A stretch of 52,774 nucleotides of DNA. Source: Oscillospiraceae bacterium (GTDB taxonomy: Bacteria; Bacillota; Clostridia; Oscillospirales; Ruminococcaceae). The notes beneath the pieces are model-generated. The model was not told where the DNA came from. It saw nothing but the letters and a program-made list of their open reading frames with translations, and ran no database searches. Positions 1 through 52,774 of this stretch are shown here, one piece after another. The stretch covers positions 1-52,774 of the forward strand of contig JAGBCL010000035.1 in NCBI GenBank assembly GCA_018110825.1. Reading direction: 5' to 3'. Position 1 is the first letter of the stretch. Every line of letters starts with the position of its first letter. The translations under genes were made by a program, and so were the position numbers.

Positions 1-204
1 ATAAAGTTCGCGACGCAATGTTGCAGAATCACCGAAAGTGTGCCAGCGATTGAGAATTTCGTTTATTTGCTTTTCAGTATAAATAACATCTTTTTCAAAT
101 TTCTGTGAAAGATAAATCAAAGCGTAAAGCTTCATTTTTCTCTTTGACGGGTAAGCCATAAGTCTGCCGTTTTCGTCAAGGAAGTTTTTCAGAATTTCTA
201 TCAT
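1..204 (-). CDS. DUF2087 domain protein, 3' end cut by the window edge
   Basis: The visible 68 codons begin MIEILKNFLDENGRL and reach the pattern RWHTFGDSATLRRELY. This spacing of FLDENGRL, PSKRK, YLSQKF and HTFGD is what I know from the DUF2087 family, whose function is not established and which often sits at the end of ArsR- or TetR-type regulators. The reading frame runs off the window edge. It is the last gene of a minus-strand cluster with the NTF2-like and DUF1801 genes. The copy at 52571-52774 encodes the same protein with only silent changes. Confidence 0.7.
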   Translation of the reverse strand, partial: MIEILKNFLDENGRLMAYPSKRKMKLYALIYLSQKFEKDVIYTEKQINEILNRWHTFGDSATLRRELY

Positions 205-209
205 AATTT

Positions 210-563
210 TCACCCCACAATCCGTGAGTCCATATTGAACACAAGAACCCATTCACCATTAAGGTTTGTCCAAGTAGAAGTAACGTGAAAAGCTCCTGCC
301 AAATCGGCATTTTCGGGTACGTCAGCAGTTGTTTTTACAATATAATGCACCTGCACGGTCTTGTCTGTTTCGTGCACAATTTCAAAGCCTGTAATTTCAA
401 AATCGGAAATGCCGAAATTACTGACAAATTCAGCATACTCCGCACCCGTACAGCGATAACCGCCGCATACCATAACTGCGTCAGCGGAAACAAGCTTTGC
501 AAATTCAGATTTATTTTTGTCCCTTGCGGACTGCCACATTTTATTTTCGAGTTCGTATATCAT
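210..563 (-). CDS. SnoaL/NTF2-like small protein (DUF4440 type)
   Basis: A protein of about 117 residues starting MIYELENKMWQSAR. Length and pattern (an N-terminal helix, then GGYRCTGAEY, VHETDKTVQVHYIV, TSTW and the final EWVLVF) match the cone-shaped NTF2-like/SnoaL fold, which usually binds a small ligand. No activity can be assigned. I chose this start, not the ATG two codons upstream, because GAGG lies 7 nt before it. It begins immediately after the DUF1801 gene, so the two are probably cotranscribed. The copy at 52212-52565 differs at 5 residues. Confidence 0.6.
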   Translation of the reverse strand: MIYELENKMWQSARDKNKSEFAKLVSADAVMVCGGYRCTGAEYAEFVSNFGISDFEITGFEIVHETDKTVQVHYIVKTTADVPENADLAGAFHVTSTWTNLNGEWVLVFNMDSRIVG

Positions 564-565
564 AG

Positions 566-901
566 TCATACCTCATTTAATGTTTCTGCAAATATCTGCT
601 TCAAAACACCACTTGGGATACTTTGCTTTACATAAATCTGAAGCATTCCCTTTGGAGTGATTTTGTAATCAGCAAGCTCGTCTTTGTGCTGTATTACCGC
701 ACTTGCTTCAACGTTGATGTGGTCTTTGAATGGTATCAACCGCACAACCTTGTCGCCGTTATAATAGCTGGGCAGCTTTGCCCACATTGTTTCCTCAGGG
801 ACAACATTTACGCTGTCAAAAATCAGCTGACGAAGTGCTGTAAACATATCGACAATTTCCTGTGGATATTTTTCAAGGTATGTTTTTATCTGTTCGTTCA
901 T
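566..901 (-). CDS. DUF1801 (YdhG/YjbR-like) protein
   Basis: About 111 residues beginning MNEQIKTYLEKYP. The motifs RQLI, EETMWAKLPSYY, HINVEASAVIQHKDEL and GMLQIYVKQSIP are typical of DUF1801 proteins, small stand-alone domains of unknown function common in Firmicutes. Compared with the copy at 51862-52191, about 8 of 109 aligned residues differ, all in the first half; the second half is identical. That uneven divergence suggests partial gene conversion between copies. The ORF could start four codons upstream, but the paralog and a GGTG element favour this ATG. Confidence 0.65.
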   Translation of the reverse strand: MNEQIKTYLEKYPQEIVDMFTALRQLIFDSVNVVPEETMWAKLPSYYNGDKVVRLIPFKDHINVEASAVIQHKDELADYKITPKGMLQIYVKQSIPSGVLKQIFAETLNEV

Positions 902-937
902 TATGTTCACCACGTTTAAAACTCGTCTGTTATTATT

Positions 938-1239
938 TTATTCAACCGTAAAATCTGTCCATTCAATTCGGTTTAACGTCATCATATCATCAGGTCTCCA
1001 CATTCCGATTTTTTTCGTAAAAACCGACCGCATTTTCGTTGGCACAGGTATACATAATTATATCCTTTTCGCCGCCCGCCGTTTCATGCAGTTTTTTTAC
1101 AAGAGTCTTTCCGACACCCTGTCCCACACAACTGCGTACTATTCCGAGGTCTGTCATAAAAAGCCAGTAGGCGAAATCGGTTATTCCGAAACAAACACCA
1201 ATTATATTATCGTTTTCATCCCTAGCCACAAGACTTGAA
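938..1239 (-). pseudogene. Broken GNAT acetyltransferase: N-terminus lost, one frameshift
   Basis: The reading VARDENDNIIGVCFGI, then GQGVGKTLVKKL, then CANENAVGFYEK is the core of a GNAT N-acetyltransferase (acetyl-CoA loop and C-terminal strand). In the uninterrupted frame it stops soon after FYEK. Shifting frame at the seven-T run at 1009-1015 restores IGMWRPDDMMTLNRIEW through to a stop at 938, the expected GNAT tail. The N-terminal half is missing because the sequence fuses here to the truncated tetR. Both lesions indicate a pseudogene. The right-hand module has no GNAT counterpart. Confidence 0.75.
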
Positions 1240-1671
1240 CAGAAGCTTTGCGTTTTCATAGCTCAAATCATAATCACGCTGTATAACCTCAACGCTGAGG
1301 GTTGCCATGTCACCGAGATTTACGAACACATCATCAAAATTCTGTGCCTCGGGCTTCTCTGTCATAAACAGCAGGCGGTAAAGCTTCGGCTGTTCTACAG
1401 CAAACAAAATCATCTGCACCCCAAGCTCCTTGTACACAGGGGTAAAATCCATTGCCCGTCTTGCGTACACCTCAAATCTTTCAAGTGCCGCCTTGCGTAC
1501 CTCAGTCAGCACTTCCTCCATATTCTTGAAAGCCGTAAAAATCAGACGTGATGACGTACCGAGTGCAGCACCGAGTTCACGGGCGGTAAGTACCTTGATA
1601 CCACGCTCTGCGGCAAGGTCAACAGCGGCATTGATTATTTCTTCTCTTGTATATTTAGCTTTCGGCGGCAT
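1240..1671 (-). pseudogene. Truncated TetR-family regulator
   Basis: About 144 residues nearly identical to the first part of the intact TetR protein at 47233-47838 (about six differences). The N-terminal helix-turn-helix (REEIINAAVDLA to SRLIFTAFKN) is present. The protein breaks off after YENAKLLFK, where the intact copy continues HNWINTY; the DNA instead joins the GNAT remnant and a stop follows three codons later. About 57 C-terminal residues of the ligand-binding domain are lost. One substitution (Leu for Pro) lies in the helix-turn-helix. A good promoter remains upstream, so it may still be transcribed. Confidence 0.8.
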
Positions 1672-1715
1672 TATCATTCTTCTTTATGCAACTCACGTTG
1701 TGTAACATTTGTTTT

Positions 1716-1744
1716 ATCATATCATATCCAAATTTGTTTGTCAA
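1716..1744 (-). promoter_or_regulatory. Promoter of the truncated tetR
   Basis: On the minus strand TTGACA (1739-1744) and TATGAT (1716-1721) are separated by exactly 17 nt. The downstream AACAAATGTTAC matches the operator-like repeat in front of the intact tetR at 47192-47218, although here the second repeat is degraded. Confidence 0.7.
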
Positions 1745-1856
1745 TATTTTTTATTTTAACAGCAAGAATATTTTTTATCGTTTTAGCATCTGTTAAGCTC
1801 AGACTGTGGAAAATCGAAAAATCAAGATGTTCGCAAAATAAATCCGCTGTCTGACC

Positions 1857-1879
1857 ATAGCGGACAAACAACGGACAAA
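1857..1879 (-). repeat. Tandem TTTGTCCG repeat, left copy
   Basis: A 23-nt segment read on the minus strand contains TTTGTCCG twice and ends GTCCGCTAT. It matches 20 of 23 positions of the plus-strand segment at 47023-47045. It lies 65 nt beyond the CCA of the tRNA-Leu-like fragment and 186 nt before the tetR start; the right-hand values are 65 and 188 nt. It may be a recombinase arm-binding repeat at an element end, but no integrase gene is visible. Confidence 0.5.
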
Positions 1880-1896
1880 ATCATATTTTACAGAAT

Positions 1897-1933
1897 AAAA
1901 AAATCCGCAAACCACGCATTTTCGTGATTTGCG
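1897..1933 (-). terminator. Terminator-like hairpin after the tRNA-Leu fragment
   Basis: On the minus strand CGCAAATCACG pairs with CGTGGTTTGCG around a 6-nt loop, and GATTTTTTT follows. It sits about 10 nt after the CCA of the duplicated tRNA-Leu 3' end, where a tRNA terminator would normally be. Confidence 0.65.
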
Positions 1934-1943
1934 AACCTTAACC

Positions 1944-1972
1944 TTGGTGCGGCAAATGGGACAGCTTGAACC
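1944..1972 (-). repeat. Partial duplicate of the tRNA-Leu 3' end (candidate att site)
   Basis: Nineteen consecutive bases (1944-1962) are identical to the tRNA-Leu 3' end with its CCA (2106-2124). After a 3-nt insertion, TTGAACC also matches the tRNA T-loop. Duplicated tRNA 3' ends are the usual footprint of tyrosine-integrase insertion. The segment between the two copies (1973-2106) has a 9-bp inverted repeat (1973-1981 with 2012-2020) and a GAAAAGC/GCTTTTC hairpin, and no gene. The reading as an attachment site is inference. Confidence 0.6.
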
Positions 1973-2069
1973 ACCCCACGCCATAATTTGCGTATAACCA
2001 CAGATACCGAAGCGTGGGGTCTGGAAAAGCCTTCAGCTTTTCGGCTCTGCGTCACTTAGTCTACATAAA

Positions 2070-2105
2070 AATAATGAGGATACTCTAAAGAGTATCCTCA
2101 TTATT
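2070..2105 (-). terminator. Terminator of tRNA-Leu
   Basis: A perfect 16-bp stem (2070-2085 with 2090-2105) and 4-nt TAAA loop lie directly after the tRNA CCA end; TTTT follows on the minus strand. Confidence 0.85.
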
Positions 2106-2106
2106 T

Positions 2107-2190
2107 TGGTGCGGCAAATGGGACTTGAACCCATACGTCGAAGACACACGCCCCTCAAACGTGCCTGTCTGCCTATTCCAGCACTGCCGC
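2107..2190 (-). tRNA. tRNA-Leu(GAG), CCA encoded
   Basis: The minus strand folds as a class II tRNA of 84 nt: acceptor GCGGCAG pairs with TTGCCGC, the anticodon stem CACGT/GCGTG holds loop TTGAGGG with anticodon GAG, a variable arm follows, the T arm contains GGTTCAA, and the gene ends in ACCA. The anticodon and long variable arm indicate leucine. It has its own promoter (2239-2267) and terminator. Part of its 3' end is duplicated at 1944-1972. Confidence 0.92.
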
Positions 2191-2238
2191 AAACGTAATA
2201 TTAACTTTTCGTGAGGTCTTTCCCTCAGCGACTTAATC

Positions 2239-2267
2239 ATTATATCACGTCGAATTATGTTTGTCAA
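2239..2267 (-). promoter_or_regulatory. tRNA-Leu promoter
   Basis: TTGACA (2262-2267) and TATAAT (2239-2244) on the minus strand with a 17-nt spacer, about 50 nt upstream of the tRNA. Confidence 0.85.
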
Positions 2268-2286
2268 GCTTTTTTTGAAATTTTTT

Positions 2287-3114
2287 TCAAATTTTTTCTT
2301 GGAACGCAAAATCTTCCAGAATAAATCTTGCCACACTGTCCTCGTTGTTGCTGCCGATAATGCCGTCAGCAATTGATTTTAAACAGCTTGAAGCGTTTGC
2401 AACAGCATAACATTCGTCCGCCGCTTCAAACATCTGAATATCGTTTGCACCGTCACCGAAAACCACAAGCCTGTCGCACCCAAAATGCTTTTTCAGCTCC
2501 AGTGCCGCATTTGCCTTTGTCGCATTCTTCGGCAAAACCTCCAGCCATTGATTGCCGCTGTAAATGTCCTTATCAAAAATACAGCGGAATTCCTTCTCCA
2601 GAATTTCACAGGCAGCAGCAAGTTTCTTCGCATCGTCAATGCAGGTGAAGTAAAAAATCTCACCCTCACGCATTTCATCTTCATTTGCGGCAACACGCTC
2701 ACGAACATCATTTTTTCTTGTTTCAAGAAATTCTCTCATTCCGACCGTGCATCGTTCATCAATATAGGAAAACTTTTCAACACCTTCAATCACCGAGTAC
2801 ACAATCGGGGCAATTCCGTGTTCAAGCAGAATATCATAAATCCGGAGTGCCTCTTCGCGGCTGAACATATTTGACAGAATTCGCTCGCCTGTGCCGCTGT
2901 CAATTGTGAAAACACCGTTGTAAACGATAATCGGAATTTTTGCCGTAAGTCCCGCCGTTGCCTTTACCGCTGTAACCGCAGAGCGTGCAGTAGCATAGGA
3001 AAACAACAACCCTTTTTCAATCAGGCTGTTGAGAATTTTACAGCTTTCAGCGGAAATTTTCTGTTCGCTGTTGAGCAAAGTCCCGTCAAGGTCGGAAAGA
3101 TAAAGCGTTTTCAT
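2287..3114 (-). CDS. Cof-type HAD-IIB sugar/nucleotide phosphatase
   Basis: A 275-residue cytosolic HAD-superfamily hydrolase. Motif I is DLDGTLLN (nucleophile Asp8, Asp10 near the N-terminus), a TARS segment is motif II, and GDGANDIQMF at 220-229 is motif IV binding Mg2+. The large middle cap is the HAD-IIB/Cof type, whose members remove phosphate from sugar phosphates, pyridoxal phosphate or flavin nucleotides; the substrate cannot be read from sequence. The start at MKTLYLSD is chosen because motif I should lie close to the N-terminus, though the ribosome site is weak. It is a single gene with its own promoter and a roughly 125-nt leader. Confidence 0.85.
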   Translation of the reverse strand: MKTLYLSDLDGTLLNSEQKISAESCKILNSLIEKGLLFSYATARSAVTAVKATAGLTAKIPIIVYNGVFTIDSGTGERILSNMFSREEALRIYDILLEHGIAPIVYSVIEGVEKFSYIDERCTVGMREFLETRKNDVRERVAANEDEMREGEIFYFTCIDDAKKLAAACEILEKEFRCIFDKDIYSGNQWLEVLPKNATKANAALELKKHFGCDRLVVFGDGANDIQMFEAADECYAVANASSCLKSIADGIIGSNNEDSVARFILEDFAFQEKI

Positions 3115-3199
3115 AGTTATAACCACGCTTTGTAAGAAGCGTGTCCTCCTCTCTTGATGTTTTGTTTTTGTGACGGTAGTCCAAAAGAACAAAACTCAT

Positions 3200-3223
3200 A
3201 GTCTGAAAATTTATTTTCAGACT
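3200..3223. promoter_or_regulatory. Perfect inverted repeat in the HAD leader
   Basis: AGTCTGAAAAT and its reverse complement flank a 2-nt centre, just downstream of the HAD promoter. It could be an operator or an RNA hairpin. It has no T tract on the transcribed strand, so it is not an obvious terminator. Confidence 0.4.
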
Positions 3224-3248
3224 TGCACCCCATTTCTGGATTGATTTT

Positions 3249-3277
3249 ATTATAGCACGGCAGGGGAGTACGGTCAA
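3249..3277 (-). promoter_or_regulatory. HAD phosphatase promoter
   Basis: TTGACC (3272-3277) and TATAAT (3249-3254) on the minus strand with a 17-nt spacer. Confidence 0.8.
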
Positions 3278-3295
3278 TGAATTTTTTAGTGTAGG

Positions 3296-3324
3296 TTGAC
3301 TTTAAAAATAAAGTGTTGTAAACT
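3296..3324 (+). promoter_or_regulatory. Promoter of the small membrane protein gene
   Basis: TTGACT (3296-3301), 17-nt spacer, TAAACT (3319-3324), about 30 nt upstream of the predicted TTG start at 3356. Confidence 0.6.
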
Positions 3325-3355
3325 TATATTAAAATAATTTGTTGGGGGCGGAATT

Positions 3356-3610
3356 TTGGATAAGTTTAAAGATATGAATAATGACAAAAACAGATTATTT
3401 ATTAAAAGAAGTAAAATATGTGAGGTTATCAATCTATCTGTATTTTTATTGACAGCTTCAATTTTAATATTTATATTATTCCAAACCGAATTAAATGTAA
3501 TTTTAAAATTTGCAGTTGCACCAATTGTTTTAATGGCAGTTGCGTTTTTATGTGAACGTATTGTTTCTGTTGGAGTTAATAAACTTGTGTATAGGTTAAT
3601 AAAAAGGTAA
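3356..3610 (+). CDS. Small two-helix membrane protein, unknown function
   Basis: An 84-residue protein with a charged N-terminus (about 24 residues, rich in Lys, Asp and Asn), a hydrophobic segment at about 26-44, a second at about 49-66, and a basic end. That arrangement predicts a hairpin membrane protein with both ends in the cytosol. The start is TTG at 3356, supported by GGGGGCGG 5 nt upstream; the first ATG at 3374 has no ribosome site. It stands alone between a promoter and a strong terminator, so it is a complete transcription unit. I recognise no family. Confidence 0.55.
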   Translation: MDKFKDMNNDKNRLFIKRSKICEVINLSVFLLTASILIFILFQTELNVILKFAVAPIVLMAVAFLCERIVSVGVNKLVYRLIKR

Positions 3611-3617
3611 GTAATAT

Positions 3618-3647
3618 GTCAGTTCTGTATGAGGACTGACTTTTTTT
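3618..3647 (+). terminator. Terminator of the small membrane protein gene
   Basis: GTCAGTTCT pairs with AGGACTGAC around GTATG and is followed by seven T. Confidence 0.85.
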
Positions 3648-3657
3648 ATTTTCCCGC

Positions 3658-3686
3658 TTGCTAAATTCGCAGATTTGTTGTATAAT
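3658..3686 (+). promoter_or_regulatory. Promoter of the cysteine desulfurase-thiI operon
   Basis: TTGCTA (3658-3663), 17-nt spacer, TATAAT (3681-3686), about 40 nt upstream of the start. Confidence 0.75.
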
Positions 3687-3727
3687 AAAATTAATTATGA
3701 CAATTTGAAAAGAAAGGATTGAAATAT

Positions 3728-4870
3728 ATGGCAGTTTATCTTGACAATGCCGCTACAACACGTCCTTGTGAGCCTGCGGTTTCGGCTGTATTTCAGAATA
3801 TGGTTGAGGATTACGGCAATCCTTCTTCCCTGCACGCTGTTGGCTTGAAGGCAGAACAGAATATTACCGAGGCAAGAAAGGCAATCGCTGCCGCACTTGT
3901 ATGCGACCCACAGTGCGTAACCTTTACATCGGGTGCAACCGAGTGTAACAACACCGCTATTTTCGGTGCTGCTAAGAATTACGGAAAGAGAAAGAAGAAA
4001 ATCGTTGTTTCAGCAATCGAGCACCCCTCCGTTGCTGAGCCGATTAAATATCTTGAAGAAAAGGAAGGCTTTGAGGTTGTCCGTATCAAGCCATCAAGAA
4101 ACGGCGAAATTGCTGTTGAGGATTTCATCGACGCAGTTGATGACAACACCTGCCTTGTTTCCTGTATGCTTGTCAACAACGAAACAGGCTCAATCCAGCC
4201 TGTCCGCAAGATTTTTTCTTACGTAAAGCGTAATTTCCCCGAGTGCATAACTCACTGTGACGCTGTTCAGGGATTTATGAAAATTCCTATGAAGTCCGCC
4301 GAGCTTTTCGCCGATATCATCGTAGTTTCGGGACACAAGGTACACGCCGTAAAGGGCGTCGGCGCAATGTACATACGCAAGGGTATCCGTGTTGCTCCGC
4401 TTATTATGGGCGGCGGTCAGGAGAAAAACCTCCGTTCGGGAACAGAATCCGTGCCCCTTATCGCAGGCTTCGGTGCGGCAGTAAGAGCACTTATGCCTAC
4501 TATGTCCGTGGCTCACAGCAATGCTGAGGAAATCTCTGAGTATCTGCTGAAAAAGCTTGCAAAGCTTGAATATATCACTGTCAATTCAACCGCTGAAAAT
4601 AAATCACCATACATAACGAACTTTTCGGTAAAGGGTATCCGTTCGGAAATTATGCTCCATTTCCTTGAAAGCAAGGAAGTTTATGTTTCAAGCGGTTCAG
4701 CCTGCTCAAAGGGTGCGCACAGCTCCGTGCTGACGGCTATGGGTATTCCCGATAAGCTTGCTGACTCGGCTATCCGTGTTTCAATCGGACGCACTACCAC
4801 AAAGGGCGAGATTGACGTGCTTGTTAATGCAATTCAGGAAGGGTATCAGACCCTTGCAAAAACTAAATAA
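3728..4870 (+). CDS. Cysteine desulfurase (NifS/IscS-like), partner of ThiI
   Basis: A 380-residue class V aminotransferase-fold enzyme that uses pyridoxal phosphate to strip sulfur from cysteine. The PLP lysine is in SGHKVHAVKG (Lys204) and the sulfur-accepting cysteine in SSGSACSKGAHSS (Cys326), whose extended loop fits the IscS-type group. The ATG at 3728 is chosen because AAAGGA lies 9 nt before it. The gene is followed after 15 nt by thiI. In Firmicutes this pair supplies sulfur for 4-thiouridine in tRNA, so that is the likely role here rather than general Fe-S assembly. Confidence 0.9.
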   Translation: MAVYLDNAATTRPCEPAVSAVFQNMVEDYGNPSSLHAVGLKAEQNITEARKAIAAALVCDPQCVTFTSGATECNNTAIFGAAKNYGKRKKKIVVSAIEHPSVAEPIKYLEEKEGFEVVRIKPSRNGEIAVEDFIDAVDDNTCLVSCMLVNNETGSIQPVRKIFSYVKRNFPECITHCDAVQGFMKIPMKSAELFADIIVVSGHKVHAVKGVGAMYIRKGIRVAPLIMGGGQEKNLRSGTESVPLIAGFGAAVRALMPTMSVAHSNAEEISEYLLKKLAKLEYITVNSTAENKSPYITNFSVKGIRSEIMLHFLESKEVYVSSGSACSKGAHSSVLTAMGIPDKLADSAIRVSIGRTTTKGEIDVLVNAIQEGYQTLAKTK

Positions 4871-4885
4871 TCAGGAAGGTAAAAT

Positions 4886-6058
4886 ATGAAAGAATTAATT
4901 ATATTCAAAGAGGGCGAAATTGCCCTCAAGGGTTTAAACAAGAGAACATTTGAGGACGCTTTTATCCGTAACCTCAAGCACCGTCTGAATAAGCTGGGCA
5001 AGTTTGAGTACACAAAGGCACAGTCCACAATTTACGCTATTCCCCAGTCCGAGGATATCGACCTTGATGAAGCTGTTGAACTTGGCTCAAAGGTGTTCGG
5101 CGCAGCGGCACTCTGCCGTGCACTGGTTGTGGAAAAGGACTTCGACGCAATCTGCAAGGAAGCAATTGCCTACATCGAAGAAACAGCTATGATGTCACGC
5201 ACCTTCAAGGTTGAGGCAAAGCGTTCCGACAAGAAATTCCCGATGAAGTCCCCTGAAATCTGCATGGAGCTTGGCGGAAAAATCCTTGAAGCATACCCAC
5301 ATCTTACTGTTGATGTGAAAAATCCACAGATGGTTGTAACGGTTGAAATCCGTGATACAGCCGCTTATGTTCACGCAGGAAATCTTCCCGGTGCAGGTGG
5401 TATTCCTGTTGGCACTTCGGGCAGTGCAATGCTTCTGCTTTCGGGCGGTATTGACAGCCCTGTTGCGGCTTACATGATGGCAAAGCGTGGTATCAAGCTT
5501 TCCGCAATCCACTACGTTTCTCCGCCATATACTTCCGAAAGAGCACGTCTGAAGGTTGAGCGTCTTTGCGAGAAGCTTACTCCGTATTGCGGCGATGTTG
5601 CTTTTTATTGCGTACCATTTACTAAAATTCAGGAAGCACTCCGTGACAACTGTCCTGAGGAGCTTTTCACAATCCTTATGCGTCGTCTTATGATGGAGAT
5701 TGCACAGCGTATTGCTGAGGAAAAGGATATGCAGGCACTTATCACGGGCGAAAGCGTTGGTCAGGTTGCGAGTCAGACTATGGGCGCAATCGTCTGCACA
5801 GATGCGGCTTGCAGAATGCCTGTTTTCCGTCCCGTAATCGGTATGGACAAGACTGAAATCGTGGAAATTGCAAGGAAAATTGACACATTTGATATTTCAA
5901 TCGAGCCATACGAGGACTGCTGCACTGTATTTACTCCAAAACACCCTAAGACAAAGCCTGTTCTTGCTGATGTTGAAGCGGCACAGAACGCATTTGACTT
6001 TGAACCGTTGATTGCGGAAGCTGTTGCTGAAACTGAATTGAAGGTCATCAAACTGTAA
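4886..6058 (+). CDS. thiI: tRNA 4-thiouridine synthase ThiI
   Basis: A 390-residue protein with an N-terminal ferredoxin-like/THUMP RNA-binding region (about 1-170) and a PP-loop ATPase domain with SGGIDS at 186-191. It adenylates U8 of tRNA and inserts sulfur delivered by the desulfurase encoded just upstream. There is no C-terminal rhodanese domain, as in other Firmicutes ThiI proteins, so sulfur transfer must rely on other cysteines; a CC pair occurs near residue 345. AGGAAGG precedes the ATG, and a terminator follows 18 nt after the stop. Confidence 0.93.
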   Translation: MKELIIFKEGEIALKGLNKRTFEDAFIRNLKHRLNKLGKFEYTKAQSTIYAIPQSEDIDLDEAVELGSKVFGAAALCRALVVEKDFDAICKEAIAYIEETAMMSRTFKVEAKRSDKKFPMKSPEICMELGGKILEAYPHLTVDVKNPQMVVTVEIRDTAAYVHAGNLPGAGGIPVGTSGSAMLLLSGGIDSPVAAYMMAKRGIKLSAIHYVSPPYTSERARLKVERLCEKLTPYCGDVAFYCVPFTKIQEALRDNCPEELFTILMRRLMMEIAQRIAEEKDMQALITGESVGQVASQTMGAIVCTDAACRMPVFRPVIGMDKTEIVEIARKIDTFDISIEPYEDCCTVFTPKHPKTKPVLADVEAAQNAFDFEPLIAEAVAETELKVIKL

Positions 6059-6075
6059 TTAATATGTAACTTTTA

Positions 6076-6108
6076 GCCCTGCAATTAATAGTTGCGGGGC
6101 TTGTTTTT
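6076..6108 (+). terminator. Terminator of the thiI operon
   Basis: GCCCTGCAA pairs with TTGCGGGGC around a 7-nt loop, followed by TTGTTTTT. Confidence 0.85.
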
Positions 6109-6169
6109 GATAAGTATGTGTAAAACACATGAAACCTTTTGGAATAAACTACAAAATGCCTGAATTTCC

Positions 6170-6206
6170 TTGACGAATTGACAAAAAAGGTGTATTATAG
6201 TATTAT
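6170..6206 (+). promoter_or_regulatory. Overlapping double promoter of the sortase operon
   Basis: Two sigma-A-type promoters overlap: TTGACG (6170-6175) with TATTAT (6193-6198), and TTGACA (6178-6183) with TATTAT (6201-6206), each with a 17-nt spacer. The leader then contains TATCAG and CTGATA, which can pair. GGAGG at 6243-6247 lies 13 nt from the ATG, a long spacing. Confidence 0.7.
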
Positions 6207-6260
6207 CAGTATTTGTATGTATTCGCTGATAATATGCAAAACGGAGGCTTTTTCTAAACT

Positions 6261-7220
6261 ATGGCACTTTCCGGAAATGCTAAAAGAGCTTATAAAAAAG
6301 CTCTTAAGGCAAAGCAGAAAAAGAAGCGGGGTCATTGGCTTCTTATCCAGAAGGGGGATTGTGCCAAGGAGGTTGCAAGTAAGCTTTTTACACAGTTTGC
6401 ACTTGTTGTATTGATTGTGTGTATCCTTATCCTTGCAAATGAACTCAGACTTTCTTTGAGCACGAAATTCCTGAATAATTCACTTCAGGATTTGTATTAT
6501 ACCTATATCGAACCCGGAGATAACGGCGGTAAGATTCTCGAAAGTGCGGAGCAGCTGCTTGAAATTAATCCAGATACAGTAGGATGGGTGCATATAGAGG
6601 GGACTAACGTTTCTCTCCCGGTAGTGCAGAAAACAACCAAGGACGGAAATGACTACTATCTGAAAATTGCTTTTGACGGCAGTTCAAATAAGGCAGGTAC
6701 TGTCTTTATGGACAGACGTAATGTGATTAATTCTCACGAGCGTTCCGACAATCTTATCCTTTACGGTCACAACCAGAAGGATAAATCCATGTTCGGTGAC
6801 CTTGCCAACTATAAGAAAAATCTTTCTTATTATTCGGAACATCCGACTATTCGGTTCAGTTCCAACTACAGAACGGATGATTATAAGATTTTTGCATATT
6901 TTGTAACTCCAGTTCTCGAATCTCAGACAGCTGACGGTGTGATTTTTGATTATCACAATGACCTGAATTTCAAGGATAAATCGGAATATAACGAGTTTAT
7001 CGATAATATAATGCTCCGTACGCAGATTATCACCGATGTGGACGTGCAGTACGGCGATGAATTTCTTACCCTTTCCACTTGTTCTAACGAGTTTGAACCT
7101 TCAAGGTTTGTTGTTTTTGCAAGAAAGGTAAGAAAGGGCGAAGACCCCGAAGTAGATGTTTCACTGGCTTATCTTAATAAAGATGCAAAACAGCCTGACT
7201 GGGACGTAATATATAAGTAA
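6261..7220 (+). CDS. Class B sortase, paralog 1 of 4
   Basis: A 319-residue membrane-anchored transpeptidase: a very basic N-terminus (about 1-26), the juxtamembrane motif KGDC (31-34), one transmembrane helix (about 42-59) and an extracellular sortase domain. The catalytic residues are His170 in LYGHNQ, Cys274 in TLSTCSNEF and Arg282 in SRFVV. The YGHN and LSTC contexts and insertions match class B sortases, which link proteins to cell-wall peptidoglycan. It is the first gene of a five-to-six-gene operon; the next gene starts 12 nt later. No NPQTN- or LPXTG-type substrate was found in the window. Confidence 0.9.
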   Translation: MALSGNAKRAYKKALKAKQKKKRGHWLLIQKGDCAKEVASKLFTQFALVVLIVCILILANELRLSLSTKFLNNSLQDLYYTYIEPGDNGGKILESAEQLLEINPDTVGWVHIEGTNVSLPVVQKTTKDGNDYYLKIAFDGSSNKAGTVFMDRRNVINSHERSDNLILYGHNQKDKSMFGDLANYKKNLSYYSEHPTIRFSSNYRTDDYKIFAYFVTPVLESQTADGVIFDYHNDLNFKDKSEYNEFIDNIMLRTQIITDVDVQYGDEFLTLSTCSNEFEPSRFVVFARKVRKGEDPEVDVSLAYLNKDAKQPDWDVIYK

Positions 7221-7232
7221 TGAGGTTTATTT

Positions 7233-8219
7233 ATGGCAAAAAAAACAAGTATAATAGACAAGCTTCTCCCGCGTAAGGGAGATTCAGGTGTTGAGCTTGC
7301 AAGAAAAATTGTTACAATGGTTTGCTGCGTGGTTCTGATTGCGTCAATTGCAATTCTTGCATGGTATTATATACAGCAGGCAAAAAATCAGGACCGTATA
7401 GATGAACAGAGAAAACAGCACAGTACAACAGCTGCAATTACTCAGGTAACAACAACAGCTCCATCTGATGAAAGTGAAACCACAACGGCAGAAACTGAGC
7501 CGCCTCCGCTTGTGGTCATGGATAACATGACAGGATTTGTTGAGGATAACCCTCATACAGCAGGATGGATTACAATTCCGAATACCGATGTGAATAATGT
7601 TGTTCTTCAGACAGAGGACAACGATTACTACCTTGATAAAGACTTTGACGGTAATTATAATATTGCCGGTCAGCTCTATATTGATTTCAGATGCGTTGCA
7701 AATGATTATTCTGCTAACCAGTCTGATAACATTATTATCTACGGACATAATCAGGCTGACGGTTCAATGTTCGGTACTCTGAAAAAGTACAAAATCAAAA
7801 AGGATTACACCAAGAATTTCGATTTTTATCTTGAAAATCCGACATTTACATTTGGTAACCTCTATGAGGAGTATACATACAAAATCATAGGAATGTTTGT
7901 TATCGAGGTTGAGCCGCATCAGACAAGAAGCGGTGAAATCTGGGATTACCACAATTATGTTAATTTTACCAAGAAAAAACCTTTTGATACGTTCAAGGAA
8001 AATATCCTTGCAAGAACAGCTGTAAATACAGGTGTTGATTTCAATGAGGACGATAAATATATCACGCTTTCTACTTGTTCAAATGAATTTGAACCATCTC
8101 GTTTTGTTGTAATAGGCAGACGTGTGCGTGACGGTGAAAGTCCTGAGGTTGATACATCGCTTGCTGAAATCAATGAGGATATGCTTGAACCTGATTACAA
8201 TTTTATCTATAACCAGTAA
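7233..8219 (+). CDS. Class B sortase, paralog 2 of 4
   Basis: A 328-residue sortase with KGDS at 15-18, a transmembrane helix at about 26-46, a Thr/Glu/Pro-rich extracellular stalk (about 65-92), and the sortase domain. His172 (YGHNQADGSMFG), Cys282 (TLSTCSNEF) and Arg290 (SRFVV) form the catalytic triad. It is close to paralog 1 in the catalytic region, sharing LSTCSNEFEPSRFVV, but differs in tail and stalk. This suggests tandem duplication followed by specialisation. GAGG precedes the ATG by 7 nt. Confidence 0.9.
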   Translation: MAKKTSIIDKLLPRKGDSGVELARKIVTMVCCVVLIASIAILAWYYIQQAKNQDRIDEQRKQHSTTAAITQVTTTAPSDESETTTAETEPPPLVVMDNMTGFVEDNPHTAGWITIPNTDVNNVVLQTEDNDYYLDKDFDGNYNIAGQLYIDFRCVANDYSANQSDNIIIYGHNQADGSMFGTLKKYKIKKDYTKNFDFYLENPTFTFGNLYEEYTYKIIGMFVIEVEPHQTRSGEIWDYHNYVNFTKKKPFDTFKENILARTAVNTGVDFNEDDKYITLSTCSNEFEPSRFVVIGRRVRDGESPEVDTSLAEINEDMLEPDYNFIYNQ

Positions 8220-8234
8220 GAGGTATTTTAAATT

Positions 8235-10121
8235 ATGCCTAATAATGAAGAAAAGAAGTATACATTGGATGACATTCTGAAGGAATATGATGACGAAGCT
8301 GCAGCAGCTGCCAAAAAAGAAGCAGAGAGTGCTGCATCACAAGAAGTAATTCCTGCATATAAAAATACAGAATTGTTTGACAGTGATTTCACTGTGGAAA
8401 ATATTCTGGAAAATGAGGAAGATGTTATAGAGGCAATTATGGAGCAAAACCGTGAATCAGAGGTTGAAGAAATAATTGCCGACGACGAAGATGATGATAT
8501 CGAAATTTCTGAGGAAAAATTTGAAACAGATACATCCGAAGCAGAAAATGCCGACATAGTTATGGAAGCTGACAAATCCATCGAAGAAAAAACAATTGAA
8601 GAAATAGTCCTCGAGGAAGCGGCATTGTGGAAAAATTCCGTTGATACGGAAGAATTAACCGAAACGGAAGCTGCAGCACTTATTCCGGAACAGCAGGAAG
8701 AACAAATCGAGGCCGAAGTTCCAGAAGAAGCAGAATCCGATGAACCCAAAGAAACAGAAGCAGTTGAAAATGAAACTGTTGATGATAGTCTGAAAGAGGA
8801 AGATACACAAGTGTCTGTTGAGGAACAGGAGGAAAACGATACGGAAGATGTTAATGACAAATTCCTTAAAAGATTTTTAAAGAGTCTTTTTCCCTGGAAA
8901 GGTGACAGCGTGGGAGAAATAATCAGAAAAATTATTTTTCTCGTAGCAGTCATAGTATTTATTGGTGCAGGTGTAATGCTTGTAAGCACCCTTATGCAGT
9001 CACAGCAGGCTGTTGAAGAAAAGGAAGCAAATCAGAGTATCATTACAACAACCGTTGCAACATCTATTGATGATGAGGGTAAGATAGTCACAATTGCACC
9101 AACTGAAGAGGAAATTGCTGAACATAATTTCAATGTTGCAGAGCACTTCAAGAGTATTAATGAGGATTATATAGGTTACCTTGAAGTTGATGGATGCGAT
9201 ATATATGAGCCGATAATGCAGGGCGATGACAATGACTATTATCTCGACCACAATTATTACGGCGGTACAAATAAGGCAGGAACAGTATTCCTGGATTATC
9301 GCTGTACAGTAAGTGAGGAGTATATCTCTCCGAATATTGTTTTCTACGGTCATAATCAGGAAGACGGAACAATGTTCGGTAACCTGAAGGAATATAAGCA
9401 GAATGTTGAATTCTATCAGGAAAATCCGCTTGTTAAATTCAGCCCTGAATTTGAAACAGGCGAGTATGTAATTTACGGATACTTTATTACACATGTAAGA
9501 CCTGAACAGGATAGCAATGGTGAGGTTTTCCATTATCATGATTACATCGAAGCACTGAGGGATGAGGAAACTTTTAATTGGTACATAGATGAAGTGCAGA
9601 AGCGTAATCAGATTGTTTCTCCCGTTGATGTTCAGTACGGCGATAAGCTGCTTTGTCTTTCAACATGTTCAAACGAATTTTCAGATTCGCGTTTTGTAAT
9701 TTTTGCAAGACGTCTCCGTGATGGTGAAAAAATAGATGACTTTGACTTTTCAGAAGCTTATCTCAACCCGTATGCAAAGGGAGTTGACTGGGAAGCTATT
9801 ATGTCAAACGAAACAAGTCTTACTGAGGAAACTACGGAAACAGAATCCGAGTCAGAAACAGAAACTGAATCAGTTTCCGAAACAGAAGAAACAACAACTC
9901 CTGAAATAATTGAGGAAGAGTCTGAAACAACAAGTGATACAAGACGTAAATACAAGGACGTAATGCAGGGTAAATATACTACAACTAAAAAGACTGAAAC
10001 AGAAAACACTTCAGAAATTTCTGTTTCCGATGGTGAAGAAGCTCCGGCCGAAACTGATGTACCGTCTGGAACTGATACTACTGAAGAAACAACGGTTCCG
10101 CCCGAAACAAGTGCGGAGTAA
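8235..10121 (+). CDS. Class B sortase, paralog 3, with a long acidic cytoplasmic tail and extracellular C-tail
   Basis: A 628-residue sortase about twice the usual length. Residues 1-215 are a Glu/Asp-rich, probably disordered cytoplasmic region starting MPNNEEKKYTLDDILKEYDD. KGDS at 222-225 precedes a transmembrane helix at about 230-250. The sortase domain holds His373 (YGHNQ), Cys478 (LSTCSNEF) and Arg486. Residues about 525-628 form a Ser/Thr/Glu-rich tail. Neither extension is part of known class B sortases I can name; the tail carries no membrane-spanning or sorting motif. The acidic tail could bind basic partners inside the cell, which is inference. It follows paralog 2 by 15 nt. Confidence 0.88.
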   Translation: MPNNEEKKYTLDDILKEYDDEAAAAAKKEAESAASQEVIPAYKNTELFDSDFTVENILENEEDVIEAIMEQNRESEVEEIIADDEDDDIEISEEKFETDTSEAENADIVMEADKSIEEKTIEEIVLEEAALWKNSVDTEELTETEAAALIPEQQEEQIEAEVPEEAESDEPKETEAVENETVDDSLKEEDTQVSVEEQEENDTEDVNDKFLKRFLKSLFPWKGDSVGEIIRKIIFLVAVIVFIGAGVMLVSTLMQSQQAVEEKEANQSIITTTVATSIDDEGKIVTIAPTEEEIAEHNFNVAEHFKSINEDYIGYLEVDGCDIYEPIMQGDDNDYYLDHNYYGGTNKAGTVFLDYRCTVSEEYISPNIVFYGHNQEDGTMFGNLKEYKQNVEFYQENPLVKFSPEFETGEYVIYGYFITHVRPEQDSNGEVFHYHDYIEALRDEETFNWYIDEVQKRNQIVSPVDVQYGDKLLCLSTCSNEFSDSRFVIFARRLRDGEKIDDFDFSEAYLNPYAKGVDWEAIMSNETSLTEETTETESESETETESVSETEETTTPEIIEEESETTSDTRRKYKDVMQGKYTTTKKTETENTSEISVSDGEEAPAETDVPSGTDTTEETTVPPETSAE

Positions 10122-10155
10122 AATATGTGCTTAAGCCGAAAGGAATGGTTAATTA

Positions 10156-11208
10156 ATGGCAATGTCGGACGAGGTCCGTGCAAATCCCCGCTATAAGCAG
10201 CCTCAGAAAAAGAAAAAAGAGAAAAAGGGATTTGTCGAAAGCTTTATTCCGCTCAAAGGTGATAGTTCAAGTGTAATTGTAAGTAAAGTAATAGTTCTTG
10301 CAGCTATAGCTATACTTATTGCTTGTGCAATAATTCTTGGAATATATTTCTATCATATTTTTGAAGCAAAGCAGAATCAGAAGGAATTAAGCAATACCTA
10401 TAATATTTTCAACAACCTTAGTAATCAGGGACAGTCAGGAGAAGCTGTAGAAACAGTACCTCCTATTGAAATAACTGATGACGGAGAAATTATCAGAAAT
10501 CCGCTTGTAGATATGCCTTTCGCAGTTGAAATGCTTAAAATCAACGGCGATTATGCAGGATATGTTTCTATCCCCGGCGTAATGAGTGAGGCGGTTGTTC
10601 AGGCTGATGATAATGAATACTACCTCAAGAAAAATATCTATGGTCAGAATCGTTCCTGCGGAACAGTCTATGCGGATTACAGAAATGTGGTGAATGATTA
10701 TTCCGACAGACAGTCAGATAATATTATTCTTTATGGTCATAACCAGCGTGACGGAACAATGTTCGGACAGATGGACTTTTACAAATGGGATGCAAAATAT
10801 TGGTTACAGAATCCGTATATTTATTTTGATAACAGATATGAGCAGAGTACATATGTTATCATTGCTTCGTTTGTAATTAATACAGAGCCTGAACACGATA
10901 ACGGCAACGTTTTTGATTACCATAATTATATCAATTTTACAGAAGACCATCCGTTTGAAACCTTTATGAAAGAAATCAATGAGCGCAGTCATTTCCATAC
11001 CGGTATTGATGTAAATGAAAATGATAAGTTTATAACTCTTTCTACATGCTCATATGAGTGGGAACCTGCACGTCATGTAATCATAGCAAGAAAACTCCGT
11101 GCAGATGAAACAACCGAAAATCTTGATACAACAGGATTTGCTGTAAATACCAACCCTAAGTGGCCTGCTGTATACTATAAATATAACGGCGGAACATATG
11201 TTGAATAA
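10156..11208 (+). CDS. Class B sortase, paralog 4 of 4
   Basis: A 350-residue sortase with a Lys-rich N-terminus, KGDS at 34-37, a transmembrane helix at about 43-66, and a catalytic domain with His195 (YGHNQRDGTMFG), Cys298 (TLSTCSYEWEP) and Arg306. Its active-site flank differs from the other three (SYEWEPARHV against SNEFEPSRFV), so its substrate preference may differ. AAAGGA lies about 11 nt before the ATG; an in-frame ATG two codons later is an alternative start. It lies 34 nt after paralog 3 and 30 nt before the SpoIID gene. Confidence 0.9.
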   Translation: MAMSDEVRANPRYKQPQKKKKEKKGFVESFIPLKGDSSSVIVSKVIVLAAIAILIACAIILGIYFYHIFEAKQNQKELSNTYNIFNNLSNQGQSGEAVETVPPIEITDDGEIIRNPLVDMPFAVEMLKINGDYAGYVSIPGVMSEAVVQADDNEYYLKKNIYGQNRSCGTVYADYRNVVNDYSDRQSDNIILYGHNQRDGTMFGQMDFYKWDAKYWLQNPYIYFDNRYEQSTYVIIASFVINTEPEHDNGNVFDYHNYINFTEDHPFETFMKEINERSHFHTGIDVNENDKFITLSTCSYEWEPARHVIIARKLRADETTENLDTTGFAVNTNPKWPAVYYKYNGGTYVE

Positions 11209-11238
11209 TAAAGGAACGTGAAAAGGAGGGGGATAACA

Positions 11239-12747
11239 ATGAAGCTGCATACCACACTCAGCGGTATCGCTGCGCTTCTTCTTGTGGGTATTTTCTATAC
11301 ATTTGCATTTATGGTCGAAGATGTAGATGAAAATGCAATTTCAATGGAATACTATTATTCTACTGAAACAGATGCTGTGACTGAAATGACAACTATTAAT
11401 TCAGATTCTTTATCTGCTGAAGTGCTTGAAATCCCTGGGGCTAATGCTGAGATTGAAGTAATTCCTGCATTGCCTGAGGAAGTGATTCCTGACATCAATA
11501 CTGATGAAAATATTCCTGACAGTGATAATACTCAGGAAGCAATTGTTACAACAGCTGCCCCGGAACGAGATGAAGATGAAGCAACCGTTTCTGCAGCACC
11601 TGAAACAGTGCCGAATGTGGAAGAAGAACCCGTAATCGAAGATGAAGATATTGAATATCCCGAGGATTTCGAGGTTGATGATTATGACAATGGAAGCTCT
11701 GAAGCTGAGGAGCAATCTGTTTTTGGTGAAGATACGAATGAAGATCTGACTCTTTCTGATGTAGAAGAGGAAACAGAGAAAATTCCCGATGTAACAACAG
11801 TTCCTGAAAAAGAACCGGAAGAAGAAACAATAACATTTGTTTTTGATGAAGAAAATATTTTTGATAATACTGTTCCTGACCCATCTGAAGATATTGTCAT
11901 AACACTTTGGACAGATGATTTTGTTCAGAACACTGAAACTTCAGTTTCTGTAAGCGTTGGAAGTGGTGTTGATATTTCAACTGATGAAACCTTTACAGCA
12001 AGATTCAACGGTTCTGTTCAGACGGTCAATGCTTATGACCTTATCTGTCAGATTGTCAATAATGAAATCTCCACAAGTTTCAGCGATGAAGCAATTAAGG
12101 CACAGGCAGTTGCAGCGTATTCCTATGTGAAATATCATAACGTGAACGGCCTTACACCAACTGTCCTTGTCAAGGGTAATGTGCCGCAGCGTATCAAGGA
12201 CCTCGTTTCAGAAGTATGGGGAGTGTGCTGCTATTATAACGGAAATGTTGCACAAACCGTTTATATGGCTTCATCTTCAGGCTACACAACCGATGCGAAA
12301 AACGTATGGGGCAGCAGTGTTCCGTATTTAAAGAGCGTTTATTGTCCTTTTGATGCAACAAGTGACCCGAATTATGGTTATCAGATGAAGGTAAGCGAAG
12401 AAAATATACGTACGCTTGTCGAAGGAGAACTTGGAATAACTCTTTCCGCTAATCCTTCAAATTGGTTTACCGTAACAGAAATTATTGACGGAAACTATGT
12501 TGCAAAGGTTAATGTTGACGGTCAGAAGGTTGTAAGCGGCAGAACAATGCGTGAAGGAATTCTCAATTATAAGTTGAAGAGCACCGCATTTGAGGTCGTT
12601 TACAGTGATGGTTACTTTATATTTACTACATATGGCTATGGACACGGTGTCGGAATGAGCCAGAATGGTGCGAATATTCTTGCAAAACAGGGTTATTCTT
12701 ATGAACAGATACTCAAATATTATTTTACGGGAATTGAAGTATTATGA
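11239..12747 (+). CDS. SpoIID/LytB-domain peptidoglycan enzyme with acidic stalk
   Basis: A 502-residue protein: a short N-terminus, a signal anchor (about 8-28), roughly 220 residues of Glu/Asp/Thr-rich linker, and a C-terminal SpoIID domain from about residue 250. The domain shows the conserved acid in VNNEIS (Glu276, at the position of the catalytic Glu of SpoIID), AQAVAAYSY and GHGVGMSQNGA (468 on). SpoIID enzymes are lytic transglycosylases acting on peptide-stripped glycan in engulfment, but many paralogs occur outside sporulation. Placement in a sortase operon suggests local wall remodelling with protein attachment, which is inference. The start at 11239 has AGGAGGGGG 6 nt upstream. 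Confidence 0.85.
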   Translation: MKLHTTLSGIAALLLVGIFYTFAFMVEDVDENAISMEYYYSTETDAVTEMTTINSDSLSAEVLEIPGANAEIEVIPALPEEVIPDINTDENIPDSDNTQEAIVTTAAPERDEDEATVSAAPETVPNVEEEPVIEDEDIEYPEDFEVDDYDNGSSEAEEQSVFGEDTNEDLTLSDVEEETEKIPDVTTVPEKEPEEETITFVFDEENIFDNTVPDPSEDIVITLWTDDFVQNTETSVSVSVGSGVDISTDETFTARFNGSVQTVNAYDLICQIVNNEISTSFSDEAIKAQAVAAYSYVKYHNVNGLTPTVLVKGNVPQRIKDLVSEVWGVCCYYNGNVAQTVYMASSSGYTTDAKNVWGSSVPYLKSVYCPFDATSDPNYGYQMKVSEENIRTLVEGELGITLSANPSNWFTVTEIIDGNYVAKVNVDGQKVVSGRTMREGILNYKLKSTAFEVVYSDGYFIFTTYGYGHGVGMSQNGANILAKQGYSYEQILKYYFTGIEVL

Positions 12748-14048
12748 CCATTTACGAAATAATTACAAAGAAAAAGCATAACGTCGAATTAAGTACAGAA
12801 GAAATCAATTGGGTTGTTGCCGGATATGTGTCCGGCAGCATACCTGATTATCAGATGTCTGCACTTTTGATGGCGATATGCTTTTGTTCATTATCGGACA
12901 GAGAAACAACCGACCTTACTATGGCAATGGCAAGGTCAGGTGATATGATTAAACCTGAAACAGGCGGATTCAACGTAGATAAGCACAGTACAGGCGGAGT
13001 AGGCGATAAAACAACCCTTATCGTTGCACCAATTGTTGCAGCCTGCGGTGTGTATGTGCCTAAAATGTCAGGCAGAGGTCTGGGACATACAGGAGGTACA
13101 ATCGATAAGCTTGAGTCAATACCAGGTTTTAAGACAGAGATACCATTTGAAAAGTTTGTTGACAACGTTAAAAAATCAGGACTTTCAGTTGCAGGGCAAA
13201 CAGGGTCACTTGTTCCTGCCGATAAAAAAATTTATGCTTTGCGTAACGCAACCGCTACTGTAGATAGTATACCCCTTATCTGCTCATCAATTATGAGCAA
13301 GAAGCTTGCAACCGGTGCAGACGGAATTGTCCTCGATGTCAAGGTAGGCGACGGTGCGTTTATGAAAAACTACGAGGATGCTGAAAAGCTTGCGGAAGCA
13401 ATGGTGCGTGTCGGTAAGCTTGCAGGCAGAAAGTGCGTTGCGGTAATTACAGACATGGAAAAGCCATTGGGACGTGCCGTAGGTAATTCCCTTGAAGTAA
13501 TTGAAGCAATTGAAGCACTCAAAGGCAAAGCGCCTTCAGATTTGATGGAAGTTTCTCTTGTTCTTGCTGCGGAAATGCTTTATGTTGCAGGAAAGGGTAA
13601 TGCTGAGGAATGTAGAAAAATGGCTGAAGAAGCTGTTTCGAGCGGTAAGGCACTTGCAAAATTGCGTGAAATGATTGAGATTCAAGGGGGGAATCCCGAG
13701 GTTATCAATGACTATACTATTTTTGCACAGCCTGAACGTTCAAAGGATATTTATGCATTGGAAGATGGCTATATATCAAGTATTTCCTGCGAAAAAACAG
13801 GACTTATTTCCCTTAAACTTGGTGCAGGACGTGAAACAAAGGAATCTGATATTGATTTTACAGCTGGCATAATTTTTGAAAAAACTGTCGGAGATAAGGT
13901 TTCAAAGGGCGACAAGTTAGCAACGCTTTATACATCTACCAATTGTGATATCGAAGCAATATCAGATGAATTCTCAGCTGTCTTTACTTATAACAATGAA
14001 AAAAATTATTCTGAAAAAATTGTAAAAAAAGTTATAAAAGGGTATTGA
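12744..14048 (+). CDS. pdp: Pyrimidine-nucleoside phosphorylase
   Basis: A 434-residue enzyme that splits uridine, thymidine or deoxyuridine with phosphate for nucleoside salvage. The signature KHSTGGVGDKTTL and the glycine-rich SGRGLGHTGGTIDKLE are the phosphate and nucleoside sites of the thymidine/pyrimidine phosphorylase family; the C-terminal alpha/beta domain is complete. Its ATG overlaps the stop of the SpoIID gene by 4 nt, implying translational coupling at the end of the sortase operon, though a functional link is not obvious. Whether it prefers thymidine (deoA) or all pyrimidines cannot be told. Confidence 0.9.
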   Translation: MTIYEIITKKKHNVELSTEEINWVVAGYVSGSIPDYQMSALLMAICFCSLSDRETTDLTMAMARSGDMIKPETGGFNVDKHSTGGVGDKTTLIVAPIVAACGVYVPKMSGRGLGHTGGTIDKLESIPGFKTEIPFEKFVDNVKKSGLSVAGQTGSLVPADKKIYALRNATATVDSIPLICSSIMSKKLATGADGIVLDVKVGDGAFMKNYEDAEKLAEAMVRVGKLAGRKCVAVITDMEKPLGRAVGNSLEVIEAIEALKGKAPSDLMEVSLVLAAEMLYVAGKGNAEECRKMAEEAVSSGKALAKLREMIEIQGGNPEVINDYTIFAQPERSKDIYALEDGYISSISCEKTGLISLKLGAGRETKESDIDFTAGIIFEKTVGDKVSKGDKLATLYTSTNCDIEAISDEFSAVFTYNNEKNYSEKIVKKVIKGY

Positions 14049-14073
14049 CATTTAATATTATATGTAGTATAAT
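14045..14073 (+). promoter_or_regulatory. Promoter of the zinc-ribbon protein gene
   Basis: TTGACA (14045-14050) overlaps the pdp stop codon; a 17-nt spacer and TATAAT (14068-14073) follow. A perfect-spacing promoter embedded in the end of the previous gene. Confidence 0.85.
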
Positions 14074-14132
14074 ATTATTGTCAAGCAAAATAAAAGAATA
14101 TCCACATACAATTTTGAATGGAGGAATTTATA

Positions 14133-14597
14133 ATGAGCGATATCATCAAAAAAATTACTGACACAATCACAGAGACAGGTAAGAATGTAGGCGAGAAGAC
14201 AAAGCAGGTTGGTAATACTGCAAAGCTCAACGCAAAGATTATTTCTTCTGAGCGTTCCATCAGCGAAAATTACACAGTTATCGGTAAGTACTACTATGAT
14301 ATGTACAAGGATAACCCTGACGCTGATATTGCGGAAGCAGTTAATTCTGTAACAGCTTCTCTTGAAACAATTACAGAAATGAAGAATCAGCTTCTTGCAA
14401 TCAAGGGTCTTGTTAAGTGCACAAAGTGCGATGCAAGCTGTCCGATTGATGATTCCTTCTGCGGCAAGTGCGGTGCTGTTCTTGAAAAGCCTGAGCCTGT
14501 TGTTGAGGAAGAGATTGTTGAAGAATCTGCTGAAGAAAAGGCAGACATTGAAATTGTTGTTGCTGATGATACAGCAGAAGAAACAACAGAAGAATAA
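14133..14597 (+). CDS. Coiled-coil protein with C-terminal zinc ribbon
   Basis: A 154-residue cytosolic protein. Residues 1-92 are helical and rich in Lys, Thr and Glu (MSDIIKKITDTITETGKNVG); residues 96-113 form a zinc ribbon with Cys96, Cys99, Cys110 and Cys113 (CTKC, CGKC); the last 40 residues are almost all Glu, Val and Ala. This arrangement is common in Clostridia but has no defined function that I know. Strong promoter, GGAGG site and terminator make it a single, probably well-expressed unit. Confidence 0.65.
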   Translation: MSDIIKKITDTITETGKNVGEKTKQVGNTAKLNAKIISSERSISENYTVIGKYYYDMYKDNPDADIAEAVNSVTASLETITEMKNQLLAIKGLVKCTKCDASCPIDDSFCGKCGAVLEKPEPVVEEEIVEESAEEKADIEIVVADDTAEETTEE

Positions 14598-14606
14598 GAA
14601 AAATGA

Positions 14607-14641
14607 ATGCCCTCACGGACTGAAGCCGTGGGGGCATTTTT
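14607..14641. terminator. Bidirectional terminator
   Basis: A 12-bp stem ATGCCCTCACGG/CCGTGGGGGCAT with a 7-nt loop has TTTT on the plus side and an A-rich flank on the other, serving the plus-strand zinc-ribbon gene and the convergent minus-strand operon. Confidence 0.85.
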
Positions 14642-14811
14642 CATATCACAGTGTATTCAAGATTTTCCCAAAGCAGGCGAGTGCCTTCGTCTGTTTCCTC
14701 AGGAAGCAACGCACGAGCCACCAGAACAGTGTCCTCGCTTGCAATGTCGGTACGTTTTAATACCGCATAATCTCCATCAATTCTGATAACAACATATTCA
14801 AAAGGACCCAT
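14641..14811 (-). CDS. Small DUF3006-like protein
   Basis: A 56-residue protein beginning MGPFEYVVIRIDGDYAVL and ending WENLEYTVI. The pattern of an N-terminal strand, DGDYAVL, and a short ALLPEETDEGT segment resembles DUF3006, small beta-rich proteins of unknown role; the match is from memory and weak. It starts 1 nt after the rqcP stop with TGGAGG overlapping the end of rqcP, so it is translationally linked to the spoVB-mazG-HU-rqcP cluster. In other Firmicutes this position is often taken by yabP or similar genes. Confidence 0.5.
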   Translation of the reverse strand: MGPFEYVVIRIDGDYAVLKRTDIASEDTVLVARALLPEETDEGTRLLWENLEYTVI

Positions 14812-14812
14812 T

Positions 14813-15058
14813 TCAATCCTCCACAACGATATAATTGTCAGCAGCGTTTTCCTTGGTAGCATATTCGGTAACGTTAGTAACCTTAACCTTCAAAGGTTTC
14901 ATACCGAGATTGATTTCAATTATGTCATTAACCTTAACATCATATGAAGCCCTTGCAATCTTGCCATTTACTGAAATCTTACCTGCATCGCAGGCTTCAT
15001 TGGCAATAGTACGTCTTTTGATAAGACGTGTAACCTTGAGATATTTGTCAAGGCGCAT
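14813..15058 (-). CDS. rqcP: S4-domain ribosome quality-control protein RqcP (YabO)
   Basis: An 81-residue protein that is almost only an S4 RNA-binding domain: MRLDKYLKVTRLIKRRTIAN, then DAGKISVNGKIAR. RqcP binds the 50S-peptidyl-tRNA complex and works with RqcH in adding C-terminal alanine tails to stalled peptides. Size, S4 signature and position after mazG and HU match YabO of Bacillus. The start at MRLDKYL has a GGAG element just upstream; the longer upstream reading has no support. Confidence 0.88.
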   Translation of the reverse strand: MRLDKYLKVTRLIKRRTIANEACDAGKISVNGKIARASYDVKVNDIIEINLGMKPLKVKVTNVTEYATKENAADNYIVVED

Positions 15059-15129
15059 AAAATCACTCCTCAATAAAAAGAGCAGACGGAATAATCCTGT
15101 CTGCTCGTACATTTTATAGAATCTGTTAA

Positions 15130-15408
15130 TTACTTAGCGTCAACAGCATCCTTGAGAGCCTTACCAGCCTTGAAAGCAGGAGCCTTCTTTGCAGGAACCT
15201 TAATCTTTTCCTTAGTTCTTGGGTTGATAGCTTCCTTAGCACTTCTCTCACGAACTTCAAATGTACCGAAACCAACAATCTGAACCTTGTCACCGTTAAC
15301 GAGAGCATCAGTGATAGATGCAACTACAGCATTGAGAGACTTTTCAGCATCCTTCTTTGTAAGACCGCCCTTTTCTGCGATTGCATTGATAAGTTCTGCT
15401 TTTGTCAT
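15130..15408 (-). CDS. hup: HU-family DNA-binding protein
   Basis: A 92-residue histone-like protein: MTKAELINAIAEKGGLTKKDAE dimer helices (first 20 shown in part), GFGTFEVRERSAKE, and the DNA-binding arm NPRTKEKIKVPAKKAPAFK. It bends and compacts DNA as a homodimer. Its start is set by GGAGG 7 nt upstream. It is placed between mazG and rqcP, an order found in other Clostridia but not in Bacillus, where hbs is elsewhere. Confidence 0.93.
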   Translation of the reverse strand: MTKAELINAIAEKGGLTKKDAEKSLNAVVASITDALVNGDKVQIVGFGTFEVRERSAKEAINPRTKEKIKVPAKKAPAFKAGKALKDAVDAK

Positions 15409-15447
15409 TTTAACTACCTCCATAAATTTGATGGGAAACCCCATTTT

Positions 15448-16239
15448 TTATTTTGTTTTAGCTTTACGCCAATAAACGTCAAGCTCATTTATGTTAAGGG
15501 ACTTCATATCAATCCCGTCACATCTTACCAATTCCTCAGTATCCTTAAAACGCTTCATGAATTTTTCAGTGGAACGAGTAAGTGCTTCTTCCGCATCACA
15601 TTTTGTATGACGAGCAAGATTTGTGCAGGAGAAAAGTACATCTCCGAGTTCTTCTTCAATGCAATCCTGCTTGCCATCAGCAATAGCTTCTTTAAGTTCT
15701 GCAATTTCACTTTCAAGACATTCAAGAACCTGAGTTATGTTTTCAAAATCCATTCCTGCACGCTCAGCACGCTTGCCAATTTTCTGCGCACGCATAAGTG
15801 CCGGAAGGGCAGTACAAACGCTTTCAAGCGTTTCGTAATAAGTTTCCTGACCTTTGGTCTGCTGCTTGATGTCGTTCCAGTTTTTCAGCACTTCATCGCT
15901 TGTTTCCGCAACAACATCAGCAAAAACATGCGGATGACGAACAACAAGCTTCTGACATACCTCATCAACAACATCACCGAAGCAAAAGCTGCCTTTTTCC
16001 TCTTCAATACGTGAATGGAAAATAACCTGTAAAAGTACATCACCAAGTTCTTCTCGAAGCAGCGCTGTATCCTCAAGGTCAATAGCTTCAACTGCCTCAT
16101 AAACTTCCTCAAGAAAATCCTTTCTGATGGAAGCGTGAGTCTGTTCCTTATCCCATGGGCAACCATTTTCGGAACGGAGAATTTCCATAATCCGAAGCAT
16201 ATCATTTATATCATATCTCTTTTTGAGAACAAAATCCAT
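15448..16239 (-). CDS. mazG: Nucleoside triphosphate pyrophosphohydrolase MazG
   Basis: A 263-residue protein with two MazG domains. The first shows CPWDKEQTHASIRKDFLEEV followed by REELGDVLLQVIFHS, the Mg2+-binding EExxE and ExxD motifs; the second repeats SEIAELKEAI and EELGDVLFSCTNLAR. It hydrolyses NTPs, including abnormal nucleotides, to NMP and pyrophosphate. This short Bacillus-type form lacks the N-terminal methylase domain of YabN. The start follows GGAGG by 6 nt. It lies between the spoVB-like gene and HU. Confidence 0.9.
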   Translation of the reverse strand: MDFVLKKRYDINDMLRIMEILRSENGCPWDKEQTHASIRKDFLEEVYEAVEAIDLEDTALLREELGDVLLQVIFHSRIEEEKGSFCFGDVVDEVCQKLVVRHPHVFADVVAETSDEVLKNWNDIKQQTKGQETYYETLESVCTALPALMRAQKIGKRAERAGMDFENITQVLECLESEIAELKEAIADGKQDCIEEELGDVLFSCTNLARHTKCDAEEALTRSTEKFMKRFKDTEELVRCDGIDMKSLNINELDVYWRKAKTK

Positions 16240-16332
16240 AAACAACCTCCGAATCAAGCTATACTCATAAAAATGGTACATTTAATATATTAACCGATAA
16301 ATCAAATAAATTCAAGGGTTTTTTCAAATTTT

Positions 16333-17988
16333 TTAAGAAATAAGTAATTTTAAGGTGTTTTTCGTAAATATGCCCAATAGCATGGTAGAAAATATGTAAA
16401 TAATTACCCCAATGAAAATGGAAATAAATAACACGAATGACGTATCTATAGCTTTAGAGAGAGCTTTTTCGGTCAGTGAAGCAAAAACAGAACACATAAC
16501 TGAGCTGTAACATAGCTTGCAGAACAGTATAAATATACGTTTATAATCAATTTTTGTAAGCTTTATCATCATTATTGTTGCAGGAATGAAAATAACAATG
16601 TAGCAAGCAAGCGTAGAAAGAGCCGCACCTGTAATATTAAGTTTTTCAATAGGAACAAGGATAATATTTCCGATAAACTTAACCGCAACCCCTGCAATCA
16701 TTATTTTTACAGGAAGTTCAGGTTTACCAGCTGCCTGAATTATGGAAAAAGCTGTTGACGAAATGCAAAGAAAAATAACGGCAATACCCAGTACAGACAA
16801 TGAAGATGTACATATTTCGGCTTCTGCCGGTTTTGACGAAAATAAAAATTGTAAGATGTTTTTTGAAAGAGCAGAAATCCCGAAACCTGCAGGGAACGCA
16901 ATCAGGGCAGTAGATAAAATTGCTTTTTCCGTATTTTCCAAAATGCTTTTCCTGTCATTGGCGGCAAATGCTTCTGAAAGGGAGGGGAGTACCCCCTTTC
17001 CGAACATATTGCTGAAAGACGGAACAAGATTAAAAACCGTTACAGCAAGACCGGAAAAGCTTCCGAAAAGAAAGTTTGGAATAAGTGAAAGGTTGTCTGT
17101 GCCTGAAATTGATATAAAATAATCAGGATTTGCCGCAACAGACTTGCTGAGAGAATGAGTTATAGTGAAAAGGTCAATAAGTGATGTAAGATTTGTAACA
17201 AGTGCGCCGGCAGCAATCGGAAGTGCAGTTTTTAAAAGCTGTTTGATGATACAGAAACTGCTGTCAGATATCGTTGCAGCGTTTGAGAAATTCAATTGCT
17301 CGGTTGACAAACCATCACCTGATAGTTTGTCACGGATTATCAGAAACAATGTGCCTGCTGCCGAGGAAAGTGATATTCCGAGTATTGCAGCAGCAGATGC
17401 AACAGCTGTAATATGACAGTTACCGAAAAATCTGCATATTTCATCAAAACGTTCATTGTTTTGAATTACATACATGCATAAACTTAATCCTATGATTAAT
17501 TTTACCGTACCTTCAACAATCTGTGATATTGCTGTCGGGAACATGTTTCTTAGTCCCTCATAGTAACCTCTGTAAACAGATGTAATGCAGCAGAAGAAAA
17601 TTGACGGGGCAATCATAATAACTGACGGAACAGTTTCAATCCCTGATGTAAAATGACAGAATGGATATGCGCATGAAGCAAGAATAATTGCAAAGACTAG
17701 TCCCATAGTACCGAAAAATATTACAGATGATGATTTAATCTTTCTTATGTTTGAGTAACGTCCAAGTGCAGAGTTTTCTGCAACAAGCTTTGCAACAGCT
17801 GTCGGAAGCCCGGTTACTGAAAGTGCATATACAGCCATAAAAATTCCATATGCGGACGAAAAATACCCCATACCCGTCCCGCCAAGCATATTCGCAAGCG
17901 GAATACGGAACATCGCACCGATAAGTTTAGAAACAACAGCTGAAAGAATGAGTATTGCCGAACTGAAAATAAAGGTTTGTTTTTTCAA
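16333..17988 (-). CDS. SpoVB-like polysaccharide/lipid flippase (MOP superfamily)
   Basis: A 551-residue membrane protein with about 12-14 transmembrane helices, starting LKKQTFIFSSAILILSAVVS and including RIPLANMLGGTGMGYFSSAY near the N-terminus, the signature of SpoVB/MurJ-type MOP exporters. Such proteins flip lipid-linked wall precursors; SpoVB is required for spore cortex. The start is TTG at 17988, supported by AAGGAG 12 nt upstream, since no ATG fits. It heads the minus-strand cluster with mazG, HU and rqcP, the classical spoVB-yabN-yabO order. Sporulation or vegetative use cannot be told apart. Confidence 0.85.
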   Translation of the reverse strand: MKKQTFIFSSAILILSAVVSKLIGAMFRIPLANMLGGTGMGYFSSAYGIFMAVYALSVTGLPTAVAKLVAENSALGRYSNIRKIKSSSVIFFGTMGLVFAIILASCAYPFCHFTSGIETVPSVIMIAPSIFFCCITSVYRGYYEGLRNMFPTAISQIVEGTVKLIIGLSLCMYVIQNNERFDEICRFFGNCHITAVASAAAILGISLSSAAGTLFLIIRDKLSGDGLSTEQLNFSNAATISDSSFCIIKQLLKTALPIAAGALVTNLTSLIDLFTITHSLSKSVAANPDYFISISGTDNLSLIPNFLFGSFSGLAVTVFNLVPSFSNMFGKGVLPSLSEAFAANDRKSILENTEKAILSTALIAFPAGFGISALSKNILQFLFSSKPAEAEICTSSLSVLGIAVIFLCISSTAFSIIQAAGKPELPVKIMIAGVAVKFIGNIILVPIEKLNITGAALSTLACYIVIFIPATIMMIKLTKIDYKRIFILFCKLCYSSVMCSVFASLTEKALSKAIDTSFVLFISIFIGVIIYIFSTMLLGIFTKNTLKLLIS

Positions 17989-18134
17989 TATTTCCGTCTC
18001 CTTTGATTTTTTTAAAATTTTATGTTGCCTATGGAAGAAATATGTGCTATAATATAAAAGCATTTGTGCTGTTGATTAAACAACAGATGTTTTATCCTAT
18101 TAATATAGTATAGTGTTTGAAGGGAATTGATAAT

Positions 18135-19142
18135 ATGTCCGAACAAGTAAACAAAAAGAGAATATTCAGCGGTATTCAGCCAACAGGTACATTTACCCTT
18201 GGTAACTATATCGGTGCGGTTTCACACTGGGGTAAGCTTCAGGAAGATTATGACTGCATCTATTCTATAGTTGATATGCACGCAATTACCGTTCGTCAGG
18301 ACCCTGCAAAGCTTCGCCAGAATACACTTGAAGCCTATGCACTTCTTCTTGCTTGCGGAGTTGACCCGAAGAAGTCTATTGCTTTTATCCAGAGCCACGT
18401 TAAATCTCATGCTGAAATGAACTGGATTCTTTCTTGTTCAACACAGTTTGGCGAGCTTTCAAGAATGACACAGTTTAAAGATAAGTCTCAGAAGCACCCT
18501 GATGATATCAATGCAGGTCTGTTCACTTATCCTGTGCTTATGGCTGCCGATATTCTTGCATATAAGGCTGACCTTGTTCCGATTGGAGCAGACCAGAAGC
18601 AGCACCTTGAGCTTGCAAGAAATATTGCACAGCGCTTTAATAATAAGTATGGCGAGTTGTTTACAGTTCCTGAGCCATATATTCCAAAGGTCGGTGCAAG
18701 AGTAATGTCTCTTCAGGACCCTGAGAAGAAAATGTCCAAGTCTGACGAGAATCCGAATGCTTGTATTTTTATCCTTGATGAGCCTGATGTAATAATCAGA
18801 AAGTTCAAGAGAGCAGTAACCGACAGCGAGGCTGTTGTAAGATACGCTGACGAAAAGCCCGGTATCAGCAACCTTATGTCAATTTATTCTGTTGTAACAG
18901 GCAAGGATTATGCTTCTATCGAACGTGAATTTGACGGTAAGGGATATGGTGACTTCAAGCTTGCTGTAGGTGAAGCTGTAGCAGACCATCTCAAACCTGT
19001 CCGCGATGAATTTGCAAGACTTATCGCTGATAAGGCATACCTTAAGGAATGTTATACAGCAGGAGCTCAGATGGCACTTAATGTAAGCAGAAAAACAGTT
19101 GCCAAGGCATACAGAAAAGTCGGATTTGTTGATGCAATGTAA
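18135..19142 (+). CDS. trpS: Tryptophanyl-tRNA synthetase
   Basis: A 335-residue class Ic synthetase that charges tRNA-Trp. The ATP-binding TGTFTLGNYIGA corresponds to the HIGH region, and KMSKS is at 199-203. Length and the C-terminal LKPVRDEFARLI segment fit bacterial TrpRS. AAGGGA precedes the ATG. No T-box leader or tryptophan-rich upstream peptide is seen in the 128 bp separating it from the spoVB-like gene. Confidence 0.95.
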   Translation: MSEQVNKKRIFSGIQPTGTFTLGNYIGAVSHWGKLQEDYDCIYSIVDMHAITVRQDPAKLRQNTLEAYALLLACGVDPKKSIAFIQSHVKSHAEMNWILSCSTQFGELSRMTQFKDKSQKHPDDINAGLFTYPVLMAADILAYKADLVPIGADQKQHLELARNIAQRFNNKYGELFTVPEPYIPKVGARVMSLQDPEKKMSKSDENPNACIFILDEPDVIIRKFKRAVTDSEAVVRYADEKPGISNLMSIYSVVTGKDYASIEREFDGKGYGDFKLAVGEAVADHLKPVRDEFARLIADKAYLKECYTAGAQMALNVSRKTVAKAYRKVGFVDAM

Positions 19143-19184
19143 AAAGTTGCAGTGTAAATGCTTTCTTTAAGGTAAATAAAGAGG

Positions 19185-19196
19185 TTAAACGTTTAA
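19185..19196. promoter_or_regulatory. Palindrome TTAAACGTTTAA, LacI-type operator candidate
   Basis: A perfect 12-bp palindrome with the central CG typical of LacI-family operators, about 270 bp upstream of the LacI-type gene. The remaining trpS-lacI interval (19143-19467) is AT-rich and holds no gene; only this site, the promoter at 19377 and the second site at 19424 stand out. Confidence 0.5.
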
Positions 19197-19376
19197 TTGA
19201 TTTTTTAAACAAAAAGGATAAACCAAAATAAAAATGGTTGTATCATTTAACTATACAATTGTAAATTTGTGTAAAAGAGTTCATTATGCGTTAATAATTA
19301 ATTGGACAAAAGTTATAAAAAAGAATAGATATATTATGCAAAAAGACTATTTTTCACTCAGAATTCACAAAACCCA

Positions 19377-19405
19377 TTGACAGAATCGGTTTTCAGTTGT
19401 ATATT
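19377..19405 (+). promoter_or_regulatory. Promoter of the LacI-type regulator gene
   Basis: TTGACA (19377-19382), 17-nt spacer, TATATT (19400-19405). Confidence 0.75.
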
Positions 19406-19423
19406 TATAAACGAAAACGGCGA

Positions 19424-19431
19424 AAACGTTT
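19424..19431. promoter_or_regulatory. Second LacI-type operator candidate AAACGTTT
   Basis: An eight-base palindrome inside GAAAACGTTTAAAGC lies about 20 nt after the -10 box, around the start of transcription. Its core matches the palindrome at 19185-19196, suggesting looping autorepression by the encoded regulator. Confidence 0.55.
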
Positions 19432-19467
19432 AAAGCTTTCATACAAAATTAGGCAGGGAGATGTGTT

Positions 19468-20487
19468 ATGGTTTCGATAAAGGACATAGCTTCTGCCTGC
19501 GGTGTTTCGATTGCGACTGTCAGCAAGGCGCTGAACAATCATAAAGATGTCAGCGAAGCTACAAAGGCTATGATTCGTGAAACTGCCAAAAAGCTTGGAT
19601 ATCTTCCGAACTCACAGGCGAGAGCGCTTAAAACCAATCGTACATATAATCTTGGTGTTCTTTTTGCAGAACAAGCCAACAGTGGTCTTACACACAGCCA
19701 TTTTGCAGCAGTGCTGAACAGTTTTAAAAATGAGGCTGAATCAAATGGCTATGACATCACATTCATCAGCCGCCAGATAGGCGACAACAAAATGACATTT
19801 TATGAGCATTGTATTTGCCGAAATGTTGATGGTGTGTTTGTAGCATGTGTTGATGACTTTGAGGATTCTGAAATAACAGAACTTCTTAACAGCTCAGTTC
19901 CGACAGTTTCTATTGATAATAAAAGTCCGAATTGCCCTGCAATTGTTTCAAACAATGAGTTCGGTATGAAATCACTTGTTGAATATGCTTATAAAATGGG
20001 GCACAGGAAAATAGCGTATATTTATGGTGATACTTCAGCGGTAACTTCTACACGAGTTAAAAGTTATGAGGATACCTTGAATAGCCTGAATATAAATGTC
20101 AGAAGCGATTATATGCTTCAAGGCAGATACCATGATCCGATTACTACGGAAAAGCTTGCGGCTCAGCTTGTAAAGCTTGATGATCCGCCGACTTGTATTA
20201 TACTTCCTGATGATTTTTCAGCAGTTGGTGCAATAACGGCGTTTGAAAAGCTAAATATGAGTGTACCGGAAGATATTTCGATAATGGGTTATGATGGCAT
20301 AATTCTATCTCAGTTTTTGAATCCGAAGCTTACAACCTTTAGACAAGATACTGAAAGAATTGGCAAGGAAGCCGCAAAGCAGCTGATTGCTCTGATAAGA
20401 AAAGAGATAACCGGAAATACTGTTCCTGTTGTGATTGACGGAAATCTCGAAGAAGGATCATCAGTTAAGAAATTAATCGATGATTAA
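19468..20487 (+). CDS. LacI-family transcriptional regulator of the sugar ABC importer
   Basis: A 339-residue repressor with an N-terminal LacI helix-turn-helix (VSIKDIASACGVSIATVSKA), the hinge helix (NSQARALKT at about 50-60), and a periplasmic-binding-like effector domain. Family members release DNA on binding a sugar or nucleoside. It directly precedes a solute-binding protein and two permeases, so it most likely controls sugar uptake; the sugar is unknown. Two CG-centred palindromes sit in its promoter region. Spacing to the next gene is 53 nt. Confidence 0.9.
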   Translation: MVSIKDIASACGVSIATVSKALNNHKDVSEATKAMIRETAKKLGYLPNSQARALKTNRTYNLGVLFAEQANSGLTHSHFAAVLNSFKNEAESNGYDITFISRQIGDNKMTFYEHCICRNVDGVFVACVDDFEDSEITELLNSSVPTVSIDNKSPNCPAIVSNNEFGMKSLVEYAYKMGHRKIAYIYGDTSAVTSTRVKSYEDTLNSLNINVRSDYMLQGRYHDPITTEKLAAQLVKLDDPPTCIILPDDFSAVGAITAFEKLNMSVPEDISIMGYDGIILSQFLNPKLTTFRQDTERIGKEAAKQLIALIRKEITGNTVPVVIDGNLEEGSSVKKLIDD

Positions 20488-20540
20488 ACCATGTTATTAT
20501 ATTTTTATAATATAATATAATTTTAAGGAGGAAAAATCAA

Positions 20541-21959
20541 ATGAAGAATTTTAAGAAGAACATTGCTCTTCTCGCAGCTCTTGCATGTGCTGGAACCATG
20601 CTCGCAGGCTGCTCAAGCGAAGGCGACACTGCAACAACAGATGCTGCAGGTAACGAAACAACAAAGGCTGCAGATGCAGGTAATAATGCAAACGCAGGTA
20701 ATGCTGGTGCAGCAGATGCTGACAAGCTTACAATCCTTTGCTGGAACACAGACGATATCAACCCAATGATTAAGACATTCTGTGCTAACACAGATCACAC
20801 TGATGCAGAATTCAACGTAGTAAGTATGGACTGCGGCGGTGGTGACGCTGCTAAGAAGTACAACCAGTACCTTTCTGATGCTTCCAACGATGCTGATATC
20901 ATGTTCGTAGAAGCTGACTGGGCTCTCAAGTACATCAACGATGACTCCGCTGAAACAGGTACAAAGGCTCTCTCCGATATCGGTTTCTCAGATGCAGACT
21001 ACGGCGATCTCTACGGCTATACAGTAGAAATCGGTAAGTCTTCCAGCGGCGTTCAGAAGGGTCTCTCCTGGCAGGCTGCTGCAGGTGGCTTCTGCTACAG
21101 AACAGACCTCGCTGAAACATACCTTGGCGTAACAACACCAGATGAAATGCAGGCTCTTATCGGTGACTGGGATTCCTTCGTTGCTACAGCTGCTAAGGTA
21201 AGCGAAGCTTCTGGCGGCCAGACAGCTCTCACAACAACTGCTGCAGGTGCATGGCAGGTATTCTCTGCTGGTAGAAATACTCCTTGGGTAGTTGATGGCA
21301 AGCTCACACTTGATGATTCCGCTAAGGCTTACATTGATCTCGCTAAGCAGATGTATGATAACGGTTATGTAATCCCTGGCCTTGGTCAGTGGAACAATGA
21401 CTGGAAGGCTGCAGGTCAGACTGACTCCACAATGGGTTACTTTGTATCCACATGGGGCTTCGGTGATACAATCCTCACAGCTGCTGCTGGTGGTGAAGGC
21501 GGCGCTACATACGGTAAGTGGAATGTAGTAGTTGGTCCACAGCCATTCTACTGGGGCGGTACATGGGCTACAGTTGCTAGCAGATGTAACAACCCTGAAC
21601 TCGCTAAGGAATTCATTTCCTTCTTCACAACAAACGTTGAAGGTGCTACAGCTTACGCTAACGACAAGGGCGAATACGTTTCTAACAAGGCTGCAATGGC
21701 TAACGTAATTCCTAACTATGCTGGTCTCGGCGTACTCGGCGGTCAGAACCACTTCGAAGTTCTCAACGTAGTTGCTGACGGTATCGATATGGCTGGCGGT
21801 ATCACACCATATGACTCTACAATCAAGACAGCATTCAACGATGCAGTTACAAAGTACTGCCAGGGTGAATATGACTCTGTTGATGCTACAATTGATGGTT
21901 GGGTAGACGACGTTGCTACAAAGCTCGGTGCAGATGTTGATTACTCTAACTTTGATTAA
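20541..21959 (+). CDS. Carbohydrate ABC transporter substrate-binding lipoprotein
   Basis: A 472-residue lipoprotein with a signal peptide ending LAGC (lipidated Cys24), an Ala/Gly/Asn/Thr-rich linker (about 25-60), then a family 1 extracellular solute-binding domain beginning LTILCWNTDD. Aromatic residues typical of sugar stacking are frequent (WGGTW, TPWVV, QWNNDW). AAGGAGG precedes the start. Codon choice is visibly more biased (ACA for Thr, CTC for Leu, AAC for Asn) than in the permeases, suggesting very high expression, and a strong hairpin follows the gene. Confidence 0.9.
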   Translation: MKNFKKNIALLAALACAGTMLAGCSSEGDTATTDAAGNETTKAADAGNNANAGNAGAADADKLTILCWNTDDINPMIKTFCANTDHTDAEFNVVSMDCGGGDAAKKYNQYLSDASNDADIMFVEADWALKYINDDSAETGTKALSDIGFSDADYGDLYGYTVEIGKSSSGVQKGLSWQAAAGGFCYRTDLAETYLGVTTPDEMQALIGDWDSFVATAAKVSEASGGQTALTTTAAGAWQVFSAGRNTPWVVDGKLTLDDSAKAYIDLAKQMYDNGYVIPGLGQWNNDWKAAGQTDSTMGYFVSTWGFGDTILTAAAGGEGGATYGKWNVVVGPQPFYWGGTWATVASRCNNPELAKEFISFFTTNVEGATAYANDKGEYVSNKAAMANVIPNYAGLGVLGGQNHFEVLNVVADGIDMAGGITPYDSTIKTAFNDAVTKYCQGEYDSVDATIDGWVDDVATKLGADVDYSNFD

Positions 21960-21994
21960 TCAATAAACACTTATTAGCATAAAATTTTAAGTCT

Positions 21995-22019
21995 TGGGGC
22001 AGGCTTTATGTCTGCCCCA
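21995..22019 (+). promoter_or_regulatory. Intercistronic hairpin after the binding-protein gene
   Basis: TGGGGCAG pairs with CTGCCCCA around a 9-nt loop, without a T tract. Such hairpins usually stabilise the binding-protein message and lower permease expression. Confidence 0.65.
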
Positions 22020-22061
22020 TGGATTTAAAAAAATTACTTTAGATTTTGAGGAGAGAATTTT

Positions 22062-23048
22062 ATGGCAAACAGATCCGGCGGAAGAATTCGCTCTATAAGC
22101 TATGCTAAATATGGTTATATATTTATTCTTCCATTCTTTTTAGTATATGTCGTTTTTCAGCTTTATCCATTATTCAATACATTTTATTTAAGCTTTTTTG
22201 GTAATGGTTCTACAAAAGAAGAATGGGTTGGCTTATCAAACTATCAACGTCTTTTGTTTGGCGGCGCAGATAGAGTTGCCAGTTCTGTTCATGAAACATT
22301 TTTAAGAGTACTTGGAAATACCTTTGTTCTTTGGGTAGGTAACTTTATTCCACAGATTATTCTTTCACTTGTTCTTGCTGCATGGTTTACAAATGCTCGC
22401 CTGAAAATCCCAGGTAAGGGTGCGTACAAGATTATTATGTACATGCCTAATATTATTACAGCTGCTTCGTCTGCTGCACTTTTTGTTACACTTTTTGGTG
22501 ACTCAAAGTTTGGTGCTGTTAATGCTATGCTTATTAATAATGGTATTATTGATGCACTTCATCCTATCCAGTTTGTTTCTGGTCCGACACAGGCACGAAT
22601 CATGATTATGATTATCCAGACATGGATGTGGTATGGTAATACAACTATTATGCTTATGTCCGGTATTATGGGTATCAATGGTTCACTTTTTGAAGCAGCA
22701 AGTATTGATGGTGCTTCACACACACAGCAGTTCTTCAAAATTACACTTCCACTTCTTAAGCCAATTCTTTTGTATACAGTTGTTACATCTATGATTGGTG
22801 GTTTGCAGATGTTCGATATTCCGGCTCTTTACAATAATGGTACAAGCCAGAACTCTGCTACAGAAACAATTGCAGTATATATTTACGATAACTTCCTTAA
22901 CGCTAACTTAAGTAACTATGGTAATGCTGCATCTGCATCTGTTATTCTGTTTATGATTACTTCTATTCTTGGTTCTATATGTTTTGCTATTAATAGAGAT
23001 AAAGATGTAAAACATAAGAAGAGTAAGAAAACAAGTAAGCTTCTCTAA
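22062..23048 (+). CDS. Sugar ABC transporter permease, MalF-type
   Basis: A 328-residue inner-membrane protein with about six transmembrane helices, starting after a basic N-terminus (YGYIFILPFFLVYVVFQLYP). The EAA loop that docks with the ATPase is EAASIDGASHTQQFFKITLP. It forms a heterodimer with the permease encoded 20 nt downstream. No ATP-binding subunit is encoded nearby; Firmicutes often share one MsmK-type ATPase among such importers, so it is presumably elsewhere. Confidence 0.9.
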   Translation: MANRSGGRIRSISYAKYGYIFILPFFLVYVVFQLYPLFNTFYLSFFGNGSTKEEWVGLSNYQRLLFGGADRVASSVHETFLRVLGNTFVLWVGNFIPQIILSLVLAAWFTNARLKIPGKGAYKIIMYMPNIITAASSAALFVTLFGDSKFGAVNAMLINNGIIDALHPIQFVSGPTQARIMIMIIQTWMWYGNTTIMLMSGIMGINGSLFEAASIDGASHTQQFFKITLPLLKPILLYTVVTSMIGGLQMFDIPALYNNGTSQNSATETIAVYIYDNFLNANLSNYGNAASASVILFMITSILGSICFAINRDKDVKHKKSKKTSKLL

Positions 23049-23068
23049 GGAATAGGAGGATTAGTTTT

Positions 23069-23953
23069 ATGAATATGGTTGAAGAGAAAAAAAATATAAG
23101 TAAACCTAAAGTATTGGATGTTGCAGTAACAGCATTTATGATCATCCTTTGCGTTATCAGTTTACTTCCTATTTATATTCTTATTGTAAATGCATCCAGA
23201 GATACACAGAATATTATTAATGAAGGTGTTTCTTTTATTCCAAGACTTAGCCTTATCGATAATATCAAAATTGTACTTGATTGGGCAAAGAATGGTGTTG
23301 TAAAATATGCACCATTAACAGGTTACAGAAACAGTGCAATTATTGCTTTCTCATGTACATTCTTAACAGTATTGTTCTCAGGTGCTACTGCATACGGTGT
23401 TGTAGTATATGATTTTAAACTTAAAGGTCCTGCATATACATTCATTCTTGCTGTTATGATGGTTCCTGTTCAGGTAACTTCTGTAGGTTTCTATCAGTTT
23501 ATGTCCAGAATTGGTCTTACCGATAATTACCTCCCACTTATTATACCTGCAATTGCAGCTCCTCAGGTTATCTTCTTTATGCGTCAGTACATGAAGTCAT
23601 CATTCCCACTTGAAATTGTTGAAGCTGCAAGAATCGACGGTTCTAACGAGTTCAGAACATTCTTTACAATTGCTATTCCAATGATGAAACCGGCATTTGC
23701 TGTTCAGGCTATTTTCGCATTTGTTGCAAGTTGGAACAATTACTATATGCCATCTATGATTCTTGTTTCTAACAAGCAGCACCAGATGACTCTTCCAATG
23801 ATGGTTAACTCAATCCTTTCAAACGAAAAGTTGGATGAAATCGGTGCAAAGTATGCTGCAATCATGCTCTCGATTCTTCCTGTAGTTATTGTATACTTCA
23901 TTTTCTCTAAATTCATTGTTGAAGGTGTTGCACTCGGTGGTGTAAAGGAATAA
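23069..23953 (+). CDS. Sugar ABC transporter permease, MalG-type
   Basis: A 294-residue permease with about six transmembrane helices. The EAA loop is EAARIDGSNEFRTFFTIAIP, and the ending SKFIVEGVALGGVKE is typical of MalG-type subunits. It pairs with the upstream permease. The start at 23069 is the first ATG after AGGAGG; an alternative ATG (MVEEKK) lies two codons in. A terminator follows after 13 nt, closing the transport operon. Confidence 0.9.
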   Translation: MNMVEEKKNISKPKVLDVAVTAFMIILCVISLLPIYILIVNASRDTQNIINEGVSFIPRLSLIDNIKIVLDWAKNGVVKYAPLTGYRNSAIIAFSCTFLTVLFSGATAYGVVVYDFKLKGPAYTFILAVMMVPVQVTSVGFYQFMSRIGLTDNYLPLIIPAIAAPQVIFFMRQYMKSSFPLEIVEAARIDGSNEFRTFFTIAIPMMKPAFAVQAIFAFVASWNNYYMPSMILVSNKQHQMTLPMMVNSILSNEKLDEIGAKYAAIMLSILPVVIVYFIFSKFIVEGVALGGVKE

Positions 23954-23966
23954 TTGAACATTTTAA

Positions 23967-23999
23967 AGACTGTACAGCTTTGGTTGTACAGTCTTTTTT
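23967..23999 (+). terminator. Terminator of the ABC importer operon
   Basis: AGACTGTACA pairs with TGTACAGTCT around an 8-nt loop, followed by a T run. Confidence 0.85.
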
Positions 24000-24032
24000 A
24001 TTCTAAATTAAAGAATGTTAATACTATTTCTA

Positions 24033-24062
24033 TTGACAAAAGTGTGTAAAATATGGTACAAT
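24033..24062 (+). promoter_or_regulatory. Promoter of the homoserine/threonine operon
   Basis: TTGACA (24033-24038), 18-nt spacer, TACAAT (24057-24062). Confidence 0.75.
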
Positions 24063-24121
24063 TGTATTTATAGTGAATACACTTGTTTTTTTCACAAGGA
24101 CTCTGCATATCGGAGGTTAGT

Positions 24122-24562
24122 ATGGGTAATTCATCATTTGTGGTTATTAGTACCGATGTACTTCCTGAAATATTTCCCAAAGTTTTGGAAGTAAAGCGAC
24201 TTCTTGCATGCGGTGAGGAGAAAAGTTCGGCTTCTGCGTGCAAAAGGATTGGCATATCAAGAAGTGCGTTTTATAAGTACAAAGAGTGTGTGTTTGCCTA
24301 TGAAGAAAAGCTTACACAGAAAATAATTTCATACTATGCTGTTTTGAAAGATGAACCAGGAGTACTTTCTGCAATTCTTGCTGAATTTCATCGGCAGGGT
24401 GCAAACATAATAACTGTCAATCAAAATATGCCGATAGATGGAGTTGCAGCAGTAAATATAACAGTAAGACTGTTTGGTGACGAAACAGATGCATACAGTC
24501 TTAAAAATGATTTAGCGGCGTTAAATGGTGTCGTTGATGTTAAATTTATATCGGGTGAATAA
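24122..24562 (+). CDS. pheB: ACT-domain regulator (PheB/ThrR, UPF0735 type)
   Basis: A 146-residue cytosolic protein. The N-terminal part has a helix-turn-helix-like stretch (SASACKRIGISRSAFYKYK, about 36-54); the C-terminal part from about 72 is an ACT domain (LKDEPGVLSAILAEFHRQGA, then VAAVNITVRLF). This matches the UPF0735/PheB family; in Bacillus subtilis the relative ThrR (YszB) represses hom and thrB. Here it is directly upstream of hom and thrB, so amino-acid-responsive control of threonine synthesis is likely. GGAGG sets the start at MGNSSF. Confidence 0.82.
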   Translation: MGNSSFVVISTDVLPEIFPKVLEVKRLLACGEEKSSASACKRIGISRSAFYKYKECVFAYEEKLTQKIISYYAVLKDEPGVLSAILAEFHRQGANIITVNQNMPIDGVAAVNITVRLFGDETDAYSLKNDLAALNGVVDVKFISGE

Positions 24563-24589
24563 ACAAGTTATATAAAAGGAGTAGTAGTA

Positions 24590-25819
24590 ATGTCAAAAAT
24601 CGCAGTTTTAGGTTATGGTGTTGTAGGTTCAGGAACAGTTGAGTTGTTCTATAAAAATAAGGATAAGATTTGTGCAAAGTCAGGGAAAGATCTTGATATC
24701 AAATATATTTTAGATATCCGCGATTTTCCGGATAGCCCTTATGCAGATAAATTTACAAAGAATTTTGATGATATTCTTAACGACCCTGAAGTAACTATTG
24801 TTGCCGAAGTAATCGGTGGTATGAAGTTTTCATATGGTTATGTCAAGTCCTGCCTGGAAAAAGGTAAAAATGTTGTAACATCCAATAAGGAACTTGTTGC
24901 TGAAAAGGGTGCAGAACTTCTTAAAATTGCTGCTGAAAAGAATTGCAACTTTCTCTTCGAAGCATCAACAGGTGGTGCAATTCCAATTATCAGACCACTT
25001 CATGTTTGTCTTGCCGGTAATGATATCTCTGCTGTTGCAGGTATTCTTAATGGTACAACAAATTTTATTCTCACAAAGATGATTAACGAACAGATGGCAT
25101 TCAGTGATGCACTTGAAATGGCACAGAAGCTCGGTTATGCTGAACAGGACCCAACAGCTGATGTTGAAGGTCATGATGCTTGCAGAAAAATATGTATCCT
25201 TTCCTCTCTCGTTTTCGGTAAGCACGTTTATCCAAAGTGGGTTCATTGCGAAGGTATCACAAAGCTTACTCTTGAAGATGTAATGTATGCTCAGAGCTGG
25301 GGCGGAGAAATCAAACTTATTGGTTCTGTTAAGAAGTGTGATGACGGCAAAATACTTCCAATGGTTCGTCCTGCTTTTGTTTGCAATAATAATCAGCTTT
25401 CTCATATTTCTGATGTATTCAATGGCGTAATGGTTTACGGTGATGGTTTTGACGAGGTTATGTTCTACGGAAGAGGTGCAGGTAAGCTTCCAACTGCAAG
25501 TGCGGTTGTAGGCGATATTGCAACAGTTGCAAAGATGACTTCAACATCTATCTCACAGTCATGGGAAGACAGTGCTGATAATAGCTTTATTGCTGATTAT
25601 AAGGACGACGTTGTATCAATCTATGTTCGTACAAATGGTGTTGCTGCTGAGAAAATCTCTGAAGTATTCGGTACAGTTGAGTACCTCAGCCGTGAAAATC
25701 AGCCTGCTGGTGAACTTGCTTTTGTTGCTCCTGCAATGAAGGAAAAGCTGTTTGATGAAAAAATTGCACAGCTTGGCGGCGAAATACTTGGAACAATCCG
25801 TGTCCTTGAACTCGAATGA
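24590..25819 (+). CDS. hom: Homoserine dehydrogenase
   Basis: A 409-residue enzyme reducing aspartate semialdehyde to homoserine with NAD(P)H. The Rossmann motif is AVLGYGVVGSGTVE near the N-terminus; the catalytic core includes EASTGGAIPIIRPL, GILNGTTNFIL and LGYAEQDPTADVEGHDACRK. The C-terminal part from about 340 resembles an ACT-like tail (DVVSIYVRTNGV), usually for threonine feedback. It lies 27 nt after the ACT regulator and 22 nt before thrB. Confidence 0.93.
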   Translation: MSKIAVLGYGVVGSGTVELFYKNKDKICAKSGKDLDIKYILDIRDFPDSPYADKFTKNFDDILNDPEVTIVAEVIGGMKFSYGYVKSCLEKGKNVVTSNKELVAEKGAELLKIAAEKNCNFLFEASTGGAIPIIRPLHVCLAGNDISAVAGILNGTTNFILTKMINEQMAFSDALEMAQKLGYAEQDPTADVEGHDACRKICILSSLVFGKHVYPKWVHCEGITKLTLEDVMYAQSWGGEIKLIGSVKKCDDGKILPMVRPAFVCNNNQLSHISDVFNGVMVYGDGFDEVMFYGRGAGKLPTASAVVGDIATVAKMTSTSISQSWEDSADNSFIADYKDDVVSIYVRTNGVAAEKISEVFGTVEYLSRENQPAGELAFVAPAMKEKLFDEKIAQLGGEILGTIRVLELE

Positions 25820-25841
25820 TTTCTGAAAGGACTATCTTCAG

Positions 25842-26732
25842 ATGATTAAAATACAAATTCCTGCAACAAGTGCAAATCTCGGTGCTGGTTTTGATGCACT
25901 TGGTCTTGCCTTGAATTACTATAACTATGTCAATATTGAAGAAGCTGACGGAATTTATATCGAAAGTCTTGATGGTACTGATGTACCGAAAGATGCATCA
26001 AATCTCGTGTATGATTCTGCAAAAACACTTTATGATATTTGTGGTAAGCCTTTGCACGGATTGAATATTCAGCAGATTAACAATATTCCTATGGCAAGAG
26101 GTCTTGGAAGCTCATCAGCGTGTATAATTGCAGGACTTGTCGGAGCAAATCAGCTTCTTGGTGAACCTATGGGTCTTGATGATTTGGTAAATCTTTCTGC
26201 ACAAATTGAAGGACACCCTGATAATACAGCTCCTGCACTTCTTGGCGGCATTGTAACAGCTGTTTTTGACGGAAAATGTGTCCATTGGGTTAAGCAGGAA
26301 GTATATACAACGCTTAAATTTGTTGTTGTAATTCCAAATTTTGAACTTAAAACGGAAAAGGCAAGAGCTTGTTTGCCCCAGGAAATTTCCCATAAGGATG
26401 CTGTATATAACCTTTCAAGAGCGGCTCTTTTTTCAGCCTCTCTGCTTACAGGAAAATACGAAAACCTGCGTACAGCAGTGCACGACAGACTTCATCAGCC
26501 TTATAGAATGGAGCTTATTCCTCATGGCAGAGATGTGTTTGATACAGCATATAGCCTCGGTGCATATGCTGCATATCTCAGTGGTGCAGGTCCTGCACTC
26601 ATGGCAATTGTTGATGCCGAGAATGAGTATTTTGAGGGGAAAATGAGGTTTGCCCTTGATAGAATGGGACTTTCCGATTGGGATGTTCATGAGATTCATA
26701 TTGACAATATCGGAACAAGAATTATTAACTGA
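25842..26732 (+). CDS. thrB: Homoserine kinase
   Basis: A 296-residue GHMP-family kinase that phosphorylates homoserine for threonine synthesis. The N-terminal IPATSANLGAGFDALGLAL and the ATP loop MARGLGSSSACIIAGL are diagnostic, with a C-terminal SGAGPALMAIV motif. It completes a pheB-hom-thrB operon; threonine synthase (thrC) is absent from the window and must lie elsewhere. The next gene begins 18 nt later. Confidence 0.93.
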   Translation: MIKIQIPATSANLGAGFDALGLALNYYNYVNIEEADGIYIESLDGTDVPKDASNLVYDSAKTLYDICGKPLHGLNIQQINNIPMARGLGSSSACIIAGLVGANQLLGEPMGLDDLVNLSAQIEGHPDNTAPALLGGIVTAVFDGKCVHWVKQEVYTTLKFVVVIPNFELKTEKARACLPQEISHKDAVYNLSRAALFSASLLTGKYENLRTAVHDRLHQPYRMELIPHGRDVFDTAYSLGAYAAYLSGAGPALMAIVDAENEYFEGKMRFALDRMGLSDWDVHEIHIDNIGTRIIN

Positions 26733-26750
26733 TAAACAGGGGTGATTTTG

Positions 26751-27563
26751 GTGGAAATTGAATATTTCTCTGAAACACGTAATGACAGCGATATAATTGA
26801 TTTGTACCGTGCCCTGAAATGGTACAGATTGCCGGGTTATACCGATGATGATATCGAAAAAGCAAATAAAAACAGCTTTTATTCGGTGTATGCCTATGAT
26901 GGCTATAAGCTTGTAGGATTGGGCAGAGTAGCTTCTGATGGACATATTGCTGCAGTAATGAGCGGTATTTGTGTGCGTCCTGAATACCGGCGAAAGGGTA
27001 TCGGCGAACAGATAGTTACACGTTTGGTGTATTATTGCCAGTCAGGCAGCAATAAGCTTAACGTACAGCTTTTCTGTGAAGACAGCTTGATTCCATGGTA
27101 TCTGAAGCAAGGGTTTGAGCGACGCAACAGGGGAATGTGTAAGAAAATGATTCTTCCTGAGGATAATTGTCGTCTGCGCAGAAATTTCCGTGACATTTAC
27201 GGCATTGAACAAATTACAGATATTGCCCCTGATTTTTATTGGTATAACTTCGATGCATTCGGTGATTTCAAATATTATAGTACACTTAATAGCAATGGTG
27301 AACTTGTTGCAAGCGTTTTTATGACGTTTTATTGTGACGAGCCGAAATCTTTTTGCGTTGATATAATTTTTGAAAATGTGCGAAGATTTGAGATAGGGTG
27401 TATGGGTATAAGAACTGTTCTTACAGGTTTTGATATAATGAAAGTACGCAATACGGATATGCTTAATGGAATGAATTATCGTATATGTTCTCTTGAGGAT
27501 GACGATATCAATTTCTTCTGTGAAAGCTTCAGAATAGTCAATGTTCAGATTGAGGAAAAATAA
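26751..27563 (+). CDS. GNAT-family N-acetyltransferase with extra C-terminal domain
   Basis: A 270-residue protein. The N-terminal about 135 residues are a GNAT domain, with the acetyl-CoA loop VRPEYRRKGIGEQIVTRL and a following YLKQGFERR strand. The C-terminal half (IYGIEQITDIAPDFYWYNFD onward) is of a type I do not recognise. The GTG at 26751 is chosen because AGGGG lies 8 nt before it; a GTG three codons upstream overlaps that site. The stop codon directly abuts tsaE. It is not RimI, which normally accompanies tsaB and is shorter. Confidence 0.75.
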   Translation: MEIEYFSETRNDSDIIDLYRALKWYRLPGYTDDDIEKANKNSFYSVYAYDGYKLVGLGRVASDGHIAAVMSGICVRPEYRRKGIGEQIVTRLVYYCQSGSNKLNVQLFCEDSLIPWYLKQGFERRNRGMCKKMILPEDNCRLRRNFRDIYGIEQITDIAPDFYWYNFDAFGDFKYYSTLNSNGELVASVFMTFYCDEPKSFCVDIIFENVRRFEIGCMGIRTVLTGFDIMKVRNTDMLNGMNYRICSLEDDDINFFCESFRIVNVQIEEK

Positions 27564-28007
27564 ATGATAAATATAAAAACCAAATCCCCTGAGGAAACAA
27601 TTGAATTTGCCGAAAAAGTCGGAAAACTTCTTCAAGGAGGGGATGTTGTTGCATACAAAGGTGGACTGGGTGCAGGAAAAACAACTTTTACCCGTGGCCT
27701 TGCATTGGGAATAGGACTTCCTGATGAAGTATTTTCACCAACTTTTGCCCTTGTTAATGAATATAGGGGTAAAGGCGTAACCCTTTACCATTTCGATATG
27801 TACAGGATTATGAATGCGGAATCCCTGGAAACTACGGGGTTTTATGATTATTTAAGCGATGAAAGTGTTGTTGCTTGTGAATGGTCTGAAAATATTGAGG
27901 AATACTTGCCTGTAAAGCATATCACCATTACAATAAAACATTGCGGTGAAAATGAAAGAGAAATCACGGTTGAAGGAGATGAGCGCTTTGATGCTGCTTG
28001 GAATTGA
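27564..28007 (+). CDS. tsaE: tRNA t6A biosynthesis ATPase TsaE
   Basis: A 147-residue P-loop ATPase. Walker A GGLGAGKTTF lies at 33-42, followed by FSPTFALVNEYRG and LYHFDMYRI, the TsaE signature. TsaE resets the TsaBD complex that adds threonylcarbamoyl to A37 of tRNAs reading ANN codons. Its ATG follows the previous stop directly, with GAGGA inside the upstream gene, and it overlaps tsaB by 17 nt. tsaD and tsaC are not in the window. Confidence 0.92.
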   Translation: MINIKTKSPEETIEFAEKVGKLLQGGDVVAYKGGLGAGKTTFTRGLALGIGLPDEVFSPTFALVNEYRGKGVTLYHFDMYRIMNAESLETTGFYDYLSDESVVACEWSENIEEYLPVKHITITIKHCGENEREITVEGDERFDAAWN

Positions 28008-28650
28008 TACCTCCGGGAAAACTGCATCGGTTGCGTTATGTACTGAGGATAAGGTATTAGCACAGACAACGGTCTATACATCACTTACTCATTCGCAGGT
28101 TATTCTTCCAATCTGCAATGATGTACTGAAAAATGCGGGTGTAAAGCTTGATGACGTTGATGGAATCGCAGTTGCAATGGGTCCCGGCTCTTATACGGGA
28201 TTGAGAATAGGAATATCTGCTGTAAAGGCAATCTGCTTTGCACAGGATAAGCCTTGCATTGGCATATCAACCCTCGAAGGTCTTGCTAACAATGTTTCTC
28301 TTCATAAAGGAATAGTCTGTGCAGTAATGGCTGCACGCCTCGATTTGGTATATTGTGCACTGTTTGAATCTGACGGCCGTAAAGTGAATCGCCTTACCAA
28401 TGATGAAATCCTTTCCCTGAATGATTTGAAGACTAAGCTTGAACAATACAACGGTACAATTGCTGTTGTCGGTGATGCTGCGGATAAGCTTGAAGGCGAA
28501 CGTTTTATAATTGCACCGCCTCATCTGAAGCTTCAGCTTGCAACAGGACTTTGTTCAGCTGCTTTTGGTAAAGAATTGGAGACTCCTGATAAACTTGACG
28601 CAGCATATTTGCAGATTACAAAGGCTGAAAAGGATTTGCAGGAAAAATAA
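27991..28650 (+). CDS. tsaB: tRNA t6A biosynthesis protein TsaB
   Basis: A 219-residue actin-fold protein starting MLLGIDTSGKTASVAL, with AVAMGPGSYTGLRIGISAVK in the middle, both diagnostic. TsaB is the non-catalytic scaffold partner of TsaD. The start at 27991 is supported by AAGGAG about 12 nt upstream and by homologous starts; upstream in-frame ATGs lie inside or too near that site. It overlaps tsaE, as in many Firmicutes. Confidence 0.92.
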   Translation: MLLGIDTSGKTASVALCTEDKVLAQTTVYTSLTHSQVILPICNDVLKNAGVKLDDVDGIAVAMGPGSYTGLRIGISAVKAICFAQDKPCIGISTLEGLANNVSLHKGIVCAVMAARLDLVYCALFESDGRKVNRLTNDEILSLNDLKTKLEQYNGTIAVVGDAADKLEGERFIIAPPHLKLQLATGLCSAAFGKELETPDKLDAAYLQITKAEKDLQEK

Positions 28651-28657
28651 AAAAAGC

Positions 28658-28686
28658 TTGCCTGAATAGCTTTTGTGTGGTATAAT
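28658..28686 (+). promoter_or_regulatory. Promoter of rpiB-upp
   Basis: TTGCCT (28658-28663), 17-nt spacer, TATAAT (28681-28686), just after the tsaB stop. Confidence 0.75.
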
Positions 28687-28716
28687 AAAAATGTAAATTC
28701 TCTTTTGGAGGTAACT

Positions 28717-29163
28717 ATGATTGCAATTGGAAGCGACCATGGCGGATATGAGCTTAAAGGCGAAGTAATCGCATGGCTTAAGGAAAATAATTATGAGTAT
28801 ATGGAATTCGGTTGTATGGACGGTAACAGCATTGATTACCCCAACGTTGCCGAAGAGGTTTGTGCAAAAGTTCTGGACGGTACTGCAGAATATGCAATTC
28901 TTATCTGCGGAACAGGTATCGGAATTTCTATGGCTGCAAACAAAATCAACGGTATAAGAGCAGCTCTCTGTACAGATACCTATATGGCAAAGTATACCAG
29001 ACTTCATAACAATGCAAATGTCCTTTGTATGGGCGGACGTGTCCTCGGTGCAGGTGCAGCACTTGAAATCGTTGATACATTCCTGCATACAGGTTTTGAG
29101 GGCGGCAGACATCAGCGCAGAATTGACCTTCTCACAGATATAGAAAACAAGATGAAAGGATAA
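28717..29163 (+). CDS. rpiB: Ribose-5-phosphate isomerase B
   Basis: A 148-residue RpiB/LacAB-family isomerase interconverting ribose 5-phosphate and ribulose 5-phosphate. [14 protein letters not shown] and [16 protein letters not shown] (active-site Cys) are the family motifs, and [13 protein letters not shown] follows. TGGAGG sets the start at MIAIG. It is cotranscribed with upp 5 nt downstream, linking pentose phosphate and pyrimidine salvage. A related sugar-phosphate isomerase function cannot be excluded. Confidence 0.92.
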
Positions 29164-29168
29164 TCATT

Positions 29169-29798
29169 ATGAATAAAGTTACTATAATTGAGCACCCTCT
29201 CGTTCAGCACAAAATCTCACTTCTCCGTGATATCAATACAGGTTCCAAGGAGTTCAGAGAGCTTGTTTCTGAAACAGCAATGCTTATGTGTTATGAAGCA
29301 ACACGTGACCTTCCTCTTAAAACAGTTGAGGTTCAGACTCCTGTTGCAATCGCAAAAACAAAGGTTATCTCTGGCAGAAAGCTTGCTTTCGTTCCAATTC
29401 TCCGTGCAGGTCTCGGTATGGTTGACGGTGCAGTAAAGCTTGTTCCTGCAGCAAAAATCGGTCACGTTGGTATGTTCCGTGACCCCGATACAAAGGAAGC
29501 AGTTCAGTATTACTGCAAGCTGCCTTTTGATATCGCTGAGCGTGATGTAATTATCACTGATATTATGCTCGCAACAGGCGGTACAGCTGTAAAAACTATT
29601 GAAATTCTCAAGAATGCCAACGCAAAGAGCATCAAGATGATGTGCATCATCGCTTCTCCTGAGGGAATTGAAGCAGTTCACAGCGTATATCCTGATGTCG
29701 AAATCTATTGCGGTTCTGTTGACGAAAAGCTTGACGACAGACTTTATATTGTTCCTGGTCTTGGCGACGCAGGCGACAGAATTTTTGGTACAAAGTAA
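29169..29798 (+). CDS. upp: Uracil phosphoribosyltransferase
   Basis: A 209-residue enzyme making UMP from uracil and PRPP. The PRPP loop [15 protein letters not shown] and the uracil-binding end [17 protein letters not shown] are present and the length is exactly typical. AAGGA at the end of rpiB is its ribosome site. It ends before a strong hairpin. Together with pdp in this window it completes pyrimidine salvage from nucleosides. Confidence 0.95.
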
Positions 29799-29813
29799 GC
29801 ATAGAATTTAAGG

Positions 29814-29846
29814 GGATACGCTTGTTTTTAAGCGTATCCGTGTTTT
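29814..29846 (+). terminator. Terminator after upp
   Basis: GGATACGCTT pairs with AAGCGTATCC around a T-rich 6-nt loop, followed by GTGTTTTATTT. The run of T is imperfect, so readthrough into glmS is possible. Confidence 0.7.
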
Positions 29847-29873
29847 ATTTCTGAATAGATTGGAGATGTTGTT

Positions 29874-31697
29874 ATGTGCGGAATAGTCGGATATGTCGGC
29901 AAGGAAGCTTGTGCAGATATCCTCGTTGATGCGCTCAGAAAGCTTGAATATCGTGGTTACGACTCGGCTGGTATTGCAGTTTTTGAAGATGATAAAATCA
30001 AAACTGTAAAAGCAAAGGGAAAAATCGATGAGGGTCTTGCCGTAAAGCTTGATGAGGGTGATGCTTTGCAGGCATCATGCGGTATCGGTCATACAAGATG
30101 GGCAACCCACGGTGAACCATCTGATGTAAATTCCCATCCAATCGGTAACGGCAGAATTTCCATTGTACACAACGGTATTATCGAAAATTATCGTGAACTT
30201 AAATCCTTCCTTATCAGTAAGGGATACGGCTTTGAAAGTGAAACAGACACCGAAACTGTTGCAAAGCTTCTTGATTATTACTATGAAGGTGACCCTATCG
30301 AAGCCATCGAAAAAGCACTCGGAGATATCGAAGGTGCATACGCTCTCGGCATTATTTTCAGAGAGCATAAGAATAAAATCTTTGCAGTACGTAAGGATAG
30401 TCCACTTATTGTAGGTAAGGGAGAAAATGAAAGCTATATCGCTTCCGACGTAACTGCAATCCTTGAGTATACCCGTGATTATTACTTCCTTGAAAGAGGA
30501 GAAATCGCTATTCTTAGTGAAAAGGGTATTTGCTTTACAGACATTCACGGTCTTGAAATTGAAAAAGAACTTCAGACTGCAACATGGGACGTTACCGCCG
30601 CACAGAAGGGCGGTTATGAGCACTTTATGCTCAAGGAAATCCATGAGCAGCCTGAAGCTGTACGAAATACAGTTTCCCCAAGAGTTAAGGACGGTCTCCC
30701 TAATTTTGAGGAATGTGGACTTACAGCTGAAAAAATTCGAAACTACAGAAATATCTACATCGTAGGATGCGGCTCAGCAATGCATTCAGGTATGGTTGGT
30801 AAGTATCTTATCGAGGATTTGGCACAGACTCCTGTTATTGTTGATATTGCTTCTGAATTCAGATACAGAAACCCTCTTGTTACTGAAAAAGACCTTGTTG
30901 TAATTATTTCCCAGTCAGGTGAAACTGCAGATACTCTTGAAGCACTCAAGCTTTCCCGTAAGAAGGGTGCAGACACTCTCGCTGTCGTAAATGTAGTAGG
31001 TTCATCAATTGCACGTGAAGCTGACATGGTTATCTATACCAACGCAGGTCCTGAAATTTCTGTTTGCTCAACAAAGGCATATGCCGTTCAGGTGGCATTT
31101 ATGTATCTCTTTGCTTTTGCTGTTGCTTATGCGCACGGCAAAATTGATGAGACCGAGTGCAAGTGTCTTACAGCAGGGCTCCTCGAAATTCCTGAAAAAA
31201 TTCAGCTTTGCCTCGATGATATGTCCAACTATCAGTATGTCGCATCAAAGCTTATCAATGCAGACAGCCTGCTCTATATCGGCAGAGGTCTCGATAATGC
31301 ACTCAGTATGGAAGGTTCACTCAAGCTTAAGGAAATTTCCTATATCCATAGCGAAGCCTACGCAGCAGGTGAGCTTAAACACGGTACAATTTCTCTTATT
31401 GATGATGGTATGCCCGTAATTGTTGCCGCAACTCAGAGTAAGCTTTTCGATAAAACAATCTCCAATGTCCGTGAGGTAAAGAGCCGCGGAGCAAAGGTAG
31501 TTATCATTTGCCGTGAATCTGTGAATATTGATAAGGATTGTGCAGATTATAAGGTAGGACTCCCTGAAGCTGAAGATTTGTTCCTGCCGCTTCTTTCTGT
31601 TGTAACAATGCAGCTTATTGCATACTATACAGCAGTGCAGAGAGGCTGTGACGTAGATAAGCCGAGAAACCTTGCTAAATCCGTTACCGTAGAGTAA
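29874..31697 (+). CDS. glmS: Glutamine-fructose-6-phosphate aminotransferase
   Basis: A 607-residue enzyme making glucosamine 6-phosphate for peptidoglycan. The N-terminal glutaminase begins with the catalytic Cys2 (MCGIVGYVG); two SIS sugar-isomerase domains follow, with GCGSAMHSG, SQSGETADTL and the C-terminal KPRNLAKSVTVE. The space to upp is only 75 nt, mostly a terminator hairpin, so the glmS ribozyme found before this gene in many Firmicutes cannot be present here. The glycosyltransferase gene follows after 18 nt. Confidence 0.95.
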   Translation: MCGIVGYVGKEACADILVDALRKLEYRGYDSAGIAVFEDDKIKTVKAKGKIDEGLAVKLDEGDALQASCGIGHTRWATHGEPSDVNSHPIGNGRISIVHNGIIENYRELKSFLISKGYGFESETDTETVAKLLDYYYEGDPIEAIEKALGDIEGAYALGIIFREHKNKIFAVRKDSPLIVGKGENESYIASDVTAILEYTRDYYFLERGEIAILSEKGICFTDIHGLEIEKELQTATWDVTAAQKGGYEHFMLKEIHEQPEAVRNTVSPRVKDGLPNFEECGLTAEKIRNYRNIYIVGCGSAMHSGMVGKYLIEDLAQTPVIVDIASEFRYRNPLVTEKDLVVIISQSGETADTLEALKLSRKKGADTLAVVNVVGSSIAREADMVIYTNAGPEISVCSTKAYAVQVAFMYLFAFAVAYAHGKIDETECKCLTAGLLEIPEKIQLCLDDMSNYQYVASKLINADSLLYIGRGLDNALSMEGSLKLKEISYIHSEAYAAGELKHGTISLIDDGMPVIVAATQSKLFDKTISNVREVKSRGAKVVIICRESVNIDKDCADYKVGLPEAEDLFLPLLSVVTMQLIAYYTAVQRGCDVDKPRNLAKSVTVE

Positions 31698-31715
31698 ATG
31701 AAAGGAAAAGCTTAA

Positions 31716-32666
31716 ATGGAAAAAAAGCTGATTACAGTTATAGTGCCATGTTACAATGAGCAGGAGGTACTTCCGCTATTCCGTGAGGAAATACTTCGTG
31801 TATCTGATGAAATGACAGCAAAATATCCGCAGCTTGAATTTGAATTTCTGTTTGTCAATGATGGCTCACGTGATAAAACTCTCGAAATTCTCCGTGAATA
31901 TTCAGAGCAGGACAGCCGTTTCAGATATGTTTCGTTCAGTCGTAATTTCGGTAAGGAAGCAGGAATGCTTGCTGGACTTGAAAATTCCAAAGGCGATTAC
32001 GTTGTAATAATGGACGCCGATTTACAGCATCCACCAAAGCTTATGCCTGAAATGTATGAATACGTTTCAAGCGGTGAGTATGACTGTGCGGGAACAAGAC
32101 GTGTCTCCCGTAAAGGCGAACCTAAGCTGTTATCATTCTTTGCAAGAAGCTTTTATAAGGTTATCAATAAAATTTCTCAGACACAGATTGTGGACGGTGC
32201 TCAGGATTACCGTTTTATGACCCGTCAGATGGTTGATGCAATCCTCGATATGCATGAATACAACCGCTTTTCAAAGGGCATTTTCAGTTGGGTAGGTTTC
32301 CGTACAAAATATATCGAGGTTGAAAATACCGAAAGAGCTGCGGGTAAAACAACATGGAACTTCTGGAAACTGTTTATGTATTCGTTGGAAGGTATATTTG
32401 CATTTTCAACAGCACCGCTTGCTCTGTCAATTGTTGTTGCAATGCTTCTGTTTATCCTGGCAATTGTTTTTATTATAATAGCTGTGGTAAATTCCGCAGA
32501 ATACCTTGCTATAATCGCGATGGTATGCCTCGTGGGCGGACTTAATCTGTTCTGTATGGGCGTGCAAAGTCAGTATATTGCGAAAACATATATGGAAGTA
32601 AAGAGCCGACCAAAGTATATAATCGGTGAAACCGAAGAATTGTACAAGAAAAGAAAGGAACGATAA
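31716..32666 (+). CDS. Membrane glycosyltransferase family 2 (DPM1/GtrB-like)
   Basis: A 316-residue protein: an N-terminal GT-A domain (ITVIVPCYNEQEVLPLF, MDADLQHPPKLMPEM with the metal-binding DAD) and two C-terminal transmembrane helices (about 225-290). This layout is that of polyprenyl-phosphate sugar transferases such as GtrB or DPM1, which load a sugar onto undecaprenyl phosphate at the inner face of the membrane for wall-polymer or glycoprotein decoration. The donor sugar is unknown. Placed between glmS and ppa. Confidence 0.87.
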   Translation: MEKKLITVIVPCYNEQEVLPLFREEILRVSDEMTAKYPQLEFEFLFVNDGSRDKTLEILREYSEQDSRFRYVSFSRNFGKEAGMLAGLENSKGDYVVIMDADLQHPPKLMPEMYEYVSSGEYDCAGTRRVSRKGEPKLLSFFARSFYKVINKISQTQIVDGAQDYRFMTRQMVDAILDMHEYNRFSKGIFSWVGFRTKYIEVENTERAAGKTTWNFWKLFMYSLEGIFAFSTAPLALSIVVAMLLFILAIVFIIIAVVNSAEYLAIIAMVCLVGGLNLFCMGVQSQYIAKTYMEVKSRPKYIIGETEELYKKRKER

Positions 32667-32668
32667 TT

Positions 32669-33214
32669 ATGAATATCTGGCATGATATTTCCCCGAACCG
32701 TATCACAAAGGATAACTTCTTTGCCGTAATCGAAATTGAAAAGGGAAGCAAAATGAAGTATGAGCTCGATAAGAAAACAGGTTTTCTTATGCTTGATAGA
32801 GTTCTGTACACTTCCACTCACTATCCCGCAAACTACGGTTTTATTCCAAGAACCTATGCCGAGGACGGAGACCCGCTTGACGTTCTTGTGCTTTGTTCCG
32901 AGTCAATCTGCTCCCTTGCACTCGTAAAATGCTATCCAATCGGTGTAATATCAATGCTCGACAACGGAGCACGTGACGACAAAATTATCGCAATTCCTTT
33001 CAATGACCCTACATATAATACATATCGTGACATCAGCGAGCTTCCGAAGCATATTTTCGATGAAATGTCCCACTTTTTCAGCGTTTACAAATCCCTTGAA
33101 GAAAAGGAAACTGTAATCGACGAAATGAAGGGCAGGGAAGAAGCAATCGCAATTGTTGAACGTTGTATCGACAGATACATCGACAGCTTCTGTAAGGGAA
33201 GAATTGCTGAATAA
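32669..33214 (+). CDS. ppa: Inorganic pyrophosphatase, family I
   Basis: A 181-residue soluble pyrophosphatase that drives biosynthesis by hydrolysing PPi. THYPANYGFIPRTYAEDGDP with the metal-binding DGDPLDVLVL is the family signature, and ARDDKIIAIP follows. It begins only 2 nt after the glycosyltransferase stop with AAAGGAA upstream, so it is coupled. Family I soluble enzymes are less usual in Firmicutes, which commonly have the DHH-type family II; I read no more into this. Confidence 0.9.
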   Translation: MNIWHDISPNRITKDNFFAVIEIEKGSKMKYELDKKTGFLMLDRVLYTSTHYPANYGFIPRTYAEDGDPLDVLVLCSESICSLALVKCYPIGVISMLDNGARDDKIIAIPFNDPTYNTYRDISELPKHIFDEMSHFFSVYKSLEEKETVIDEMKGREEAIAIVERCIDRYIDSFCKGRIAE

Positions 33215-33219
33215 AAATA

Positions 33220-33257
33220 AGGTCTTTAAGCAGTAAGCACTGTTTAAAGACCTTTTT
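33220..33257. terminator. Bidirectional terminator between ppa and aroK
   Basis: A stem of about 14 bp (AGGTCTTTAA with TTAAAGACCT, extended by CAGT/ACTG) is followed by TTTTT on the plus strand and an AT-rich run on the minus strand; the two genes converge here. Confidence 0.8.
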
Positions 33258-33259
33258 GT

Positions 33260-33757
33260 TTAGTATTTAATTGCATTGCAAATTCTTTCTGCAATTTCGT
33301 CTGCCGAACCGACTCCATCAACTGTTACCGTAGAATGACTCTTGTAAACAGGAACTCTTCCGTTGTAAATTTCCTCAAGCTGTTCTTTGGTGTTATTAAC
33401 AACAAGCGGACGGTTTGCATCGCCTGAAATACGATTGTAGCAAACATCAAAGGGAATTTCTATATAAACAACAATACCGTTTTCGGAAGCTATCTCTGCA
33501 TTTTCTTTTTTCAGCATCGCACCTCCGCCGCATGCAATAACAGCGTTCTTTTTGGAAAGTTCACGAATAACAGCAGTTTCTGTGCTGCGGAAGTATTGTT
33601 CACCTTTTTCAGAAAAAATCTGTGGGATTGTCATTTCCTCGCGTTCAACAATATAATCATCCATATCGATAAATCCGCATCCGTTTTTACGAGCAAGAAT
33701 TTTGCCTATAGTTGATTTTCCGCATCCCATAAAGCCGCATAAATAAATTGATTTCAT
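33260..33757 (-). CDS. aroK: Shikimate kinase
   Basis: A 165-residue P-loop kinase of the chorismate pathway. Walker A GFMGCGKST is at 8-16, the shikimate-binding DMDD follows, and VIACGGGAMLKK and the lid arginine in DANRPLV are present. It is the last gene of a minus-strand group: it begins 4 nt after the upstream unknown gene and ends at a terminator. The association of aroK with two unknown genes is not one I recognise. Confidence 0.93.
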   Translation of the reverse strand: MKSIYLCGFMGCGKSTIGKILARKNGCGFIDMDDYIVEREEMTIPQIFSEKGEQYFRSTETAVIRELSKKNAVIACGGGAMLKKENAEIASENGIVVYIEIPFDVCYNRISGDANRPLVVNNTKEQLEEIYNGRVPVYKSHSTVTVDGVGSADEIAERICNAIKY

Positions 33758-33761
33758 ATGG

Positions 33762-34406
33762 TTACTCCTCTATATCAGGCGTATCTGTTGTAAATTCTAT
33801 AATTTTGTTGTGAAGTTCTTCCTCAAGGCAGGAATAAAACATTGCAAAGAGAACATCCACAAGTCCGAATAAAAACATATTTTTGTTTGTTATTTCAGCA
33901 AGGGAAGGTACATTAGTGTAAATGTAAGTCTTATACCAGTCTGCAGTGTAGTGGGGGATTTTTTTACCTTTTCTGACAAGATACTTGGTTTCAAGAAAGG
34001 TTTCAGGAATCAGGTCATTATAATTTTCCGCACCCTTTTCGATAACTGCAGTATACAAACGATAGAGCTGGTCATCGCTCATATAATCGTCGCCGTTTTT
34101 CACATTTTTGAGAGTAGGAATTCGTACAGCAAAAGAATAAACAATCAGCGGAAGTACACGATTGTATTCTTTGTTCTGCATCTCTGCACAGGTCTTATCA
34201 TTGATACGAAGTCCTAAAGCCTGCAGACTGTCAGCATCTGTAACATTGTTAAGAACAACCTTGAAAGCGTCCTTTATGTTTACATTGTAAAAATCATTGT
34301 CGGCAATAGAGTAAATATATTTTATAGCATTGTAAAGGCTGACGCTGCCTTTCATGATAGTATCTGCAATACCGTTTATTGCAGCTGATTCATTAATAAA
34401 AAACAT
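33762..34406 (-). CDS. Unknown cytosolic protein upstream of aroK
   Basis: A 214-residue protein starting MFFINESAAINGIADTIMKG. It has no signal peptide and no confident membrane segment; a hydrophobic stretch near residue 180 (FLFGLVDVLFAMFYSCL) is probably buried. No catalytic motif is recognisable. The composition is helical with a YRLYTAVIEKGAENYND segment. It lies between the 548-residue zinc-motif gene (17 nt gap) and aroK (4 nt), with AGGAG before the ATG, so all three form one transcript. Confidence 0.6.
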   Translation of the reverse strand: MFFINESAAINGIADTIMKGSVSLYNAIKYIYSIADNDFYNVNIKDAFKVVLNNVTDADSLQALGLRINDKTCAEMQNKEYNRVLPLIVYSFAVRIPTLKNVKNGDDYMSDDQLYRLYTAVIEKGAENYNDLIPETFLETKYLVRKGKKIPHYTADWYKTYIYTNVPSLAEITNKNMFLFGLVDVLFAMFYSCLEEELHNKIIEFTTDTPDIEE

Positions 34407-34423
34407 TCAGAAGCTCCTTTCTG

Positions 34424-36070
34424 TCACTTCTTTTTTCCGTAAGCATCCTCACGGGTAAGACGTTCCCATTGCGGCATTTTGATTTCAACATGTTTCTTTT
34501 CACGCTTTTCCGGAGCAACTTTTTCGCTTTCTCCCTCATCGCTGTAACCGGCCATAAATGCGTCAAAAACAGTATCGAATGCCTGTGGAACGAATGGTTT
34601 TACCGTTACTTTGTCAGAGGAAACGATTGTGGCAACCTGAGGTTCAGCAGGTGATTGAACAAGCTGGGAAATATCCAGACCTGAATTAGGAACAGGTGTA
34701 GTTCCGACAGGAGATGGAGAAGTAATTCTTTCGTAGGTTTTTTCAACCGGAGCATGTGGTATTTTGGCTTTGCTTGCAAGCTTGACTTCATCGCACAGCT
34801 TATCCGAGTAATCAAGAAATTCGTCAAGCTGAGCAAGCGTAGCTTCGCCGATTTTTAGATTGCGCTTCATATTGGAAAGATACTGTGACCATTCCTTGAA
34901 CTCATTATCATCAATCCCCTTGCCTACACGTTTGTATAAGGCATTATATAGCTTCTGACAGCGTTTCTCGGTATCTGACGGAATAATGACTTCAACAGGT
35001 ACATTTTCATGTGGCTCAGAAATAGACATTCCTGCTGATTGAGCAATACCCGCAAGAAGTACGTCATATTGTTTGCGGCAGGTTTTTCCTGAACTGTTGA
35101 CTCTGTCGCAACGTGTGTTGTTGTCAACAGCCGTAAAATATCTTCCGCAGCTTTCACACTTGCGCAGGCGTATTTTACGCTGAATCATAAGTTCAAATTC
35201 CAGATCTATAACAGCTTTAAAGCTGTCAGGCAGATAAAGCTCATCAGGATTATCCTTCATTGCTTCAAGCGCAAAATTAATATCAACATTGCTTGGTCGG
35301 GTCATGTCTTTAATAAATGAGTATGCGTCCATAGCAATCTGGTCATGAATTTTTGAACAGTTCTTGTTTTCCAAAGAGGACATGTCAGGACCATCGGAAA
35401 GTGCGTCGGAAAAACGTCTGTATATAGCTTTCGATACCTTGCTTACAGCAAAAGCAGCATTTGGTAAAGTTGCAGGTGTGCATACACGCACAGCCGGCAG
35501 AGCATTTTCGGGACAACCAAGTTCGTTTGCCGCAACAGCAAAAGCGAGGTCAAAATATTCTTTTCTTGTTCGTATAATTTCATCTGTAAGCGGTGAATCT
35601 CCTTCAGAAGTTCCGAAGATAAAGTCAATTTTGTTCCGCGCATATTCCTGAAGCTTTACAATACTTGTCCAGCGATTTATTGCACGGTTTGCCTTGTATT
35701 CGGAAATACGGCGGAAAATAGCTGTTTCGTATAAATTTTTCGGAGTAATGCATCTTGTCCAGAGTTCTTCAAGACTTATTCTTTCGCTGTGGCAAATATA
35801 TTCAATTATGCAGTCAGTAACAATTTCGGAATAAAGTGTGGAAAGGCAAGCTTCAATGAAAGGATGAGCATTGCTGATTATAGCTTTAGCATTGGAAATA
35901 ATATTCTGAGGCAAGCGTCCGTCTTTGCGTGCAATTCTTCCAGCTTCGATGCATTGTTCCCAGAAATATGTAAAATCGAACTCGGTAAATTGCAGCAGAA
36001 CCTTTGATAAATCAATTTTATAGAAGTTGTTGTTATCATAAACCGCAAATTTTACTGTGCTGTTATTCAT
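34424..36070 (-). CDS. Large protein with central DUF6076-like zinc motif
   Basis: A 548-residue protein without signal peptide or membrane helix. Four cysteines, Cys305, Cys308, Cys321 and Cys331, in KCESCGRYF and GKTCRKQY, form a zinc-binding element like that of DUF6076-type proteins and some RNA- or DNA-binding ribbons. The N-terminal 300 residues are helical; residues about 440-520 are Pro/Ser/Val-rich and probably disordered, and the end is basic (KKHVEIKMPQWERLTREDAY). Function unknown. It has its own strong promoter and heads the unit with the 214-residue gene and aroK. Confidence 0.6.
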   Translation of the reverse strand: MNNSTVKFAVYDNNNFYKIDLSKVLLQFTEFDFTYFWEQCIEAGRIARKDGRLPQNIISNAKAIISNAHPFIEACLSTLYSEIVTDCIIEYICHSERISLEELWTRCITPKNLYETAIFRRISEYKANRAINRWTSIVKLQEYARNKIDFIFGTSEGDSPLTDEIIRTRKEYFDLAFAVAANELGCPENALPAVRVCTPATLPNAAFAVSKVSKAIYRRFSDALSDGPDMSSLENKNCSKIHDQIAMDAYSFIKDMTRPSNVDINFALEAMKDNPDELYLPDSFKAVIDLEFELMIQRKIRLRKCESCGRYFTAVDNNTRCDRVNSSGKTCRKQYDVLLAGIAQSAGMSISEPHENVPVEVIIPSDTEKRCQKLYNALYKRVGKGIDDNEFKEWSQYLSNMKRNLKIGEATLAQLDEFLDYSDKLCDEVKLASKAKIPHAPVEKTYERITSPSPVGTTPVPNSGLDISQLVQSPAEPQVATIVSSDKVTVKPFVPQAFDTVFDAFMAGYSDEGESEKVAPEKREKKHVEIKMPQWERLTREDAYGKKK

Positions 36071-36110
36071 TTCCGAACTCCTCTCCGAAATAGATAAATA
36101 TATATAATCA

Positions 36111-36139
36111 ATTATATCACATATTTATTTTTATTTCAA
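36111..36139 (-). promoter_or_regulatory. Promoter of the zinc-motif gene-aroK unit
   Basis: TTGAAA (36134-36139) and TATAAT (36111-36116) on the minus strand with a 17-nt spacer; GGAGAGGAG follows before the ATG at 36070. Confidence 0.8.
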
Positions 36140-36193
36140 TCGGTTTTCTAAAAAAACACAGTTTGAGCAATTTGAAAAAAATCTAAAAAATAC

Positions 36194-36222
36194 TTGCAAA
36201 AGTAAAAAATGTGTGGTATAAT
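36194..36222 (+). promoter_or_regulatory. Promoter of the SRP RNA
   Basis: TTGCAA (36194-36199), 17-nt spacer, TATAAT (36217-36222), about 20 nt before the predicted RNA. Confidence 0.85.
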
Positions 36223-36241
36223 ATTAATACTTACGGAGTAC

Positions 36242-36370
36242 ATCCGATATATAGGTGTGCGGGCCCTGTGCAACGGAACACCGTGAACCATGTCAGGCGG
36301 GGAACCGAGCAGCATTAAGCGGAACGTTCTGTGTGCCGCAGTCAGCCTGCACACCTATGTATCGGATTAT
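36242..36370 (+). ncRNA. ffs: Signal recognition particle RNA (4.5S type)
   Basis: The ends pair as a long hairpin (ATCCGATA...ATAGGTGTGC with GCACACCTAT...TATCGGAT). The apical domain reads ATGTCAGG, then CGG-GGAA-CCG with a GNRA-type tetraloop, then GAGCAGC, the asymmetric loop bound by Ffh. Size of about 125-130 nt fits the small bacterial SRP RNA. It has its own promoter. Its location ahead of dnaX, ebfC and recR is the normal Firmicutes arrangement. Exact ends are approximate; only short T stretches (TTATTTTATTTT) follow. Confidence 0.9.
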
Positions 36371-36393
36371 TTTATTTTAGGGTGGTAAACTCA

Positions 36394-37305
36394 TTGAATT
36401 TTAAGGACATGATTGTCAGATTCCTGAAAAAGTTTCTTCCGGTATTTCTGGTGCATGCCATAATATGTGTGATTGTTGGTGCACTTATTATAACACATTC
36501 GTACGGAATTGACGAGGTGAAGCAGTATTATCAGCCGCTTTTGATTGCGGCATGTCTTTCATTATTTCCTGCTGTGCCTGCGTATTATTTCTTTTTCAGC
36601 ACTGACGCAAAGTATGACTATTCAAAGCTGAATGAGTTTGACAGAAATATGCTCAGACAGTTCGGTGTAAGATATGAAAAACAGCTTAAGGAAGCAATCA
36701 TTGATATGCATCTTTTTGATTTCAATACGGCTCTTGATAAATATGAGGAATTGTTTGAAAATAAGCTGGCAGATAATCAGAAAGCTGTTCTTTCATTCTA
36801 TACAGCACGCTGCTATCAGATGATGGGATACCCCGCAAATGCAGTAAGACACTTTGAAAATTGCCTTGAACTCGGAATGAAGCTCAATGACGTGTATCTG
36901 CTTGCCGCAAGATGCCTTGCACAAAACGGAAGATTTGACGACGCAATTGAGTATTATAAAGTGCTTATTGAGCGTAAAAGTTATTTTGAATTTATTTACA
37001 CAGATATAGCCCTTGCTTATCTTAAAAAAGGGGACGGCGAAAAGTCTTTTGAATACTTCAGAAAATCCGTTGACGAGGGAATGAATTATTCTTTCGCATT
37101 GGGCGGCTGTTCGCTTGCCTGCCTGCAAATGAAAGACCTTGAAAAAAGCAATGAATACTTCAAGGAAGCTGTCCGCTGCAGTATGGAGGACGTTAACGGC
37201 TTCAAGGTCTATTATTGCAATATTGCCGAGTCCGTGGGACTTCTTAATGAAATCGACGAAACAATGAAAATTAACACAGATACTATGAAGGAGCTTGTCA
37301 GATAA
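36394..37305 (+). CDS. Membrane-anchored TPR protein
   Basis: A 303-residue protein with two transmembrane helices near the N-terminus (about 16-37 and 49-67) and then roughly five tetratricopeptide-like repeats, for example NFALDKYEELF-type, NAVRHFENCLELG, DDAIEYYKVLIE and EKSFEYFRKSVDEG. TPR arrays mediate protein contacts; the partner is unknown. The start is a TTG at 36394 with AGGGTGG 8 nt upstream; the ATG six codons in has a ribosome site too close. It is inserted between SRP RNA and dnaX, 12 nt before the latter. Confidence 0.7.
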   Translation: MNFKDMIVRFLKKFLPVFLVHAIICVIVGALIITHSYGIDEVKQYYQPLLIAACLSLFPAVPAYYFFFSTDAKYDYSKLNEFDRNMLRQFGVRYEKQLKEAIIDMHLFDFNTALDKYEELFENKLADNQKAVLSFYTARCYQMMGYPANAVRHFENCLELGMKLNDVYLLAARCLAQNGRFDDAIEYYKVLIERKSYFEFIYTDIALAYLKKGDGEKSFEYFRKSVDEGMNYSFALGGCSLACLQMKDLEKSNEYFKEAVRCSMEDVNGFKVYYCNIAESVGLLNEIDETMKINTDTMKELVR

Positions 37306-37317
37306 GGAGTGAGTGAA

Positions 37318-38892
37318 ATGTATAAGGCACTTTACCGTAAATACCGTCCTATGACCTTTGACGACGTTGTTTCACAGCCGCATATCACTACAACACTGCG
37401 TAACCAGCTCATTAATAATAAAACTGCCCACGCCTACTTGTTCACAGGTTCAAGAGGTACAGGTAAAACAACTTGTGCACGTATTCTCGCCAAGGCACTC
37501 AATTGTCAGCACCTCGTTGACGGTAATCCATGCCTTGAATGTGAAATCTGCCATGACGCAGACGCAAGCGCTCTTGCAGATATCGTGGAAATCGACGCTG
37601 CTTCAAACAATGGCGTAAATGATATCCGTGACCTTCGTGACGGCGCAGTCTATACCGCCGAAAGATGTAAATACAGAGTTTATATCATCGACGAAGTCCA
37701 TATGCTTACCAAGGAAGCGTTCAACGCTTTGCTTAAAATAATGGAGGAACCTCCTCCGCACGTTAAATTTATTCTTGCAACAACAGAAGTCCATAAGGTT
37801 TTGCCTACTATTCTTTCACGTTGTCAGCGCTATGACTTCAGAAGAATTCTTCCTGCAGATATAACCGAAAGACTGATGTATGTTGCAGAAAAGGAACAAA
37901 TTAATCTTGACCGTGAGGCTGCCGAGCTTATCGCAAAAACAGCCGATGGCGGTATGCGTGACGCACTGTCACTTCTCGACCAGTGTGTTGCTTTTTCCGA
38001 TAATATCACACTCAATATCGTTTCCAGTGCCGCAGGCATTGCTGGACGTGAACCTGTGTTTGACATTATCGAAGCAATTTCAGATAACAATGCCGCAAAA
38101 GCTATTGAAGTTATTGATAGGCTTTATAATATGTCAAAGGATATGCAGAAGCTCTGTGAGGAGCTTATTGCACAGTTCCGTAACGTTATGCTTGCCAAGG
38201 CGGTTCCCGAAAATGTTGACCTGCTTGTGTGTATGCCAAATGAGCTGGAGCGTATCAAATCACTTGCGGATAAGCTTACACTTGATGAAATTATGGCAAA
38301 GCTTGATATTCTCCAGTCCTGCAATGAGCGTGTCGCAAGAGTCAGCGCAAAACGTGTTGAGATGGAAATGAGTCTGCTAAAGCTTTGTACAGTTAAGCCG
38401 GCACAGCCAACTGCCGCAGTAAGTCCCGAGCTTGTTGCAAAAATTGAACAGCTTGAACAGCGTCTTGCAAATCAGCCGATGCAGCAAACAACTCAGCAGC
38501 CTTCACGTCCACAGTATGTTTCTCAACAGAATAATGAGGCAGCTGACCTTTCAAGCGTAAAATCAATTGAATTTACAGATGAAACAAGATGGCAGGATAT
38601 ACTGGAAAAATTTGCAGAAATTTGCCCATCAGTCAATGGTGCACTTACAGGTTCTTCCGCTAAGAAGGGCGGAGGATATATGCTTATTACAACCGAAAAT
38701 GCTTTTTTTATTCAGCTTTTGCGAAATAAGGAAAATGCCGCTAAGCTTAAAGAAGCAATTTACCTTGTAACAGGCGAGAATTTTGCTATCAGGGCAAAAT
38801 GTACATCTGACGAAAAAAAAACGCAGAATGATAAATTGATGGGTGTACTCAGCAGAGCACAGGAAAATAATATTCCTGTGGAACATCAGTAA
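37318..38892 (+). CDS. dnaX: DNA polymerase III gamma/tau subunit
   Basis: A 524-residue clamp-loader ATPase. YRKYRPMTFDDVV starts the AAA+ domain, Walker A GSRGTGKT is at 44-51, the zinc module has Cys63, Cys72, Cys75 and Cys78, Walker B is VYIIDEVHML, and the sensor-1/arginine finger is ILSRCQRYDF. A Gln/Pro linker (about 385-415) separates it from the tau-like C-terminus. ATG at 37318 is chosen since AAGGAG is 8 nt upstream. No A-rich slippery site is obvious for a shorter gamma product. Followed by ebfC and recR. Confidence 0.95.
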   Translation: MYKALYRKYRPMTFDDVVSQPHITTTLRNQLINNKTAHAYLFTGSRGTGKTTCARILAKALNCQHLVDGNPCLECEICHDADASALADIVEIDAASNNGVNDIRDLRDGAVYTAERCKYRVYIIDEVHMLTKEAFNALLKIMEEPPPHVKFILATTEVHKVLPTILSRCQRYDFRRILPADITERLMYVAEKEQINLDREAAELIAKTADGGMRDALSLLDQCVAFSDNITLNIVSSAAGIAGREPVFDIIEAISDNNAAKAIEVIDRLYNMSKDMQKLCEELIAQFRNVMLAKAVPENVDLLVCMPNELERIKSLADKLTLDEIMAKLDILQSCNERVARVSAKRVEMEMSLLKLCTVKPAQPTAAVSPELVAKIEQLEQRLANQPMQQTTQQPSRPQYVSQQNNEAADLSSVKSIEFTDETRWQDILEKFAEICPSVNGALTGSSAKKGGGYMLITTENAFFIQLLRNKENAAKLKEAIYLVTGENFAIRAKCTSDEKKTQNDKLMGVLSRAQENNIPVEHQ

Positions 38893-39013
38893 CAAGGATT
38901 TACGGTTTCATATGAAACGTAATCATAAATTTTGTAAAATCACGGAATGTCTTCCGCCGATAGACATTTCGTTTAATCTAACAATTTTTCACGGCGGAGA
39001 AACGGAGTAAAAA

Positions 39014-39361
39014 ATGAAAGCAAGATTACCACAGGGAATGGGCGGCGGTGCTCAGAATATGAACAGCATGATCAAGCAGGCTCAGAAGATGCAGGAGAAG
39101 ATTACTGAAGTTCAGGAAGATATCGAAAACAGAGAGTTCTCCACAACAGTTGGCGGCGGTGCTGTAGAAGTAACAATGACAGGCAGAAAGTCCATCAAGA
39201 ACCTCGTTATCAAGCCTGAGGTTGTTGACCCTGAAGATATCGAGATGCTTCAGGACCTCATCATCAGTGCATTCAACGATACAGTAAGCAAGATTGAAGA
39301 AACAACAGAGAAGGAAATGGGCGCAATCACAGGCGGTGTTTCTTTCCCAGGTCTTTTCTAA
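39014..39361 (+). CDS. ebfC: Nucleoid-associated protein YbaB/EbfC
   Basis: A 115-residue DNA-binding protein of the YbaB/EbfC family, with an N-terminal Gly/Met-rich stretch, the helical MIKQAQKMQEKITEVQEDIE and the C-terminal VVDPEDIEMLQDLIISAFND. The gap to dnaX is 121 nt and holds two imperfect hairpins, one with the 14-bp palindrome GTTTCATATGAAAC, possibly regulatory. dnaX-ebfC-recR is a conserved recombination/replication cluster. Confidence 0.93.
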   Translation: MKARLPQGMGGGAQNMNSMIKQAQKMQEKITEVQEDIENREFSTTVGGGAVEVTMTGRKSIKNLVIKPEVVDPEDIEMLQDLIISAFNDTVSKIEETTEKEMGAITGGVSFPGLF

Positions 39362-39374
39362 TTGACAAATTTAT

Positions 39375-39402
39375 CGGCATACACGTCAAATCGTGTATGC
39401 CG
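39375..39402 (+). promoter_or_regulatory. Hairpin between ebfC and recR
   Basis: CGGCATACACG pairs with CGTGTATGCCG around TCAAAT, without a T tract. Probably an mRNA-stabilising or partial attenuating hairpin rather than a true terminator. Confidence 0.5.
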
Positions 39403-39424
39403 TTGAAACTATATGGAGGTCTAT

Positions 39425-40030
39425 ATGGGTAATAACAGTACCGCACTTCCTCTCGTGCTTCTTGCAGAACAGTTCGCTCGACTTCCTGGTATCGGAATGA
39501 AAAGTGCACAGCGACTTGCTTACCACGTCATGAGTATGACCGATAAGGAAGCACAGGATTTTGCTGATGCAATAATTCGTGCCCACAGTACAGTAAAATG
39601 CTGTGCTGAGTGTCAGAACCTGACGGAGAATGAATATTGTCCAATATGTTCAAATGATTTGCGCGACCATAGTACCATCTGTGTTGTGGAAACACCAAAG
39701 GACATTTCCGCTTTTGAACGTACCAATGAATATAAAGGCGTTTATCATGTTCTGCACGGTCTTATATCACCGCTTGACGGAATAACCCCCGATAAAATAC
39801 GTGTCAAGGAGTTACTTGCACGAGTGCAACAGGGAAGCGTTGAAGAGGTTATTATGGCAACTAACCCAACCGTAGAGGGTGAGGCAACGGCAATGTATAT
39901 CTCAAAGCTTCTGAAACCGTTGGGAGTAAAAGTTACACGTCTTGCATTTGGTTTGCCGGTTGGAGGCACTTTGGAGTATGCCGATGAAGTAACACTCTTC
40001 AAAGCGCTGGAAAATAGAAATGAAATATGA
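39425..40030 (+). CDS. recR: Recombination mediator RecR
   Basis: A 201-residue protein loading RecA with RecO. It has the helix-hairpin-helix ([15 protein letters not shown]), a zinc finger (Cys59 or Cys60, Cys63, Cys72 and Cys75 around [14 protein letters not shown]), and a Toprim domain ([16 protein letters not shown], then [12 protein letters not shown]). GGAGG sets the start at MGNNST. It closes the SRP RNA-dnaX-ebfC-recR group; no terminator is seen before the tRNA promoter. Confidence 0.94.
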
Positions 40031-40067
40031 TGTAACTTGTGCAAAATGACGAAAATAAAAATAAGTA

Positions 40068-40096
40068 TTGACAATGCAAGAAAAATATGATAATAT
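40068..40096 (+). promoter_or_regulatory. Promoter of the tRNA-Gln pair
   Basis: TTGACA (40068-40073), 17-nt spacer, TAATAT (40091-40096). Confidence 0.8.
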
Positions 40097-40136
40097 ATAT
40101 GAGTCGCTTGAAGAGATTCGCTGATATATCCAATAT

Positions 40137-40212
40137 TGGGATATAGCCAAGCGGTAAGGCAGCGGACTTTGACTCCGTCATTTCGGTGGTTCGAATCCAC
40201 CTATCCCAGCCA
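40137..40212 (+). tRNA. tRNA-Gln(TTG), CCA encoded
   Basis: A 76-nt cloverleaf: acceptor TGGGATA/TATCCCA, anticodon stem GCGGA/TCCGT with loop CTTTGAC (anticodon TTG), T arm GGTGGTTCGAATCCACC, and GCCA end. It reads CAA and CAG. Confidence 0.95.
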
Positions 40213-40215
40213 GTC

Positions 40216-40241
40216 AAAAAGTTCGTTGTAAGGAACTTTTT
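40216..40241 (+). terminator. Hairpin between the two tRNA-Gln genes
   Basis: AAAAAGTTC pairs with GAACTTTTT around an 8-nt loop. It may be a weak terminator or a processing spacer. Confidence 0.45.
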
Positions 40242-40257
40242 CAGCGAACTTATATAC

Positions 40258-40333
40258 TGGGGTGTCGCCAAGCGGTAAGGCACCTGACTCTGACTCAGGC
40301 ACTTCCGGGGTTCGAATCCCTGCACCCCAGCCA
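40258..40333 (+). tRNA. tRNA-Gln(CTG), CCA encoded
   Basis: A 76-nt cloverleaf with acceptor TGGGGTG/CACCCCA, anticodon stem CCTGA/TCAGG and loop CTCTGAC (anticodon CTG), and GCCA end. It reads CAG. It shares the D arm with its upstream neighbour, indicating tandem duplication and anticodon change. Confidence 0.95.
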
Positions 40334-40335
40334 AA

Positions 40336-40368
40336 GACCCGATACATTATGTATCGGGTCATTTTTTT
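40336..40368 (+). terminator. Terminator of the tRNA-Gln pair
   Basis: GACCCGATAC pairs with GTATCGGGTC around ATTAT, followed by seven T. Confidence 0.9.
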
Positions 40369-40384
40369 ACATAGGAGAATAATA

Positions 40385-40651
40385 ATGCTTGATGATATAA
40401 TTGAATTAATAATCGAACTTGTTGTAACGATTTTTTTCGATACATATGAATTTGAAACAGGTTCAAAACGTTTCCGTATAGGATGGGTAATCTTTCTGTC
40501 TATAGTAATGACAATATGTTTTGCAGCCTGTTTGTACTTATTTATGAATCCACCGTTGTTACAAAAAGATACGTGGCTCTATGGCGTTGGTGCAGCTGTA
40601 CTTTTTGTTATGGAAATAGTGCTTTGGTATAAATATATTAAAACAAAATAA
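40385..40651 (+). CDS. Small membrane protein, unknown function
   Basis: An 88-residue protein starting MLDDIIELIIELVVTIFFDT. An amphipathic N-terminal helix is followed by a short charged loop (TYEFETGSKRFRIG), then two transmembrane helices (about 33-54 and 64-83) and a basic end (KYIKTK). AGGAG lies 7 nt before the ATG. It has no visible promoter of its own apart from possible readthrough past the tRNA terminator. No family recognised. Confidence 0.6.
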   Translation: MLDDIIELIIELVVTIFFDTYEFETGSKRFRIGWVIFLSIVMTICFAACLYLFMNPPLLQKDTWLYGVGAAVLFVMEIVLWYKYIKTK

Positions 40652-40659
40652 GTTATGAA

Positions 40660-40690
40660 AAAACCTGCAGTTACAAAAACTGCAGGTTTT
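40660..40690. terminator. Bidirectional terminator between convergent genes
   Basis: A 13-bp stem AAAACCTGCAGTT/AACTGCAGGTTTT with a 5-nt loop separates the small membrane protein gene from the convergent GH5 gene. Confidence 0.85.
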
Positions 40691-40707
40691 AAATCTGAAA
40701 AATTAAA

Positions 40708-41862
40708 TTATTCAAGTCCCTTCATAAAGCCGTCAATAATTTTTGGGAATTTCCATGTGCAGTTAACACGTTCAAGCAGACCAAAATTTTCTCCGTTTCC
40801 GTTGAATGCACCATTATCCCAGATAAAACATGGAATTCCGATTTCCTTGGCTTTGCTTATGTAATATGTTGCCCATTCTGCACGTTCGTCCTCATTAGCC
40901 TTGTTTCTAGCACCTGTTTCACCGATTATAACCGGAATTCCCTTGGAAATGAAACTTTCGTTAAGACTTGCCATAAGATTAACAATTTCGCTTGCATAAC
41001 CTTCATCTGAATTGAAAATTCGCTGGTCCAGGTCACCACCGAGAGCAAATGAATAGGGGAGATAAGCGTGAATGGAAACAATAAGCTTGTCGTCACCCTC
41101 AGGAAGAACGAAATCATTGATTGCAGAAGCTGTGCAGCTTGCCGCATATGTAGGAAGCATAAGATGACGTTTTGCATTGTTGCCGCCAAGACCACGGATA
41201 GTTTCAACAAAAGCCGCATTCATCTGATTAACAACGTCATGACCTTCCTTGTCACCGCCGTTCCATTCAAGACCTGTATTTCTTTTTCTTGGTTCATTCA
41301 TACCTTCAAAAATGAGTCTTTCATCGTAATCAGCAAAGCGTGTTCCAATCTGTGTCCAGAGAGCCTGAAGCTTTGCAATAGAAGCATCAGCGGAATCATA
41401 GTAAGGGTCATGCCAGTCCTCATGATGAATATTGAGAATTACAAACATATCCTGAGAATAAGCATAGTCCACAACTTCCTGAATACGGTTCATCCATTCT
41501 TCGTCAACGTTGTTTTCCGCATCCATATGAGTTCCCCATGTTACAGGAACCCTTATTCCATTGAAGCCTGCATCTTTAACAGCTGTAATCATTTCTTTTG
41601 TGGTTTTTATATTGCCCCAAGCTGTTTCAGCTGTAATTCCGTCTGCAGTTGAATCAAGTGTGTTGCCCAGACTCCAACCGATTTTTATTTCCTTGACCAG
41701 CTCTGTAGATGGGATATCACGTATTTCATCATGAACAATACCTGCCTCGACTTGTTCGGTCTGAGTTGCAGAGGAATCGTCCTTGTTGCAGCCTGCAAAG
41801 GAAGATAGCATCAACACAGCTGTAAAAACAGCTCCAAGCTTCTTTATTATTTTTTTATTCAT
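40708..41862 (-). CDS. Secreted GH5 glucanase lipoprotein 1
   Basis: A 384-residue lipoprotein (signal peptide ending SFAGC, lipidated Cys25) with a glycoside hydrolase family 5 barrel. The acid/base is Glu190 in FEGMNEPR and the nucleophile Glu315 in VIIGETGA; GWSLGNTLD and the His-rich LNIHHEDW are further GH5 marks. It probably cuts beta-1,4-glucan or related beta-glucans at the cell surface, likely subfamily 4-like, which I cannot confirm. No dockerin or carbohydrate-binding module is attached. It is divergent to a second GH5 gene. Confidence 0.9.
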   Translation of the reverse strand: MNKKIIKKLGAVFTAVLMLSSFAGCNKDDSSATQTEQVEAGIVHDEIRDIPSTELVKEIKIGWSLGNTLDSTADGITAETAWGNIKTTKEMITAVKDAGFNGIRVPVTWGTHMDAENNVDEEWMNRIQEVVDYAYSQDMFVILNIHHEDWHDPYYDSADASIAKLQALWTQIGTRFADYDERLIFEGMNEPRKRNTGLEWNGGDKEGHDVVNQMNAAFVETIRGLGGNNAKRHLMLPTYAASCTASAINDFVLPEGDDKLIVSIHAYLPYSFALGGDLDQRIFNSDEGYASEIVNLMASLNESFISKGIPVIIGETGARNKANEDERAEWATYYISKAKEIGIPCFIWDNGAFNGNGENFGLLERVNCTWKFPKIIDGFMKGLE

Positions 41863-41893
41863 ACGAAATAACCTCCGAAAAAATATATAATTT

Positions 41894-41922
41894 ATTTTAG
41901 CATATTTCTTTCACTTATTCAA
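41894..41922 (-). promoter_or_regulatory. Promoter of GH5 gene 1
   Basis: TTGAAT (41917-41922) and TAAAAT (41894-41899) on the minus strand with a 17-nt spacer. Confidence 0.65.
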
Positions 41923-41990
41923 CAACAAATAGTAAATAAAAATAGCAGTACAGAAAAAAGTTCAAAATTAGTCAGTTTTGCATAAAAATT

Positions 41991-42005
41991 ATGTAAACGA
42001 TTGCA
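41991..42005. promoter_or_regulatory. Catabolite-response (cre) or LacI-type operator between the GH5 genes
   Basis: ATGTAAACGATTGCA fits every fixed position of the CcpA cre consensus WTGNAANCGNWNNCW. It overlaps the -35 box of GH5 gene 2, a repressing position, and lies about 70 nt upstream of the GH5 gene 1 promoter. A local LacI-family regulator could also bind it. Confidence 0.65.
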
Positions 42006-42029
42006 CAAATGCTTTTTCTGTGTTATAAT
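42001..42029 (+). promoter_or_regulatory. Promoter of GH5 gene 2
   Basis: TTGCAC (42001-42006), 17-nt spacer, TATAAT (42024-42029). The -35 box is shared with the cre-like site. Confidence 0.8.
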
Positions 42030-42062
42030 GGGTAGGAAATCTTATAATAGGTGGTAAAAAAT

Positions 42063-43340
42063 ATGATTAAAATGCTTAAAAAAACTGCATCAGCATTAAT
42101 TGCTTTTATTATGGCAGTTTCAGTAACAGCCTGCAGTTCTGATGATGAAACAAAAGGTACAGCTTCTTCAGCTGCAGCAACAATCTCAGTAGCAGAAGCT
42201 TCTGCTGAAGAAAGTGATTGGGACGAACTTGACCAGACAGAAATTACAGCAGCGATGGGTATGGGCTGGAATCTTGGAAATCAGCTTGAAGCAAATTCCA
42301 ATGGTGTTCCTTCTGAAACAGCATGGGGTAACCCAACTATAACGGAAGATATTTTTAAGGTAGTTAAGGACGCAGGCTTCTCCAGTGTAAGAATTCCTGT
42401 TTCTTATCTTTCCAAAATCGGTGAGGGACCTGATTACAAGATTGATGAAGCATGGCTTGACAGAATCCAGGAAGTTGTTGATTATGCAATCAAAAACGAC
42501 CTTTACGTAATTATAAATATCCACGGCGACGGATATTATTCGGTTAACGGCGGTTGGATTCTCTGTGTTGACGAAAATCAGGATGAAATCAAAGCGAAGT
42601 ATGAAGCTGTATGGACTCAGATTGCTGAACGCTTCAAGGATTATGATGAACACCTTATTTTTGAGTCAATGAACGAAGTTTTTGATGGTACATACGGTAA
42701 TCCAAACCCAACAGGTTATGAAAATATCAATGCCTACAATCAGATTTTTGTTGATTCCGTAAGAGAAACCGGCTCCAACAATACAAAGAGATGGCTTCTT
42801 ATTCCTGGATGGAATACAAATATCCAGCATACAGCAAGCGCAAGTTTTGTAATTCCTCAGGATACAAAATGCGAGTCAGATGGAAAGCGAATAATGATTT
42901 CCGTTCACTATTACGACCCATATAACTTCACACTTGATGAAAATATGTCCACCGCAACAACACAGTGGGGTCAGTATGCAGTTGAAAACTTTGATAACTG
43001 GGGTCAGCAGGATTATGTTGACAGCCAGATGAAGATTCTTAATGATAAGTTCGTAAGTCAGGGTTATCCGGTAATTATCGGTGAAATGGGAGTTCAGAAT
43101 AAGTCCCATGTATATGATAAGCATAACGAGTTCAGAAGATACTGGAATGAATACGTTGTAAAGGCTGCAAAGACAAACGGTTGTATTCCTGTTTATTGGG
43201 ATAACGGCTGGAACGGTGAAAAGGGCTTAGGACTTTTTGACAGAGTTAATTGCGAAGTAACCCAGCCTGAAATTATTGAAGGCATAATGAGAGCAATTAC
43301 ATCAGAAGGTGACTACGAAATTCCTGCACCTATGGTTTAA
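42063..43340 (+). CDS. Secreted GH5 glucanase lipoprotein 2
   Basis: A 425-residue lipoprotein with signal peptide ending VTAC (Cys24), a Ser/Ala/Glu linker (about 25-55) and a GH5 barrel. MGMGWNLGNQLE, Glu205 in FESMNEVFDGT (acid/base) and Glu341 in VIIGEMGVQ (nucleophile) define the active site. It resembles the divergent neighbour in fold but not closely in loops, so it likely has a different chain-length or substrate preference. The ATG at 42063 has AGGTGG 8 nt upstream. No dockerin is present. Confidence 0.9.
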   Translation: MIKMLKKTASALIAFIMAVSVTACSSDDETKGTASSAAATISVAEASAEESDWDELDQTEITAAMGMGWNLGNQLEANSNGVPSETAWGNPTITEDIFKVVKDAGFSSVRIPVSYLSKIGEGPDYKIDEAWLDRIQEVVDYAIKNDLYVIINIHGDGYYSVNGGWILCVDENQDEIKAKYEAVWTQIAERFKDYDEHLIFESMNEVFDGTYGNPNPTGYENINAYNQIFVDSVRETGSNNTKRWLLIPGWNTNIQHTASASFVIPQDTKCESDGKRIMISVHYYDPYNFTLDENMSTATTQWGQYAVENFDNWGQQDYVDSQMKILNDKFVSQGYPVIIGEMGVQNKSHVYDKHNEFRRYWNEYVVKAAKTNGCIPVYWDNGWNGEKGLGLFDRVNCEVTQPEIIEGIMRAITSEGDYEIPAPMV

Positions 43341-43351
43341 AAATACAAACA

Positions 43352-43391
43352 AAAACGCTTCACATTGATTTTTCAAAGTGAAGCGTTTTAT
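43352..43391. terminator. Terminator after GH5 gene 2
   Basis: AAAACGCTTCAC pairs with GTGAAGCGTTTT around a 14-nt loop, followed by ATTTT. It overlaps the end of the convergent minus-strand gene. Confidence 0.8.
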
Positions 43392-44041
43392 TTTCTTGCA
43401 ATCAATGTTATGCTGTCAAAGCAGACAGGAACATCTTTCCCGTAACCCTCTTTTGGTATTCCCGAAAAATCGGGAAGTGTAATATCAAGCTTTGCATACA
43501 CACCGAGCATATCGTTCATTATCGGAATTCTGCTGCCATCAAAAAATTCACCGGCAGTTTCGTCTGTAAGTGAAAGTGTATCATAAATAACCCGAAGCAG
43601 ATTTATGTCAGCACTCATAAACAAGTCATAATATTCTTTATATTTGCCTACTGAATATTGATTTTTATCAGGACGATTATACCGATAATGATTTTTTACA
43701 TATTCGCAATTCTTGAAATTAAGACAAAACCTGTATTCCGTATACAGCCAATCAGCTTTATTGCATGCGTCATCACAGGGATAGAACCTTTTTCCATTGT
43801 TATCGGGCATACATATAGGTACAAGTATTTCTCCGGGACATAAATCCGATGTGTTCCAGTGATTCAGAAATCGTCCCTTGGTATTAAGACAAAAATCTAT
43901 CAATGTGTAATCCGAGAGACGAGTTAAGTAATCCTGCCATTTGATGTAATCATAGTGAAAATGATCAATTAAGCCAATGATTAATTTTAAACCATAACAA
44001 AACATACCCTTGATATTTAAGCTTGAAATATCATTTTTCAT
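43388..44041 (-). CDS. Unknown protein downstream of the HD-GYP gene
   Basis: A 217-residue cytosolic protein with start at MKNDISSLNIKG, set by GGAGG 5 nt upstream. It has a cysteine-rich centre (DLCPGEILVPICM, FYPCDDACNKADW, then FCLNFKNCEYV) with six cysteines that could bind metal, and ends in DIPLPDFSG-like and CFDSITLIARK strands. No family recognised. It follows the HD-GYP gene by 46 nt on the same strand, so both may share one message. Confidence 0.55.
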   Translation of the reverse strand: MKNDISSLNIKGMFCYGLKLIIGLIDHFHYDYIKWQDYLTRLSDYTLIDFCLNTKGRFLNHWNTSDLCPGEILVPICMPDNNGKRFYPCDDACNKADWLYTEYRFCLNFKNCEYVKNHYRYNRPDKNQYSVGKYKEYYDLFMSADINLLRVIYDTLSLTDETAGEFFDGSRIPIMNDMLGVYAKLDITLPDFSGIPKEGYGKDVPVCFDSITLIARK

Positions 44042-44087
44042 TATGTCCTCCATATGCTGTATGATAGAATAAGCACGAAAATCAGTA

Positions 44088-45188
44088 TTACATATTGATA
44101 AGTGTTCTGTTGAATTTCTTTTCTTCAAGAAGCTCAGTAATAACAATGTTGAGACAATTCAAATCCCAAGACAAGTCATAAGTTTTGTCGTTACCTATAA
44201 CAGCAACCATCGGACGAAGCGGCTGGTCAGGATAATTTTTCATAACATAAGCTGTTTCGCCGTTAGAAAGCTTAACCTTTGAGCCCGTGGGGTAAGGAGC
44301 AACCTTGCGCAGAAAAGCGTGAACAACTCTTTCGTCGAAATGAGTTCCCATACCGCCCATAACGTATTCGATTGCTTCATTCGGCGGACTTGGAATTCGG
44401 TAAGGTCTGTTTGAAGTAAGAGCATCATAAACATCAGCAACCATAAGTATACGTGCATACGGATGAATATCTGTACCGCTTAATTTACATGGATAACCTG
44501 AACCGTCCAGTTTTTCATGATGACCTACAATTCCGAAGTAAACATTTTCGTTAACAAGACTGCGTTCACGAAGATGATTGGCAGCGTGGACAGGATGCAT
44601 TTTAACTATATCAAATTCCTCAGGAGTAAGCTTCCCTGGCTTGTTGATAATTTCAATAGGTATAGCAACCTTACCTATATCATGAAGCAAACCTGCGAGA
44701 CCAAGCTCCTTCAGCATCTGATTTGTAAGTCCGAGTTCAATTCCGATAGCAATGGACATTATTGCTACACTGAGGCTGTGATGATATGTGTAATCATCAT
44801 ACATCTTGATATCAGCAATATTGATAAGAATGTCTTTTTTGGCAGAAAGACTGTCAATCAAATCCTGAGCCGTAGAACCGATAGCTTCAATGTCACTTTT
44901 TTGTACACCTTTGCTGCTGTCGATAAAATTATCAGCAAGGCTGTGGATATTGGAAATGGCTTCACGGCGTATTTCCTGATTAATTGAAGAAACAATGCGG
45001 ACTTCGCTTGTTGCTGTATCGACATATGCACCGTCAAGCTTTGCGTTAAGCAGTTGTGTGACCTGAACATCAGTAAGCTTCTGACCTTTTTTCATTATAA
45101 CAGCAGAGCCGAGAGACATATCGTAAAAATGAATATCTCTTGCAAGGCACATACCAGACAGCAGTTCCTCAGTTCTTACAAATACCAA
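44088..45188 (-). CDS. HD-GYP cyclic-di-GMP phosphodiesterase
   Basis: A 366-residue cytosolic protein. Residues 1-115 are an N-terminal regulatory region; the HD-GYP domain follows with HHSLSVAIMS, LLHDIGKVAIP, GHHEKLDGSGYP and ADVYDALTSNRPYR, all metal and substrate motifs intact. It should degrade c-di-GMP. No receiver or membrane segment is present, so its input signal is unknown. The start is TTG at 45188 with AGGAGG upstream. Convergence with spmA is avoided; abrB lies upstream on the same strand. Confidence 0.88.
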   Translation of the reverse strand: MVFVRTEELLSGMCLARDIHFYDMSLGSAVIMKKGQKLTDVQVTQLLNAKLDGAYVDTATSEVRIVSSINQEIRREAISNIHSLADNFIDSSKGVQKSDIEAIGSTAQDLIDSLSAKKDILINIADIKMYDDYTYHHSLSVAIMSIAIGIELGLTNQMLKELGLAGLLHDIGKVAIPIEIINKPGKLTPEEFDIVKMHPVHAANHLRERSLVNENVYFGIVGHHEKLDGSGYPCKLSGTDIHPYARILMVADVYDALTSNRPYRIPSPPNEAIEYVMGGMGTHFDERVVHAFLRKVAPYPTGSKVKLSNGETAYVMKNYPDQPLRPMVAVIGNDKTYDLSWDLNCLNIVITELLEEKKFNRTLINM

Positions 45189-45219
45189 ACTCCCGACCCT
45201 CCTTTTAAAAGAAAATGCA

Positions 45220-45246
45220 GAGCCCTCATTTTAATAAATGGGGCTC
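45220..45246 (-). terminator. Hairpin between abrB and the HD-GYP gene
   Basis: On the minus strand GAGCCC-CATTT pairs with AAATG-(A)-GGGCTC, followed by a T-rich stretch. Likely the abrB terminator. Confidence 0.6.
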
Positions 45247-45295
45247 GTAAAGTCATATTATGAAGCCATACAGAATATTATGTACAGATAAGCAA

Positions 45296-45535
45296 TTACT
45301 TCTTAAGCTGAGTGATGCAGTCAGCACATACATATTTTGTTTTGAACTCAACGATATTTTCATCGCTTCCGCAGAAAGCGCATGCCTGCTTATACTTCTT
45401 GAGGATAATCTTTTCATCTTCAACATAAATTTCGAGAGCATCTTTCTCACCGATATCGAGACTTCTTCTGAGCTCGATAGGGAGAACAATTCGTCCGAGT
45501 TCATCAATTTTTCTTGTAATACCAGTAGCTTTCAT
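45296..45535 (-). CDS. abrB: AbrB-family transition-state regulator
   Basis: A 79-residue regulator with an N-terminal swapped-hairpin DNA-binding domain (GITRKIDELGRIVLPIELRR, residues 5-24) followed by ALEIYVEDEKIILKKY, and a C-terminal zinc-type pair CAFCGSDEN and CADC. AbrB dimers/tetramers control growth-transition genes such as sporulation and competence. AAGGAGG precedes the ATG. It has a strong promoter of its own. The CxxC...CxxC tail occurs in clostridial AbrB paralogs. Confidence 0.92.
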   Translation of the reverse strand: MKATGITRKIDELGRIVLPIELRRSLDIGEKDALEIYVEDEKIILKKYKQACAFCGSDENIVEFKTKYVCADCITQLKK

Positions 45536-45569
45536 ACTGAAAGACCTCCTTGAAATTCTTTAAAAAATA

Positions 45570-45598
45570 TTATAGCATATTTGTATATATTTGTCAAA
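45570..45598 (-). promoter_or_regulatory. abrB promoter
   Basis: TTGACA (45593-45598) and TATAAT (45570-45575) on the minus strand with a 17-nt spacer. Confidence 0.85.
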
Positions 45599-45668
45599 AA
45601 ACATTATATGAACAATAATAACCATTTTATGAATTAATTTGACACGCATTTGTAAAGGGAGTAACTAC

Positions 45669-46250
45669 ATGATAAAATGGATTTTCGGAGTAATGATTAT
45701 TATTTCTGCAATTCTCGGAGCGGTAAACGGAAATATGTCTGAGGTAAGTTCAGCATCACTTAATTCTTGTGTTGAAGCAGTTGAATTGTGTATATATCTT
45801 GCAGGCGGAATGTGTATGTGGGGAGGGGTAATGCGTGTTGCCGAAAAATCAGGAATAACCGACGCATTGGCAAAGCTGTTCAAACCATTCCTAAAACATC
45901 TTTTTAAAGGACTTGACACAAGCGGAAAGGCATTTCACGCAATCTGTATGAATATAACCGCAAATCTGCTTGGACTCGGCAATGCCGCAACACCCTTAGG
46001 ACTTGAAGCAATGAAGCGTCTTGAAGAGGAGGAAGGGGAGAACGAAATAACAAGCAGGAATATGGTGTTGTTTGTTGTGCTGAATACCGCTTCAATAACT
46101 CTTATACCAACAACAGCCGCATCGCTTCGCCTTAAGCACGGCTCGGTTGCTCCAATGGAAATTTTGCCGTGTGTGCTGATAACCTCAGCCTGCGCATTGT
46201 TGGCAGGACTTGTCACAGCAGTGGTTTTTGATAAAGGTGAGAGAAAATGA
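45669..46250 (+). CDS. spmA: Spore maturation protein A
   Basis: A 193-residue membrane protein with about five helices, starting MIKWIFGVMIIISAILGAVN. The nucleoside-transporter gate-like GNAATPLGLEAMKRLEEEE is the SpmA signature. SpmA and SpmB act together in spore core dehydration. The start is ATG at 45669 with AAGGGAG upstream. Its stop overlaps spmB by 4 nt. The promoter is not clear; the sigma-E type is expected but not seen. Confidence 0.92.
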   Translation: MIKWIFGVMIIISAILGAVNGNMSEVSSASLNSCVEAVELCIYLAGGMCMWGGVMRVAEKSGITDALAKLFKPFLKHLFKGLDTSGKAFHAICMNITANLLGLGNAATPLGLEAMKRLEEEEGENEITSRNMVLFVVLNTASITLIPTTAASLRLKHGSVAPMEILPCVLITSACALLAGLVTAVVFDKGERK

Positions 46251-46759
46251 GTAATTATATAATTCCTTTTTTTATAGCATTGATAATGATAATCGGACTT
46301 GTAAAAAAGGTGGACGTATTCAGCGAATTTACCGATGGGGCGAAGGAAAACCTCAAAGCCGCCGTTTCCGTCCTGCCTGCACTTGTAGCACTTATGACAG
46401 CAATCGGAATGTTCAAAGCCTCGGGTGCACTTGAATTTATTTCATTGGCAATTTCACCCTTGACAAGTTTTCTTGGCTTTCCCGAAGAATGTATCCCCTT
46501 GGCAATAATCCGTCCTGTTTCCGGAAGCGGAGCTCTAGCCGTATTTGAAAGTATCCTTACCGACGTTTCACCCGACAGCTTTGCAGGACGTGTTGCAAGT
46601 GTAATAATCGGTTCAACCGAAACAACCTTTTACACAATAGCTGTCTATTACGGAATAACTAAAGTGAAAAAGACACGTCAGGCACTTCCTGCATCACTTG
46701 CCGCCGATTTTACAGGATTTGTTATAAGTGCCCTTACTGTAAGAATTATTTTAGGGTAA
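46247..46759 (+). CDS. spmB: Spore maturation protein B
   Basis: A 170-residue membrane protein with four to five helices (IIPFFIALIMIIGLVKKVDV; IIRPVSGSGALAVF; IIGSTETTFYTIAVYYG). These motifs are diagnostic for SpmB. Its ATG overlaps the spmA stop, indicating coupling. The following 66 nt up to the tRNA-Lys promoter contain no clear terminator. Confidence 0.92.
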   Translation: MSNYIIPFFIALIMIIGLVKKVDVFSEFTDGAKENLKAAVSVLPALVALMTAIGMFKASGALEFISLAISPLTSFLGFPEECIPLAIIRPVSGSGALAVFESILTDVSPDSFAGRVASVIIGSTETTFYTIAVYYGITKVKKTRQALPASLAADFTGFVISALTVRIILG

Positions 46760-46825
46760 TTGTGTATAATAAATAATGTTGAGCCGAATGGTTTGTGTAC
46801 AAAATGACGAATATTTCCTATTCAC

Positions 46826-46854
46826 TTGACATTTGAAGGTGATTTTGGTATAAT
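46826..46854 (+). promoter_or_regulatory. tRNA-Lys promoter
   Basis: TTGACA (46826-46831), 17-nt spacer, TATAAT (46849-46854). Confidence 0.85.
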
Positions 46855-46881
46855 AATTAAGCGTTGTGTAGCCAACACAAT

Positions 46882-46957
46882 GAGCCATTAGCTCAGTCGG
46901 CAGAGCATTTGACTTTTAATCAAAGGGTCTGGGGTTCAAATCCCCAATGGCTCACCA
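46882..46957 (+). tRNA. tRNA-Lys(TTT), CCA encoded
   Basis: A 76-nt cloverleaf: acceptor GAGCCAT/ATGGCTC, anticodon stem TTTGA/TCAAA with loop CTTTTAA (anticodon TTT), T arm TGGGGTTCAAATCCCCA, and ACCA end. It marks the boundary between backbone and the right accessory module. Confidence 0.95.
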
Positions 46958-46964
46958 TTCAACG

Positions 46965-47007
46965 AATCAGGAAACAACGTAGATACGTGGTTTCCTGATT
47001 TTCTTTT
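46965..47007 (+). terminator. tRNA-Lys terminator
   Basis: AATCAGGAAAC pairs with GTTTCCTGATT, with an inner ACGT/ACGT pairing, followed by TTCTTTT. Confidence 0.85.
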
Positions 47008-47022
47008 ATACGGATTTCGGGC

Positions 47023-47045
47023 TTTGTCCGCTACTTGTCCGCTAT
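47023..47045 (+). repeat. Tandem TTTGTCCG repeat, right copy
   Basis: A 23-nt segment with two copies of TTGTCCGCT, matching 20 of 23 positions of the minus-strand segment at 1857-1879. It starts 65 nt after the tRNA-Lys CCA end and ends 188 nt before the tetR start. The 275 bp from tRNA to tetR otherwise hold two terminators and the tetR promoter, and no gene. Confidence 0.5.
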
Positions 47046-47061
47046 ACGCAAATCCGTCCAG

Positions 47062-47096
47062 GCAGGAGTGAATTATCATTCCTGCTTTTTATTTTT
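47062..47096 (+). terminator. Terminator-like hairpin at the module edge
   Basis: GCAGGAGTG pairs with CATTCCTGC around AATTAT and is followed by TTTTTATTTTTT. No gene lies directly upstream apart from tRNA-Lys, so it may be a leftover from a deleted gene. Confidence 0.6.
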
Positions 47097-47160
47097 TGGA
47101 AGGAAATTCAGTATTCCGTCCATTGCCTTTGCAAAATTATAAGAAAAACACATTTCTATA

Positions 47161-47189
47161 TTGACAAATGCATATTCTTCTGATATACT
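47161..47189 (+). promoter_or_regulatory. Promoter of the intact tetR
   Basis: TTGACA (47161-47166), 17-nt spacer, TATACT (47184-47189). Confidence 0.85.
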
Positions 47190-47191
47190 AA

Positions 47192-47218
47192 AACAAATGT
47201 TACGCAACAAATGTTACG
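47192..47218. promoter_or_regulatory. TetR operator candidate: two 13-nt direct repeats
   Basis: AACAAATGTTACG occurs twice (47192-47204 and 47206-47218). The junction forms TGTT-ACGC-AACA, an inverted half-site pair of the kind bound by TetR dimers. It lies between the -10 box and AAAGGAG, ideal for autorepression. Confidence 0.6.
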
Positions 47219-47232
47219 AAAGGAGAATGATA

Positions 47233-47838
47233 ATGCCCCCGAAAGCAAAATATACAAGAGAAGAAATAATCAATGCCGCCGTTGACCTTGCCGCAGAGCG
47301 TGGTATCAAGGCGCTTACCGCCCGTGAGCTCGGTGCCGCACTCGGTACGTCATCACGTCCGATTTTTACAGCCTTCAAAAATATGGAGGAGGTGCTTACC
47401 GAGGTACGCAAGGCTGCACTTGAAAGATTTGAGGTTTACGCAAGACGGGCAATGAATTTCACCCCTGTATACAAGGAGCTTGGCGTGCAGATGGTTTTGT
47501 TTGCGGTAGAACAGCCGAAGCTTTACCGCCTGCTGTTTATGACAGAGAAGCCTGAGTCACAGAATTTTGATGATGTGTTTGTAAATCTCGGTGATATGGC
47601 AACCATCAGCGTTGAGGTTATACAGCGTGATTATGATTTGAGCTATGAAAACGCAAAGCTGCTGTTCAAGCATAACTGGATTAACACCTATGCAATAGGC
47701 GCACTTATTGCAACTGGTGTGTGCAGGTTTGCACCTAACGAAATTCAGGATATGCTGAGCCGTGAATTTGTGGCAATGCTTATGCTGATTAAGTCAGGCA
47801 GGGCAGAGAGCTGTACTACAATTCCTGAGAAAAAATAA
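47233..47838 (+). CDS. TetR-family transcriptional regulator
   Basis: A 201-residue repressor. The N-terminal helix-turn-helix spans about residues 8-50 (TREEIINAAVDLAAERGIKA; SRPIFTAFKN); the rest is the ligand-binding/dimer domain typical of TetR proteins with a TetR_C-like segment. The ATG at 47233 is preferred because AGGAG lies 7 nt upstream; an ATG two codons earlier is too close. It probably represses itself and the downstream genes. A truncated copy remains in the left module. Confidence 0.88.
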   Translation: MPPKAKYTREEIINAAVDLAAERGIKALTARELGAALGTSSRPIFTAFKNMEEVLTEVRKAALERFEVYARRAMNFTPVYKELGVQMVLFAVEQPKLYRLLFMTEKPESQNFDDVFVNLGDMATISVEVIQRDYDLSYENAKLLFKHNWINTYAIGALIATGVCRFAPNEIQDMLSREFVAMLMLIKSGRAESCTTIPEKK

Positions 47839-47848
47839 GGAGCGTCTT

Positions 47849-48016
47849 ATGGAGGAAAAATGGGTAATATGCCCCGTCTGCAAAAGCAAGACAAGGGTAA
47901 AATTGAGAGATGACACGATACTGAAAAACTTTCCGCTGTTTTGTCCTAAGTGCAAACAGGAAAGCGTTATCAGTGCGGAGAAAATGCAGGTCAGCGTGCA
48001 TAAAAAAGCTGAATAA
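47849..48016 (+). CDS. Cysteine-rich KTR zinc protein
   Basis: A 55-residue protein with two zinc-binding pairs, Cys8/Cys11 in WVICPVCKSKTRVK and Cys32/Cys35 in LFCPKCKQE, and ending QVSVHKKAE. The CPxCxxKTR pattern is the cysteine-rich KTR family, common on Firmicutes accessory and conjugative elements and often beside TetR genes. It starts 10 nt after the tetR stop with AAGGAG, so the two genes are one unit. Confidence 0.8.
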   Translation: MEEKWVICPVCKSKTRVKLRDDTILKNFPLFCPKCKQESVISAEKMQVSVHKKAE

Positions 48017-48116
48017 ATACATATCAAGAGCCGGACGCTTAGACGCAGAGCCATTCATTTTTCACACAATGAACGGCTCTGTTTTTTTGTCCGAAAAATG
48101 TTAGGGAGGAAAAATT

Positions 48117-49607
48117 ATGGAGCTTTTAAAAGAAAACGAACGCAGTGCAAACAAGGCAGCGGCAAAGGTTATGCGTATAACCATACTGGTTTTTGCGGCT
48201 GTTGTAATTCTTGACATCGTTGGGATTTTTATAATTCCGCTGGGGGTTATGTTTACTTCATTTGCAATAGGTGCGGTGCTGCTGTTTATACCGACAATTA
48301 TCGTAAATTTCTGTAAGCAGAACAGCCCGTGGGTGAAATATGTCATTGTGGTATGTGCGGCAATTTTTACTGTTGACGTGGCAATAACAATGTCATATCA
48401 CGCAATACTTTTATACGTTTATCCCATTGCTATTGCAAGCCTGTATTTTTCGGGCAGACTTAATATTTTCGGTACGCTGATTACCGTAATCGGCGTATCC
48501 TTCGGTCAGCTTGCGGCTTTCAGAGCAAACTATGTTCCCGATGATAATTTTGTTGAAACAAGTGATGTTGTGATGTTCGGAATACTTCCCCGTGCAATGA
48601 TTTTGTTTGCAATATCCGCAATTTTCACTATGCTTTGCAAGCGTACCACGGCAATGCTGGGCAGCCTTATGGGTGCGGAGCAGCAGAGAATAATGCGTGA
48701 GAAATCCCTTGAAGTGTCACGCAAGCTTCTTGAAACTGTTACGGAGCTTGATAAGATTTCCGCGGCTGCAACGGAAGCAAACCGCAGTATTGCTGACGAG
48801 TCGGAAAATGTAATGCGTGACAGCGAGGCGAATTTCGAGCACATAAAATCCGTTGAGGAAAATATGAATATGATTTCCGACAATCTGAAAAATCTTTCCG
48901 AGATGAGCAGCAGTATTGCTGAGCTTACAAAACGTGCTGATGAAATTACGGCTGACAACGACAAGAAAATGTCCGCCGCTTCTGCAAGTATGGATGAAAT
49001 CTGCAAGGGCACGGACGAAAGCAAGGTGATTATCGCAAGGCTTTCCGAGCAGTCAAAGCAGATTGTTGAGATTGCCGAGGTTATCACTGATATTTCTATG
49101 CAGACAAATATTCTTGCGCTGAACGCTACTATTGAAGCCGCACGTGCGGGTGAATTCGGAAGCGGTTTTTCCATAGTTGCGGAGGAAATAAAGCTTTTGT
49201 CCGAGCAGACAAGCAGTGCCGCTGCTGAAATTGCTGTCATAATCGGACAGGTTACAGATAATATTTCGGGTACTGTTGAAGCTATGGAGAAAAATGCTGT
49301 ACTGACTCGTGAGGGTATGGAAAGTATGGAGCAGATGAAGCTTTCCACAAGGCAGTTAAGCCGTTCAAACAGCGAAATTTCACGTCACATTGCGGATATG
49401 AACAATATCATCGGCAGCGTTGCGGAAAACGGCGGAAGTGTTTCCCGAAAGCTTGTCAGCGTAAGCGGAAACATCGAGAACAACTGCGGTGCTGTTCAGC
49501 ACGTTGCGGCGGCAATTGAAGAAAACAGCGCAGGTACGGAAAATCTCGGATATATGGTCAAGAACATAAAGCTTATGTCCGAGGAGCTGGAAAGGCTGAC
49601 GAAATAA
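48117..49607 (+). CDS. Membrane chemoreceptor (methyl-accepting chemotaxis protein)
   Basis: A 496-residue protein with about six transmembrane helices (about 18-175) and no extracellular sensor domain, then a long coiled coil and the MCP signalling domain, whose hairpin tip is in [20 protein letters not shown] followed by [17 protein letters not shown]. Sensing is probably within the membrane. GGGAGG precedes the ATG. It is followed 1 nt later by a membrane HD-GYP gene. No cheA, cheW or flagellar gene occurs in the window. Confidence 0.88.
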
Positions 49608-49608
49608 T

Positions 49609-50910
49609 ATGGAACATTTCAAGCTTCAGATTGGCTGTCTTGCTGTGCTTATGTATATTGCGTTCATTTATATGCGTGAGTGCAGAAGTTATAAAGTCAA
49701 AGTAAAATTGTTTGATAAACTGCTGGTGCTTGGGATTTTCAGCGTTGCACTTGACGGTGCAACAGCATTTACGGTAAACTGTAATGAGATAATAAACACA
49801 CCTCTTAACACCGTACTGCACGCACTGTTTCTTATCAGTCTTGATTCGGTAATTTTTGTGCTGTTTCTTTATATGCTTCATATTACAGGTGCATTTCCAA
49901 AAAAGAAGTCGGGCAAAGCTATGATTTTTCTGCCATTTGCGGCGAATGTGATTGTAGTTCTGTGCAACATTGGTTCTCTTGAATACATAAGAGGAAGCGT
50001 TACCAACTACTCAATGGGAATTTCAGCTTACACCTGCTTTATAATGGCGGCAGTGTATATAATTATGTCGGCAGTCGCATTTTTTCAAAGATGGCATTAT
50101 ATTGAAAGTCACAAGCGTGCAAGCATTTTTACATATCTTCTTGTGCTTGCGGCGGTAACTGCTGTGCAGATGATTTTCCCCGAAACTCTTATTTCAAGCA
50201 TTGCAGTAACAATTTTTATCCTCGGTATTTATCTCAACCTTGAAAATCCTGCAATAAAGGAGTTATCTCATTTCCACACGGAAACTGTAATGAGCTTTGC
50301 GAACCTTATTGAAAACCGTGACAACAGCACAGGCGGTCACATCAAACGCACAAGCCGATATGTGGAGCTTATTGCTGACGAACTGCGAAACAGGGGTTAC
50401 TACAATGAAGTGCTTACGAAGGATTACATCACAAACCTGCTTAAAGCCGCACCTATGCACGATATCGGAAAGATTTCCGTCCCCGACGCTATATTGCAGA
50501 AGCCGGGCAGGCTTACCGACGATGAGTTTGCCGAAATGAAAAACCACGCCGCAAACGGTGGTGACATAATCCGTGAAACCTTCCGGAATCTCGGCGATGA
50601 GGATTTCAGAAAAATGGCTTTTGAGGTTGCACGCTATCACCACGAAAAATGGAACGGCAGAGGCTATCCTGACGGACTTAAACGAAAGAATATTCCTCTT
50701 TGTGCAAGAATTATGGCGGTTGCGGACGTGTTTGACGCTGTTTCGGAAAAACGCTGTTACCGTGAAGCAATGCCGATGGATAAATGTTTTGAAATAATCG
50801 AACAGGGCAGCGGGCAGGATTTTGACCCGCTTATTGCGGAAATTTTTCTTGATATACGGGATAGGGTTGAGGCTGTACATAGGGAGTTTGCAGAGAGTGC
50901 AGAAAAATAA
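49609..50910 (+). CDS. Membrane HD-GYP cyclic-di-GMP phosphodiesterase
   Basis: A 433-residue protein with about seven N-terminal transmembrane helices (to about 215), resembling the sensory 7TM region of some histidine kinases, then an HD-GYP domain: MHDIGKISVPDAILQKPG, YHHEKWNGRGYPDG, MAVADVFDAVSEKRCYR. Catalytic and metal residues are intact. It begins 1 nt after the chemoreceptor stop, so signal input may be shared. It is the second HD-GYP protein in the window, differing from the cytosolic one at 44088. Confidence 0.88.
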   Translation: MEHFKLQIGCLAVLMYIAFIYMRECRSYKVKVKLFDKLLVLGIFSVALDGATAFTVNCNEIINTPLNTVLHALFLISLDSVIFVLFLYMLHITGAFPKKKSGKAMIFLPFAANVIVVLCNIGSLEYIRGSVTNYSMGISAYTCFIMAAVYIIMSAVAFFQRWHYIESHKRASIFTYLLVLAAVTAVQMIFPETLISSIAVTIFILGIYLNLENPAIKELSHFHTETVMSFANLIENRDNSTGGHIKRTSRYVELIADELRNRGYYNEVLTKDYITNLLKAAPMHDIGKISVPDAILQKPGRLTDDEFAEMKNHAANGGDIIRETFRNLGDEDFRKMAFEVARYHHEKWNGRGYPDGLKRKNIPLCARIMAVADVFDAVSEKRCYREAMPMDKCFEIIEQGSGQDFDPLIAEIFLDIRDRVEAVHREFAESAEK

Positions 50911-50976
50911 TTTTACAGGTATTTAGCTTGAACATAAGATGAAAGAAATTTACAGAACCCATAAAGGAGAATGATT

Positions 50977-51333
50977 ATGAAGCTTATTATGCAGCCTACC
51001 CCTGAAACCTGCGGTCAGGCGTGTATTGCAATGATATCAGAGAAAACAATTGAAGAAGTTATCAAGGATATGAAAACAAGCGGTCCCACAAGTATCGGAC
51101 AGCTGATTGAAGCGCTTGATTTTTACGGAATAAAGCACGCAGAAAGGAACACCCGTATTTCCAAGAAGAATCCTGTTCCCCACGAATTTTCGATTTTAAC
51201 GGTACATACAAACAATGGCTATACCCACTGGACTTTGCTGTATGACGGCAAGTATTACGACCCCGAATTCGGACTTGTTGATGGTGAGTATACATACGGG
51301 AAAATCACATCATTTTTGGAAATTTACATTTAG
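50977..51333 (+). CDS. Stand-alone C39-like cysteine peptidase domain
   Basis: A 118-residue protein of the papain-like C39 fold: MQPTPETCGQACIAMI has the oxyanion Gln6 and candidate nucleophile Cys12, and THWTLLYDGKYYDP has His84 and Asp95. C39 domains normally precede a peptide-exporting ABC transporter and cut double-glycine leaders; here the domain stands alone with no transporter or leader peptide beside it and no signal sequence. It may be a regulatory or scavenging enzyme. AAGGAG sets the start at MKLIMQ, rather than the ATG two codons upstream. Confidence 0.7.
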   Translation: MKLIMQPTPETCGQACIAMISEKTIEEVIKDMKTSGPTSIGQLIEALDFYGIKHAERNTRISKKNPVPHEFSILTVHTNNGYTHWTLLYDGKYYDPEFGLVDGEYTYGKITSFLEIYI

Positions 51334-51407
51334 TTAACTTATAATATGTATAACAGTTAGAAAAATTTGAATTTGATGCATTTAGGAGAGAAAGGAGCTT
51401 TTTAAGT

Positions 51408-51803
51408 ATGAAAGAACAAGTAAATATTTTATTGCCCAAAGAAGCCTTATTTGTGTGGAACAAATTAACAGATGCAATAGATTCGTTATATGATGTAGAT
51501 AGAATATGGAATAAGGGATTTGGTGCATGGAAGATAGAATACAAGTATCGCAGAGGCGGAAAAACGCTTTGCACATTTTACGCAAAGGAAAATGTTGCGA
51601 ATCTTTTGATAACTTATGGTAAAGCAGAAAGAGAAAAGTTTGAGAAAATAAAAGAATCTGTTTCGAAGCAATTACAGGATATATATGAAAGAACAGAAAC
51701 TTTGCATGATGGAAAGTGGTTGTGGATTCCGCTCGATAATGAAATGAGTGTTGAAGATATTATTGAAATGCTAAAGATTAAAAGAAGACCTAATCGAAAA
51801 TAA
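51408..51803 (+). CDS. DUF3788 protein
   Basis: A 131-residue protein. KYRRGGKTLCTFYAKEN, YGKAEREKFEKIKES and HDGKWLWIPL are the pattern of DUF3788, small proteins of unknown function often found near DUF1801 and GyrI-like domains. GAGAAAGGAG precedes the ATG. It lies 58 nt before the DUF1801 gene in the same direction, and together with the next two genes forms a cluster of small unassigned cytosolic domains. Confidence 0.72.
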   Translation: MKEQVNILLPKEALFVWNKLTDAIDSLYDVDRIWNKGFGAWKIEYKYRRGGKTLCTFYAKENVANLLITYGKAEREKFEKIKESVSKQLQDIYERTETLHDGKWLWIPLDNEMSVEDIIEMLKIKRRPNRK

Positions 51804-51861
51804 CAATATTATTAATTAAAAAGTTAGATGAGTACAAATTCCAATTTATGAGGTACATACA

Positions 51862-52191
51862 ATGAACGAACAGATAAAAATACACCTTGAAAAATATCCG
51901 CAGGAAATTGTCGATATGTTTACAGAACTTCGTCAGCTGATATATGACAGCGTATCTGTTGATGTGGAGGAAACAATGTGGGCAAAGCTGCCCAGCTATT
52001 ATAACGGCGACAAGTTTGTGCGGTTGATACCTTTCAAAGACCACATCAACGTTGAAGCAAGTGCGGTAATACAGCACAAGGACGAGCTTGCTGATTACAA
52101 AATCACTCCAAAGGGAATGCTTCAGATTTATGTAAAGCAGAGTATCCCAAGTGGTGTTTTGAAGCAGATATTTGCAGAAACACTAAATTGA
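51862..52191 (+). CDS. DUF1801 (YdhG/YjbR-like) protein, right copy
   Basis: A 109-residue protein starting MNEQIKIHLEKYP and ending FAETLN. Its second half is identical in protein to the left copy at 566-901; the first half has about eight substitutions (for example DSVSVDVEE against DSVNVVPEE). GAGG lies 8 nt upstream of the ATG. Function unknown. Confidence 0.68.
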   Translation: MNEQIKIHLEKYPQEIVDMFTELRQLIYDSVSVDVEETMWAKLPSYYNGDKFVRLIPFKDHINVEASAVIQHKDELADYKITPKGMLQIYVKQSIPSGVLKQIFAETLN

Positions 52192-52211
52192 GTTTGCAAT
52201 GAGGTATAAAC

Positions 52212-52565
52212 ATGATATACGAACTTGAAAACAAAATGTGGCAGTCCGCAAGGGACAAAAATAAATCTGAATTTGCAAAGCTTGTTTCCGCTGATGCGGT
52301 TATGGTCTGCGGCGGTTATCGCTGTACGGGTGCGGAGTATGCTGAATTTGTCAGTAATTTCGGCATTTCCGATTTTGAAATTACAGGCTTTGAAATTGTG
52401 CACGAAACAGACAAAACCGTGCAGGTGCATTATATTGTAAAGACAACTGCTGACGTACCCGAAAATGAAGATTTGGCAGGAACTTTTCACGTTACTTCTA
52501 CTTGGGAAAAGCTTAATGGTGAATGGGTGCTTGTGTTCAATATGGACTCACGGGTTGTGGGGTGA
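52212..52565 (+). CDS. SnoaL/NTF2-like small protein, right copy
   Basis: A 117-residue protein starting MIYELENKMWQSAR. It matches the left copy at 210-563 except for five substitutions clustered near the C-terminus (ENEDLAGTF, TWEKLNGEW, SRVVG). TGAGG lies 8 nt upstream. It is followed 5 nt after its stop by the DUF2087 gene. Confidence 0.62.
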   Translation: MIYELENKMWQSARDKNKSEFAKLVSADAVMVCGGYRCTGAEYAEFVSNFGISDFEITGFEIVHETDKTVQVHYIVKTTADVPENEDLAGTFHVTSTWEKLNGEWVLVFNMDSRVVG

Positions 52566-52570
52566 AAATT

Positions 52571-52774
52571 ATGATAGAAATTCTGAAAAACTTCCTTGAC
52601 GAAAACGGCAGGCTTATGGCTTACCCGTCAAAAAGAAAAATGAAGCTTTACGCTTTGATTTATCTTTCACAGAAATTTGAAAAAGATGTTATTTATACTG
52701 AAAAGCAAATAAACGAAATTCTCAATCGCTGGCACACTTTCGGTGATTCTGCAACATTGCGTCGCGAACTTTAT
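52571..52774 (+). CDS. DUF2087 domain protein, right copy, cut by the window edge
   Basis: 68 visible codons encode the same protein as the left copy (1-204); two silent changes separate the DNA. The last 141 bases equal the reverse complement of the first 141 bases of the window exactly. The C-terminus lies outside. Confidence 0.7.
   Translation, partial: MIEILKNFLDENGRLMAYPSKRKMKLYALIYLSQKFEKDVIYTEKQINEILNRWHTFGDSATLRRELY

Follow-up and report, generated by a model that had tools for sequence, protein, structure and literature searches.

A conserved run of four class B sortase genes and a SpoIID-domain gene in an Oscillospiraceae bacterium: a candidate module for cell wall anchoring

Introduction

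Why should four sortases be encoded in a row together with a SpoIID-type enzyme, with no recognizable substrate beside them? The question is raised by a gene run at positions 6261–12747 of a contig from an Oscillospiraceae bacterium. The host organism is a gut bacterium, and the window referred to below is the whole analysed stretch of 52,774 nucleotides. A sequence-only reading of this DNA had proposed a wall-attachment machine, in which a glycan enzyme opens or trims the wall while different sortases attach substrates encoded elsewhere. It also held that class B sortases normally occur singly beside their substrate. The srtB-abpA pair of S. parasanguinis (PMC4974636, in the part available) is such a sortase-substrate pair and is likewise of class B, whereas the window sortases have no adjoining substrate. 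As a rule, however, the statement is not supported by C. difficile, where, according to the accessible part of the source, SrtB is the sole sortase and has seven to eight predicted substrates with the motif (S/P)PXTG (PMC4155245).

Organization of the Locus

The run is made up of four intact class B sortase genes and a gene for a SpoIID/LytB-domain protein, tightly packed and followed by pdp; Pfam and NCBIfam agree on this content, which the sequence-only reading had already recognized. All four sortases match PF04203 (E 1.1e-11 to 3.1e-7), and these are the only four matches in the genome at E<=0.001. For each of them, the class B sortase model TIGR03064 is the best NCBIfam model. The product of srt1 (6261–7220, forward strand as are all genes described here; 319 aa, E 2.3e-46) reaches 158 bits, above the curated cut-off of 153.75, whereas those of srt2 (7233–8219; 328 aa, E 5.9e-36), srt3 (8235–10121; 628 aa, E 1.1e-39) and srt4 (10156–11208; 350 aa, E 2e-38) remain below it with 124, 136 and 132 bits. 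All four proteins share His170, Cys274 and Arg282 (srt1 numbering), and each of these catalytic residues is retained in 190/192 sortase domains of the loci. By this criterion there is no decoy among the four, as had been argued; a fusion protein of one relative (L210) has lost both His and Cys. A KGD[SC] motif precedes the membrane segment in all four. A cytosolic P-x-K-G-D was considered as a family-wide signature, but the regular expression is loose (106/194 locus sortases versus 0/15 unlinked ones) and no conclusion was drawn; an expression for lipoprotein sortases was dropped for the same looseness. The srt3 product has an acidic region ahead of its membrane segment (residues 1–215, 37% D/E) and a C-terminal tail rich in Ser, Thr and acidic residues (residues 511–628, 29% D/E, 34% S/T).

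The fifth ORF is open from a GTG at 11218 to 12747. The ATG at 11239 is the more likely start, because AAGGAGG lies immediately upstream, and would give a protein of 502 aa (11239–12747). It matches TIGR02669 with 134.7 bits (cut-off 83.3) and PF08486 with E 1.1e-7. An N-terminal membrane segment is followed by a stalk of 223 residues, acidic as noted before (31% D/E, 1% K/R), and by the C-terminal SpoIID domain; no sorting signal is seen at the C-terminus. In a comparison with PDB entries 5i1t, 5txu and 4rwr, a Glu of the domain aligns with Glu101 of SpoIID from C. difficile, which is catalytic in that enzyme (PMC6221140, in the part available), and it is retained in 68/68 locus domains.

Upstream lie a gene for a nifS-like cysteine desulfurase (3719–4870; Pfam/NCBIfam), kept in many relatives, and thiI (4886–6058; TIGR00342, E 9.9e-108), by which most of the loci read can be recognized. 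The gap between thiI and srt1 contains a terminator-like hairpin (6075–6101, forward strand, 12 pairs, T-rich tail) and a promoter-like TTGACA-17-TATTAT (6178–6206, forward strand, 11/12 matches), both of them consensus matches only. Another promoter-like site within srt2 (7633–7661, 11/12 matches) could give rise to a second transcript; the scan returned 41 such sites in 9.5 kb where 27 are expected. Downstream, the pyrimidine-nucleoside phosphorylase gene pdp (12744–14048; TIGR02644) overlaps the SpoIID gene by 4 nt and is probably on the same transcript. In four related loci (L170, L171, L176 and L178), the interval from SpoIID to the next marker yielded no pdp.

Conservation of the Gene Order

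Conservation of the order in relatives had been named by the sequence-only reading as a check on its proposal, and a lack of it in every relative, combined with separate transcription of SpoIID, as a refutation; the relatives answer the part that concerns the order, in favour of conservation. The order srt1-srt2-srt3-srt4-SpoIID is kept in 29 loci from seven genera, the window included (in L182, srt1 is cut by a contig end), and the median intergenic gaps in these loci are short, 15–39 nt. Within genus g1, 14 of the 18 relatives fetched are complete, the other four being cut by contig ends; exactly four sortases are present in 14/21 genomes of the genus. Since all PF04203 matches of the genome at E<=0.001 fall in this run and the order recurs in relatives, a chance arrangement can be ruled out. 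In an unrooted tree of 72 sortase domains that includes ten of the 29 loci (quick search, SH-aLRT support, no bootstrap), each position forms one side of a branch, with support of 99, 100, 100 and 99 for the first to fourth. The four sortases appear to be old paralogues that predate the split of the seven genera.

Sorting Signals and Candidate Substrates

In the window, no protein with a sorting-signal-like C-terminus was found (0/352 ORFs of at least 40 aa), as had been stated, and with an N-terminal filter added none was found among 3631 ORFs of the related loci. Without this filter, the C-terminus test recovered 9/9 signals of this genome but overlooked a profile match in one relative (L251). 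The description of the operon as being without substrates does not extend to the genome: nine putatively secreted proteins are encoded elsewhere that carry a C-terminal xxTGN motif, an Ala-rich segment and KK, and six of them are clustered together. Judged by sequence, these are candidates for the substrates that had been expected outside the window. Most are small proteins without a known family.

Known signal models alone are inadequate here: PF00746 gave no match above its cut-off, while TIGR01167 gave three that are barely above it, of which two lack a TG motif. Therefore, profiles A2 and A4 were built from the signals of the genus itself, which biases their reach to close kin. At E<=1e-3, matches occur in 19/19 genus genomes searched (one being the profile source) versus 0/12 order-level outgroups. 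None of four genomes without a sortase match has any signal match at E<=0.05, and nine fusion-bearing genomes have 0–3 matches each, the best with E 0.004.

Fusions of Sortase and SpoIID

In a survey of the family with one genome per genus (64 genomes), sortase and SpoIID are encoded by linked separate genes in 29 and by a single ORF in 15, and are not linked in 11. Fusions were counted from DNA reading only, and five apparent cases (G145, G157, G159, G163 and G170) were discarded, as the DNA shows separate in-frame neighbours. The sortase::SpoIID fusions are usually preceded by a CinA-derived domain; one further genome (G152) encodes a cinA::SpoIID protein and has no recognizable sortase. In each of the 17 fusion proteins examined, a hydrophobic segment lies at most 150 residues ahead of the sortase, while the linker of 79–356 aa between sortase and SpoIID has none, so that both domains should act outside the membrane.

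The existence of such fusions makes a physical coupling likely and, together with the conserved order, it lends good support to a coupling of sortase and SpoIID. In most fusions, the CinA-derived domain lacks the deamidase motif and may therefore be a sensor or a scaffold. For the link to the cell interior that this altered domain suggests, no counterpart was found in the literature searched, that is, in the text available from one open-access library. We would tentatively regard the operon as one form of an undescribed transmembrane wall-anchoring machine, CinA-SrtB-SpoIID, although the odds lie slightly against so broad a reading. Its fused form would consist of a cytosolic CinA-derived domain, one membrane segment, and an extracellular sortase and glycan-cleaving SpoIID, while the clade of the window would have no CinA and would have amplified the sortase to four.

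A Model for the Operon and Its Alternatives

On balance, we favour a module for cell wall anchoring: a tethered enzyme would cleave glycan at the sites at which the sortases attach proteins. Signals of the xxTGN type (such as APATGN or NPTTGN) would be cut between their T and G by membrane-held class B sortases, which would then join the cleaved proteins to peptidoglycan. The SpoIID/LytB protein, held by its membrane segment and long acidic stalk, would cut glycan strands at the anchoring site or close to it; wherever surface proteins are added, the wall could thus be opened, trimmed or supplied with free ends. Between the four sortases, the class of signal, or the site or timing of action, probably differs. 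What we infer beyond the coupling is the activity of the enzymes, which sortase serves which signal, and why glycan is cleaved. Several observations count against the model, among them the 11 genomes without linkage, G152 with its sortase-less cinA::SpoIID, the L210 fusion, the few signal matches of the fusion-bearing genomes, the promoter-like site within srt2, and the signal counts of two relatives considered below. In addition, C. difficile SpoIID works on denuded glycan, after SpoIIP (PMC6221140, as far as the accessible text goes), and the operon contains no SpoIIP-like amidase partner. Of the wall-attachment machine first proposed, the kept pairing and order, the closeness of the genes and a coupling made likely by fusions have stood; the absence of substrates, as far as the genome is concerned, and the rule of single sortases beside their substrates have not.

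The alternative that survives best, albeit an unlikely one, is redundancy or gene dosage: all four sortases would act on the same signals, coupled to SpoIID without a division of labour. It would fit with the xxTGN motif that all nine signals of this genome have in common, and with two relatives (G182 and G033) that have 66 and 65 signal matches and a single sortase gene at the locus (L200). These counts indicate that the number of sortases is not simply tied to that of substrates, and they speak against a separate sortase for each substrate class; genome-wide, however, G033 has three sortase matches, so other sortases may serve there. A correlation between sortase and signal numbers is not claimed, the profile being biased and both genomes contradicting it. 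Against redundancy stand the separate old group formed by each position and kept in seven genera, the low identity of srt2–srt4 to srt1 (just 37–45%), and the third gene, which encodes the longest sortase in 29/29 loci (381–865 aa; the tail composition given above refers to the window protein). Furthermore, at least two types of hydrophobic segment recur among the signals.

A module for sporulation, with SpoIID-type cleavage in engulfment and sortases decorating the forespore or mother-cell wall, seems improbable. SpoIID is a sporulation enzyme elsewhere, and the genome has two further PF08486 matches, one of them strong (C97), so that it may sporulate. The C97 protein is, however, the better SpoIID match (84 versus 35.9 bits), and the operon protein scores 159.4 bits with TIGR02870, the equivalog model for stage II sporulation protein D, below the cut-off of 234.75. 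The best promoter match upstream of srt1 is of the sigma-70 type, the type that the scan covers. Compared with the lytic transglycosylase SpoIID of C. difficile forespore engulfment, in the available part of PMC6221140, the operon protein has in common the domain and, by alignment, the catalytic Glu, but differs in its score, its long stalk, the better match elsewhere in its genome and its gene partner, which is a sortase and not SpoIIP or SpoIIM.

Equally poor are the prospects of a pilus-like structure, polymerised from Cna_B proteins by the sortases, for which SpoIID makes an exit hole. The genome does encode a protein of 2175 aa in which 11 Cna_B stretches are combined with a membrane segment at the C-terminus, and the relative G013 one of 3624 aa that has 13 DUF7601 stretches and an NPETGD signal; the former, however, is encoded on another contig and has no xTG motif, and the signal-free ORFs of the related loci speak against this view as well. 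Least of all is to be expected from an old housekeeping neighbourhood (nifS-thiI-cinA) in which sortase and SpoIID are functionally untied, since the metabolic genes thiI, pdp and cinA at the same place and the lack of linkage in 11 genomes have to be set against the fusions in 15 genera, and against SpoIID mostly staying by the sortase while pdp and cinA come and go.

Relation to Known Systems

The anchoring module favoured here resembles C. difficile SrtB, as described in the accessible part of PMC4155245, in that all sortases of the genome are of class B by best model and the predicted substrates are dispersed and have a TG motif. It differs in having four paralogues in one operon, a SpoIID partner that is adjacent, or fused in relatives, and the xxTGN form of the motif. 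Sortase-anchored scaffoldins are described, in the excerpts available, for Ruminococcus: ScaE of R. flavefaciens (PMC5301203, PMC2930009) and Sca2 and Sca5 of R. bromii (PMC5814915). Wall anchoring by sortase is alike, but the candidate substrates here are mostly small and of no known family, and a link to cohesins or cellulosomes was rejected, as this genome (G000) has no PF00963 match. In C. acetobutylicum, a SpoIID-like protein with LPXTG motifs is one of four predicted sortase substrates (PMC4877998, in the part available), whereas here SpoIID is an operon partner without such a signal. PMC10868615, in its available part, merely lists sortase and SpoIID gene kinds together.

Conclusions

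The way in which bulky surface proteins are placed in a thick wall under construction is an open question. The kept pairing and the fusions suggest that protein anchoring and wall cutting are physically coupled. With a sortase and a glycan-cleaving enzyme travelling together across the family, and fused in 15 of the 64 genera, this coupling becomes directly testable, and the altered cytosolic CinA domain points to a link with the cell interior.

Organization and conservation of the sortase-SpoIID operon

In the window, which is contig C22 of the genome G000 (assembly of 3.12 Mb in 124 contigs, 96% complete), thiI and pdp flank a run of four class B sortase genes, srt1 to srt4, and one SpoIID/LytB-domain gene (6261-12747), as assigned with Pfam and NCBIfam. 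These four are the only PF04203 matches of the genome at E<=0.001. A terminator-like hairpin is located downstream of thiI (6075-6101) and a near-consensus promoter upstream of srt1 (6178-6206). A further promoter-like site lies within srt2 (7633-7661), in a region where such sites are frequent (41 seen versus 27 expected). The SpoIID gene more likely starts at ATG 11239, with AAGGAGG ahead of it, than at GTG 11218, and shares a 4-nt overlap with pdp. In the 29 loci where SpoIID follows four sortases, including the window, the median intergenic gaps are 22, 15, 39 and 37 nt (ranges in the same order -22 to 1114, -56 to 33, 13 to 98 and -137 to 218 nt), with gene starts assigned mechanically. 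By eye, two near-identical TetR-like regulator sequences were also seen in the window, 46 kb apart, at 1222-1677 on the minus strand and 47161-47838 on the plus strand.

Exactly four sortase matches are present in 14 of 21 genomes of the genus, g1; three others have 3 matches, and 0, 1, 5 and 6 matches are found in one each. The order of four sortases followed by SpoIID is conserved: it is complete in 14 of 18 further loci of the genus, and contig ends cut the other 4. Three named relatives (L005, L006, L008) have the identical gene order, and a fourth, L007, stops at srt4; since the records L005, L006 and L007 are identical with those of the genomes G004, G001 and G041, they add no evidence. 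In a tree of 72 sortase domains, hand-picked from 200 (ten four-copy, two three-copy and nineteen other loci) and obtained by a quick search with a midpoint root for drawing, each of the four positions is set apart from the rest by one branch (SH-aLRT 99-100). The gene order within the genus has one exception in detail, G002, whose third gene is a better match to srt1 than to srt3. The four sortases of another genus, g16 (L195), sit outside the four-position group with a support of 92, apparently the product of an expansion of their own.

Catalytic residues

The catalytic His, Cys and Arg are invariant across srt1 to srt4, so that none of the four appears to be a decoy, as had been proposed from the sequence. 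Each residue is retained in 190 of 192 locus sortase domains from the genome of the window and its relatives (8 of the 200, short or truncated by contig ends, were left out); His and Cys are gone in L210 and L223, Arg in L218 and L223. The SpoIID domain of the window matches solved SpoIID structures (5i1t at E 4.6e-30), and its glutamate corresponds to position 101 in the alignment with 5txu (354-residue chain). According to PMC6221140, the activity of C. difficile SpoIID needs E101. This glutamate is retained in all 68 locus domains compared (2 of 70 left out).

The fusion protein of L210 (1545-4910) has lost the sortase His and Cys and retains the SpoIID Glu; its genome, G100, has a second related sortase gene at another place. 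In some related-locus sortases, a short lipoprotein-like N-terminus (for example ILASCGG or LSGC, judged by eye) replaces the membrane anchor: the second sortase in L172, L177, L184 and L202, and the third in L170, L171, L183 and L186. These would be lipoprotein sortases.

Linkage and fusion in the family

With srt1 as query, matches at E<=1e-25 are found in 224 of 297 family genomes and 104 of 126 genera. A sample of one genome from each of 64 genera, all with an srt1 match at this level and a completeness of at least 95%, was then searched, the query being the part of L197 that runs from the membrane segment through sortase to SpoIID; the sample took the first listed genome per genus from the first part of the list only, and eligible genera such as g12, g60, g92, g104, g152 and g153 fall beyond it. 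DNA was read for 20 of the 64 and for others among them. Sortase and SpoIID share a single ORF in 15 genomes, all read as DNA, while SpoIID is fused to a partial sortase-like stretch only in 2 (G040, G106). They are separate same-strand neighbours in 29, of which 14 were read as DNA and 15 assigned from match positions alone, with match-to-match gaps of up to about 2.6 kb; one of these, G087, has stop codons within the SpoIID match. The two are unlinked in 11 genomes; seven of these were classed from the matches listed, and one of the seven, G105, had a further match. Three of the 11 have cinA::sortase and no SpoIID (G112, G119, G148). One genome, G152, has cinA::SpoIID and no recognisable sortase, and 6 fall outside these classes owing to contig ends or matches beyond those listed.

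Many of the fusions have a third part. CinA::sortase::SpoIID proteins of about 900-1320 aa, for example L197 2834-6649 and L198 7394-10747, occur downstream of nifS-thiI among the relatives' loci L191-L227. In eight fusion proteins scanned with Pfam, Sortase is above cut-off in all, SpoIID is present in all (above cut-off in 6, below it in L203 and L208), and CinA-type domains (MoCF_biosynth, CinA_KH, CinA) are found in 6 at E<=0.01, 5 of them above a cut-off. NCBIfam concurs for L197, L198 and, without the CinA part, L212. Our own profile, made from four sequences, detects CinA-like sequence in 13 of the 15 sample fusions; none was found in G120, and G160 has cinA as a gene of its own. When the 150 residues before the sortase and the sortase-SpoIID linker were scanned in 17 fusion proteins (the 15 of the sample, L194 and L208), all had one hydrophobic segment before the sortase and none from sortase to SpoIID, the linker measuring 79-356 residues. 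CinA is therefore predicted to be cytosolic, with sortase and SpoIID outside.

The (A/S/T)(E/Q)SxTGG motif of CinA, a mark of the deamidase active site, is retained in all 20 unfused cinA genes at the locus. It is retained in 5 and absent in 20 of 25 fused CinA ORFs, some of which lack SpoIID or carry just the N-terminal part of CinA. The genome of the window, 96% complete, gave no CinA match in a search that was positive in 10 of 14 control genomes.

Candidate substrates

The sequence-only reading placed the substrates elsewhere than in the window. No sorting signal was found in 352 window ORFs, and nine candidate signal proteins are encoded in the genome outside it. With an extra N-terminal filter, none was found among 3631 ORFs of the related loci read. 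As a control, the test recovered all nine signals of the genome and missed one signal of a relative. Six of the nine genes are consecutive on contig C36 (L104 6505-11401; 97, 204, 214, 222, 284 and 352 aa), adjoining hpt-like and rpoA/rpsD-like genes as judged by eye; the others are single, on C39 (320 aa), C97 (511 aa) and C107 (239 aa). The motifs, which precede an Ala-rich segment and KK, are APATGN, VAATGN, APNTGN, APTTGN and NPTTGN. Pfam gave no family above cut-off for six of the proteins, and NCBIfam gave no match for the remaining three. According to PMC4155245, a class B sortase is the only sortase of C. difficile and its predicted substrates are dispersed.

The C36 cluster is a tandem array of genes for small proteins that are putatively secreted and carry xxTGN signals, and similar tandem clusters occur in relatives. 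The 97-aa (L104 11108-11401) and 511-aa (L139 1463-2998) proteins share a near-identical unusual signal, NPTTGN-x-x-VALAVIPVALAAAAVVAKK, and relatives again have it on proteins of both sizes. Contig C39 also encodes a 2175-aa protein (L105 369-6896) with 11 Cna_B stretches and a C-terminal membrane segment followed by RRRQK, without a TG motif.

A profile built from five of the nine proteins (A2, E<=1e-3) is positive in 19 of 19 genomes of the genus, among them G000, and in none of 12 order-level outgroups. With a broader profile (A4, E<=0.05), 13 other four-copy genomes have 4-11 matches each, five three-copy genomes 1-3, six two-copy genomes 1-6 and nine genomes with the fused form 0-3, and there are none in four genomes lacking a sortase match. 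This trend with copy number may reflect kinship, because the profile derives from the genus of the window. In six genomes with one separate locus sortase gene the counts are 0, 0, 1, 2, 65 and 66. The two highest are those of G033 (L250) and G182 (L249), where among the matches listed the signal-bearing frames are large, mostly 1000-2000 aa; these two genomes contradict the idea that sortase number rises with substrate number. Sortases outside the locus may act in G033, since it has three sortase matches in all.

A possible anchoring and glycan-acting unit

A sortase and a glycan-cleaving enzyme are adjacent, and in many genera they form one predicted extracellular pair on a single chain. The acidic stalk of the window SpoIID (223 residues, 31% acidic) is roughly comparable in length with the sortase-SpoIID linkers of the fusions. 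In the literature searched (one open-access library), no description of a sortase-SpoIID operon or fusion, or of a sortase-CinA fusion, was found; a SpoIID-like protein is named as a predicted sortase substrate in PMC4877998. The arrangement is best read as a unit that would anchor proteins and act on glycan at one site. Its components are of known kinds, and what is new is the conserved four-gene amplification, the pairing with SpoIID and the three-part fusions.
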